Shown: in pieces, positions 1 through 34,219 of the stretch
Layout: each line of letters opens with the position of its first letter
Position numbering within the stretch: position 1 is the first letter of the stretch
Origin: a virus
IMG/VR virus record: IMGVR_UViG_3300022602_000259
Location: 1-34,219 of that record
Reading direction: 5' to 3' (one strand)
Length of the DNA: 34,219 bases
The notes under the pieces: model-generated
The model's input: only the letters and a program-made list of their open reading frames with translations
Databases searched by the model: none
What the model was told of the DNA's origin: nothing
Program-made: the position numbers and the translations under genes

Positions 1-642
1 GATATTGCCTTATATAACGATACTGCTTCCTTAGGCAAATATATTGATATTGGTATTAATTCAAGCGCATTTACAGGAACAGGCAACTTTAGCCTTGCAA
101 ATGCTGGTTATATTTATACAAATGGCGGTGATTTAGCACTTGGAACTTACAGCGCTAATGGTATTCATTTTATTGTAAATAATGGCGCTACTGATGCCGC
201 CACAATTAGTTCGGCTGGTCTTTTAACAGCTAATAGCTTTGCTTCATCATCTGCGGCAATTACTGGTGGTTCAATTAATAGCACACCGATTGGGGCTACA
301 ACTGCCTCTACAGGGGCATTTACTTCTATTTCAGCAACTGGGGTAATTACTTCAACAGTAGCCACAGGAACTGCACCATTTACTGTAGCTAGTACGACCC
401 CTGTAGCCAATTTATCGATTGGCGGTAACGCTGCGACTGCTACTTCAGCAACATCAGCCACCACAGCGACTAATGCTAATAACGTAGCCGTAGCCGATGC
501 CAGCACCAACGCTAACTATTACCCTACTTTTGTAGCTGCTACAGGTAGTAATCAGCCTTTGAAAACAGCATCAACTACGCTAAAATACAATCCATCAACA
601 GGAGCTTTAAGTACAGGCTCAACAATTTATATAGCACCATAA
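1..642 (+). CDS. Long tail fibre, C-terminal part (5' end cut by window edge)
   Basis: Frame 1 is open from the first base to TAA at 640-642, giving 213 residues. The product is rich in Gly, Ala, Ser, Thr and Asn, with short beta-repeat phrases such as NGGDLALGTYSANG and KYNPSTGALSTGS. It reads as the distal part of a trimeric fibre that would sit outside the virion and touch the host. The same phrases (SIGGNAATAT, YNPSTG) occur in the fibre gene running off the other end of the window, so this is probably the end of that gene. Joining the two edges directly is one base out of frame. The next gene follows after nine bases with an AAGGA ribosome site. Confidence 0.85.
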   Translation, partial: DIALYNDTASLGKYIDIGINSSAFTGTGNFSLANAGYIYTNGGDLALGTYSANGIHFIVNNGATDAATISSAGLLTANSFASSSAAITGGSINSTPIGATTASTGAFTSISATGVITSTVATGTAPFTVASTTPVANLSIGGNAATATSATSATTATNANNVAVADASTNANYYPTFVAATGSNQPLKTASTTLKYNPSTGALSTGSTIYIAP

Positions 643-651
643 GGAAAAATC

Positions 652-1620
652 ATGGGTCAATTAGTCTTTCAAGCAACAGCAGGCGGTCAGGTAGCCCTAG
701 TTGGCCCTAATCCTGCTAGTAACTTTTCTATTAACGTACCTGCCATAAATGGCACTTTTGTAACTACAGGGGACACAGGCACAGTTACAAGCACAATGCT
801 TGCAACAAGCGTATATACAGCACCAGGCACTATTGGTTCTGTAACCCCTAATACAGGTGCTTTTACTACTTTATCTGCAAGTTCTACAGTATCAGGAGCA
901 GGATTTAGCACTTATTTAGCTTCTCCTCCTGCTATTGGTGGAACTTCTGCTGCTGCTGGTTCTTTTACAACTTTAAGCGGTTCAACTTCTGTAACTACTC
1001 CAATTGTAAAAAATGCTAGTTCATTATCTTTACAAACAAATGGCACTACTACAGCATTAACTATTGATACTTCACAAAATGTGGGTATTGGTCAGACTAC
1101 AAACTCTACTGTAAGAATGATTGTAAAAGGTAGTGATTCTACATCATCAAATTATGCAATGGCTGCTGTTAATTCTAGTGGTACTACTATATGGTCATTG
1201 CGTAATGATAATTATTTTTATGCACCAAGTATTGCTACATTTGCTACAACAGGTACAGCAGTTGTCGTAACTGGAAGTTACATTGGCTACCTTTCTTCTT
1301 CAATTCGATACAAAAAAGATGTTGTTGATTACGATAAAGGTTTAGAAACTTTAGAAAAATTAAGACCTGTTTATTATCGTTCTAGCAAACCAAATCAAGA
1401 TGGAATTTATGATGAACGCACTTATGCTGGTTTTATTGCAGAAGAAGTAAAAGAGCTTGGTTTAGAAGAATTTATTGATTATGACAATGAAGGCGAAGTT
1501 ACTTCTTTAAAATATGGACAAATGACGGCTATTCTTTGCAAAGCTATTCAAGATTTAAGTGCTAAATTAGATGCACAAGCGACTGTTATTGAAACATTAC
1601 AACCTAAAGCAGGTGCTTAA
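652..1620 (+). CDS. Tail fibre/spike protein with C-terminal S74-like intramolecular chaperone
   Basis: The product has 322 residues. Residues 1-210 are low-complexity Thr/Ser/Gly-rich fibre sequence. From about 216 the composition changes to charged and helical: SSIRYKKDVVDY (216-227), GFIAEEV (260-266) and YGQMTAILCKAIQDL (288-302). That order matches peptidase S74 chaperone domains of endosialidases and long fibres, which trimerise the fibre and then cut themselves off just before a Ser in an S-x-x-R-x-K context. Ser216/Ser217 and Lys221 are the candidate catalytic pair. The start follows AAGGAAAAATC, a good ribosome site. Here the chaperone is a separate polypeptide directly after the long fibre, so it may also act on that fibre. 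Confidence 0.85.
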   Translation: MGQLVFQATAGGQVALVGPNPASNFSINVPAINGTFVTTGDTGTVTSTMLATSVYTAPGTIGSVTPNTGAFTTLSASSTVSGAGFSTYLASPPAIGGTSAAAGSFTTLSGSTSVTTPIVKNASSLSLQTNGTTTALTIDTSQNVGIGQTTNSTVRMIVKGSDSTSSNYAMAAVNSSGTTIWSLRNDNYFYAPSIATFATTGTAVVVTGSYIGYLSSSIRYKKDVVDYDKGLETLEKLRPVYYRSSKPNQDGIYDERTYAGFIAEEVKELGLEEFIDYDNEGEVTSLKYGQMTAILCKAIQDLSAKLDAQATVIETLQPKAGA

Positions 1621-1925
1621 TGTTTACTTGGACAATCTTAGAAGTTTCTGCTAAAGATGGTGTAATAACCCATGCTCGTTATCATGTTACAGCTACACAA
1701 GACGATAAATCAGTAGAAACTGAAGGTAATTGGTATTTTGACTGTCCAACTGCTAAAGTACCTTTTGAACAAGTTACAGAAGAAATGGTAGCTGGTTGGA
1801 TTGAAAACGAAGCAGTAAAAGATGGTCAATGTCATATTACAGCTAGACTACAAGAGCAATTAGAAGCATTAGAAGATACAGTAATTCCTCCTTGGCAACC
1901 TCAAGTATTTACACCAGGACAATAA
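1620..1925 (+). CDS. Small phage protein next to fibre (accessory, function unknown)
   Basis: The product has 101 residues; its ATG overlaps the TAA of the fibre gene by one base. The N-terminal half (FTWTILEVSAKDGVITHARY, then GNWYFDCP) looks beta-rich. The C-terminal half is acidic and helical (EQVTEEMVAGWIENEAV). Similar small proteins are common beside phage tail-fibre genes, but no catalytic motif or membrane segment is visible. A fibre accessory or assembly role is inferred from position only. Confidence 0.6.
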   Translation: MFTWTILEVSAKDGVITHARYHVTATQDDKSVETEGNWYFDCPTAKVPFEQVTEEMVAGWIENEAVKDGQCHITARLQEQLEALEDTVIPPWQPQVFTPGQ

Positions 1926-1926
1926 A

Positions 1927-2916
1927 ATGACTCAGCCAATTGATATTATTTCTCGTGCTTTAAAAGACATTGGCGCATTAGAAGCTGGTGAAACTCCAAC
2001 ACCAGAAGCTGCTGCCGATGCCTTTGATATGCTTAATGACCTCATAGACCAATGGTCTAACGAGGATATGATGGTATATAACACTACTGAAATCATCTTT
2101 CCTTTGATTCCAGGACAAGTTCAATACACTATTGGCCCTACTGCATCTACCTCTAATTTTATTGGAGCTTCTTTTATAGGCTCTATTACAGGTAATATTC
2201 TTACTGTTACAAGCTTAACTACAGGTGCTGTAGCTCAAGGTCAAACATTAAGTGGATCAGGCATTATTGCCGGAACAAAAATAGTTCAATTTATAACTGG
2301 TGCTGGCGGTCAAGTAAATGAAGTTGGTACTTATCAGCTTAATATTTCTTATCCTACTGCTGTCAGTTCTACCCTAATTACTGCTTATTATCAAAAACCA
2401 TTATTTATTGACCAAGCTTATGTAAGGGTAAATACACAATCTAATGGTCAAGCAGTTCAAAATGGTGGTTTAGACTATCCAGTAGCAATTTTGGCTTTGG
2501 AGAATTACAACCAAATTGGATTAAAGACTTTGAATGGCCCTTGGCCTAAAGCTCTGTATTACAACCCTAATGCAGATCATGGTAATGTGTTTGTATGGCC
2601 CAATCCTAGCCAAGGTGAGATGCATATGTTCTCATCTACTATTTTTAGCAATTATTTAACTTTATATGACAACATAGTGTTGCCACAAGGTTATTCAATG
2701 GCTCTTAGATGGAATTTGGCTGAACGATTAATGCCGATGTATGGCAAAGTAAATGCGACTCAAATAGCCATGATTAATGCTTATGCTGCTCAATCTAAAT
2801 CCACAATTAAACGCAATAATATGATGCCTATTGCTGCTGCTGGATACCCAGATTCAATGCTGGTAGGTAGGGCAAAAGATGCAGGATGGATTCTTTCTGG
2901 TGGCTTCTTTAGATAA
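1927..2916 (+). CDS. P22 gp4-like tail accessory factor (head-completion/portal plug)
   Basis: The product has 329 residues. The N-terminus (IDIISRALKDIGALEAGETP, then AAADAFDMLNDLIDQWSNE) is the helical signature of the P22 gp4 family, the first tail factor to bind the portal after packaging. P22 gp4 is about 166 residues. The extra length comes partly from a beta-rich insertion at residues 83-153, which separates IPGQVQYTIGP (61-71) from the downstream core. The same insertion type occurs in the next gene. The C-terminus keeps the helical segment ALRWNLAERLMPMYGKVN. It lies directly upstream of the gp10-like gene, as in P22-type tail modules. Confidence 0.85.
   Translation: MTQPIDIISRALKDIGALEAGETPTPEAAADAFDMLNDLIDQWSNEDMMVYNTTEIIFPLIPGQVQYTIGPTASTSNFIGASFIGSITGNILTVTSLTTGAVAQGQTLSGSGIIAGTKIVQFITGAGGQVNEVGTYQLNISYPTAVSSTLITAYYQKPLFIDQAYVRVNTQSNGQAVQNGGLDYPVAILALENYNQIGLKTLNGPWPKALYYNPNADHGNVFVWPNPSQGEMHMFSSTIFSNYLTLYDNIVLPQGYSMALRWNLAERLMPMYGKVNATQIAMINAYAAQSKSTIKRNNMMPIAAAGYPDSMLVGRAKDAGWILSGGFFR
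2173..2385 (+). repeat. Beta-rich insertion module, copy in gp4-like gene
   Basis: Residues 83-153 of the gp4-like protein read FIGSITGNILTVTSL, then GQTLSGSGI, TKIVQF and GTYQLNISY. This matches, phrase by phrase, the module found twice in the downstream gp10-like protein. It is an extra domain relative to the P22 protein. Confidence 0.7.
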
Positions 2917-2925
2917 GGTTAAAAA

Positions 2926-5148
2926 ATGGCAGATTTTGGATTTGTTGGTGCATCTTATGAAGCCCCTTCAATATATCAAGATGCTCAGGAATGTATTAAT
3001 TGGTATCCTGAAATCGACCCAACTAAAGCTCAAGGCTCTAGAGGGGTAGTTGCGCTTTATCCTACCCCAGGATTAACTTCAATTTGTGCTTTATATCCAC
3101 AAGCTGAAGTTCGTGGAATGAGAACTGTATCAGGTGGTCAATATATGGTCGCTGTATGTGGCTACTATGTATATGTACTAAATTCTAAATTTACTCCTAC
3201 TATTATTGGTCAATTAAACACTAATACAGGTAGAGTTGGAATTTCAGACAATGGCATAAATGTTTACATAGTAGATGGCACAAATCGTTATACATGGAGA
3301 ATTTCAAATCCTAGTGCTGCTGTATTTCAAGGAACAATATCAGGAACAACCCTTACTGTAACTCGTGTTATTTCAGGAACTATTGCTCCAAATCAAGCTT
3401 TATTTGGTTTTGGAATAACAAATGAAACTGTTATTGTTAGCGGTTCAGGAACTACTTGGACTTTAAATCAAAATAATACTGTTGGAACAGTTGAACAAAT
3501 GAATTCTGCTGCTGTAGCAGGAGTTATTACTGCTTCTATATCAGGAACAACTTTAACAGTTTCTGCGGTTACTAGCGGAACACTATACTCTGGACAAACA
3601 ATCCAAGGCTCTACAGTAACACCAAATACTATTATTACTGCTTTAGGTTCTGGCTCAGTATTAAGCGCATCAATTGCTACTGCTGGTACAGGATATGCTG
3701 TAAATGACACCATAACAGTTTTAGGCGGTGTTTATGGTGCTAGTCCGGCTACCTTTACTGTCACAGCAATTGGAGGATCAGGGGCTGTTTCTACTCTTAC
3801 TGAAACATTCCAAGGTTCATATACTTCTTTGCCTATAAATCCTGCTTCTACTTCTACATCAGGATCAGGAACAGGGTTAACCCTTAATTTAACTTTTGGC
3901 ACAGGTACAGGCAATACAGGTAATTATGTAATCAATAATAGCCAAACTGTTGGCTCTGAAACTATGTATGCGCTTAATTTTAGTGTCATGCCTAGCACAG
4001 ATGGTGCTTTTACTGGTGGTACTGTAGTAGATATTGTGGACAATTACTTTGTTTACAATGACCCAAATACTCAAGAGTGGGCAGCTTCCAATGTTTTAAG
4101 TCCAATTACTTATGGTCTTAGTTATGCTAGTAAATTTACAGGGCCTGATAATCTTGTTTCTTTAGTTTGCGATCATGGTCAAGTTTATCTATTAGGTGAA
4201 AAAACTTCTGAGGTTTGGGCTGATGTAGGAACTTTCCCATTTCCTTTTCAACGAATTCCAGGCAGTTCTAGTGAGCATGGTATTTCTGCACCATTTTCTG
4301 TAGCTAGACTTGGTAATTCTTTTGCTTATTTAGCCAAAAATAATCGTGGTCAAGCTGAAATTGTCATGATGAATGGTTATTTTCCACAAAGAATTAGTAC
4401 TCATGCTGTAGAAAATACTCTTGTAGACCAATATGTAGGCGATGCTGTTTCCTATACCTATCAATTAGAAGGCCATGAAACTTATGTTATTTCATTTCCA
4501 AGTCTTGATTTGACTTGGGCTTACGATATAGCTACTCAACTTTGGCATAAATGGCTTTGGGTAGATAACAATAACGTATATCATCGTCATCGTTCTAATT
4601 GTTCTGCTTTTTTCCAAGGTATAGTTCTAGTTGGAGATTGGCAAAATGGTCAAATTTATCAACTTGATCCTAATAATTACACCGACAATGGCGATACTAT
4701 TCGCAGAGTTCGTAGAGCTCCTCATTTAGTTACCGATCTTCAACGGCAATATTTTGATGAATTTCAAATACAATTTCAGCCAGGAGTAGGAACAACAGGA
4801 CTTTCAAAAAGTGAAGGTACATTTTATGGCAATGATTTAATTATTGCCCCAAGTCAAATTTATTCTATTGGCTCTAATCAAGAAATCATTATTGGTTTAT
4901 ATAATACAGTTAGCCCTTCAATAACTACTACTAATCCCCAAGCCATGCTTAGATGGTCTAATGATGGGGGTTCTACATGGTCAAAAGAATATTGGACATC
5001 AATAGGACAAGCCGGAAAATATCAAAACAGGATTATTTGGCGCAGATTAGGCTGGTCTAGAGATAGAATTTTTGAAGTAGTTGTAACTGATCCTATTAAG
5101 GCGGTTATTGTTTCTGCTAATTTAAAAGCTAGTGAAGGAGATAACTAA
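2926..5148 (+). CDS. P22 gp10-like packaged-DNA stabilisation/tail hub protein with large insertions
   Basis: The product has 740 residues against about 472 for P22 gp10. The N-terminus (APSIYQDAQECINWYPEIDP, 13-32) and ALYPTPGL (43-50) are typical of the family, as are the later beta-propeller-like phrases WAASNVLSP, GEKTSEVW, GISAPFSVARLGNSFAYLAK and WHKW. The protein forms the hub between gp4 and the tail needle in P22. Residues about 134-350 are an insertion of repeated beta modules (two copies of the module in the gp4-like gene, the second split by another domain). After it the core resumes near VDIVDNYFVYNDP (368-380). It starts with ATG nine bases after the gp4-like stop. Confidence 0.85.
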   Translation: MADFGFVGASYEAPSIYQDAQECINWYPEIDPTKAQGSRGVVALYPTPGLTSICALYPQAEVRGMRTVSGGQYMVAVCGYYVYVLNSKFTPTIIGQLNTNTGRVGISDNGINVYIVDGTNRYTWRISNPSAAVFQGTISGTTLTVTRVISGTIAPNQALFGFGITNETVIVSGSGTTWTLNQNNTVGTVEQMNSAAVAGVITASISGTTLTVSAVTSGTLYSGQTIQGSTVTPNTIITALGSGSVLSASIATAGTGYAVNDTITVLGGVYGASPATFTVTAIGGSGAVSTLTETFQGSYTSLPINPASTSTSGSGTGLTLNLTFGTGTGNTGNYVINNSQTVGSETMYALNFSVMPSTDGAFTGGTVVDIVDNYFVYNDPNTQEWAASNVLSPITYGLSYASKFTGPDNLVSLVCDHGQVYLLGEKTSEVWADVGTFPFPFQRIPGSSSEHGISAPFSVARLGNSFAYLAKNNRGQAEIVMMNGYFPQRISTHAVENTLVDQYVGDAVSYTYQLEGHETYVISFPSLDLTWAYDIATQLWHKWLWVDNNNVYHRHRSNCSAFFQGIVLVGDWQNGQIYQLDPNNYTDNGDTIRRVRRAPHLVTDLQRQYFDEFQIQFQPGVGTTGLSKSEGTFYGNDLIIAPSQIYSIGSNQEIIIGLYNTVSPSITTTNPQAMLRWSNDGGSTWSKEYWTSIGQAGKYQNRIIWRRLGWSRDRIFEVVVTDPIKAVIVSANLKASEGDN
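3325..3504 (+). repeat. Beta-rich insertion module, copy A in gp10-like gene
   Basis: Residues 134-193: FQGTISGTTLTVTRVISGTI, then NQALFGFGITNETVIVSGSG and TWTLNQNNTVG. It is uninterrupted and parallels the copy in the gp4-like gene. Confidence 0.7.
3529..3972 (+). repeat. Beta-rich insertion module, copy B, split by a nested domain
   Basis: Residues 202-243 start a second copy (TASISGTTLTVSAVTSGTLY, GQTIQGS, NTIITALGSG). The copy resumes at 327-347 (TGNTGNYVINNSQTVGSETM). Between them, residues about 244-326 hold a different Gly-rich unit (TAGTGYAVNDTITVLGG, then GSYTSLPINP, GSGTGLTLNLTF). The nested order suggests one insertion landed inside another. Confidence 0.6.
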
Positions 5149-5387
5149 TGGCTACCAATAGTATTTGGGGATCAACACAGCAAAATCCTTATCCTCAGAC
5201 ACCTTTTTTAGATGAAACTACCAAGATGCCTACTAGGTCTTGGCAACAGTATTTATTGAATTTAATTAATTTTAGTTCTGCATCTACAGCCTCTAAAGGG
5301 GCAGGAACACTACCTAGCAATCCTGTAGGTTTTATTAATATTACTGTTAATGGTAAACCCTATAAAGTGCCTTATTACAATATATGA
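5148..5387 (+). CDS. Small conserved-looking structural-region protein, unknown function
   Basis: The product has 79 residues; its ATG overlaps the gp10-like TAA by one base. It contains PQTPFLDETTKMPTRSWQQY, a phrase typical of short phage structural proteins, and ends in GKPYKVPYYNI. No membrane segment or enzyme motif is seen. Tight packing between the tail hub and ejection genes suggests a minor virion component. Confidence 0.6.
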   Translation: MATNSIWGSTQQNPYPQTPFLDETTKMPTRSWQQYLLNLINFSSASTASKGAGTLPSNPVGFINITVNGKPYKVPYYNI

Positions 5388-5917
5388 ATCAACAAATTAC
5401 AGTTACTTACGGAAAAGGCTTTGTGCCTGTTATTCCTTTAAAAGATAAGGTAGAAAAGCTTCAAGAAGCTCTTTTGCAGATGCCTCAAGCCGATGTAAAG
5501 TTTTTACATGATTTTGAGCCTAAAAAGTATATTCGCACCATGATTGCGCCTCCTTGGTCAGTTATTGTTGGGGCAGAACATAAAACCCCTTATAAAGTCA
5601 TACTTAAAAAGGGAACAATAGCAGTCAATATTGGCAATGAAATTAAAACATTAACTGCGCCTATGGAATTTGATGCTCCAGCAGGAATTAAACGAGTTGG
5701 CAGAGTATTTGAAGAAGAATTAATTTGGATTGATATTTATGACAATCTAGATGATTGTAAGGATGTTCTTGCTATTGAGGAAAGGCTTTATGTCATTCCT
5801 GAGTGTGGGCTTATGTCTAATAGAGTTTTAGAACACAAAACAGAACAAAAAGATACCGAAAAGCTTAGTGATGGCATTAAAATGCTATTAATAGATAATC
5901 TCGGTTTTAAGGACTAG
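5384..5917 (+). CDS. Beta-rich (cupin-like?) phage protein, unknown function
   Basis: The product has 177 residues, with a four-base ATGA overlap with the previous gene. Residues about 62-125 (PPWSVIVGAEHKTPYKVILK, GTIAVNIGNE, PMEFDAPAGIKRVGRVFEEE) alternate like a cupin-type beta barrel and contain several acidic residues and one His, but no clear metal triad. A flanking helix (KDKVEKLQEALLQMP) precedes it. The gene lies between the tail hub and ejection genes. A role in virion assembly is inferred from position. Confidence 0.6.
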   Translation: MNQQITVTYGKGFVPVIPLKDKVEKLQEALLQMPQADVKFLHDFEPKKYIRTMIAPPWSVIVGAEHKTPYKVILKKGTIAVNIGNEIKTLTAPMEFDAPAGIKRVGRVFEEELIWIDIYDNLDDCKDVLAIEERLYVIPECGLMSNRVLEHKTEQKDTEKLSDGIKMLLIDNLGFKD

Positions 5918-5927
5918 GAGAAGGATT

Positions 5928-6704
5928 ATGGCAGGTGGAATAACAGCAGCAGTCATCGGAGGGGCAGCAGTCCTTGGCGGTGCTTATATGAGCTCGCAAG
6001 GTCAGCAAAATGCTGCCCAAACACAAGCTGATGCTGCAAGAGCACAACAACAAAATTTACTTGCTGCTGGTCAAGAGGCATCAAAACAATTTACTCCTTA
6101 TGCTGATTATGGAAAAACTCCATTAGCAAGCCTTACTTCTAATAATCCTTACTTTAATCAACAATTTAGTAATCAAGACTTAAATGCTAATTTAGCTCCT
6201 AATTATGCTTTTGGATTACAGCAAGGAATGACTGGTGCAGCGCAACAAGCTAATGCATCAGGTGGTTTAATTGGCGGAAATGCACAACAAGCATTAAATA
6301 CTTTTGGTCAAAATTATGCTCAAAATGCTTATCAAAATGCATTTAACAACTTTCAAACTCAACGTGGAAATATTTCTGCTCTTGATCTTGCTAATGCTAA
6401 TTTAGGTCTTGCTGGCGCAACTGGTTCTGCTAATGCTCAATTAGGTACAGCAACCAACATAGCAAATATTGGTATTGGCGCAGCCAATGCTCAAGCAGCT
6501 AGTCAAATTGCACAAGGAAATATTGCTGGCGGTGCAGCAAATTCTATAGGTAGTATTGGTTATGGTTATTTTAATGGTTTACCTAATCAAAGTTTAAATA
6601 ATCAAAATTTAGGTGGATATACTCCAAGTGAAATTGCACAAGGCGCAACACCTGGGGTTATGACACCTACTGCTGGTAATTCATTTACAGTAAATCCAGC
6701 TTAA
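5928..6704 (+). CDS. Internal virion/DNA ejection protein, gp7-type (inferred)
   Basis: The product has 258 residues and starts after GGAGAAGGATT. The N-terminus has a Gly/Ala hydrophobic stretch (GITAAVIGGAAVLGGAYMSS), followed by a Gln/Ala/Asn-rich helical region (NAAQTQADAARAQQQNLLAA). The middle and end repeat Ala, Asn, Gly and Gln (QALNTFGQNYAQNAYQNAFN). This composition and position, directly before two other ejection-like proteins, match P22-type DNA transfer proteins, which leave the capsid first and form a conduit across the envelope. There is no enzyme motif. The assignment rests on composition and order. Confidence 0.7.
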   Translation: MAGGITAAVIGGAAVLGGAYMSSQGQQNAAQTQADAARAQQQNLLAAGQEASKQFTPYADYGKTPLASLTSNNPYFNQQFSNQDLNANLAPNYAFGLQQGMTGAAQQANASGGLIGGNAQQALNTFGQNYAQNAYQNAFNNFQTQRGNISALDLANANLGLAGATGSANAQLGTATNIANIGIGAANAQAASQIAQGNIAGGAANSIGSIGYGYFNGLPNQSLNNQNLGGYTPSEIAQGATPGVMTPTAGNSFTVNPA

Positions 6705-6714
6705 GGAATAAATT

Positions 6715-8175
6715 ATGGCAATTAGCACAAGCGGAGTTTCAGTTCCTCAATTAGGTCAAAATATTGATGCAAGCATTTATGGCAATCAAAATGCTCCTAA
6801 ACCTATTACTATTGCAGATATGCTTGATATATCAAGCAAAAGTCTTGAAGTTCAAAAGAAAAAAGCATTATTGCCTTCAGAAATTGAAGTAGGTCAAGCT
6901 GCTGCTCAAAAAGCTAAAGCTGAAGCTGATACAGCTCAACTACAAAATTATACAAATCATTTAACAGCAGTAGCACAAGATCAACAAAAATTACTTACCA
7001 AAGAAAATTTAACAAGCAAAGACCTTGTTGATTCTGTAATGACTCATGCTAAAAATGCAGGTACTCCACAAAATGTTGTAGATCAAACTTTATCAAGTAT
7101 TCCTCAAAATGGATCACCAACACAATTAAAAGCTTGGCTTGCTAGTCATTTAGCTAGAACTTTGACTGCTCAAGGTCAATTAGATGCTTTATATCCAAAG
7201 CCAACTCAAACAAATCTTGGTGGTGTTACTGCTCCTCTTACTACAGGAAATCCTATGCTTACTGGTCAAGCACCAGGAGTTCAGGCTGGCCCAGCAACTG
7301 CATTAGGATTAACACCAGGTACAGAGCTAGTTGCTCAACCAGGAGATAACTCTGGTTTGCCTCCAGGTACAAAGTATTTGGTAGGTGGTGGCGGTCAAGT
7401 TGGCGGTTCTGCTGTAGGCGGTGGTGGTCAAGGTGGTGTTACACCTGACCAGATGAATAGACCTGCAAATCAACAAAAACCTGCTGTTTCTAAACTATCT
7501 CCTCAAACTGAAACTAATCTTGAGCTTGGCAATAGTTTAGTTAATACATCAAGAGAGCAAGCTGGTAAAGCTGTTCAAATTGAATCTGCTGCAAACCAAG
7601 CTATTCAATTATCACAAGTTACCGATACTGGACAAGGTTCTCAATTATGGAATGCCCTTAAAGGCAATTATGTTGGAATTCCTGACTTTAATTATAAAAA
7701 TCCAGCAGCAAACTTTGATATTTTGGGCCATGTATTAACTAATGAAACTAACTTGCTATCACAAAATCCTGCATATGGAGCAGGAAAAATGGGTGGTACT
7801 GGTGGAACTCAAAAACAAATTGAGCAAGCTGTTCAAACAGCAGGTAAAACTACCTGGAATCCAGATGCCATTCAATATACTTCAAGATATAACAGAGCAT
7901 TGGCTTATGGTGTTCAAATGTTTAATCATGGGGTAGCTCAATCACAAACTATTAGCAATAACAATCCTTTGTATGCTAATGATTACCAACAAAAATGGAA
8001 CTCTAATTTAAACTTAGATTCTATTCGATTGGCTGATGCCAAGAGAAATGCTGGTACAGACAAAGATGGATTAACTCAAATTACTAAAGAGCTTGGTGGA
8101 GAAAAATCTGAAAGATACAAAAAGGCTCAAGAAGATTTGCGAGTCATCAATAATATTGCTACTAGGGGCAAATAA
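6715..8175 (+). CDS. Internal virion/DNA ejection protein, second of three (inferred)
   Basis: The product has 486 residues. Residues about 38-90 are a charged helix likely to form a coiled coil (EVQKKKALLPSEIEVGQAAA, KAKAEADTAQLQNY). The centre is Pro/Gly-rich with a glycine linker near 223-242 (GGGGQVGGSAVGGGGQGG). The C-terminal half is helical and Asn/Gln-rich. It ends with KERY-type charged helices (GGEKSERYKKAQEDLRVINN). Its stop codon overlaps the next start by one base. Position between two ejection-type proteins supports the same class. The exact P22 counterpart is not clear. Confidence 0.65.
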   Translation: MAISTSGVSVPQLGQNIDASIYGNQNAPKPITIADMLDISSKSLEVQKKKALLPSEIEVGQAAAQKAKAEADTAQLQNYTNHLTAVAQDQQKLLTKENLTSKDLVDSVMTHAKNAGTPQNVVDQTLSSIPQNGSPTQLKAWLASHLARTLTAQGQLDALYPKPTQTNLGGVTAPLTTGNPMLTGQAPGVQAGPATALGLTPGTELVAQPGDNSGLPPGTKYLVGGGGQVGGSAVGGGGQGGVTPDQMNRPANQQKPAVSKLSPQTETNLELGNSLVNTSREQAGKAVQIESAANQAIQLSQVTDTGQGSQLWNALKGNYVGIPDFNYKNPAANFDILGHVLTNETNLLSQNPAYGAGKMGGTGGTQKQIEQAVQTAGKTTWNPDAIQYTSRYNRALAYGVQMFNHGVAQSQTISNNNPLYANDYQQKWNSNLNLDSIRLADAKRNAGTDKDGLTQITKELGGEKSERYKKAQEDLRVINNIATRGK

Positions 8176-10133
8176 TGGCTTTAGAATTTGTTGATCCAGA
8201 TTCATTATCAGAACCTGATCTTTTGCCTGGTTCTGGTAAAACTGGCACAGGTAAGCCAGGTGTTCAGGTTATGGGCTATACACCTCCTGAGTCCAACAAA
8301 TTTGATACTAAAAAAAGCTATGGCACTCCAACAAAGCTTTTAGAAAATGTCATTCAAACTGAAAGCTCTGGTAATCCTCTTGCTGTAAATCCTACATCAG
8401 GTGCTATGGGTTTAGGCCAATTTATGCCTGAAACTGTAGCTATGCTTCATAAACAAGGAGTGGAATTTAATCCATTTAATAAAGATGAAGCTAGAGCTGC
8501 CATGGATTATTACATTAGCCAACTGCATAAAGAGCATGGTGGCGATTATGTAAAAGCTATGAAAGCTTATGGCGGATTTAAAACTAAAGACCCAGAAAAA
8601 TATCTTGATAAAGTTTTAGAAGGTGTAGACCTTGCTGAAAATAATAAACTTTTTGTAAATCCAGAATCTTTGCCAGGAAGCACCAATATACCTGAATCAG
8701 AGCTTCAACCAAAACCTAATTTAACTTTACCTAGAGCTGCTGGATTGTTTGCTAGGGGTGCTACTCCTGCTGTAACTGGTGCTGCTATTGGTGGAACTTT
8801 GGCAGGGCCTCCAGGAGCTCTTGTAGGCTCTGTTGCGCTTCCTGCTGGCGATGTATTAAATACTGGCATTAATGCTGTCACAGGTGGCATTAATCGCTTT
8901 GCTGGTACTAATATCCCTCAGCTTCAGATGCCAAGTGATGTTGCACAGCAATATATGACACAAGCTGGACTTCCTGTTGCACAAACAGGCCCAGAAAGAA
9001 TGATTCAAACTGCTGGTGGAGCAATGGGCGGTACTGCTGCTGAATTACCTGCTGTCACTAGATTAGCAACTACAGCAGCTTCACCTTTTATTAGGGGAGT
9101 TGCTGAAACTGCTGCTACTGCGCCTAAATCACAAATAGCTGCTGCCATTCCTTCTGCTGTAGCAAGCCAGGCTGTATATGAAAAAACTGGCAACCCTTAT
9201 TTAGCTATGGGTGCTGGAGCTGTCGCTGGTGCTCCTTTTGGATTTACTATTAAGCAAAATGCTTTAAATGCTCCAAAACAATCTGAGTTGGCACAAGCTG
9301 CTAAAAATCTTTATGCTCAAGCTGAGGCTTCGGATATTAGATTTAATAGTTATAAATTTTCTGATGCAATGAAAGTTGCTGAACATGAATTAGAAAATGA
9401 AGGATTTACACCTGAAGGATTTGCAGGTATTAAAGGTGTTTTGAATAGAATGCAAGAAACAGAAAAGTCAAAAGACTTTAATAGATTGCAAGCTATTCGC
9501 AAAATGATTCAAACTCAACAAAAAAGCACAGACCCAGAAACTCGCAGACTTGCAAGTATTTTAAAAGACAATTTTGATGAATATGTATTAAGTGCTCCCC
9601 CTGAACATTTAACTAGCGGAAATCCTGAAGGATTAAAAATTTGGCAAGATGCTCGTCAAACTTACAGCAAACTTAAAAAAGCTGAAATTTTTGATGATAT
9701 GTTTGAAAATGCTCAATTTGATAAAGACTTAAATACTTCTTTGACAAAGCAAATGAAGCAACTTGCTACAAATCCAAGAAGAATGAGAACCTTTACTCCA
9801 GAAGAACAAAGCGCAATTATTGATGTAGCAAAAGGAAATAATATTCAAAAAACTTTAGCTCTTGCAGGTAAGTTTGCTCCTGATAGTATTTTAGGAGTCC
9901 TTACTCAAGGAACTATTGGATATGGTGGTGGATTACATATTGGTATTCCAACTGCTGCTGGAAGTTATGCATCAAAAATTGCTGCTGAAAAATTAAAAAC
10001 TAATGAAATTTCTAAGCTTGCTGATATGATGCGATTAGGTGAAATGCCTAAATTTGAATCTAGAGCTAAAAATATTCCAGCTACAACCCTTAGAGGTTTG
10101 TTGTCTGGGCAACCAACACCTCAAGGACAATAA
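8175..10133 (+). CDS. Ejection protein with N-terminal lytic transglycosylase (SLT) domain
   Basis: The product has 652 residues. Residues about 53-140 form an SLT/goose-lysozyme-type domain: catalytic Glu63 in VIQTESSGNPLA, then GAMGLGQFMPETV (77-89) and MKAYGG (129-134). Such domains in virion proteins cut murein locally so DNA can cross the periplasm. Residues about 184-360 are Ala/Gly-rich and amphipathic (PAVTGAAIGGTLAGPPGALV, AMGAGAVAGAPFGF), as in ejection proteins that insert into membranes. The C-terminal part is charged helix (NRMQETEKSKDFNRLQAIRK). The start codon overlaps the stop of the previous gene, consistent with an ejection operon. Confidence 0.85.
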   Translation: MALEFVDPDSLSEPDLLPGSGKTGTGKPGVQVMGYTPPESNKFDTKKSYGTPTKLLENVIQTESSGNPLAVNPTSGAMGLGQFMPETVAMLHKQGVEFNPFNKDEARAAMDYYISQLHKEHGGDYVKAMKAYGGFKTKDPEKYLDKVLEGVDLAENNKLFVNPESLPGSTNIPESELQPKPNLTLPRAAGLFARGATPAVTGAAIGGTLAGPPGALVGSVALPAGDVLNTGINAVTGGINRFAGTNIPQLQMPSDVAQQYMTQAGLPVAQTGPERMIQTAGGAMGGTAAELPAVTRLATTAASPFIRGVAETAATAPKSQIAAAIPSAVASQAVYEKTGNPYLAMGAGAVAGAPFGFTIKQNALNAPKQSELAQAAKNLYAQAEASDIRFNSYKFSDAMKVAEHELENEGFTPEGFAGIKGVLNRMQETEKSKDFNRLQAIRKMIQTQQKSTDPETRRLASILKDNFDEYVLSAPPEHLTSGNPEGLKIWQDARQTYSKLKKAEIFDDMFENAQFDKDLNTSLTKQMKQLATNPRRMRTFTPEEQSAIIDVAKGNNIQKTLALAGKFAPDSILGVLTQGTIGYGGGLHIGIPTAAGSYASKIAAEKLKTNEISKLADMMRLGEMPKFESRAKNIPATTLRGLLSGQPTPQGQ

Positions 10134-10876
10134 TGGCAACAGTAAATTTATCCCCTTTATTTAATGGTCAAACTATATTTGGTTCTACTGGATTGCCTTT
10201 AGCTGGAGGTCAAATTTTTACTTATCAAGCAGGTAGCTCAACACCTCTTTCTACTTATACAACAGTCAATGGAAACATTGTTCAAACTAATCCTATTATT
10301 TTAGGAACAGATGGAAAGCTTGCACAAGAATTATGGCTTCAATCAGGATACTCTTATAAATTTGTTGTAGAAGATGCAAACAATAATCTTATAAATACCT
10401 ATGACAATATTGCAGGTATTCTGACTCAAATTCCTTCTGCATCACCTACTTTGCCATCAGGAGTTATCTTAATTTGGTCAGGATCAACTGGTTCAATTCC
10501 TAGTGGATATGTAATTTGTGATGGTACTAATGGAACTCCAGACCTTAGAAATTCTTTTGTTTTAGGCGCAGGTAATTCTTATTCAGTAGGTCAAACAGGT
10601 GGTAGCGCAGATGCTATTGTTGTAAGTCATACTCATACTGCAACTTCTACAGTTAGTGATCCAGGCCACGCTCACAACTTTGGCAATAATGCTTTAGAGC
10701 ATTTTGCTGGTACAACTTATAATGTACCTACTAATGGTGCATGGGATCAAGTTGGAGCAACAAATTCAGCGGTTACATTAATTACAGTAGCTACTACGAA
10801 TGATTATGCTGGCACTAGCGGCACTAATGCTAATCTTCCTCCATACTATGCTCTTGCATACATCATGAAAACTTAA
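10133..10876 (+). CDS. Tail-collar domain protein (short fibre/tail tip)
   Basis: The product has 247 residues. The N-terminal 100 residues (VNLSPLFNGQTIF, LPLAGGQIFTYQAGSSTP, LWLQSGYSYKFVVEDANNN) form a module common at the base of phage fibres. Residues 109-145 are a tail-collar domain (PSGVILIWSG, IPSGYVICDG, TPDLRNSFVLG). The following SHTHTA and PGHAHN phrases resemble the His-x-His metal sites in trimeric collar knobs. It lies between the ejection genes and the lysis cassette, so it is likely a late structural protein at the tail tip. Confidence 0.8.
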   Translation: MATVNLSPLFNGQTIFGSTGLPLAGGQIFTYQAGSSTPLSTYTTVNGNIVQTNPIILGTDGKLAQELWLQSGYSYKFVVEDANNNLINTYDNIAGILTQIPSASPTLPSGVILIWSGSTGSIPSGYVICDGTNGTPDLRNSFVLGAGNSYSVGQTGGSADAIVVSHTHTATSTVSDPGHAHNFGNNALEHFAGTTYNVPTNGAWDQVGATNSAVTLITVATTNDYAGTSGTNANLPPYYALAYIMKT

Positions 10877-11103
10877 TGGAATTAGTAATGGAAACCATAG
10901 AAGATCAGGTGCATGACACCGATAAAAGGTTGTCTGTGCATGAAGCTATTTGTGCTCAAAGATATGAAGGTATTCAAGAATCTTTTGCTAAAGGTATTCA
11001 AAGGATGCAAAAAATTGAATATATGCTTTATATAGTGATATTTTCAGTTTTGTTTGGTAAAGAATTTGTAATTGATTTAATTAAACATTATTTAACTAAA
11101 TAA
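10876..11103 (+). CDS. Small membrane protein, XhlA-like topology (lysis accessory)
   Basis: The product has 75 residues; the ATG overlaps the previous TAA. A soluble charged N-terminus of about 47 residues is followed by one transmembrane helix at 48-67 (EYMLYIVIFSVLFG) and a short basic tail. This resembles haemolysin XhlA-type lysis accessory proteins. A second in-frame ATG at 10888 is a possible start. It is the first of four small membrane proteins before the endolysin. Confidence 0.6.
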   Translation: MELVMETIEDQVHDTDKRLSVHEAICAQRYEGIQESFAKGIQRMQKIEYMLYIVIFSVLFGKEFVIDLIKHYLTK

Positions 11104-11105
11104 TT

Positions 11106-11465
11106 ATGGAAAATAACAATTTTGATTCAGCAAAAGAAGTAGCTGGTCGTTCTATTGGTCAGCATGGATTAGCTTACATCACAGCAATTATTGTCATTTC
11201 TGTAGCAGCTAGTATTTTTCTAGATACGGCTAAGATTGCTGCGGTTATTGGTATGGCTGGAGGTGCAATCATGGCTATTATCAATATGATGAACGCAGTA
11301 TCCGGAACAACTGAAAAAGAAGAAAAACCTGAATTTACTGTTATTCAGCAACTTATTGAGAGGCTTGACCATCTAGCCGATAAAGAACCTCCTATGTCTG
11401 TAACTGTAGATGGCGATAAAGTAACAGTTACCAAAGGCTCAGATACTATTACTACAAAAAAATGA
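11106..11465 (+). CDS. Putative holin (two TM helices)
   Basis: The product has 119 residues. Two hydrophobic helices at about 22-38 (LAYITAIIVISVAASIF) and 43-64 (KIAAVIGMAGGAIMAIINMM) are followed by a charged soluble tail (EKEEKPEFTVIQQLIERLDH). Two-helix proteins with charged C-termini in a lysis cassette are usual holin candidates, which permeabilise the inner membrane at the set time. Its stop overlaps the next start (ATGA). Which of the two two-helix proteins here is holin and which antiholin cannot be told from sequence. Confidence 0.55.
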   Translation: MENNNFDSAKEVAGRSIGQHGLAYITAIIVISVAASIFLDTAKIAAVIGMAGGAIMAIINMMNAVSGTTEKEEKPEFTVIQQLIERLDHLADKEPPMSVTVDGDKVTVTKGSDTITTKK

Positions 11466-11704
11466 AACTATTTAAAGACATTTTGACAGAGGACAATAAT
11501 GAAACTTATTGTGCTGCTCGTGTTTGTGCTGTTGCTTCTCTTTTTGGTTTCTTGGGGATTGCTATCATTCATGTTTTACATGGTGGCTCTATGGATTTCT
11601 CACAACTTGGTGTGGGATTTGGCACAGTTTTGGGTGGGTCTGGTGTCATGATTGGAGCTAAAGCTGCAACTCAAAAGGAAAACGATGTTTCCTCTACCAA
11701 TTAG
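11462..11704 (+). CDS. Putative holin/antiholin (two hydrophobic segments)
   Basis: The product has 80 residues. The N-terminal head (KLFKDILTEDNNETYCAARV) is followed by two hydrophobic stretches at about 21-39 (VCAVASLFGFLGIAIIHVL) and 49-67, the second Gly-rich (LGVGFGTVLGGSGVMIGA), with a short polar tail. The start is coupled by ATGA overlap to the upstream gene, and the 3' end overlaps the Rz start at 11685. Confidence 0.55.
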   Translation: MKLFKDILTEDNNETYCAARVCAVASLFGFLGIAIIHVLHGGSMDFSQLGVGFGTVLGGSGVMIGAKAATQKENDVSSTN

Positions 11705-12092
11705 TTCTTATTTAATGATTGGTTTGGCAGTAGTAGCTATGGCTGGAATAGGCTATGGCAGATATGAACATAATGCTTTTGAAGAATATAAGGCAGAAGA
11801 AATAGCTAATGCTCGTGAAAAAGAACATCAAATACAAGATGCAACTGACCAAATAAGGAAAGACAAAGATGCTCAAATCAATTCTATTAACAATCAGCTT
11901 GCTAATGCTCTTGTCGAGTTGCGCAGCAGGCCCAGTAGGACAAGTCAAATATCCAGCAATGGACAAAGTGGAACTGGGTTGTCCCTTTATGCCGAGGATG
12001 GCTCTTTTCTTGAATGGGAAGCTGCCAGAGCCGACAAACTGCGGACAGCCTTAGAAGCCTGTTACAAACAATATGATGAAGTAACTAAATAA
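11685..12092 (+). CDS. Rz: Rz-like inner-membrane spanin subunit
   Basis: The product has 135 residues. It has an N-terminal signal-anchor (about 8-25, SYLMIGLAVVAMAGIGYG) and a charged coiled-coil periplasmic region (NAFEEYKAEEIANAREKEHQ onward). The C-terminal part ends in ADKLRTALEACYKQYDEVTK. This is the i-spanin layout: it spans the periplasm and pairs with the Rz1 lipoprotein to fuse the membranes in the last step of lysis. The ATG at 11685 is preferred over an upstream TTG at 11652 because AAAAGGAAAACG sits just before it and the protein then starts with its anchor. Rz1 is encoded inside it in another frame. Confidence 0.8.
   Translation: MFPLPISSYLMIGLAVVAMAGIGYGRYEHNAFEEYKAEEIANAREKEHQIQDATDQIRKDKDAQINSINNQLANALVELRSRPSRTSQISSNGQSGTGLSLYAEDGSFLEWEAARADKLRTALEACYKQYDEVTK
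11869..12054 (+). CDS. Rz1: Rz1-like outer-membrane spanin lipoprotein, embedded in Rz
   Basis: The product has 61 residues, read in the +1 frame relative to Rz and lying wholly within it. The N-terminus is a signal peptide with a lipobox (LLMLLSSCAAG, Cys18). The mature part is short and rich in Pro and Gly (GPVGQVKYPA, KLPEPTN), as expected of an o-spanin. A ribosome site AAGGAA lies 8 bases upstream of its ATG. Lambda Rz1 has the same embedded arrangement. Confidence is high because the signal sequence, lipobox and location agree. Confidence 0.85.
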   Translation: MLKSILLTISLLMLLSSCAAGPVGQVKYPAMDKVELGCPFMPRMALFLNGKLPEPTNCGQP

Positions 12093-12238
12093 TGGACATG
12101 GTAGATGTTTTGGCTAAGATTTGGCCTATGGTTATAGGATTTGTGGCTTTAGTTATTGCTTTGGCTAAGATGGATGTTCGTATTGGTGTTTTAGAAGAAA
12201 AAGTTAAAAGCCTATTTGAGCTTTGGAATAAAAAATGA
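12092..12238 (+). CDS. Short single-TM lysis-region protein (48 aa)
   Basis: The ATG overlaps the Rz TAA by one base and the TGA overlaps the endolysin ATG (ATGA), so the frame fills the gap exactly. The product MDMVDVLAKIWPMVIGFVAL continues with a hydrophobic helix to about residue 25, then MDVRIGVLEEKVKSLFELWN, a short amphipathic coil. It resembles small pinholin-like or regulatory membrane proteins next to endolysins. Confidence 0.65.
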   Translation: MDMVDVLAKIWPMVIGFVALVIALAKMDVRIGVLEEKVKSLFELWNKK

Positions 12239-12831
12239 CAGAATCACAATTACAAGCACTTGGTATTGATGCTAAGTGGCTCGAACCTTTAAATGATACT
12301 TTTGCCAAATATGGCATTGATACTTCAAAGCGACAAGCTGCATTTATAGGACAAGCACAACATGAGTCCAACAATTTTAAAACCCTTGAAGAAGGACTAT
12401 CCTACTCAGCTAATCGACTTATGGCTGTTTGGCCTAGTAGATTTCCTAGTTTGGATGTGGCTAATCAATATGCGAATAATCCTGAAAAATTAGCTAATAA
12501 GGTTTATGGCGGTAGGGCAGACCTTGGCAATACTGAAGATGGTGATGGGTTTAAGTTTCATGCCAGAGGCATTTTTCAGCTCACAGGGCGGTCTAATTAC
12601 CAAGTGTGTGGGGATGCCCTAGGACAATCTTTAACAGAGCAACCAAGCCTTCTTTTAGAGCCTCAATGGGCTTGTATGTCGGCTGGCTGGTTTTGGAACA
12701 AAAAAGGCTTAAATTCTTTGGCTGACAATGAAGATTGGACAACCATGACCAAAAGAATTAATGGCGGTACAGTAGGCTTAGATGACCGAATCAATAAAAT
12801 CCATAAGGCTATGGATATTTTAGGAGCTTAA
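12235..12831 (+). CDS. GH19 (chitinase-class) endolysin
   Basis: The product has 198 residues. Features of glycoside hydrolase family 19 endolysins are visible: AFIGQAQHESNNF (36-48) with catalytic Glu44, YGGRADLGNTEDGDG (91-105) with the second acid Glu101, and FHARGIFQLTGRSNY (108-122). It would cut glycan strands of peptidoglycan. There is no signal peptide or membrane anchor, so it should accumulate in the cytoplasm until holin opens the inner membrane. It is coupled to the preceding 48-residue membrane protein by an ATGA overlap. Confidence 0.93.
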   Translation: MTESQLQALGIDAKWLEPLNDTFAKYGIDTSKRQAAFIGQAQHESNNFKTLEEGLSYSANRLMAVWPSRFPSLDVANQYANNPEKLANKVYGGRADLGNTEDGDGFKFHARGIFQLTGRSNYQVCGDALGQSLTEQPSLLLEPQWACMSAGWFWNKKGLNSLADNEDWTTMTKRINGGTVGLDDRINKIHKAMDILGA

Positions 12832-12832
12832 T

Positions 12833-12988
12833 ATGAATACAAAAAACATGGAGATTGAATCAAAATCTCAACAAAAAAAAGAAGATAAAGAGTTTATGCA
12901 GCTTAGACATGGCATTGTGGAAGTCAAGCGAGAGCTAAAAAAACATGAATCTTTGCCTATGAGTAAAGCGCATCCACAAAAAAAGTAG
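12833..12988 (+). CDS. Small charged protein after endolysin (51 aa), unknown
   Basis: The ATG starts two bases after the endolysin TAA. The product is highly charged (KSQQKKEDKEFMQLRHGIVE, VKRELKKHE) and probably helical. No domain is recognised. It is the last plus-strand gene before the convergent boundary. Confidence 0.5.
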   Translation: MNTKNMEIESKSQQKKEDKEFMQLRHGIVEVKRELKKHESLPMSKAHPQKK

Positions 12989-13009
12989 GGCATCAATTTG
13001 GTCATTTTC

Positions 13010-13027
13010 TATACATATTGATGTATA
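13010..13027. repeat. Inverted repeat at the convergent boundary of late and early operons
   Basis: TATACAT and ATGTATA face each other across four bases (ATTG), giving a perfect 7-bp inverted repeat. It lies between the last plus-strand late gene (ends 12988) and the last minus-strand gene (ends 13099). A shorter CCCTT-AA-AAGGG repeat is at 13087-13098. Neither has a run of T, so they are not clear rho-independent terminators. A protein-binding site or weak bidirectional stop is possible. Confidence 0.4.
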
Positions 13028-13098
13028 TGTGTATAAGAAAACCGAAAAACTATACACTTTGACATCCTTGAAGGTCGGCTTAACTGCCCTTAAAAGGG

Positions 13099-13272
13099 TT
13101 AATCTTTGTAATCCATATGCTTCATCATAATTTCATGGGCCTCTCGAATTAGCTTTTGAAGCTTAATAATTCTAACAGTTTGTTTGCCCATTTTATCTAA
13201 TACACCTTGATACTCTTTAAGCAATTCTTTGTACCTAGCTTCATAGGTAACTCGAATCTTTTTCTTTCTCAT
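13099..13272 (-). CDS. Small basic helical protein (57 aa), last gene of the minus-strand operon
   Basis: Reading from ATG at 13272: MRKKKIRVTYEARYKELLKE, then helical basic sequence ending KHMDYKD. The ATG overlaps the TGA of the upstream gene (ATGA). The product is Lys-rich and likely a coil or nucleic-acid-contacting helix. No family is recognised. Confidence 0.6.
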   Translation of the reverse strand: MRKKKIRVTYEARYKELLKEYQGVLDKMGKQTVRIIKLQKLIREAHEIMMKHMDYKD

Positions 13273-13457
13273 ATAAGCTGGATTACTGGCTTTTTATTCT
13301 CTACATGGTCAAGGGCTGCTTGCCAGGCTTGAGTCCATAAATTAAGAGCTGTAGAGCCTTCATAGAAAAAGTCAGGATAAACTGCAAAGAAAGCTTCTTC
13401 ACAATCATCACTTGGTACTTTTACATTACCGCCAAAAGGTACTGGTTCACTTGTCAT
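13269..13457 (-). CDS. Small protein (62 aa), unknown
   Basis: The product contains PFGGNVKVPSDDCEEAFFAV and LNLWTQAWQAALDHVENKKP. It is acidic with Trp-containing helices. The 5' end overlaps the 31-residue membrane ORF by 11 bases and the 3' end overlaps the next gene by ATGA, indicating translational coupling. No domain is recognised. Confidence 0.55.
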   Translation of the reverse strand: MTSEPVPFGGNVKVPSDDCEEAFFAVYPDFFYEGSTALNLWTQAWQAALDHVENKKPVIQLI

Positions 13458-13542
13458 TGTCTTTTCCGATTAAATAAAGAATGACAAAAGCTGTGCCTAT
13501 CATCACAACTGCTCCAAAAAGCATAGCCTCATCATTAGTCAT
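13447..13542 (-). CDS. Single-TM microprotein (31 aa)
   Basis: From ATG at 13542 the product is MTNDEAMLFGAVVMIGTAFV followed by ILYLIGKDNDK. It has a short acidic N-terminus, one hydrophobic helix of about 18 residues and a charged tail. The ATG overlaps the TGA of the upstream 93-residue gene (ATGA), and the 3' end runs 11 bases into the next gene. The exact fit into the gap supports a real gene. Confidence 0.6.
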   Translation of the reverse strand: MTNDEAMLFGAVVMIGTAFVILYLIGKDNDK

Positions 13543-13820
13543 ATTTTTTTCTTTTTAATGCCTTCAGCCCTACGCAAATCATGGCTGTGTAGTTTTTTTC
13601 CAACGGATTTAGGTACTTCACCAGCTTTTTCAGCTACCTTTGCAGCTACTTTGCGAGTGACAATTCGACCATTAGAAAGCTCAAACTCATGCTTTGCACC
13701 TTTAGCTTCTTTGCCAACCATCTTTTTTAAGTCTTGATGGCTATAAGCTTTTGACTTAGCTACAATTACTTTGCCAGACTTTTCTTTAATTGCTGGTTCT
13801 TTTACAGTTAATTTTTTCAT
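13539..13820 (-). CDS. Very basic small protein (93 aa), unknown
   Basis: The product is Lys-rich throughout (KKLTVKEPAIKEKSGKVIVA, SHQDLKKMVGKEAKGAKHEF, HSHDLRRAEGIKKKKI). It may bind DNA or RNA, but no fold is recognised. The start overlaps the stop of the upstream gene by one base (TAATG). Confidence 0.6.
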   Translation of the reverse strand: MKKLTVKEPAIKEKSGKVIVAKSKAYSHQDLKKMVGKEAKGAKHEFELSNGRIVTRKVAAKVAEKAGEVPKSVGKKLHSHDLRRAEGIKKKKI

Positions 13821-14026
13821 TATTTTATCCTTAAAACTTTGGCCTTACGCAAGACCTGTTCATATTGCTCTTTTGCTGCATCGTCTAATTGGCGCAAAGG
13901 TAAGTTTTGGTAGTACCGCCACTTATCTCTGTATCCTTGTACCTCCGAAGGTGGAATCCAGCCTAATTGCTTCCAACGAATTGTAATATCTGTTCCACTT
14001 GCAGTCCAAATGTAATTTGAGTCCAT
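13820..14026 (-). CDS. Small protein (68 aa), unknown
   Basis: The product begins MDSNYIWTASGTDITIRWKQ and contains LGWIPPSEV and YRDKWRYYQNLPLRQLDDAA. It resembles compact phage proteins with an aromatic N-terminal beta region and a basic C-terminal helix. It is co-directional with its neighbours, with 9 bases separating it from the upstream gene. Function unknown. Confidence 0.6.
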   Translation of the reverse strand: MDSNYIWTASGTDITIRWKQLGWIPPSEVQGYRDKWRYYQNLPLRQLDDAAKEQYEQVLRKAKVLRIK

Positions 14027-14035
14027 GTTAGCTCC

Positions 14036-14284
14036 TTAAAAAGGAATATCAGATTCAATATCAGCTAAAGGCTTAGGCTGGTCTGGTTTATCTTCCGGAA
14101 CATTTAAGTAACACCAAAATGCTCCTTCTTTCATGCCAAGCAAAGGTATCATTTCTATCTTAGCCATTAAGTCACCTTTTTTGGTTTTGGTTACTATGCC
14201 AATGGTTTGATACCGCTTTTTTAGTTGCCCATCTTTATCTGTATATTCAGACACCGGAGCTTTTAAATAATATTCAATTCCCAT
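14036..14284 (-). CDS. Small beta-rich protein with acidic tail (82 aa), possible ssDNA-associated
   Basis: The product reads MGIEYYLKAPVSEYTDKDGQ, then RYQTIGIVTKTKKGDLMAKI, and ends in an acidic, hydrophobic tail (ADIESDIPF). The beta-rich body with an acidic -DIPF-type C-terminus resembles single-stranded-DNA-binding proteins, and it sits in a recombination operon with an annealing protein and exonuclease. This is inference; the body is shorter than a classical OB-fold SSB. AAAGGGATG lies before the start. Confidence 0.5.
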   Translation of the reverse strand: MGIEYYLKAPVSEYTDKDGQLKKRYQTIGIVTKTKKGDLMAKIEMIPLLGMKEGAFWCYLNVPEDKPDQPKPLADIESDIPF

Positions 14285-14287
14285 AAT

Positions 14288-14710
14288 TTACATCCCTTTC
14301 TTGTTTTCAAAAGACTTCTTAATACAACACGCTTCAAAAAAATCACTTACTGTTACATCTAAAACTAATTTTTTATGCCTTTTAATTCGTACTCTATAAG
14401 CTCCGTAATTTCTAATTTCTATACCCTTAACTCCAAGTTTGTTGCTTTTAAACAATCTTCTATTAATTGCTTGGTCATGCCTATTAGCCCAACGACAATT
14501 ATCTTTTGAATATCCCAAATCATTGTTTATTCTTTCCACAGTCATTCCAGCATTAGGAATACCCATGTCTTTTATAAATTGATTAAAAGATGACCGCCAT
14601 TCTTTGCTAACTTGAATGCCTCTAGCTCCATAGTTATAAAATTGCTTATTGTTTGGGTTTTCGCATCTTTGTATCATTGCTGCCCAAACCCAATAAAGTT
14701 GTTTTTTCAT
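14288..14710 (-). CDS. HNH-type endonuclease with AP2-like C-terminal DNA-binding region
   Basis: The product has 140 residues. The N-terminal pattern W-x-x-M-x-x-R-C-x-N-P, then [15 protein letters not shown], a [20 protein letters not shown] segment and [12 protein letters not shown] is typical of free-standing phage HNH endonucleases. The C-terminal [20 protein letters not shown] is AP2/integrase-like DNA-binding sequence, usual in homing endonucleases. It is inserted between the exonuclease and the small beta-rich gene, with an ATGA overlap to the exonuclease. It could be a mobile gene that settled into the operon without breaking coupling. Confidence 0.75.
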
Positions 14711-15351
14711 CTGTTTCTCATAAGATTGACTTCTGTTTCAACTTCTAAAAGAAAGTTTTTAATTTCCGATTCCATTTCAGAAATAAATTCTTCATCCCTA
14801 AAAACACGTTTTATATATAGTTGGCTACGTTCTGGCATGCGAGGGTCAAAAGAAACATAGTCATTCCATTCTCTGCCTGTGCAAGCTAATTGCGCTTGCA
14901 TTTGAATCCAATATTTTTTAGGTATTTCATCCAATTTGATAGTTTCCCAATGACTAGCAGAATGCCTACACTTAATTTCCACAAGCCCCCTATCAGACAC
15001 AAGACCATCAGGGCTACAACCAAACCAATCAATACTAGGATGCTCAATGAAAGCGACTTGGTCGACAAAATTATTGGTTCTAACCTCATAAGCTACCCTT
15101 GCTTGTGGTTCAGTTTGAGTACCCCATTCCATTGCAGAGTTGGAGTAAGATTCTTGAATGATGCCTGTAGTGCGTTGCAAGGCTAATTCAATAAGGTAAT
15201 TCTGCCTTGAAGCGGATGGCCCTGTTTTAGTCTTAGCCAATATGTCGGCTACTCTAGAAGCCGTAACCTTGCCTAATCTAAGCTGATGCCACTCCTTTGT
15301 GCCTTGAACAATTTGTGCAGCTTCTCTGTCTTGACTTGTAAAAGTTGTCAT
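14707..15351 (-). CDS. YqaJ-type (lambda Exo-like) recombination exonuclease
   Basis: The product has 214 residues. Motifs of the YqaJ/lambda exonuclease PD-(D/E)XK fold are seen: [15 protein letters not shown] (18-32), GTQTEPQAR (77-85), CSPDGL (112-117; Asp115), VEIKC (124-128; Glu125, Lys127) and WIQMQAQL (148-155). It would degrade one strand 5' to 3' from double-strand ends and load the partner annealing protein, encoded just upstream. Between them lies a 32-residue membrane microprotein. The start overlaps that ORF by ATGA. The length matches lambda Exo (226). Confidence 0.9.
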
Positions 15352-15446
15352 ATTCCGCCTAATCTAATCATTAATCTAATAAATGCCATCAAAATAATAG
15401 ATGCTACTACCAATGTAGCGATGGCTACTTTATCGGCCCAGCTCAT
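15348..15446 (-). CDS. Single-TM microprotein (32 aa) between annealing protein and exonuclease
   Basis: From ATG at 15446: MSWADKVAIATLVVASIILM followed by [12 protein letters not shown]. It is almost entirely one hydrophobic helix with basic residues at the end. Both ends are coupled by four-base ATGA overlaps, the start with the annealing-protein TGA and the stop with the exonuclease ATG. This exact fit in a 91-base gap is strong evidence for translation. The role is unknown. Confidence 0.65.
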   Translation of the reverse strand: MSWADKVAIATLVVASIILMAFIRLMIRLGGI

Positions 15447-15991
15447 GATTGCAATGCCATTAAAGTGCCTTTTTGCAAGTCTTTAGCACTAGCTAACTTG
15501 TCTACGGCTGATTTATCTTTGCTAAGGGCTTTATAGGCTGCTCCATAGATTTCTTTAAGCTCATCCATAGACTTAGTGCCACTTATAGCTAAAACCCATT
15601 TATCCGCTTCTGCGGTCAAATCAGGCACTTCTTCATCCGGCAAATCCTCACCAGCGTAAATGTATAAACCTATACCAAACAAACTAATGCATTTAACCAG
15701 GCATCGCATCATGGCGGTATTGACATCCATTGCATTAGGGTTGGCAATAGCCTTGTTCATATTATTAATAACAGGCATCTGACAAGTCATAGATTTACCC
15801 ATAGCGGTTACTGTGCAAAAAACCATTACTGATTCATTGAAGTAAACAGGGTCACCAAAAGTCCAAGTGGCGGTTGGGTCGTTCTGTAGAAGCTGGTCTA
15901 CTGCCCAAGTCCATGAAAGGTAGGTAAATTTACCTTTGCGTTCTGTATGCTCATTGACATTGATAAGTCTTAATTCATTAAAAGTTTTCAT
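15443..15991 (-). CDS. Single-strand annealing protein, DUF1071/Sak-like
   Basis: The product has 182 residues. The N-terminus (FNELRLINVNEHTERKGKFT, then YLSWTWAVDQLL and ATWTFGDPVYF) is typical of the DUF1071 family of phage single-strand annealing proteins. MDVNTAMMRCLVKCISLFGI and LYIYAGEDL are the second conserved block. It anneals complementary single strands during phage recombination, with the YqaJ exonuclease downstream. ATG at 15991 is preferred to the preceding GTG because AAGGAGTAAGTG positions it correctly. The C-terminal helical part (about 130-182) is a linker/protein-interaction region. Confidence 0.85.
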   Translation of the reverse strand: MKTFNELRLINVNEHTERKGKFTYLSWTWAVDQLLQNDPTATWTFGDPVYFNESVMVFCTVTAMGKSMTCQMPVINNMNKAIANPNAMDVNTAMMRCLVKCISLFGIGLYIYAGEDLPDEEVPDLTAEADKWVLAISGTKSMDELKEIYGAAYKALSKDKSAVDKLASAKDLQKGTLMALQS

Positions 15992-16001
15992 CACTTACTC
16001 C

Positions 16002-16229
16002 TTAATATGGGATTTTTGCTTCAGAGATCATGTCAATTTGGTCGCAAATCAACTTATCGACTAGGCCATCAAGCATTGATACTGCATGGCCTTTTATAGA
16101 ATCTTCACCTTCAAGATACTTTTTAAGAATGATTAGCTGAGAAATCAGGGCCTCATCTTTATTAAACCGATTCCAAATTGCATCTTCTTTGTAATCTATT
16201 GCTGCTGGTTTTGTAGGTTTTGTAGTCAT
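16002..16229 (-). CDS. Small early protein (75 aa), unknown
   Basis: The product begins MTTKPTKPAAIDYKEDAIWN and continues as charged helices (EALISQLIILKKYLEGED, MLDGLVDKLICDQIDMISEA). ATG at 16229 follows AAGGAGAAAGTG. It lies just upstream of the annealing protein. A regulatory or helper role is possible but not shown. Confidence 0.6.
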   Translation of the reverse strand: MTTKPTKPAAIDYKEDAIWNRFNKDEALISQLIILKKYLEGEDSIKGHAVSMLDGLVDKLICDQIDMISEAKIPY

Positions 16230-16239
16230 CACTTTCTCC

Positions 16240-16524
16240 TTAATATTGACCTGTTACTTTGCCTGTTGCAAAGCTTTCCATATATTCATAAGACATATTC
16301 CACAACTTGCGACCTAAAGCTTCAAAATCTCGCTTCTCAAGCATTTCTTCTAAAGCTGCTATGTCATCTTTGTTTTGAGTAGCTGCAAAAGCTTCATTGA
16401 AGTTATCCCATTTACAAGGGTTGTATTCATCTTTCATAAGGTCGGCTACTTCTGCCTGGAGTTCGTCAGAATCCATGTAGTCATCTTCTGGCTCATAGTA
16501 AGCATCGTGTCTAGACATACCCAT
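16240..16524 (-). CDS. Acidic small early protein (94 aa), unknown
   Basis: The product is strongly acidic (HDAYYEPEDDYMDSDELQAE, NKDDIAALEEMLEKRDFEAL) and may mimic nucleic acid or bind a basic partner. ATG at 16524 follows GGGAGGATTTTAAA, a strong ribosome site that is itself the end of the upstream 26-residue ORF. An upstream in-frame start at 16554 would lie inside that ORF and lacks such a site. Confidence 0.6.
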   Translation of the reverse strand: MGMSRHDAYYEPEDDYMDSDELQAEVADLMKDEYNPCKWDNFNEAFAATQNKDDIAALEEMLEKRDFEALGRKLWNMSYEYMESFATGKVTGQY

Positions 16525-16525
16525 T

Positions 16526-16606
16526 TTAAAATCCTCCCATAATTGCATAAGCAAACATCACTCCTAGCACTACACCTAAAACTATTACTCCAATTGCATC
16601 TTTCAT
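16526..16606 (-). CDS. Single-TM microprotein (26 aa), first gene of the minus-strand operon
   Basis: From ATG at 16606, after AAGGGAAGTGAA: MKDAIGVIVLGVVLGVMFAY then AIMGGF. The product is one hydrophobic helix with small residues. Its last codons contain the GGGAGGA ribosome site for the next gene, whose ATG follows one base after the TAA. It is the leader ORF of the operon and might affect translation of the next gene as well as making a peptide. Confidence 0.5.
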   Translation of the reverse strand: MKDAIGVIVLGVVLGVMFAYAIMGGF

Positions 16607-16641
16607 TTCACTTCCCTTCATCACTTGTTGAACTAGACTCC

Positions 16642-16668
16642 ACTATACACTAAAATTACACAAATCAA
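16642..16668 (-). promoter_or_regulatory. Candidate promoter for the leftward early operon
   Basis: On the minus strand TATAGT (16642-16647) forms a -10-like box with TTGATT (16663-16668) upstream. The spacing of 15 is short, so the -35 may be shifted. It lies between the 26-residue ORF and the divergent regulator gene in an AT-rich region with no ORF. Confidence 0.35.
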
Positions 16669-16707
16669 CACTTTTATTTAATTATTTTATTAGGACTTTC
16701 CCTAGTA

Positions 16708-16736
16708 TTGAGAGTGGTAAAATGTGCTAATATAGC
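16708..16736 (+). promoter_or_regulatory. Candidate sigma70 promoter for the regulator/replication operon
   Basis: TTGAGA at 16708-16713 and TATAGC at 16731-16736 have a 17-base spacer. An overlapping TGCTAATAT gives an alternative extended -10. The regulator ATG is 18 bases after the -10, with AAAGGAG between. Operators for the regulator are expected nearby, but no clear palindrome is visible. Confidence 0.45.
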
Positions 16737-16753
16737 CAAACAAAGGAGATTTT

Positions 16754-16951
16754 ATGGATATTTTTACTGAATTAAAGGTGGAATTTGGCTCGCTATATAA
16801 GCTGGCTATGCTACTTGGCATAAGGGAAACAGCAGTTTATCAATGGCGAAACAGAGGTATTCCCATCAAGCATTTGCGAAAAATAGTGGAATTGTCAGAA
16901 GGTCGCATTACTAGAGAAATGATTAGACCTGATATTTTTGCGAAAGATTGA
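16754..16951 (+). CDS. YdaS/Cro-type helix-turn-helix regulator
   Basis: The product has 65 residues. A helix-turn-helix occupies about 12-40 (GSLYKLAMLLGIRETAVYQW, then NRGIPIKHLRKIVELSEGRI), with TREMIRPDIF at the end. The GIP motif after the recognition helix and the terminal RPDIF-type phrase are usual in YdaS/Cro-like repressors of proteobacterial prophages and phages. It is transcribed divergently from the recombination operon and probably represses that promoter or its own. It is the only transcription regulator recognised in the window; there is no CI-like partner or integrase. Confidence 0.85.
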   Translation: MDIFTELKVEFGSLYKLAMLLGIRETAVYQWRNRGIPIKHLRKIVELSEGRITREMIRPDIFAKD

Positions 16952-16952
16952 T

Positions 16953-17276
16953 ATGGCTTGGGAATCGTTTAATTTAATGAATGGCAAACAAAATATGCCT
17001 TATACACCTGGTGTATATGCAGTTTATTTTGACGATGATTTGGTATATATCGGCTCTACAAACAACTTAAAAAACAGATTTTCAGATCATTCTTTTAGAT
17101 ATGGATATGCCAAAAATATTGTTACACCTTGGCAAGAACTGGATGACAAAGTAATCATAACTGTGAAATACAAACAAACAAAAAAATTGGGTGAATGGGC
17201 TATGAGGGAAGTTAGGTTAATTCACAGACTTAAGCCTTTATTCAATACTCATCACAAAGGAAGAAAAAATAAATGA
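16953..17276 (+). CDS. GIY-YIG endonuclease (free-standing)
   Basis: The product has 107 residues. The GIY-YIG catalytic core is visible: GVYAVYFDDDLVYIGSTNNL (20-39), Arg42 in KNRFSDH, and the Glu-containing helix of the family in AMREVRLIHRLKPLFNTH. It would cut DNA at a specific or structure-dependent site. ATG at 16953 is preferred to an upstream TTG because the domain begins shortly after it. It sits between the regulator and the replication initiator, a common place for selfish homing nucleases, though a role in phage DNA metabolism is possible. Confidence 0.8.
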   Translation: MAWESFNLMNGKQNMPYTPGVYAVYFDDDLVYIGSTNNLKNRFSDHSFRYGYAKNIVTPWQELDDKVIITVKYKQTKKLGEWAMREVRLIHRLKPLFNTHHKGRKNK

Positions 17277-18079
17277 AAAGACCATCTTTTCAGTTTTACC
17301 CTGCCGATTGGCTTAGAGATACCGCTTTAAGGTCATGCTCTACAGGAGCAAGGGGATTATGGATGGACATGATTTGTTATATGCATGAAGGAAATCCATA
17401 TGGTTATCTTAAGGTTGGTAATAAGGTTATCCATTCAGAAAACCTTTCTCGCATGGTTGGTGAGTCAATTGAGGTTGTAGAAATTTGGCTTAAAGAATTG
17501 TATGAAGCTGGTGTTTATGACATTGATGATGGAGCTATATGTTCTAGGCGCATGATTAAAGATGAAAATTTAAGAAACATAAGAGCTGCTGGAGGAAAAT
17601 TAGGTGGGAATCCTATGCTTAAGGTTAATCTCAAGGATAAGCAAAAACCAACCCCTTCATCTTCATCTTCATCTTCATCTTCTAATTTAAAACCTAAGCC
17701 TATCGGCTTTGATTTATTTTGGGATATATACGATAAAAAAAGAGGCAAACCAAAAGCTGAAAAAGAGTGGTTAAAAGCCAACATTGACCAAGTTTTATTA
17801 GAAACTGTTTTAGAACAAGCTAAAAAATATGCACAAGTAACTGAAAAACAATTTCGTAAAGACCCTGAACGTTGGATTAAAGGCCGTCATTGGGAGGATG
17901 AAATTATTGTTGTTAGCGAGCAAAAAGAAGAAAAAAAACAAGATAAGCAATGGATGTTTAGTGATGCTGGTATAGAGGCCAAAGCTAGAGAAATCGGTAT
18001 TCATGCAACAGGTTATGACACTTATCAAACTTTAAAACAAAAAATATTGCTTAAATTGGCTCAAAATGCAATTAATTAA
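17273..18079 (+). CDS. Phage replication initiator (lambda O-like organisation)
   Basis: The product has 268 residues. The N-terminal region (RPSFQFYPADWLRDTALRSC, GARGLWMDMICYMHEG, then VVEIWLKELYEAGV) is a winged-helix-like module found in phage replication proteins. A serine linker at 129-137 follows, encoded by a hexamer repeat. The C-terminal region (GFDLFWDIYDKKRGKPKAEK, then RKDPERWIKGRHWEDE) is the helical domain that recruits helicase loaders in O/DnaT-like proteins. It would bind the origin and load host DnaB. No helicase or polymerase is encoded, so host enzymes are needed. Its start overlaps the stop of the GIY-YIG gene by four bases. Confidence 0.8.
   Translation: MKRPSFQFYPADWLRDTALRSCSTGARGLWMDMICYMHEGNPYGYLKVGNKVIHSENLSRMVGESIEVVEIWLKELYEAGVYDIDDGAICSRRMIKDENLRNIRAAGGKLGGNPMLKVNLKDKQKPTPSSSSSSSSSNLKPKPIGFDLFWDIYDKKRGKPKAEKEWLKANIDQVLLETVLEQAKKYAQVTEKQFRKDPERWIKGRHWEDEIIVVSEQKEEKKQDKQWMFSDAGIEAKAREIGIHATGYDTYQTLKQKILLKLAQNAIN
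17656..17679 (+). repeat. Hexanucleotide tandem repeat (TTCATC x4) inside the replication gene
   Basis: Four perfect TTCATC units encode part of the Ser linker between the two domains of the initiator. In lambda O the origin iterons lie in the same relative place. An AT-rich stretch follows. It could be the origin or only a coding microsatellite that sets linker length without frameshift. Confidence 0.55.
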
Positions 18080-18929
18080 GGAATCTTTAAATGAGTTGGC
18101 TCTTTTCGCAGGTGCTGGTGGAGGAATACTTGGGGGACACTTGCTTGGATGGAGAACAGTCTGTGCAGTTGAATGGGAAGCCTATCCAGCAAGCGTATTG
18201 TGCGCCAGACAAAATGACGGACTTTTACCGAGTTTCCCAATTTGGGATGATGTTCAAACCTTTGATGGAAAGCCTTGGCGAGGAATTGTTGATGTCGTAT
18301 CTGGAGGATTTCCCTGTCAAGACATATCCGCAGCAGGAAGGGGGGGGGGAATCGAAGCAGAAAGAAGCGGAATGTGGAAAGAAATGGCAAGAATCATTAG
18401 CGAAGTTAGACCCCAATACGTTTTTGTGGAAAATTCCCCAATGCTCACTTCTAGAGGACTTGGAACAGTCCTTAGAGATTTGGCCAAGATGGGGTTCGAT
18501 GCGGAATGGGGAGTGCTTTCCGCAGCCGATGTTGGCGCAAACCATCTTAGACAAAGAATTTGGATTGTTGGAAAAAATACCCAACAACATCAACTTTTTC
18601 CATACACCTTGCACGACAGGGATAGATGGGGGAAGCAACAGTCGAAAAGCATTGAAGAAACGAATAGAAACTTATCCAACACCAAATGCTGGGATGTACA
18701 GAAATCTGAATTACAACAAAGAACTGTGTTTCAAAAGAGCAGAGAAACATCAAACCGATTTAGCGATGATATCGGTAATGCAATTTGGTGGGCAACTGAA
18801 CCCAGCGTGGGCAGAGTGGCTAATGGGTTGGCCGGTGCGGTGGACAGAATTAAAGCCATTGGAAATGGACAAGTCCCACTTTGTGCAGCAACCGCTTTCC
18901 AAATCCTTAAAGAAAGACTTGAAAAATGA
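18066..18929 (+). CDS. Cytosine-C5 DNA methyltransferase (short, no clear TRD)
   Basis: The product has 287 residues. C5-methyltransferase motifs in order: I LFAGAGGG (13-20), IV GGFPCQDIS (80-88; catalytic Cys84), VI VENSP (121-125, ENS instead of the usual ENV), VIII LRQRIWIVG (161-169) and X AIGNGQVP (265-272). It would methylate phage DNA, most likely to avoid host restriction. Most such enzymes are longer, and residues about 170-240 are polar low-complexity without a recognisable target-recognition domain. The ATG at 18066 lacks a ribosome site; TTG at 18096 is an alternative start nearer AAGGA. Another 281-residue frame overlaps almost all of it, and ten G bases lie at 18340-18349. Confidence 0.85.
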   Translation: MQLIKESLNELALFAGAGGGILGGHLLGWRTVCAVEWEAYPASVLCARQNDGLLPSFPIWDDVQTFDGKPWRGIVDVVSGGFPCQDISAAGRGGGIEAERSGMWKEMARIISEVRPQYVFVENSPMLTSRGLGTVLRDLAKMGFDAEWGVLSAADVGANHLRQRIWIVGKNTQQHQLFPYTLHDRDRWGKQQSKSIEETNRNLSNTKCWDVQKSELQQRTVFQKSRETSNRFSDDIGNAIWWATEPSVGRVANGLAGAVDRIKAIGNGQVPLCAATAFQILKERLEK

Positions 18930-18936
18930 ATCTTGA
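18091..18936 (+). CDS. Overprinted second-frame protein (281 aa) across the methyltransferase gene
   Basis: This frame is open for 281 codons in +1 relation to the methyltransferase and starts at ATG with AAGGA eight bases upstream, the best initiation signal in the locus. The protein is not a random shadow in appearance: MSWLFSQVLVEEYLGDTCLD, FLWKIPQCSLLEDLEQSLEI, WPRWGSMRNGECF, TYPTPNAG and GQLNPAWAEWLMGWPVRWTE are ordered, tryptophan-rich phrases. I recall similar MSWLFSQ-type proteins with a WVEWLMG-like ending beside phage methyltransferases, but cannot check this here. Its stop overlaps the next gene by 11 bases. Function unknown; it may modulate or complete the methyltransferase, or be an artefact of overprinting. 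Confidence 0.6.
   Translation: MSWLFSQVLVEEYLGDTCLDGEQSVQLNGKPIQQAYCAPDKMTDFYRVSQFGMMFKPLMESLGEELLMSYLEDFPVKTYPQQEGGGESKQKEAECGKKWQESLAKLDPNTFLWKIPQCSLLEDLEQSLEIWPRWGSMRNGECFPQPMLAQTILDKEFGLLEKIPNNINFFHTPCTTGIDGGSNSRKALKKRIETYPTPNAGMYRNLNYNKELCFKRAEKHQTDLAMISVMQFGGQLNPAWAEWLMGWPVRWTELKPLEMDKSHFVQQPLSKSLKKDLKNES
18340..18349 (+). repeat. Homopolymeric G10 tract in the methyltransferase overlap
   Basis: Ten consecutive G bases in an AT-rich genome, encoding GRGGG in the methyltransferase frame (residues 91-95) and EGGG in the overlapping frame. Both frames are intact at this length. Loss of one G would join the methyltransferase N-terminus to the second-frame C-terminus; gain of one G would join the second-frame N-terminus to the methyltransferase C-terminus. 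Confidence 0.85.
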
Positions 18937-19258
18937 ACAATTAACTGAAAACAGAGTGGAAGAAGCTTTAATTTTTCTTTCTGACACAGATAAAAATCAT
19001 GCAGACTTAGGTGGTGAGGTAAAAAGGCTTGAGGAAAGCATTAAACAAGCTCAGGCGCATGAATTTTTGTTGGCTGATGGTACAGTAGCCGAAAGAGAAG
19101 CAAAAGCCAAGGCAAGCCTTAAATACAATCAGGCAGTTTTAGACCATATTCAAGCTTTTAAAGATTTCAAACTTATTGACAATCAAAGAAATCATGAAAT
19201 TAGAATTATTGATATTTGGCGCACTTTATCTTCAAACCGCAGACAAGGAAATATGTAA
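18926..19258 (+). CDS. Coiled-coil early protein (110 aa), unknown
   Basis: The product is largely charged helix (LEQLTENRVEEALIFLSDTD, GGEVKRLEESIKQAQAHEFL, TVAEREAKAKASLKYNQAVL) with a C-terminal IRIIDIWRTLSSNRRQ. Such proteins recur in phage early regions without known role. The ATG overlaps the methyltransferase TGA (ATGA) and lies inside the end of the second frame, so it is coupled to one or both. Confidence 0.65.
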   Translation: MNLEQLTENRVEEALIFLSDTDKNHADLGGEVKRLEESIKQAQAHEFLLADGTVAEREAKAKASLKYNQAVLDHIQAFKDFKLIDNQRNHEIRIIDIWRTLSSNRRQGNM

Positions 19259-19423
19259 ATGAAAGACTTTAGCCTTCCATATTTGGTATCCAAAAAGCTT
19301 TTAGAGGGTTATTACGATGCCATGCTTAAACAAAATGGGCAAAGAGCTTATGAAATAGCTACTGATTTAATTGAAATGGCTCTTAAATTACAGGATATCG
19401 CTGGTGAAGATAAAGAAGTTTGA
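19259..19423 (+). CDS. Small helical protein (54 aa), unknown
   Basis: The ATG follows the previous TAA directly. The product MKDFSLPYLVSKKLLEGYYD continues QNGQRAYEIATDLIEMALKL and an acidic tail. It is amphipathic and helical with no recognised domain. It overlaps the next gene by 20 bases. Confidence 0.55.
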   Translation: MKDFSLPYLVSKKLLEGYYDAMLKQNGQRAYEIATDLIEMALKLQDIAGEDKEV

Positions 19424-19832
19424 CCAAGATTTGCATGACAAATATGACCCACCAGCTAGGGCTGCGGTGTCTGCTTGGTTAAAAATGAAATGGGGTTATG
19501 ACAGTAAAGATAATCCTGATAAATATGGCACAGATTTGATTATGGGCAAAAATGGTTTTAGGGTAGGTTTTGCTGAAGTTGAGGTTAGGCAATGGAGTCC
19601 AACTTGCCCTTTTGATACTATCCATGTTCCAATGCGTAAAAAGCATATGCTAGAAGTGCCTAAAACATTGTTTTTTGCATTAACTCAAGATATGACTCAT
19701 GCTTATTGGATTGCTGGAGATGAAGTTTTTAAGCATCCTTTGTGGGAAATGAAAGATGATACAAAACATGAAGCTTATTATGACGTTCCCAAGCATTTAT
19801 TTAACTTTGTGGATTTAACCGAGCCTTTCTAA
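19404..19832 (+). CDS. Possible PD-(D/E)XK-fold nuclease-like protein (142 aa)
   Basis: Starting at GTG 19404, the product begins MKIKKFDQDLHDKYDPPARA. YGTDLIMG (41-48; Asp44) followed by FAEVEVRQW (57-65; Glu58 and Glu60) resembles the D-x(n)-E-x-E/K core of PD-(D/E)XK enzymes with an altered last residue. TLFFALTQDMTHAYWIAGDE is a hydrophobic beta strand region. It is grouped with an HNH and a VRR-NUC gene, which favours DNA processing, but the catalytic Lys is not clear. Upstream in-frame codons to 19371 lie inside the preceding gene. Confidence 0.5.
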   Translation: MKIKKFDQDLHDKYDPPARAAVSAWLKMKWGYDSKDNPDKYGTDLIMGKNGFRVGFAEVEVRQWSPTCPFDTIHVPMRKKHMLEVPKTLFFALTQDMTHAYWIAGDEVFKHPLWEMKDDTKHEAYYDVPKHLFNFVDLTEPF

Positions 19833-20110
19833 TGGCAACAAAAAAAGAACAATATGCAAAATTGGCACGATTGGGCTGCATATTGTGCAGGCAAAATGGC
19901 ATTGAAACAACCGATACACCAACAGAAATTCACCACGTGCGTAGATATGGCGGAAAACGTGACCTTGCACCAGCAATTGGACTTTGCGCTTATCACCATC
20001 GACTTGGAGATACCAGTATTCACAGCCTTGGAGCTAAAGGATTCACTAAATATTGGGGGTATTCACCGGAGCAGCTTATTGAGAAAATTGAGGCATTACT
20101 AAATGACTAA
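19832..20110 (+). CDS. Ref-like HNH/zinc endonuclease
   Basis: The product has 92 residues. Cys16-x-x-Cys19 (GCILC), His34-His35 (EIHHVRRYG) and Cys52-x-x-His55-His56 (GLCAYHHRLGDTSIH) match the zinc-binding HNH proteins related to phage P1 Ref, whose RecA-dependent nuclease acts in recombination. The phrase SLGAKGFTKYWG (65-76) is also typical of the family. The start overlaps the previous TAA, and the end overlaps the VRR-NUC gene by eight bases. Confidence 0.8.
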   Translation: MATKKEQYAKLARLGCILCRQNGIETTDTPTEIHHVRRYGGKRDLAPAIGLCAYHHRLGDTSIHSLGAKGFTKYWGYSPEQLIEKIEALLND

Positions 20111-20396
20111 TTATCGGAAACGAGTTGATGAAAACCAGAGTCAAATAATCCATACTTTTATTGCTTTGGGGGCATCTGTTTTAAACCTTTCTAGAGTTGG
20201 CGAAGGCTGTCCAGATATTTTGATTGGTTACAAAAAACACAGCGTTCTTTGTGAAATTAAGAGAAATGACAAAGCACCTTATACCGAAAGCCAAGTCAAA
20301 TTTATGCAAAATTGGCGAGGTGGCCCAGTTAGCAGAATAGACTCTGTTGATGCTGCTATACGCTTAATTAAAATGCTTGACATGGGTAATGGATAA
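20103..20396 (+). CDS. VRR-NUC domain nuclease
   Basis: The product has 97 residues. The VRR-NUC version of the PD-(D/E)XK fold is visible: VGEGCPDILIGYK (32-44; Asp38), CEIKRND (50-56; Glu51, Lys53) and TESQVKFM (61-68; Gln64). Stand-alone phage VRR-NUC proteins may resolve branched DNA such as Holliday junctions before packaging. It ends this transcription unit and is followed by a terminator hairpin. Confidence 0.85.
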   Translation: MTNYRKRVDENQSQIIHTFIALGASVLNLSRVGEGCPDILIGYKKHSVLCEIKRNDKAPYTESQVKFMQNWRGGPVSRIDSVDAAIRLIKMLDMGNG

Positions 20397-20410
20397 GGCA
20401 AAATAACTAA

Positions 20411-20432
20411 ACTGCGCTTTTGCAGTCTTTTT
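20411..20432 (+). terminator. Rho-independent terminator after the nuclease genes
   Basis: ACTGC and GCAGT form a 5-bp stem around a six-base loop, followed by CTTTTT. It lies 14 bases after the VRR-NUC stop. Confidence 0.65.
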
Positions 20433-20452
20433 AGCTAAAAAAGGAATTAAAA

Positions 20453-20716
20453 ATGATGAAAATGGGAAAAACAACTGACCCAAATAGTACTGCTGGTATT
20501 CCAGCAAAGGGTGTAGTAGTACCTAAAGGTGCAAGCAAGGCAGATATGTCTGGCGAACGCATGGAAAAATCTCATCGTGGTGGTGTTGCGATGGGTAAAG
20601 AAGATGCTATTGGTGCTGACCACCAGTTCAATACTGGTCGTACCGAAGGTGTTTGCTATGAGCACAAGCGCACAGCATACGCACCTGAAGATAAATACGA
20701 AAAAGACCCTATGTAA
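20453..20716 (+). CDS. Small phage protein (87 aa), unknown
   Basis: The product begins MMKMGKTTDPNSTAGIPAKG and continues with HRGGVAMGKEDAIGADHQFN. It is Gly/Lys-rich and polar without a hydrophobic core, so probably extended. It stands alone between two hairpins and has AAGGA before the start. Function unknown. Confidence 0.6.
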   Translation: MMKMGKTTDPNSTAGIPAKGVVVPKGASKADMSGERMEKSHRGGVAMGKEDAIGADHQFNTGRTEGVCYEHKRTAYAPEDKYEKDPM

Positions 20717-20722
20717 AACGAA

Positions 20723-20754
20723 AACCCCTAGCACGTGAAGGTAAACTAGGGGTT
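20723..20754 (+). terminator. Hairpin terminator-like element
   Basis: AACCCCTAG (20723-20731) pairs with CTAGGGGTT (20746-20754) over a 14-base loop. The stem is a strong 9 bp but the following CTCT is only weakly U-rich, so termination is less certain than at 20411. Confidence 0.55.
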
Positions 20755-20781
20755 CTCTAACCACAATTAATCGGAGAAACT

Positions 20782-21015
20782 GTGGCTATAAAAGAGCATA
20801 AAGATACTTGTAATTTATGTCGATTTTTTTCTTTTGGGGAAAGAATGGGCATCTGCAAGCGTTTTCCTATTGTGCAAAACAAATCAAATGACGATTGGTG
20901 TGGGGAATGGCAACCCTTGAAAAACCATGTAATTGAAGCCATAACTACTGGGTTAACTTTTACTGTTCATGAAGAACAACCAAAAAAGAAACCAGGAAGG
21001 CCTAAAAAATCATGA
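20782..21015 (+). CDS. Four-cysteine zinc-ribbon-like protein with AT-hook tail
   Basis: The product has 77 residues from a GTG start that has CGGAG six bases upstream. Cys10 and Cys13 (CNLC), Cys25 (GICKRFP) and Cys40 (DWCGEW) could hold one zinc. The C-terminus EQPKKKPGRPKKS contains a GRP core like an AT-hook, which binds the minor groove of AT-rich DNA. Its stop overlaps the next ATG. The combination suggests a DNA-binding small protein, perhaps a regulator. Confidence 0.6.
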   Translation: MAIKEHKDTCNLCRFFSFGERMGICKRFPIVQNKSNDDWCGEWQPLKNHVIEAITTGLTFTVHEEQPKKKPGRPKKS

Positions 21016-21323
21016 AATTAAAGCCATTAGCAGACAAAATCGTAGTCAAACCTGACGTGCGTGAGCTTTCTAGCATTATTATTGTTGATAATAAAGAAGT
21101 AGAAAACATGGGTACAGTTGTTGCTGTTGGCCCTGGCAAGAAACTATCCGGTGGTCGCAGAGAAGATATGCCCATCGAAGTAGGCGCAAGAATTCGCTTT
21201 GGCACTATGAACGATGACAGGGGCGAGGAGTACTTGCGTTACCATGCCTATTATGAGGATGGGGTAAAGTATCTAATCATGCAATGGGCAGATGTCTGCT
21301 TTGCGGAGGATTCTAATGTTTAA
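21012..21323 (+). CDS. GroES-like co-chaperonin
   Basis: The product has 103 residues, close to GroES (97). It matches Cpn10: KPLADKIVVKPDVRELSS (4-21), a mobile-loop-like SIIIVDNKE (21-29) with the hydrophobic tripeptide, GTVVAVGPGKK (34-44), and a C-terminal YEDGVKYLIMQWADVCF. It would cap host GroEL and tune folding of phage proteins. P22-type coat proteins are known GroEL/ES clients, so the P22-like coat is the natural candidate. The glycine-rich roof loop differs from GroES, with a basic GGRRED stretch. Confidence 0.85.
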   Translation: MKLKPLADKIVVKPDVRELSSIIIVDNKEVENMGTVVAVGPGKKLSGGRREDMPIEVGARIRFGTMNDDRGEEYLRYHAYYEDGVKYLIMQWADVCFAEDSNV

Positions 21324-21654
21324 AAAACTATTAAATTGGCTTAAAACAAGACCATTTACGTCTTTTCCAAAGAAACAGCAATCCATGACTGCGGATGAAA
21401 TATTAAAGTCATGGGCAGAATTTCAGAAAGAACCAGCAGTAAAAGTTAAACCAGCCCTTAAAAAGGCAACTACAAGGAGCAAAAAAGTGGCAACTAAACC
21501 TGGACTCTATGCAAATATTCATGCAAAACAAGAACGCATCAAGAAAGAAAAGGCAGAAGGCAAGCCTGTAGAGAAAATGCGTAAGCCTGGAAGTAAAGGC
21601 GCACCAACTGCTGCAGCCTTTAAACAATCAGCTAAAACTGCTAAGAAAAAGTAA
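21316..21654 (+). CDS. Very basic phage protein (112 aa), unknown
   Basis: ATG at 21316 follows GGAGGATTCTA. The product has an amphipathic N-terminus (MFKKLLNWLKTRPFTSFPKK), a Lys-rich middle, and a conserved-looking ending (GLYANIHAKQERIKKEKAEG, then KMRKPGSKGAPTAAAFKQSA) typical of small phage proteins. Its start overlaps the GroES-like gene. A nucleic-acid-binding role is possible but unproven. Confidence 0.65.
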   Translation: MFKKLLNWLKTRPFTSFPKKQQSMTADEILKSWAEFQKEPAVKVKPALKKATTRSKKVATKPGLYANIHAKQERIKKEKAEGKPVEKMRKPGSKGAPTAAAFKQSAKTAKKK

Positions 21655-21656
21655 TC

Positions 21657-21935
21657 ATGGCTACTAAAAAACATGATAAGCCTATTCCCCACAAAACTAC
21701 TGGAAAAGGCAAAACCTACAATCCTACCGAAAAAGGCGCAGGAATGACTGCCAAAGGTAGGGCTGAATACAACGCTAAAAACGGCAGTAATTTAAAAGCT
21801 CCTGCCCCAAATCCTAAGACTGAAAAGGATAAAGGCAGAAAAGCATCGTTTTGTGCTCGTATGGAAGGTGTAGTAAAGAAAGCTAAAGGCCCAGCAGAAC
21901 GAGCCAAAGCATCCCTCAAAAACTGGAATTGTTAA
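21657..21935 (+). CDS. Small basic phage protein (92 aa), DUF6321-like
   Basis: The product contains KGAGMTAKGRAEYNAKNGSN and SFCARMEGVVKKAKGPAERA with ASLKNWNC at the end, a phrase set common in small phage proteins (probably DUF6321; not checked). The function of the family is not known. It starts two bases after the previous stop. Confidence 0.7.
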   Translation: MATKKHDKPIPHKTTGKGKTYNPTEKGAGMTAKGRAEYNAKNGSNLKAPAPNPKTEKDKGRKASFCARMEGVVKKAKGPAERAKASLKNWNC

Positions 21936-21944
21936 GGAAAAATC

Positions 21945-22097
21945 ATGCCACTCAAGAAATCAACAAGTGCTAAAGCATTTAAAGAAAACATCAAAACTGA
22001 AGTAAAAGCAGGTAAACCTGTAAAACAGGCAGTTGCCATAGCTTATGCAGAAAAGAATGCAGCTAAGAAAGTAGCAACAAAAAAAGGCAAAAAGTAA
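21945..22097 (+). CDS. Short Lys/Ala-rich protein (50 aa), unknown
   Basis: Reads MPLKKSTSAKAFKENIKTEV, then KAGKPVKQAVAIAYAEKNAA and a Lys-rich end. The KSTSAKAFKENIK and PVKQAVAIAY phrases recur in small phage proteins. AAGGAAAAATC precedes the ATG. It is the third basic protein in a row; function unknown. Confidence 0.65.
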   Translation: MPLKKSTSAKAFKENIKTEVKAGKPVKQAVAIAYAEKNAAKKVATKKGKK

Positions 22098-22112
22098 AGA
22101 ATTGGGCGAATA

Positions 22113-22166
22113 CCTATCCCTGGAATGCGAATATCGAGCTTTCTTACCAGCGATATATCTGATAGG
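22113..22166 (+). other. Nested inverted repeats upstream of tRNA (possible structured RNA)
   Basis: CCTATC (22113-22118) pairs with GATAGG (22161-22166), enclosing ATATCG (22131-22136) paired with CGATAT (22151-22156). The nested order predicts a stem-loop of about 54 bases directly before the tRNA. It is non-coding and could be a small RNA, a processing signal or a degenerate tRNA; no T-loop is visible. Confidence 0.4.
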
Positions 22167-22181
22167 CTAGTAGCTCATTAT

Positions 22182-22257
22182 TGCCTTGTAGCTCAGTAGG
22201 TAGAATAGATGACTGTTAATCATTTGGTCGCTGGTTCGAGCCCAGCCGAGGCAGCCA
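22182..22257 (+). tRNA. tRNA-Asn (anticodon GTT)
   Basis: This 76-base cloverleaf has a 7-bp acceptor stem (TGCCTTG with CGAGGCA, one G-T), an anticodon loop CTGTTAA with GTT at 22215-22217, a T-arm GCTGG-TTCGAGC-CCAGC, discriminator G and encoded CCA. The D stem is weak: GCTC faces GAAT, giving one C-A mismatch and one G-T. It is the only tRNA seen and reads AAC/AAU, codons frequent in the Asn-rich fibre and ejection genes. Confidence 0.93.
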
Positions 22258-22301
22258 ACTGTAAACTTAAAACAAAGAACTATTAACTTAAAGGAATCAA
22301 A

Positions 22302-22526
22302 ATGGACATTAAATCAGTAAAAGTAGCTTTTGAGCATACAACAGCCGAATTAGAGCTAATCCTTGCAGGATTGAGAAAACTTCCTATGGAATTGGTACAA
22401 AAGCTTCATGATGAAATTATTATTAAAGCTAATCAATCAGTAGCAGAACAAATGGCAGCAGCCCCTCAAGAAGAAGCAACTCCAGAAGTACCTGCTGAAA
22501 CTACTATAGAAGCTCCAGCACAATGA
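22302..22526 (+). CDS. Small protein (74 aa), unknown
   Basis: The product has a helical N-terminal half (FEHTTAELELILAGLRKLPM, LVQKLHDEIIIKANQS) and a Pro/Glu/Ala-rich acidic tail (PQEEATPEVPAETTIEAPAQ). It is the first gene of the packaging region, with AAGGA before the start. Function unknown. Confidence 0.6.
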   Translation: MDIKSVKVAFEHTTAELELILAGLRKLPMELVQKLHDEIIIKANQSVAEQMAAAPQEEATPEVPAETTIEAPAQ

Positions 22527-22723
22527 CAGCCCCTAATGTTTACCTTCCATACCCTATTCCTCAATCTACTGAAGAAATTCAGGCAGATATGAATGCATTA
22601 ATCATTCAGCCAGGAGTGCCACAAGAACTACAGGATCAGTATACCAACCTTATCAATAGCCCTACTTTTCAAGCTGATGTAGATCAAGCAGAGGCTAATA
22701 GTGACAGTATGGACAATGAGTAG
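22523..22723 (+). CDS. Small acidic protein (66 aa), unknown
   Basis: ATGA overlap with the previous gene. The product MTAPNVYLPYPIPQSTEEIQ then PQELQDQYTNLINSPTFQAD ends in an acidic tail. No domain is recognised. It lies just upstream of the tandem repeats and the terminase genes. Confidence 0.55.
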   Translation: MTAPNVYLPYPIPQSTEEIQADMNALIIQPGVPQELQDQYTNLINSPTFQADVDQAEANSDSMDNE

Positions 22724-22726
22724 TAC

Positions 22727-22770
22727 CATTAACTTAAAGTTAAACAATCATTAACCTAAAGCTAATAAAA
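22727..22770 (+). repeat. 22-bp imperfect tandem repeats before the small terminase gene
   Basis: Two units with a 22-base period: CATTAACTTAAAGTTAAACA and CATTAACCTAAAGCTAATAA are the first 20 bases of each. The first contains the near-palindrome TTAACTTAAAGTTAA. A related ATTAACTTAAAG is at 22282-22293 before another gene. The position suggests an operator or a packaging-recognition (pac-like) site. Confidence 0.5.
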
Positions 22771-22772
22771 TC

Positions 22773-23096
22773 ATGGACATGGAAACTGAAACAATTAACT
22801 CAAAGAATGAGAAGATCGCTGAGAGCTTAAAAGGCAATCAGAATGCTAGGAAAGGGAAACTCTTTGCCGATCAGTTGAGAAAAGTTCTTGTTCAAAATGA
22901 TGCTTTTAAACTAAGGCAAGTAACAGAAAAGCTTGTAGATGCTGCTGTAGAAGGAGAACCTTGGGCTGTAAAGGAAGTAATCGACAGAATGGATGGAAAA
23001 GCTGTCCAAGCAACTGAGATAAGTGGCCCAGATGGAGCAGAGTTCGTCAAAGGCATAGGCTTTATGTTTGTTGATGGCAATGACAAGCCAAGTTGA
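22773..23096 (+). CDS. Small terminase subunit (putative TerS)
   Basis: The product has 107 residues. The N-terminal region (GNQNARKGKLFADQLRKVLV) and REVTEKLVDAAVEGEPWAVK-like helices, here RQVTEKLVDAAVEGEPWAVK, then EVIDRMDGKAVQATEISGPD are usual in small proteins directly before TerL genes of this phage type. TerS recognises packaging-start DNA and regulates TerL. The gene ends inside the TerL start, so the two are coupled. Confidence 0.75.
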   Translation: MDMETETINSKNEKIAESLKGNQNARKGKLFADQLRKVLVQNDAFKLRQVTEKLVDAAVEGEPWAVKEVIDRMDGKAVQATEISGPDGAEFVKGIGFMFVDGNDKPS

Positions 23097-24366
23097 TACA
23101 ACAGGCTTTATTTGGCCTAAGTTCCCTAAAAAGCTTAAATGCTTAGTTGAGCCAGAACATAGTCGGTACAGAATACTCCATGGCGGAAGAGGGGGCGGAA
23201 AATCGCATAGTGTGGCCAGAATGCTGCTATGCAAGGGAGTGCTCAAGACCATTCGAGTTCTATGTGCTCGTGAGTTCCAGACTTCAATTAAGGATTCTGT
23301 TCATAAGCTTCTAGTAGACCAAATCTATGACCTAAAGCTAGAAGCTCATTATGAGATTACTCAAAGCACCATTAGAGGCAGAAATGGCACAGAGTTCATC
23401 TTTGCTGGCATTAAGAACAACATCAATGGCTTAAAGTCTATTGAGGGTATTGACTATTGTTGGTGTGAGGAGGCAAACAATATTACCAAGCTATCTTGGG
23501 ATATTCTTATTCCGACCATCCGTAAAGAAAACTCTGAGATATGGATTACCTTTAACCCAGAGCTTCCGACAGATGAAACCTACAAGCGATTTATTCTGAA
23601 CCCTCCTGATAATGCTGTAGTGCAAAAAGTAAACTGGAATGACAATCCTTGGTTTCCTGCTGTCCTAGACTTGGAGAGGCAATCCCTGATGAATAGGGAT
23701 TTTGAGGCTTATCAGAATGTCTGGGAAGGTTTTACTAGAAGCACCATTGATGGAGCAGTCTTTGCCAGAGAAATGCAAAGGGCAGAGCAAGACAATCGGA
23801 TTACCAATGTGCCTTACGATGCAACAAAGCCTGTAATGGCGGTGTTTGATATTGGTTGGGCTGATGCTACGGCAGTATGGTTTGTGCAGTTTGTAGGCAT
23901 GGAAACTAGGCTAATCCGCTATTTTGAAACCACTCAGACCACAATGAGTGAGATTCTAGGCAGGATGCAAACCTATGGATACGTCTACGACACCTTGTAT
24001 TTGCCTCATGATGCTAGAAATAAGACTATTGCATCCAATGGCAGAAGCATTGAAGAAATCGTAAGAGCTGCTGGATTTAAAGTAAATATCATTGACCGAG
24101 TGCCTATTGCTGACTCAATCAATGCTGCCAGAACCATATTTAGTAATTGTTACTTTGACAAAAATTTGACTACAGCAGGTCTAGACTGCTTAAGGCACTA
24201 CAGATATGATGTAGATCCAGATACTAAGCAATTTAGTAAGACACCAGTTCATGATAATTATTCTCATGGAGCTGATGCTTTTAGATATATTGGGCTTATG
24301 ATTCAAGAAAAGAAAGTAGTCAAAAGAAAGCCCATGAATTATGATGTTACAAGCTGGATGAGCTAA
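23080..24366 (+). CDS. Large terminase subunit (TerL)
   Basis: The product has 428 residues from ATG 23080 (ATG 23074 is also possible). Walker A GGRGGGKS (35-42), then EFQTSIKDSVHKLL, and a Walker B-like GIDYCWCEEAN form the ATPase that drives DNA into the prohead. The C-terminal RNase H-like nuclease has MAVFDIGWADATAVWF (first Asp) and NYSHGADAFRYIG (last Asp). The arrangement fits PBSX/Terminase_3-like TerL proteins. It overlaps the small terminase gene by 17 bases. Confidence 0.93.
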   Translation: MTSQVDTTGFIWPKFPKKLKCLVEPEHSRYRILHGGRGGGKSHSVARMLLCKGVLKTIRVLCAREFQTSIKDSVHKLLVDQIYDLKLEAHYEITQSTIRGRNGTEFIFAGIKNNINGLKSIEGIDYCWCEEANNITKLSWDILIPTIRKENSEIWITFNPELPTDETYKRFILNPPDNAVVQKVNWNDNPWFPAVLDLERQSLMNRDFEAYQNVWEGFTRSTIDGAVFAREMQRAEQDNRITNVPYDATKPVMAVFDIGWADATAVWFVQFVGMETRLIRYFETTQTTMSEILGRMQTYGYVYDTLYLPHDARNKTIASNGRSIEEIVRAAGFKVNIIDRVPIADSINAARTIFSNCYFDKNLTTAGLDCLRHYRYDVDPDTKQFSKTPVHDNYSHGADAFRYIGLMIQEKKVVKRKPMNYDVTSWMS

Positions 24367-24378
24367 TAGGAAAACATT

Positions 24379-26484
24379 ATGGTAATGAATGTTGCAAGCA
24401 ATGGTGGTGTCTATTCCACCGAATATGGCGATGACTATGAATCAGGAGTAATTGAGGAAGCTAAAGAGTTTCTGCGCTTTTGCTCTGAAAATGACTCTAA
24501 TAATCGAGTTGAGGCTTTAGATGACCTGAAATTTGCAGGTGGCGATCAATGGCCTGTAGAGATTCAGAATAGCCGATTGCTTGAATCTAGACCTTATTTG
24601 ACAATCAACAAGATTGATGCGTATTGCCGTCAGATTGCCAATCAACAAAGACAGCAAAGACCTCGGATGGTTGCTCATGGCATGAATACCGAGTCTGATG
24701 AAAAAGTGGCTGAAGTAATTACCGGCATTCTCAGACATATTGAAAATCAATCCGATGCCGATGCAGCCTATGACAATGCCTTTGAATTCGCAGTTCGCAT
24801 GGGATGGGGTTATTGGCGCATTCTTTATGATTATCCAAGACCAGATTCAATGGAACAGGAAATCTATGTAAAGCGTATTGAAAACCCTTTTATGGTCTAT
24901 TTTGACCCTAATAGCAATGAACCTGATGGCTCTGATGCAGAAAAATGCCTAATTACCGAGGTTATTTCTAAAGAATCATTCCGCAAGATGTACCCTGGTG
25001 CAGATGATGGAGGTGGTTTTAATCCTCGTGGTACAGGCGATTCACAGTCAGAATGGATTACTAAGGAAGATATTCGCATTGCCGAGTATTTCTATACCGA
25101 GCATATTCGCACAAAACTTTACCTTTTATCTGATGGCACTACTTGCTATGAAGATGAAAAGCCATCTGAAATCATGATGATGGAAGCTGGAGTCTATGTA
25201 GTTTCTAAGCGTGAAACTATTAAAAAGCAAATTAAATGGTGCAAGCTGACAGGTATGCAAGTCCTTGAGCAAAGAGATTGGCCTGGTCGCTATATTCCAG
25301 TTGTACCTGTCTATGGTCAGCAACTCATTGTCGATAGTAAGAAAAAGAAATTTGGTCTTACTCGTATGGCAAAAGACCCACAGAGAATGTATAACTTCTG
25401 GTCTACAGCTCTTACAGAATCTGTTGCTCTTGCTCCAAAAGCTAAATTTCTCCTTGCAGAAGGTCAGGATGAAGGTCATGAGATGGAGTGGAATACAGCT
25501 AACATCAAGTCGATGCCTGTATTGCGCTATAAACAAACTGATAGCGATGGTAAACCTGCACCAGTTCCTACAAGGATTCAGCCAGAACCTCCTCCTACTG
25601 GAATGGTTACAGCTCTCCAAGGATTAAATTCAGACTTAATGGCAGTTGTGGGCATTTATGACCCTGCTCAGTTGCCACAAGGTATGCAGTCAGGAAAAGC
25701 ATTAAATGGTCAGCAACAACAGACCGATATGACCAACTTCCACTACTATGACAACCTTACAAGGTCAATTAGGCAGTCTGGTCGCATCTGTTTAGATCTG
25801 ATTCCTCATATTTATTCTGAGGAAAGAGTCATGCGAATCATTGGAGCAGATGGCAAAGGTGAGTTAGTGACCATTAACCAAAAGACTCAAGATGCAGAAG
25901 GTGTAGATAAAGTTCTTAATGATGTAACTACAGGCGAATATGACATTGTGATGGAAACTGGCCCTGGCTATGCTTCCAAGCGACAAGAAGCTGTAGATTC
26001 CATGATGACTTTATTGACTGCTGATCCTAATTTGATGCAACAAGCTGGTGATTTGGTCTTTAGAAATATGGACTTCCCAGGAGCAGACATTATTGCTGAC
26101 CGATTGGCTGCTGCTAATCCATTGGCTCAAGTTGATGAAAAAGCAGATATTCCACCTCAAGTTCAAATGCAGCTCAAGCAGTCACAAATGACTATTCAGC
26201 AGCTCCAACAGCAGATTCAACAGATGACCTTAGATATGAAATATGGTGCTTCTATTGCAGAGCAAAAAGACAAAGCTATGTTGCAAAAAGCTCAAATGGA
26301 GATGGAAGTTCGCAGAGAAGATACTCGGATGCGAACCGATACCCAAGCTCATGACACAGTCATTAAGACTCAAACTCAACTAGAAATTGAACAAATGAAA
26401 GCTCAATTAGCTTTGGTAATGGCTCAATTAGATGTAAGAAGTGAAAGAGCAGCACTAGATGAAGCAATTGAACGTGGTATTTAA
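24379..26484 (+). CDS. Portal protein, P22 gp1-like
   Basis: The product has 701 residues, near P22 gp1 (725). The N-terminal part (EEAKEFLRFCSENDSNNRVE, then PYLTINKIDAYCRQIANQQR, QQRPRMVAHGMN) and FEFAVRMGWGYWRILYDYPR are typical of P22-type portals. The dodecamer is the channel for packaging and the docking site of the gp4-like factor. The C-terminal end, about residues 590-690, is Gln- and Met-rich coiled coil (QMQLKQSQMTIQQLQQQIQQ, then MKYGASIAEQKDKAMLQKAQ), corresponding to the barrel that extends into the capsid. It follows TerL by 12 bases. Confidence 0.93.
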   Translation: MVMNVASNGGVYSTEYGDDYESGVIEEAKEFLRFCSENDSNNRVEALDDLKFAGGDQWPVEIQNSRLLESRPYLTINKIDAYCRQIANQQRQQRPRMVAHGMNTESDEKVAEVITGILRHIENQSDADAAYDNAFEFAVRMGWGYWRILYDYPRPDSMEQEIYVKRIENPFMVYFDPNSNEPDGSDAEKCLITEVISKESFRKMYPGADDGGGFNPRGTGDSQSEWITKEDIRIAEYFYTEHIRTKLYLLSDGTTCYEDEKPSEIMMMEAGVYVVSKRETIKKQIKWCKLTGMQVLEQRDWPGRYIPVVPVYGQQLIVDSKKKKFGLTRMAKDPQRMYNFWSTALTESVALAPKAKFLLAEGQDEGHEMEWNTANIKSMPVLRYKQTDSDGKPAPVPTRIQPEPPPTGMVTALQGLNSDLMAVVGIYDPAQLPQGMQSGKALNGQQQQTDMTNFHYYDNLTRSIRQSGRICLDLIPHIYSEERVMRIIGADGKGELVTINQKTQDAEGVDKVLNDVTTGEYDIVMETGPGYASKRQEAVDSMMTLLTADPNLMQQAGDLVFRNMDFPGADIIADRLAAANPLAQVDEKADIPPQVQMQLKQSQMTIQQLQQQIQQMTLDMKYGASIAEQKDKAMLQKAQMEMEVRREDTRMRTDTQAHDTVIKTQTQLEIEQMKAQLALVMAQLDVRSERAALDEAIERGI

Positions 26485-26498
26485 TCGGAGAAAAAAAT

Positions 26499-26690
26499 AT
26501 GCCAACTATTACAGGTGATAACGCATTAGAATGGAAAATGAAGGAAATGGCTCGCAGAGCTGGTAAGAAGTATGAGCCAGCAGAGCCTATTAATCCATTC
26601 GCAGGACTAGATAAAAAAGCTTTGAAAGAACAAAAATCTTTATTAAAGTCTGCTGCTAAAGAAACAAAAAAAGCATCTAAAACAGAATAA
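26499..26690 (+). CDS. Small basic protein (63 aa) between portal and scaffold
   Basis: The product begins MPTITGDNALEWKMKEMARR, then AGKKYEPAEPINPFAGLDKK and a Lys-rich helix. A strong GGAGAAAAAAAT spacer precedes the ATG. It may be a minor head protein; there is no recognised domain. Confidence 0.6.
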   Translation: MPTITGDNALEWKMKEMARRAGKKYEPAEPINPFAGLDKKALKEQKSLLKSAAKETKKASKTE

Positions 26691-26692
26691 AA

Positions 26693-26721
26693 TAGACAAA
26701 AATTATTTTTAGTAGTATTTT
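26693..26721 (+). promoter_or_regulatory. Candidate promoter before scaffold and coat genes
   Basis: TAGACA (26693-26698), a 17-base spacer and TATTTT (26716-26721) in an AT-rich 57-base gap. It could give extra transcription of the two most-needed head proteins. The match is moderate and such AT-rich boxes arise by chance. Confidence 0.3.
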
Positions 26722-26747
26722 TAACTTAAATTGGAGCTTGAGAAATC

Positions 26748-27668
26748 ATGGCCGAATCAGAAGTTGTAAGAGAAGCAAGTAATGTAATAACAAGTGACAA
26801 TGCAACAACCTTTTATGCAGAAAGATTAGGTTTAGCTGACCAAGCAGAGCCAACTGAGGCTGAGTCTGTAAAGAAAGATTCAGAGCCAGAGCAAAGCGAA
26901 GAACAGAGTGAACCAGAAGCAAAGGAAGAAGCTAAGAAGCAAGACCCTGAAAAGTCAAAAGATAAGCTAAATAAGCGATTCGATAAGGTAACTCAAAGAG
27001 CTAAACAAGCGGAAGCTGAAGCTCAAGAACTTAGAGAAAAGCTAAAGAGTTATGAAGCTAGGGTAAACCCTGAACAACAAGCCCAAAAGCCTATTGTTGA
27101 AGGTAAACCTCAAGCAAGCCAGTTCAATGATGCTTTTGAATATGCAGAAGCCTTAGCGGAGTGGAGTGCAGAAAATGCTTTGAAGCAAAGGGATGCAGAA
27201 GAAGCTAGTCGCAAAGCTCAAGAAGCTGAAGCCAAGAAGATGGAATCTTGGAATAAGAAAATTGAGAAAGCGAAAGAAGAAATGCCAGATTTTGATCGAA
27301 TTGTTCAATCTAGCGATGTAATCGTTAGTGATGAAATCAAAAAGGCAATTCTTGAAAGTGATGTAGGGCCACAGGTTCTATATGCATTAGCTTCTGATGA
27401 AGATTTTGCTCGTAAATTAACAGAAATGGACTCTGTTAAAGCTCTGAAAGAAATTGGCAAACTTGAGGCTAAATTTGAAGCTAAAGAGGAAAAAGCCCCT
27501 AAAGCTGAAAAACAAAAGGCGATTGTTTCAGGAAGTAAAGCACCTGATCCTATCAGGCCGTTGAGTGGTGGAAAAGTTGGCGCAGATATACTCGTGGACA
27601 CCAATGGTGAATTTCATGGTACTTATGCTCAATGGAAAGCTGCAAGACAGGCTGGAAAAGTCAGATAA
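26748..27668 (+). CDS. Scaffolding protein (P22 gp8-like)
   Basis: The product has 306 residues (P22 gp8: 303). It is acidic at the N-terminal third (EPTEAESVKKDSEPEQSEEQ), then long charged coils (DKLNKRFDKVTQRAKQAEAE, LREKLKSYEARV; KRDAEEASRK-type helices), and a short basic end (HGTYAQWKAARQAGKVR). P22 scaffold binds coat through a basic C-terminal helix-turn-helix, and this tail fits. It shapes the procapsid and leaves before packaging. Location between portal and coat supports it. Confidence 0.85.
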   Translation: MAESEVVREASNVITSDNATTFYAERLGLADQAEPTEAESVKKDSEPEQSEEQSEPEAKEEAKKQDPEKSKDKLNKRFDKVTQRAKQAEAEAQELREKLKSYEARVNPEQQAQKPIVEGKPQASQFNDAFEYAEALAEWSAENALKQRDAEEASRKAQEAEAKKMESWNKKIEKAKEEMPDFDRIVQSSDVIVSDEIKKAILESDVGPQVLYALASDEDFARKLTEMDSVKALKEIGKLEAKFEAKEEKAPKAEKQKAIVSGSKAPDPIRPLSGGKVGADILVDTNGEFHGTYAQWKAARQAGKVR

Positions 27669-27694
27669 ACCTAATTTTTTTGGAGCAATAAATC

Positions 27695-28969
27695 ATGGCA
27701 AATACCTTACTTACTATTAGTAAGATTACTAACGAGGCCTTAATGGTTCTCGAAAACGAATTAACCTTTACATCAGAAGTAGACCGCAACTATGATGACC
27801 AATTTGCCGTTGTTGGCGCAAAAATTGGCGCAACAGTTAACGTTCGCAGACCTGGTCGTTTCATCGGTACAACTGGCCCAGCTTTAAACGTTGAGGACTT
27901 GAACGAAACTTCAGTTCCTGTAACTTTAAGCACCCAGTTCCACGTTGATACTCAGTTCACAACTCAAGACTTAGCTTTGTCTTTGGATATGTTCTCTGAC
28001 CGCATTTTGAAGCCAGCAGTTGCAGCTATTGCCAACAAAATCGACTTTGATGGTACAACTACAGCAGCTTTGAACACAGCTAACATCGTTGGTACTGCAG
28101 GTACTCCTCCAACTGGTCTATACACTTACTTGTCAGCACAAGCGTATCTTGACTCTGAAGGCGCACCACGTGATGGCCGTAGAAGCTGTATCGTTGAGCC
28201 ATTTACATCTGCAACTATCGTTGACAGCTTGAAGGGCCTGTTTGTACCAACAGAAGCGATTTCTAGTCAATACACAAAAGGCTTGATGGGTCGTGACTCT
28301 GGCGGCATGAACTGGAAACTTGACCAAAACATCATTTCACAGACTTTTGGTAACTTCTCTAGCTCTACTGTTACTGCTTCTGTAGCAACTACAACTGCTA
28401 CTGGTTTCTTGACCTCTGGTTGGGCTTCACAATCCACAATCACTTTGACTGCTGCTAATACAGGCACAATCAACTTGAACGCTGGTGATACATTCCAAAT
28501 TGCTGGTGTGTATGCAGTTAACCCACAAAATCGTCAAGCTTACGGCACAAACAAACTACGTTCATTCGTAGTTAAACAGGCTGTTTCTGTGGCTTCCGGT
28601 TCTTCTGTTTCTGTAACAGTATCTCCAGCAGTTATCTCTGGTGGTCAGTTCCAAAACGTAAGCATCCCTAGCCCATCAGCAACTGCTGCTGTGACATTCT
28701 TTGCATCACAATACAATGCAAGTGGTAACGGAATCGTTTCTCCACAAAACATCGTAATGCACCGAAATGCGTTCACAATGGCTATGGCTGACCTTGAGTT
28801 GCCTGAAGGTGTTCATTTCGCTGGTCGTGCAAGCGACAAGGAAATCGGTCTGTCCATGAGAGTCGTGAGGCAGTACACCATAAATAACGATTCCATTCCA
28901 ACTCGTGTGGACGTTCTTTATGGCTGGGCCCCACTCTACCCAGAGTTGGCTTGCCGAGTAGCAGCGTAA
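27695..28969 (+). CDS. Major capsid protein, P22 coat-like (HK97 fold)
   Basis: The product has 424 residues (P22 gp5: 430). The N-terminus (NTLLTISKITNEALMVLENE, then EVDRNYDDQFAVVGAKIGAT and VNVRRPGRF) is the P22 coat family signature, followed by TQFHVDTQFTTQDLALSLDM and FSDRILKPAVAAIANKIDFD. A beta-rich central part (about 225-330: GDTFQIAGVYAVNPQNRQAY and neighbours) corresponds to the inserted I-domain. The end is MRVVRQYTINNDSIPTRVDV, LYGWAPLYPEL. Codons are visibly richer in C-ending forms (AAC, GAC, TTC) than in neighbouring genes, which suits high expression. A strong terminator follows. Confidence 0.95.
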   Translation: MANTLLTISKITNEALMVLENELTFTSEVDRNYDDQFAVVGAKIGATVNVRRPGRFIGTTGPALNVEDLNETSVPVTLSTQFHVDTQFTTQDLALSLDMFSDRILKPAVAAIANKIDFDGTTTAALNTANIVGTAGTPPTGLYTYLSAQAYLDSEGAPRDGRRSCIVEPFTSATIVDSLKGLFVPTEAISSQYTKGLMGRDSGGMNWKLDQNIISQTFGNFSSSTVTASVATTTATGFLTSGWASQSTITLTAANTGTINLNAGDTFQIAGVYAVNPQNRQAYGTNKLRSFVVKQAVSVASGSSVSVTVSPAVISGGQFQNVSIPSPSATAAVTFFASQYNASGNGIVSPQNIVMHRNAFTMAMADLELPEGVHFAGRASDKEIGLSMRVVRQYTINNDSIPTRVDVLYGWAPLYPELACRVAA

Positions 28970-28974
28970 TAATC

Positions 28975-28999
28975 GCAGGGGGTAAAACCCCTGCTTTTT
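28975..28999 (+). terminator. Strong rho-independent terminator after the coat gene
   Basis: GCAGGGG pairs with CCCCTGC around GTAAAA, followed by TTTTT. It lies six bases after the coat stop and would limit read-through into the downstream structural genes. Confidence 0.85.
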
Positions 29000-29021
29000 A
29001 ACTAAATTAAGGAATAAAATC

Positions 29022-29465
29022 ATGGCAAATCCAGGCCCAGCAGTCCAAAATTCGACCCACCCATCGAACCTCAATAGCCAACAGGCATTGCGTGTTTTAG
29101 GTGTGTTGAAAGGTGTTTCTACCGCAGCAGCAGCAGACTTTGCTGTTCAAATTAACAACAGCGCACTTTATGTTCCTGTTTCTGTAGTTGTTGCAAACGC
29201 AAACAACAACGGAGCAACACAATCTGTAGCTTCTGTTAACTTAGGTGTTTACACAGCAGTTAATAAAGGTGGTACAACAAGTATTTTGACAGCAGCAGCT
29301 TTGACTGGTCAAACTACTCCATCTTATGTAACTATTTCAGCAGCTTCAAATCCTAATACAGCTCAATCAGCGCAAACTGTATATGTGAATATTTCGACTG
29401 CATTCGCTACTGCGACTGTTGACGTATATATTTACGGATATGATTTAAGCCCAGGCTTCTATTAA
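29022..29465 (+). CDS. Small structural protein (147 aa), possible head decoration
   Basis: The product begins MANPGPAVQNSTHPSNLNSQ, contains QALRVLGVLKGVSTAAAADF and VQINNSALYVPVSVVVANAN, and ends IYGYDLSPGFY. It is beta-rich and Ala/Thr/Asn-rich without charged clusters, as in small virion surface proteins. It sits immediately after coat, between two terminators, so it may be expressed in large amounts. A decoration role is inferred. Confidence 0.6.
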   Translation: MANPGPAVQNSTHPSNLNSQQALRVLGVLKGVSTAAAADFAVQINNSALYVPVSVVVANANNNGATQSVASVNLGVYTAVNKGGTTSILTAAALTGQTTPSYVTISAASNPNTAQSAQTVYVNISTAFATATVDVYIYGYDLSPGFY

Positions 29466-29483
29466 GAATCCATGTAGCAAAAG

Positions 29484-29517
29484 AAAAAAGCCATGCCCAA
29501 AAAGTGTGGCTTTTTTT
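29484..29517. terminator. Hairpin terminator (possibly bidirectional)
   Basis: GCCATGC pairs with GTGTGGC (with two G-T pairs) around CCAAAAA, extended by AAAAAA on the left and TTTTTTT on the right. The T run follows the stem on the plus strand, and the A run gives a T run on the minus strand. Confidence 0.75.
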
Positions 29518-29561
29518 CTTATTTAACCTATAATTGAAATACCTTACTTAAAGGAAAAATT

Positions 29562-29885
29562 ATGTCTAAGACTACTGTTTGTCGTGGCAATATTATTGCC
29601 CAATCTATCGTTCAAGTAACGCTTCCATCAACAACCATTTCAGGTACAACAGCCGATGTAACTATCTCTGTTCCTGGTGTTCAGCCTAATGATTTTGTGC
29701 AAGCACAATTTGATGCTGCTTTAGTTACTGGTATTTCTATTGGAAATGCTTTTACTAACACAGCAAATCAAGTAACTGTTCGCCTAGTAAACTCTACTGG
29801 TTCTTCAGCTACTCAAACTGCTGGTACTTTGTTGATTAAAGTTTCAACTTGCGAAGATAGTCCGATTCCTACTAACGTAGTTTAA
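29562..29885 (+). CDS. Small beta-rich structural protein (107 aa)
   Basis: The product has VQVTLPSTTISGTTADVTIS, then VPGVQPNDFVQAQFDAALVT and TVRLVNSTGSSATQTAGTLL. It is a compact beta-sandwich-like sequence common in small phage structural genes. A TATAAT box at 29529-29534 lies upstream but has no clear -35 partner. Function unknown; likely virion surface. Confidence 0.6.
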   Translation: MSKTTVCRGNIIAQSIVQVTLPSTTISGTTADVTISVPGVQPNDFVQAQFDAALVTGISIGNAFTNTANQVTVRLVNSTGSSATQTAGTLLIKVSTCEDSPIPTNVV

Positions 29886-29896
29886 GGAGTTAAATA

Positions 29897-30226
29897 ATGT
29901 CTTATAACAGTACATTTACTCCGCAAGGAGCTACAGTTGTTGTAAGTAACTCAGCAGTTCAGGTGAATACTTCTAATAACGTATATCCTAGTTCATACAG
30001 AATTAGAAATCTGTTGTCGACTGCAGCTTATATTAGCTGGGCCCCACAAGAGCCTAACAATGCTGCAGTTACTCCAGTTTCAATTACTCCAGTAGCAGGT
30101 ACTCCTGCACAATATACTGTTGGAATGTTGCCTAATTCTATTGAAACCTTTTGTTTGCCACCGAATTGCTGGTTTATTGCAAGCGCACCTAATGCGTTTG
30201 AAGTAACTCCAGGTGAAGGAATGTAA
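29897..30226 (+). CDS. Small beta-rich structural protein (109 aa)
   Basis: The product includes YNSTFTPQGATVVVSNSAVQ, SYRIRNLLSTAAYISWAPQE and ENC-like WFIASAPNAFEVTPGEGM. One strand is hydrophobic and aromatic, the rest polar. It is 11 bases after the previous gene and two bases before the next. The role is unknown but the position suggests a fibre-base or head-surface component. Confidence 0.6.
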   Translation: MSYNSTFTPQGATVVVSNSAVQVNTSNNVYPSSYRIRNLLSTAAYISWAPQEPNNAAVTPVSITPVAGTPAQYTVGMLPNSIETFCLPPNCWFIASAPNAFEVTPGEGM

Positions 30227-30228
30227 TT

Positions 30229-31152
30229 ATGTTAAGAGCCACAACAAGTATCAATACTTTTTCAGCTTTATCGTACCAAGGGACTTGGAATGCTTCTACA
30301 AACAGCCCTACATTAACATCTAGTGTTGGTACTGCTGGCTATTACTATATTGTTAGTGTTGCTGGCTCTACTTCATTAAATGGTATTTCTACATGGAACG
30401 TAGGCGATTGGGTAATTTTTAGCAACACCGGTGTATGGCAAAAAATTGCTGGCGGTGTTACTGGAAGTATTAATGTTACTAACGATACAACGTCAAACAC
30501 AAGTTACAACTTAGCATTAACTAACGTAAATTCTGGAACAACTTCAGGTGTTTATGTTGATTCATCAGCTTTAACATTTAATCCAAGTATTCCAAAATTA
30601 ACTATTACAGGAGTACTTGGTTCTACAGCTTTTCAAGCAACAGGTGGAACTGTTCGTTCTGATATAGGGCTTCCTTCATCAGCATCTTATCCAGCCATTT
30701 CTTTTGTAGGAACTGGTGGTTCAGCAACGGCAGTAGGTGGAAGTAATTTTCAAGTAACGCATATTTTAAATGATGGAACTGTTAGTTTAATTAATAGTTC
30801 TGGTACTGGCGGTTTTAGATTTGGTTATTACACAGGCTCGAATCCACCATTTACTTATGCTTCATGGATGACAATTAATTATTCAGGCGCAGTATCTTTT
30901 GGTAATAGCGATGCAAACTATGGAACATCAGGTCAAGTATTAATTTCTCAAGGAAACGCTTCACCTGTTTGGGGAAATATTAAAACTCCTGCAACTACAT
31001 ATAGTGGTTTAGGTTCTGCATCAACAGCAGGAGCTGGAGCAAGAGGATTTATTACAGATTGCACAACAACTACCTTCTTAGCAACTGCTGCTGGTGGTGG
31101 TGCTAATGCTGTTCCTGTTGTTTCTAATGGTACAAACTGGCTAGTTGGTTAA
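30229..31152 (+). CDS. Tail fibre-like protein (307 aa)
   Basis: The N-terminal part (FSALSYQGTWNASTNSPTLT, GYYYIVSVAGSTSLNGISTW and NVGDWVIFSNTGVWQKI) is a short domain repeatedly seen near the base of phage fibres. The remainder is Ser/Thr/Gly-rich beta sequence (NLALTNVNSGTTSG, FQATGGTVRSDIGLPSSASY) ending in a Gly/Ala-rich knob. It is probably a minor fibre or a fibre-attachment protein. Confidence 0.7.
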   Translation: MLRATTSINTFSALSYQGTWNASTNSPTLTSSVGTAGYYYIVSVAGSTSLNGISTWNVGDWVIFSNTGVWQKIAGGVTGSINVTNDTTSNTSYNLALTNVNSGTTSGVYVDSSALTFNPSIPKLTITGVLGSTAFQATGGTVRSDIGLPSSASYPAISFVGTGGSATAVGGSNFQVTHILNDGTVSLINSSGTGGFRFGYYTGSNPPFTYASWMTINYSGAVSFGNSDANYGTSGQVLISQGNASPVWGNIKTPATTYSGLGSASTAGAGARGFITDCTTTTFLATAAGGGANAVPVVSNGTNWLVG

Positions 31153-31166
31153 TTAAAGGATAAATT

Positions 31167-31640
31167 ATGAGTTCAAATCAAGTAGCTTCAACAGTCACCA
31201 ATAATTTATTGCCTGTACAAGCCCAATATAATGCTAATGGTGTTTGTACCAATTTAATTGGTCAAGGTGGTAATCAATTAGTTGCACCTATTAACGCAAC
31301 TTCTATTTCTTTAAATGGAAATCTGTTTGTATCAACAACACTTTTGCCTACAGTTTCAGCAGGATTTGGTACAAACCCTACTGTTACAGCAATTAGCACT
31401 TTTGCATTTAAAGTTGTTGTTGGCACAGGTGGAGCTGCAAATGGAACAATTACGCTTCCTACTGCTCCTAATGGATGGTTGGGTTTTGCTGCTGATGTTA
31501 CCAACGGAAACAGTTTGTTTTTGCAATTAACTGGTAGTTCGGCAACAACTATTACTTTTACTAGCTATTCTGTAACAACAGGAGCTGCTGCCAATATGTC
31601 GGCTGGGGATGTAGTATTAATTAACGCTATTCCTTATTAA
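31167..31640 (+). CDS. Short fibre-type protein sharing the N-terminal module of the long fibre
   Basis: The product has 157 residues. The N-terminus TVTNNLLPVQAQYNANGVCT then LIGQGGNQLVAPI has the same NLLPVQA and IGQG pattern as the long fibre that follows. The C-terminal part (FAFKVVVGTGGAANGTITLP, WLGFAADVTNGNSLFLQLTG, MSAGDVVLINAIPY) is a small beta knob. It may be a short fibre attached at the same site as the long one, arising by duplication. Confidence 0.7.
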   Translation: MSSNQVASTVTNNLLPVQAQYNANGVCTNLIGQGGNQLVAPINATSISLNGNLFVSTTLLPTVSAGFGTNPTVTAISTFAFKVVVGTGGAANGTITLPTAPNGWLGFAADVTNGNSLFLQLTGSSATTITFTSYSVTTGAAANMSAGDVVLINAIPY

Positions 31641-31643
31641 AAT

Positions 31644-34219
31644 ATGGCTGGCCCATCTTCAACAGTAGATCAAAATCTACTGCCAGTTCAGGCTTATTTT
31701 GATGTCTATGGAAACTTTCAGACATTTATAGGTCAGGGCCAACCTTTTTTAGCAACTATTAGCCCTATTCAATCAGGGTTAACGATTACCAACAGTACGA
31801 TTAATAGCACCACTATTGGTGCTATTTCTCCTTCTACTGGGGTTTTTACCAATGTTTCAGCAACTACAGGGCAGATTTCTACAACCCCCTCAAATGCTAA
31901 TGACATTGCCAATAAATTCTATGTTGATACTGTAGCGCAGGGTCTTGGCCCAAAGGCATCTTGTGCAGTTGCAACAACTGTCAATATAACCCTTTCAGGA
32001 CTACAAACAATTGATGGGTACACTACCCTAGCTGGCGATAGAGTTCTCGTCAAGAACCAAAGTTCTAGCCAGTTTAATGGCATCTATATTGCATCAGCTT
32101 CAGGATGGACTCGTTCGGTTGATATGGATGTCTGGTCAGAAGTGCCAGGTGCTTACACAGTTATTATTAATGGTGGTCAAGCAGATACAGGTTGGGTTTG
32201 TACCGCATCACAAACAGGCACAATTAATGTAACTCCTATGCCTTGGGTGCAGTTTTCAGGAATTAATACTTATTATGCTGGCACAGGGTTAACCCTTGCT
32301 TCTAATACTTTTAGCATTACTCCTGTAGGAACTGCTGGTACTTATGGCTCTGCATCTGCAGTTTCGGTATTTGTAACTAATGCAAGCGGACAAGTTACTA
32401 GCGTTACTAATACCTCTATTGCTATTGGTGCAAGCCAAATTACTAGCGGAACTATTGCTTCGAGTCTTATATCAGGCCCTTACACAGGTATTACAGGGGT
32501 TGGAACTTTAACCGCAGGTACTTGGAACGCTACCCCTATTGCTAATAGCTATTTGTCAAACTCTAGTATCACTATTAATGGCAACGTAGTTTCTTTAGGT
32601 GGTTCAACAACAGTTACGGCTAATACCCCTAATTCCGTTACTTTTAACAATAGCGGCACTGGTGGTGCAACAGGCACTTCTTTTAATGGTTCTGTAGCGC
32701 AGACTATTTCCTACAATACGATTGGCGCACCTAGCACCACAGGAACGAATGCTAGTGGTACTTGGGGCATTTCTATTACAGGAAACGCTGCCACAGTAAC
32801 TAATGGAGTTTATACAACAGGGTCTTATTCAAACCCTACTTGGATTACATCTATTTTAGGTTCTATCGTTAGCGGAGCAGTTGCTAATGCAACTTTAGCT
32901 GCTAGTGCAACTAACGTAGCTGGTGGAACTACCGGTGCATTGCACTATCAATCAGCACCAGGAACAACTGCCTTTTTATCATTAGGCACTACAAATTATG
33001 TATTAACTGCTGGTGCTACTGCACCGCAATATGTTGCTCAAAGTACGCTTTCTGTAGGCTCTGCCACAACTGCTACGACTTCTACTAATTTAGCTGGTGG
33101 TGTTGCAGGGTCAATCCCTTGGCAATCAGCCCCTAGCACAACAGGATTTACGGCTGCAGGTACTACAGGTCAAGTTTTAACTTCTGGCGGTACAGGTGTG
33201 CCTACTTGGACAACTCCTGTTTCAAATGCAACAGTAACCGATGACACCACTACCAATGGCACTCGTTATCCTTTGTTTGCTAATCAGACAAGCGGAAGTC
33301 TAACAACTGAATATACAAGCTCTACAAAGCTTCAATACAACCCTAGCACAGGGGTATTTACTTCTACGCAATTTAGCGGTTCAGGGGCAGGATTAACTTC
33401 TATTCCAAACTCTGCGTTAACTAATTCAAGCATTACTATTGGCTCTACAGCTATTAGTTTAGGCGGTACAGCAACCACTATTGCAGGTCTGACAAGCGTA
33501 ACCTCGACCACTTTTGTAGGTGCATTAACCGGAAATGCTAGTTCAGCCACTACTGCAACAACAGCGACCAACGCTACAAATATTGCAATTACTGACAATA
33601 CAAGCTCTGTTTCTACTTATTATCCTGTTTTATCCGTAGCAACAACAGGTAACAACCCTGCTACAACAAGCTCTACAAAGCTTAGTTTTGTACCAAATAC
33701 AGGTGTTTTAAGTGCCACTAGTTTTACAGGCGCAGGTACAGGATTAACAGGAACTGCTTCAAGTTTGTCTATTGGTGGAAATGCTGCAACTGCAACAACA
33801 GCAACTTCTGCAACTACAGCTACAAATATTGCTGGTGGTTCAGCCAACCAAATTCATTATCAGACTGCTTCTAGCACTACAGGATTTATTACAGCTCCTA
33901 CAGTTGCAAGCACTTATTTACAATGGACAGGCTCTGCTTTTGCTTGGGCTACTGTTACAAGTGGTGTTACTTCAATATCTGGTACAACCAATCAAATTAC
34001 TGCATCCGCTTCTACAGGCGCAGTTACTTTAAGTTTGCCAACTAGCATAACAACTGGTCAATATATTGCCAATCAATCCATTTCAGGGTCAACAACTCAA
34101 GGTGCTTTTGCTTATGGAACTTTAAATGGTTCTGATACTGGAATATTTGCTTCTTACCAAACTTCTATTGCTGGCTATGCCTACATGGCATTGCAAAATA
34201 CTAGCAGTAATGCCGCCGC
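31644..34219 (+). CDS. Long tail fibre, N-terminal part (3' end cut by window edge)
   Basis: ATG at 31644 opens 858 complete codons to the window edge without a stop. Residues 1-40 repeat the attachment module of the preceding gene (NLLPVQAYFDVYGNFQTFIG). Residues about 88-200 are a known fibre domain (KFYVDTVAQGLGPKASCAVA, then IDGYTTLAGDRVLVKNQSSS, NGIYIASASGWTRSVDMDVW). The rest is a long run of diverged beta repeats (LHYQSAPGTTAFLSLGTTNY; IPWQSAPSTTGFTAAGTTGQ; TSSTKLQYNPSTGVFTSTQF). The start has only a poor ribosome site. With the piece at 1-642 it would reach about 1070 residues and is followed by the S74 chaperone gene. Confidence 0.85.
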   Translation, partial: MAGPSSTVDQNLLPVQAYFDVYGNFQTFIGQGQPFLATISPIQSGLTITNSTINSTTIGAISPSTGVFTNVSATTGQISTTPSNANDIANKFYVDTVAQGLGPKASCAVATTVNITLSGLQTIDGYTTLAGDRVLVKNQSSSQFNGIYIASASGWTRSVDMDVWSEVPGAYTVIINGGQADTGWVCTASQTGTINVTPMPWVQFSGINTYYAGTGLTLASNTFSITPVGTAGTYGSASAVSVFVTNASGQVTSVTNTSIAIGASQITSGTIASSLISGPYTGITGVGTLTAGTWNATPIANSYLSNSSITINGNVVSLGGSTTVTANTPNSVTFNNSGTGGATGTSFNGSVAQTISYNTIGAPSTTGTNASGTWGISITGNAATVTNGVYTTGSYSNPTWITSILGSIVSGAVANATLAASATNVAGGTTGALHYQSAPGTTAFLSLGTTNYVLTAGATAPQYVAQSTLSVGSATTATTSTNLAGGVAGSIPWQSAPSTTGFTAAGTTGQVLTSGGTGVPTWTTPVSNATVTDDTTTNGTRYPLFANQTSGSLTTEYTSSTKLQYNPSTGVFTSTQFSGSGAGLTSIPNSALTNSSITIGSTAISLGGTATTIAGLTSVTSTTFVGALTGNASSATTATTATNATNIAITDNTSSVSTYYPVLSVATTGNNPATTSSTKLSFVPNTGVLSATSFTGAGTGLTGTASSLSIGGNAATATTATSATTATNIAGGSANQIHYQTASSTTGFITAPTVASTYLQWTGSAFAWATVTSGVTSISGTTNQITASASTGAVTLSLPTSITTGQYIANQSISGSTTQGAFAYGTLNGSDTGIFASYQTSIAGYAYMALQNTSSNAA

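Follow-up and report, generated by a model that had tools for sequence, protein, structure and literature searches.

Nested insertion of a small beta module in two adjacent tail-hub proteins of a P22-like podovirus

Two adjacent tail proteins of a P22-like podovirus carry three copies of a small beta module (about 65 to 75 aa), homologous by sequence comparison, and one of these copies is itself interrupted by another domain. The DNA analyzed here (the window, an IMG/VR record of 34,219 nt) contains portal, scaffold, coat, gp4-like, and gp10-like genes, the last two adjoining. One module copy lies in the gp4-like protein and two, A and B, lie in the gp10-like protein, where a domain of about 80 aa, C, splits B. 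Most likely, the inserts decorate the outside of the tail hub, having spread through recombination at the tips of hairpins and been retained under purifying selection. Positions in the window, and the evidence for each feature, are as follows.

1927..2916, + strand: gp4-like head-tail adaptor of 329 aa, which carries the first module (phrog_12985, 4.8e-39; AF2 model against P22 gp4)
2158..2391, + strand: gp4 copy of the module, aa 78-155, flanked in the adaptor beta domain by strands 66-69 and 160-168 (profile, pairwise, HMM-HMM, AF2)
2926..5148, + strand: gp10-like propeller of 740 aa (nozzle/head closure), which carries A, B, and C (phrog_578, 3.6e-91; AF2 model)
3319..3510, + strand: module copy A, gp10 aa 132-195 (pairwise, HMM-HMM, AF2, profile)
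3517..3657, + strand: left portion of copy B, gp10 aa 198-244 (relatives, pairwise, HMM-HMM, AF2, profile)
3658..3897, + strand: domain C, gp10 aa 245-324, nested in B but unrelated to A and B (pairwise, HMM-HMM; likeness to Hoc/head decoration proteins)
3898..3981, + strand: right portion of copy B, gp10 aa 325-352, with which B is completed beyond C (relatives, HMM-HMM, AF2, co-variation, profile)

Both host proteins were confirmed as homologues of P22 gp4 and gp10. The gp4-like protein has about 85 aa more than the phrog_12985 profile that it matches, and its AF2 model aligned with P22 gp4 over 86 residues, skipping the module (Z 11.9), and with the adaptors of phages A4, VP1, and Kp7 over 136 to 166 residues. 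In the model, the gp4-like core has a beta domain between helix pairs, and the module sits inside that beta domain. The gp10-like protein was assigned by profile match to phrog_578, head closure Hc3, and its AF2 model aligned with P22 gp10 over 326 residues at 2.5 Å (Z 33.1). Fiber-like ORFs at the two ends of the window (1-642 and 31644-34219) run past the ends of the record, which resembles a circular map cut in a tail fiber gene; a plain join of the ends breaks the frame of these ORFs. A phage contig of 34,234 bases (L325) comes from a Methylococcales MAG, and the bin has a coat protein 85% identical to that of the window, a hint from binning that a Methylococcales bacterium may be the host.

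A profile of the module run over the window gave exactly four matches (E 5e-27 to 3e-5), at 2167-2388 in gp4, 3319-3510 in A, 3523-3720 in the left part of B, and 3853-3972 in the right part. Local alignment scores were 86 for gp4 against A (z 8.4), 100 for gp4 against B (z 8.5), and 105 for A against B (z 10.1), and in each case 0 of 2,000 composition-preserving shuffles scored as high. HMM-HMM comparison gave probabilities of 99.1% for gp4 and A, 98.8% for gp4 and the rejoined B, and 99.5% for A and the rejoined B. A segment of phrog_21413 (about 396-468) was also matched by both gp4 81-154 and gp10 196-268 (E 5e-10 each). Of the motifs, the closing one is loose (Y-x-[LIV]-N by itself is common), and GxIxGxxLTVT occurs in its strict form only in gp4 and A; the case for homology rests on the whole module and not on motifs. 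A preliminary description of this DNA had placed one module in both proteins, between 2173 and 3972, and had held that the P22 homologues lack it. That observation is confirmed in a stronger form than first stated, and insert-free P22-type relatives exist for both gp4 and gp10.

It could be argued that the three segments are unrelated low-complexity stretches, rich in Gly, Thr, and Ser and alike by composition. Their composition is biased, and domain C, which is similar in this respect, reaches a score of 52 against the modules. However, 52 is the highest score of C against the gp4 module, A, or B and lies at the chance level of the shuffle test, and the HMM-HMM probability of C with any module copy is below 10%, marking C as unrelated and making it a built-in control. 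With z values far above composition-preserving shuffles, profile-profile probabilities near 99%, and an identical predicted strand order in all three copies, likeness by composition is a scarcely credible explanation.

In the AF2 models, each copy opens with a long pair of strands, continues with two short ones, and closes with another long pair (gp4 module, E81-99/106-109/118-125/134-155; copy A, E132-151/157-161/169-174/177-196; copy B, E199-218/225-227/235-239/[C]/332-350), with C placed between the third and last strand elements of B. Confidence in the gp10 model is good over residues 46-360 (pLDDT about 75-95) and lower in the gp4 model (mean pLDDT 70; about 63-90 within the module). When the copies were compared by predicted strand order, as the preliminary description had suggested for their folds, they agreed, and unrelated folds were not seen. 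The nearest solved fold to the gp4 module was a virion chain of Arthrobacter phage Bridgette (8eci_1, Z 6.8), and EF-Tu-domain-II and UBA1-FCCH barrels aligned over 70 to 79 residues at Z 5.6 to 6.6, within the range of common arrangements. The predicted module may therefore bear some resemblance to barrels of the EF-Tu-domain-II/FCCH type, at modest Z values that establish no family. The proposal that it is Ig-like gained no support: Ig, Big, and I-set families gave no Pfam match up to E 5 and none in NCBIfam, and the listed fold matches are the Bridgette chain and the barrels, with no Ig fold among them. Searching PDB sequences with the module profile gave no relative. In a fold search of the BFVD viral models, the gp4 model gave short matches to proteins named HK97 capsid protein and P22 gp10, and with the module included it also matched collagen-repeat proteins of the giant virus Indivirus and a lambda Stf-type fiber protein.

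Relatives on viral contigs preserve a graded series of architectures. Among 270 gp10 sequences with both core parts, in which contigs fetched repeatedly are counted repeatedly, 52 have a short loop and no insert, 63 have A plus an unbroken B, and 140 have A+B[C]; in 5 others, A+B[C[D]], C is in turn split by a domain D. A different guest occupies another hairpin of B in 4 sequences plus 3 larger ones, 2 have other cassettes at the same site, and 1 is a mixed array, with inserts spanning 0 to about 430 aa overall. B can be found whole or split by C, and C can be found split by D, which bears out the insertion within an insertion that had been read from the window. Extra copies in gp4 are likewise nested, in the first module: of 299 sequences, 3 have no module, 255 have one, 38 have two, and 3 have three. 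The gp4 module is kept in all members of the clade, and one subclade that keeps it lacks the gp10 inserts.

The gain of D can be followed between two relatives, L264 and L263, whose gp10 genes are 92% identical in DNA over aligned bases and differ in that D stands, in frame, in place of the twelve-residue hairpin of C, TSIGGSGAVTGL. The in-frame replacement, and the lack of a target duplication at this one clean recent junction, point to recombination and not transposition. In two other relatives (L240:3757-6225 and L210:3757-6015), the gp10 inserts are built from another repeat (VAITGTAGQFSCTAS...VGQTLTISGTLGGTGTITGYTNPT), present once or more and located in the first hairpin of B. In L079, the gp10 loop that elsewhere holds A and B is filled by another cassette, in which two stretches resemble CBM_5_12 (E 1e-5, with a score of 25.9 that falls just short of the Pfam cutoff of 26.2).

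Median dN/dS values of 0.20 to 0.36 in the inserts and 0.09 to 0.21 in the cores indicate purifying selection on all parts, inserts included, with the modules evolving faster than the cores. Across 42 sequences, the left and right parts of B co-vary (r 0.49, Mantel p 0.0005), compared to r 0.26 for C and the left half and r 0.15 for C and the right half. The bootstrap difference from the B halves is clear for the latter (0.10 to 0.57) and borderline for the former (−0.03 to 0.48). Modules in gp4 and gp10 show little co-variation (r 0.08 to 0.20). On a tree of 176 gp10 cores, the presence of inserts changes twice and the full architecture about 10 times, and gain or loss of C accounts for about 5 changes when sequences with different guests are labeled by length as [C]. 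Module copies cluster by site, with one change for A, two for B, three for gp4, and one for the nested gp4 copy on few resolved forks. This clustering suggests little exchange between sites, each of which kept its own copies, and frequent gene conversion between copies is not supported.

In 63 of 268 relatives, gp4 and gp10 are separated by a free-standing endonuclease of the HNH/His-Me type, GIY-YIG-like with NUMOD3, or of the endonuclease VII type (for example, L014:5554-6126, L011:5450-6148, L086:5305-5931, and L070:5494-5892). None is present between gp4 and gp10 of the window. GIY-YIG or HNH types accompany 6 of 11 C[D] or "other" architectures and about 57 of the remaining 257, counts not corrected for phylogeny; as a cause of insert changes, endonuclease presence has no clear link and is kept as a lead. 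The suggestion that these sites are recombination hot spots is therefore upheld in part: architectures have changed repeatedly and homing-type endonucleases are often found at the junction, but copies have stayed at their own sites.

The module also occurs well outside this lineage, in proteins matching tail sheath (phrog_205), baseplate wedge (phrog_438 and phrog_6), protein J (phrog_31), tail fiber (phrog_38233), and other virion structural families (phrog_3287). Neither the module nor C has a family in Pfam or NCBIfam, so a module widespread in phage structural proteins has gone unclassified. Domain C resembles stretches of Hoc/head decoration proteins of Enterobacter and Erwinia phages. 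A tblastn search of annotated phages with the consensus module and the nested gp4 module, queries that the low-complexity filter probably masks, gave no match.

We propose that the module is a small, promiscuous beta barrel, taken up by phages into the hairpin loops of their virion proteins. In the P22-like lineage, one copy would have entered the gp4 beta domain and the A+B pair a loop of the gp10 propeller, and further domains (C, then D, or others) would have been inserted at hairpin tips of the modules themselves. Gain and replacement may have occurred through in-frame recombination between phages at Gly/Thr-rich hairpin tips, and the inserts could act as weak adhesive ornaments that touch host-surface glycans or other outer material during adsorption. 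Taken as a whole, from promiscuous barrel through nested hairpin insertion to outward adhesive ornaments of the tail hub, this reading seems to us about evenly poised between right and wrong. Surface ornaments, already suggested in the preliminary description, are the best reading of the inserts; that they point outward from the hub is what we infer, from the tolerance of 0 to about 430 extra residues and from the same domains in external decoration proteins. The adhesive role, like the recombination at hairpin tips, is less well supported than the outward position. It is favored by the CBM-like cassette of L079, the Hoc match, and the variability of gp10; the first of these counts for less because it comes from a relative with a different cassette, and no carbohydrate-binding family, CBM5/12 included, gave a profile match in the window's proteins.

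Contact with the cell surface or its glycans is the favored role, with fiber docking as its main rival. In T7, the fiber is fitted between small beta-barrel docks of the adaptor (gp11) and the nozzle (gp12), and P22 lacks the dock of the adaptor (PMC6702177). By analogy, inserts in the same two proteins here could enlarge the place between adaptor and nozzle where the tail fiber is held, a structural role. The beta domain of the gp4 core, its longer alignment with the A4, VP1, and Kp7 adaptors than with P22, the location of the module inside that domain, and its retention throughout the clade under purifying selection would all fit a dock. However, inserts in gp10 vary from nothing to several hundred residues and are missing where the gp4 module is kept, the weak co-variation of the two proteins' modules argues against a single joint device, and a dock would be unexpected in the sheath, baseplate, and fiber proteins that share the module. 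We regard docking as possible but doubtful. A purely adhesive role, in turn, does not explain why every clade member has the gp4 module while gp10 may lack inserts, and it is possible that the gp4 module serves docking and the gp10 inserts serve as ornaments.

The inserts might instead be tolerated passengers, foreign domains taken up by hairpin loops through recombination and having little or no function beyond folding well. Very varied guests at the same loops, absence from a subclade, and faster evolution than the cores agree with this, and the junction endonucleases of relatives could drive the exchange. Long retention, with two gain or loss changes on 176 cores, and reuse of the same module in many virion proteins speak against it, as does dN/dS well below 1 in every part, a value that folding constraint alone could give. 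We therefore consider passengers unlikely. A wider reading would make the module a general receptor barrel whose hairpin tips accept domains, with tail-hub surfaces growing by nested insertion and junction homing endonucleases promoting exchange; at present, this extension is a long shot. In any case, inserted domains have themselves become insertion sites, and a single lineage retains the steps between a loop with no insert and threefold nesting. The series provides natural material, in two adjacent core tail proteins, for testing how domains are gained without loss of assembly.

P22 gp4 and gp10 (PDB 8u10 and 8eap) share the adaptor helices, the propeller fold, and the adjacent genes seen here; they are without such inserts, and the window's gp4 core has an additional beta domain. 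The T7 docks are small barrels in the two proteins that bear modules here, but they are described as jelly rolls and no homology to the modules was found, which leaves docking as an analogy. Tailed-phage Ig-like domains, according to the citations of Fraser 2006/2007 in PMC5292684 and PMC9128512, are promiscuous, surface exposed on many virion proteins, and proposed to bind carbohydrates. The module is likewise a promiscuous beta domain of many virion proteins, but it has no Ig-type profile match, has a predicted fold with some resemblance to other barrels, and is inserted in loops and nested. An evoDit is a Dit with a central carbohydrate-binding module for which host-cell binding was measured (PMC9128512). 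Like gp4 and gp10 here, it is a conserved tail protein enlarged by an internal domain, whereas a CBM-like insert occurs here in one relative only. The segment common to phrog_21413 (unknown function) and phrog_38233 (tail fiber protein) contains the module itself, but both are named as whole proteins and not as a module family. Domain shuffling in phage tail proteins is well documented (PMC10684548), and surface decoration of virions by promiscuous domains, such as Ig-like domains and evoDit, is of a known kind (PMC5292684, PMC9128512). What is new is the nested, stepwise growth in two tail-hub proteins, together with the unclassified module, and the inserts are probably a real means by which phages decorate their exterior, though one not entirely without precedent.
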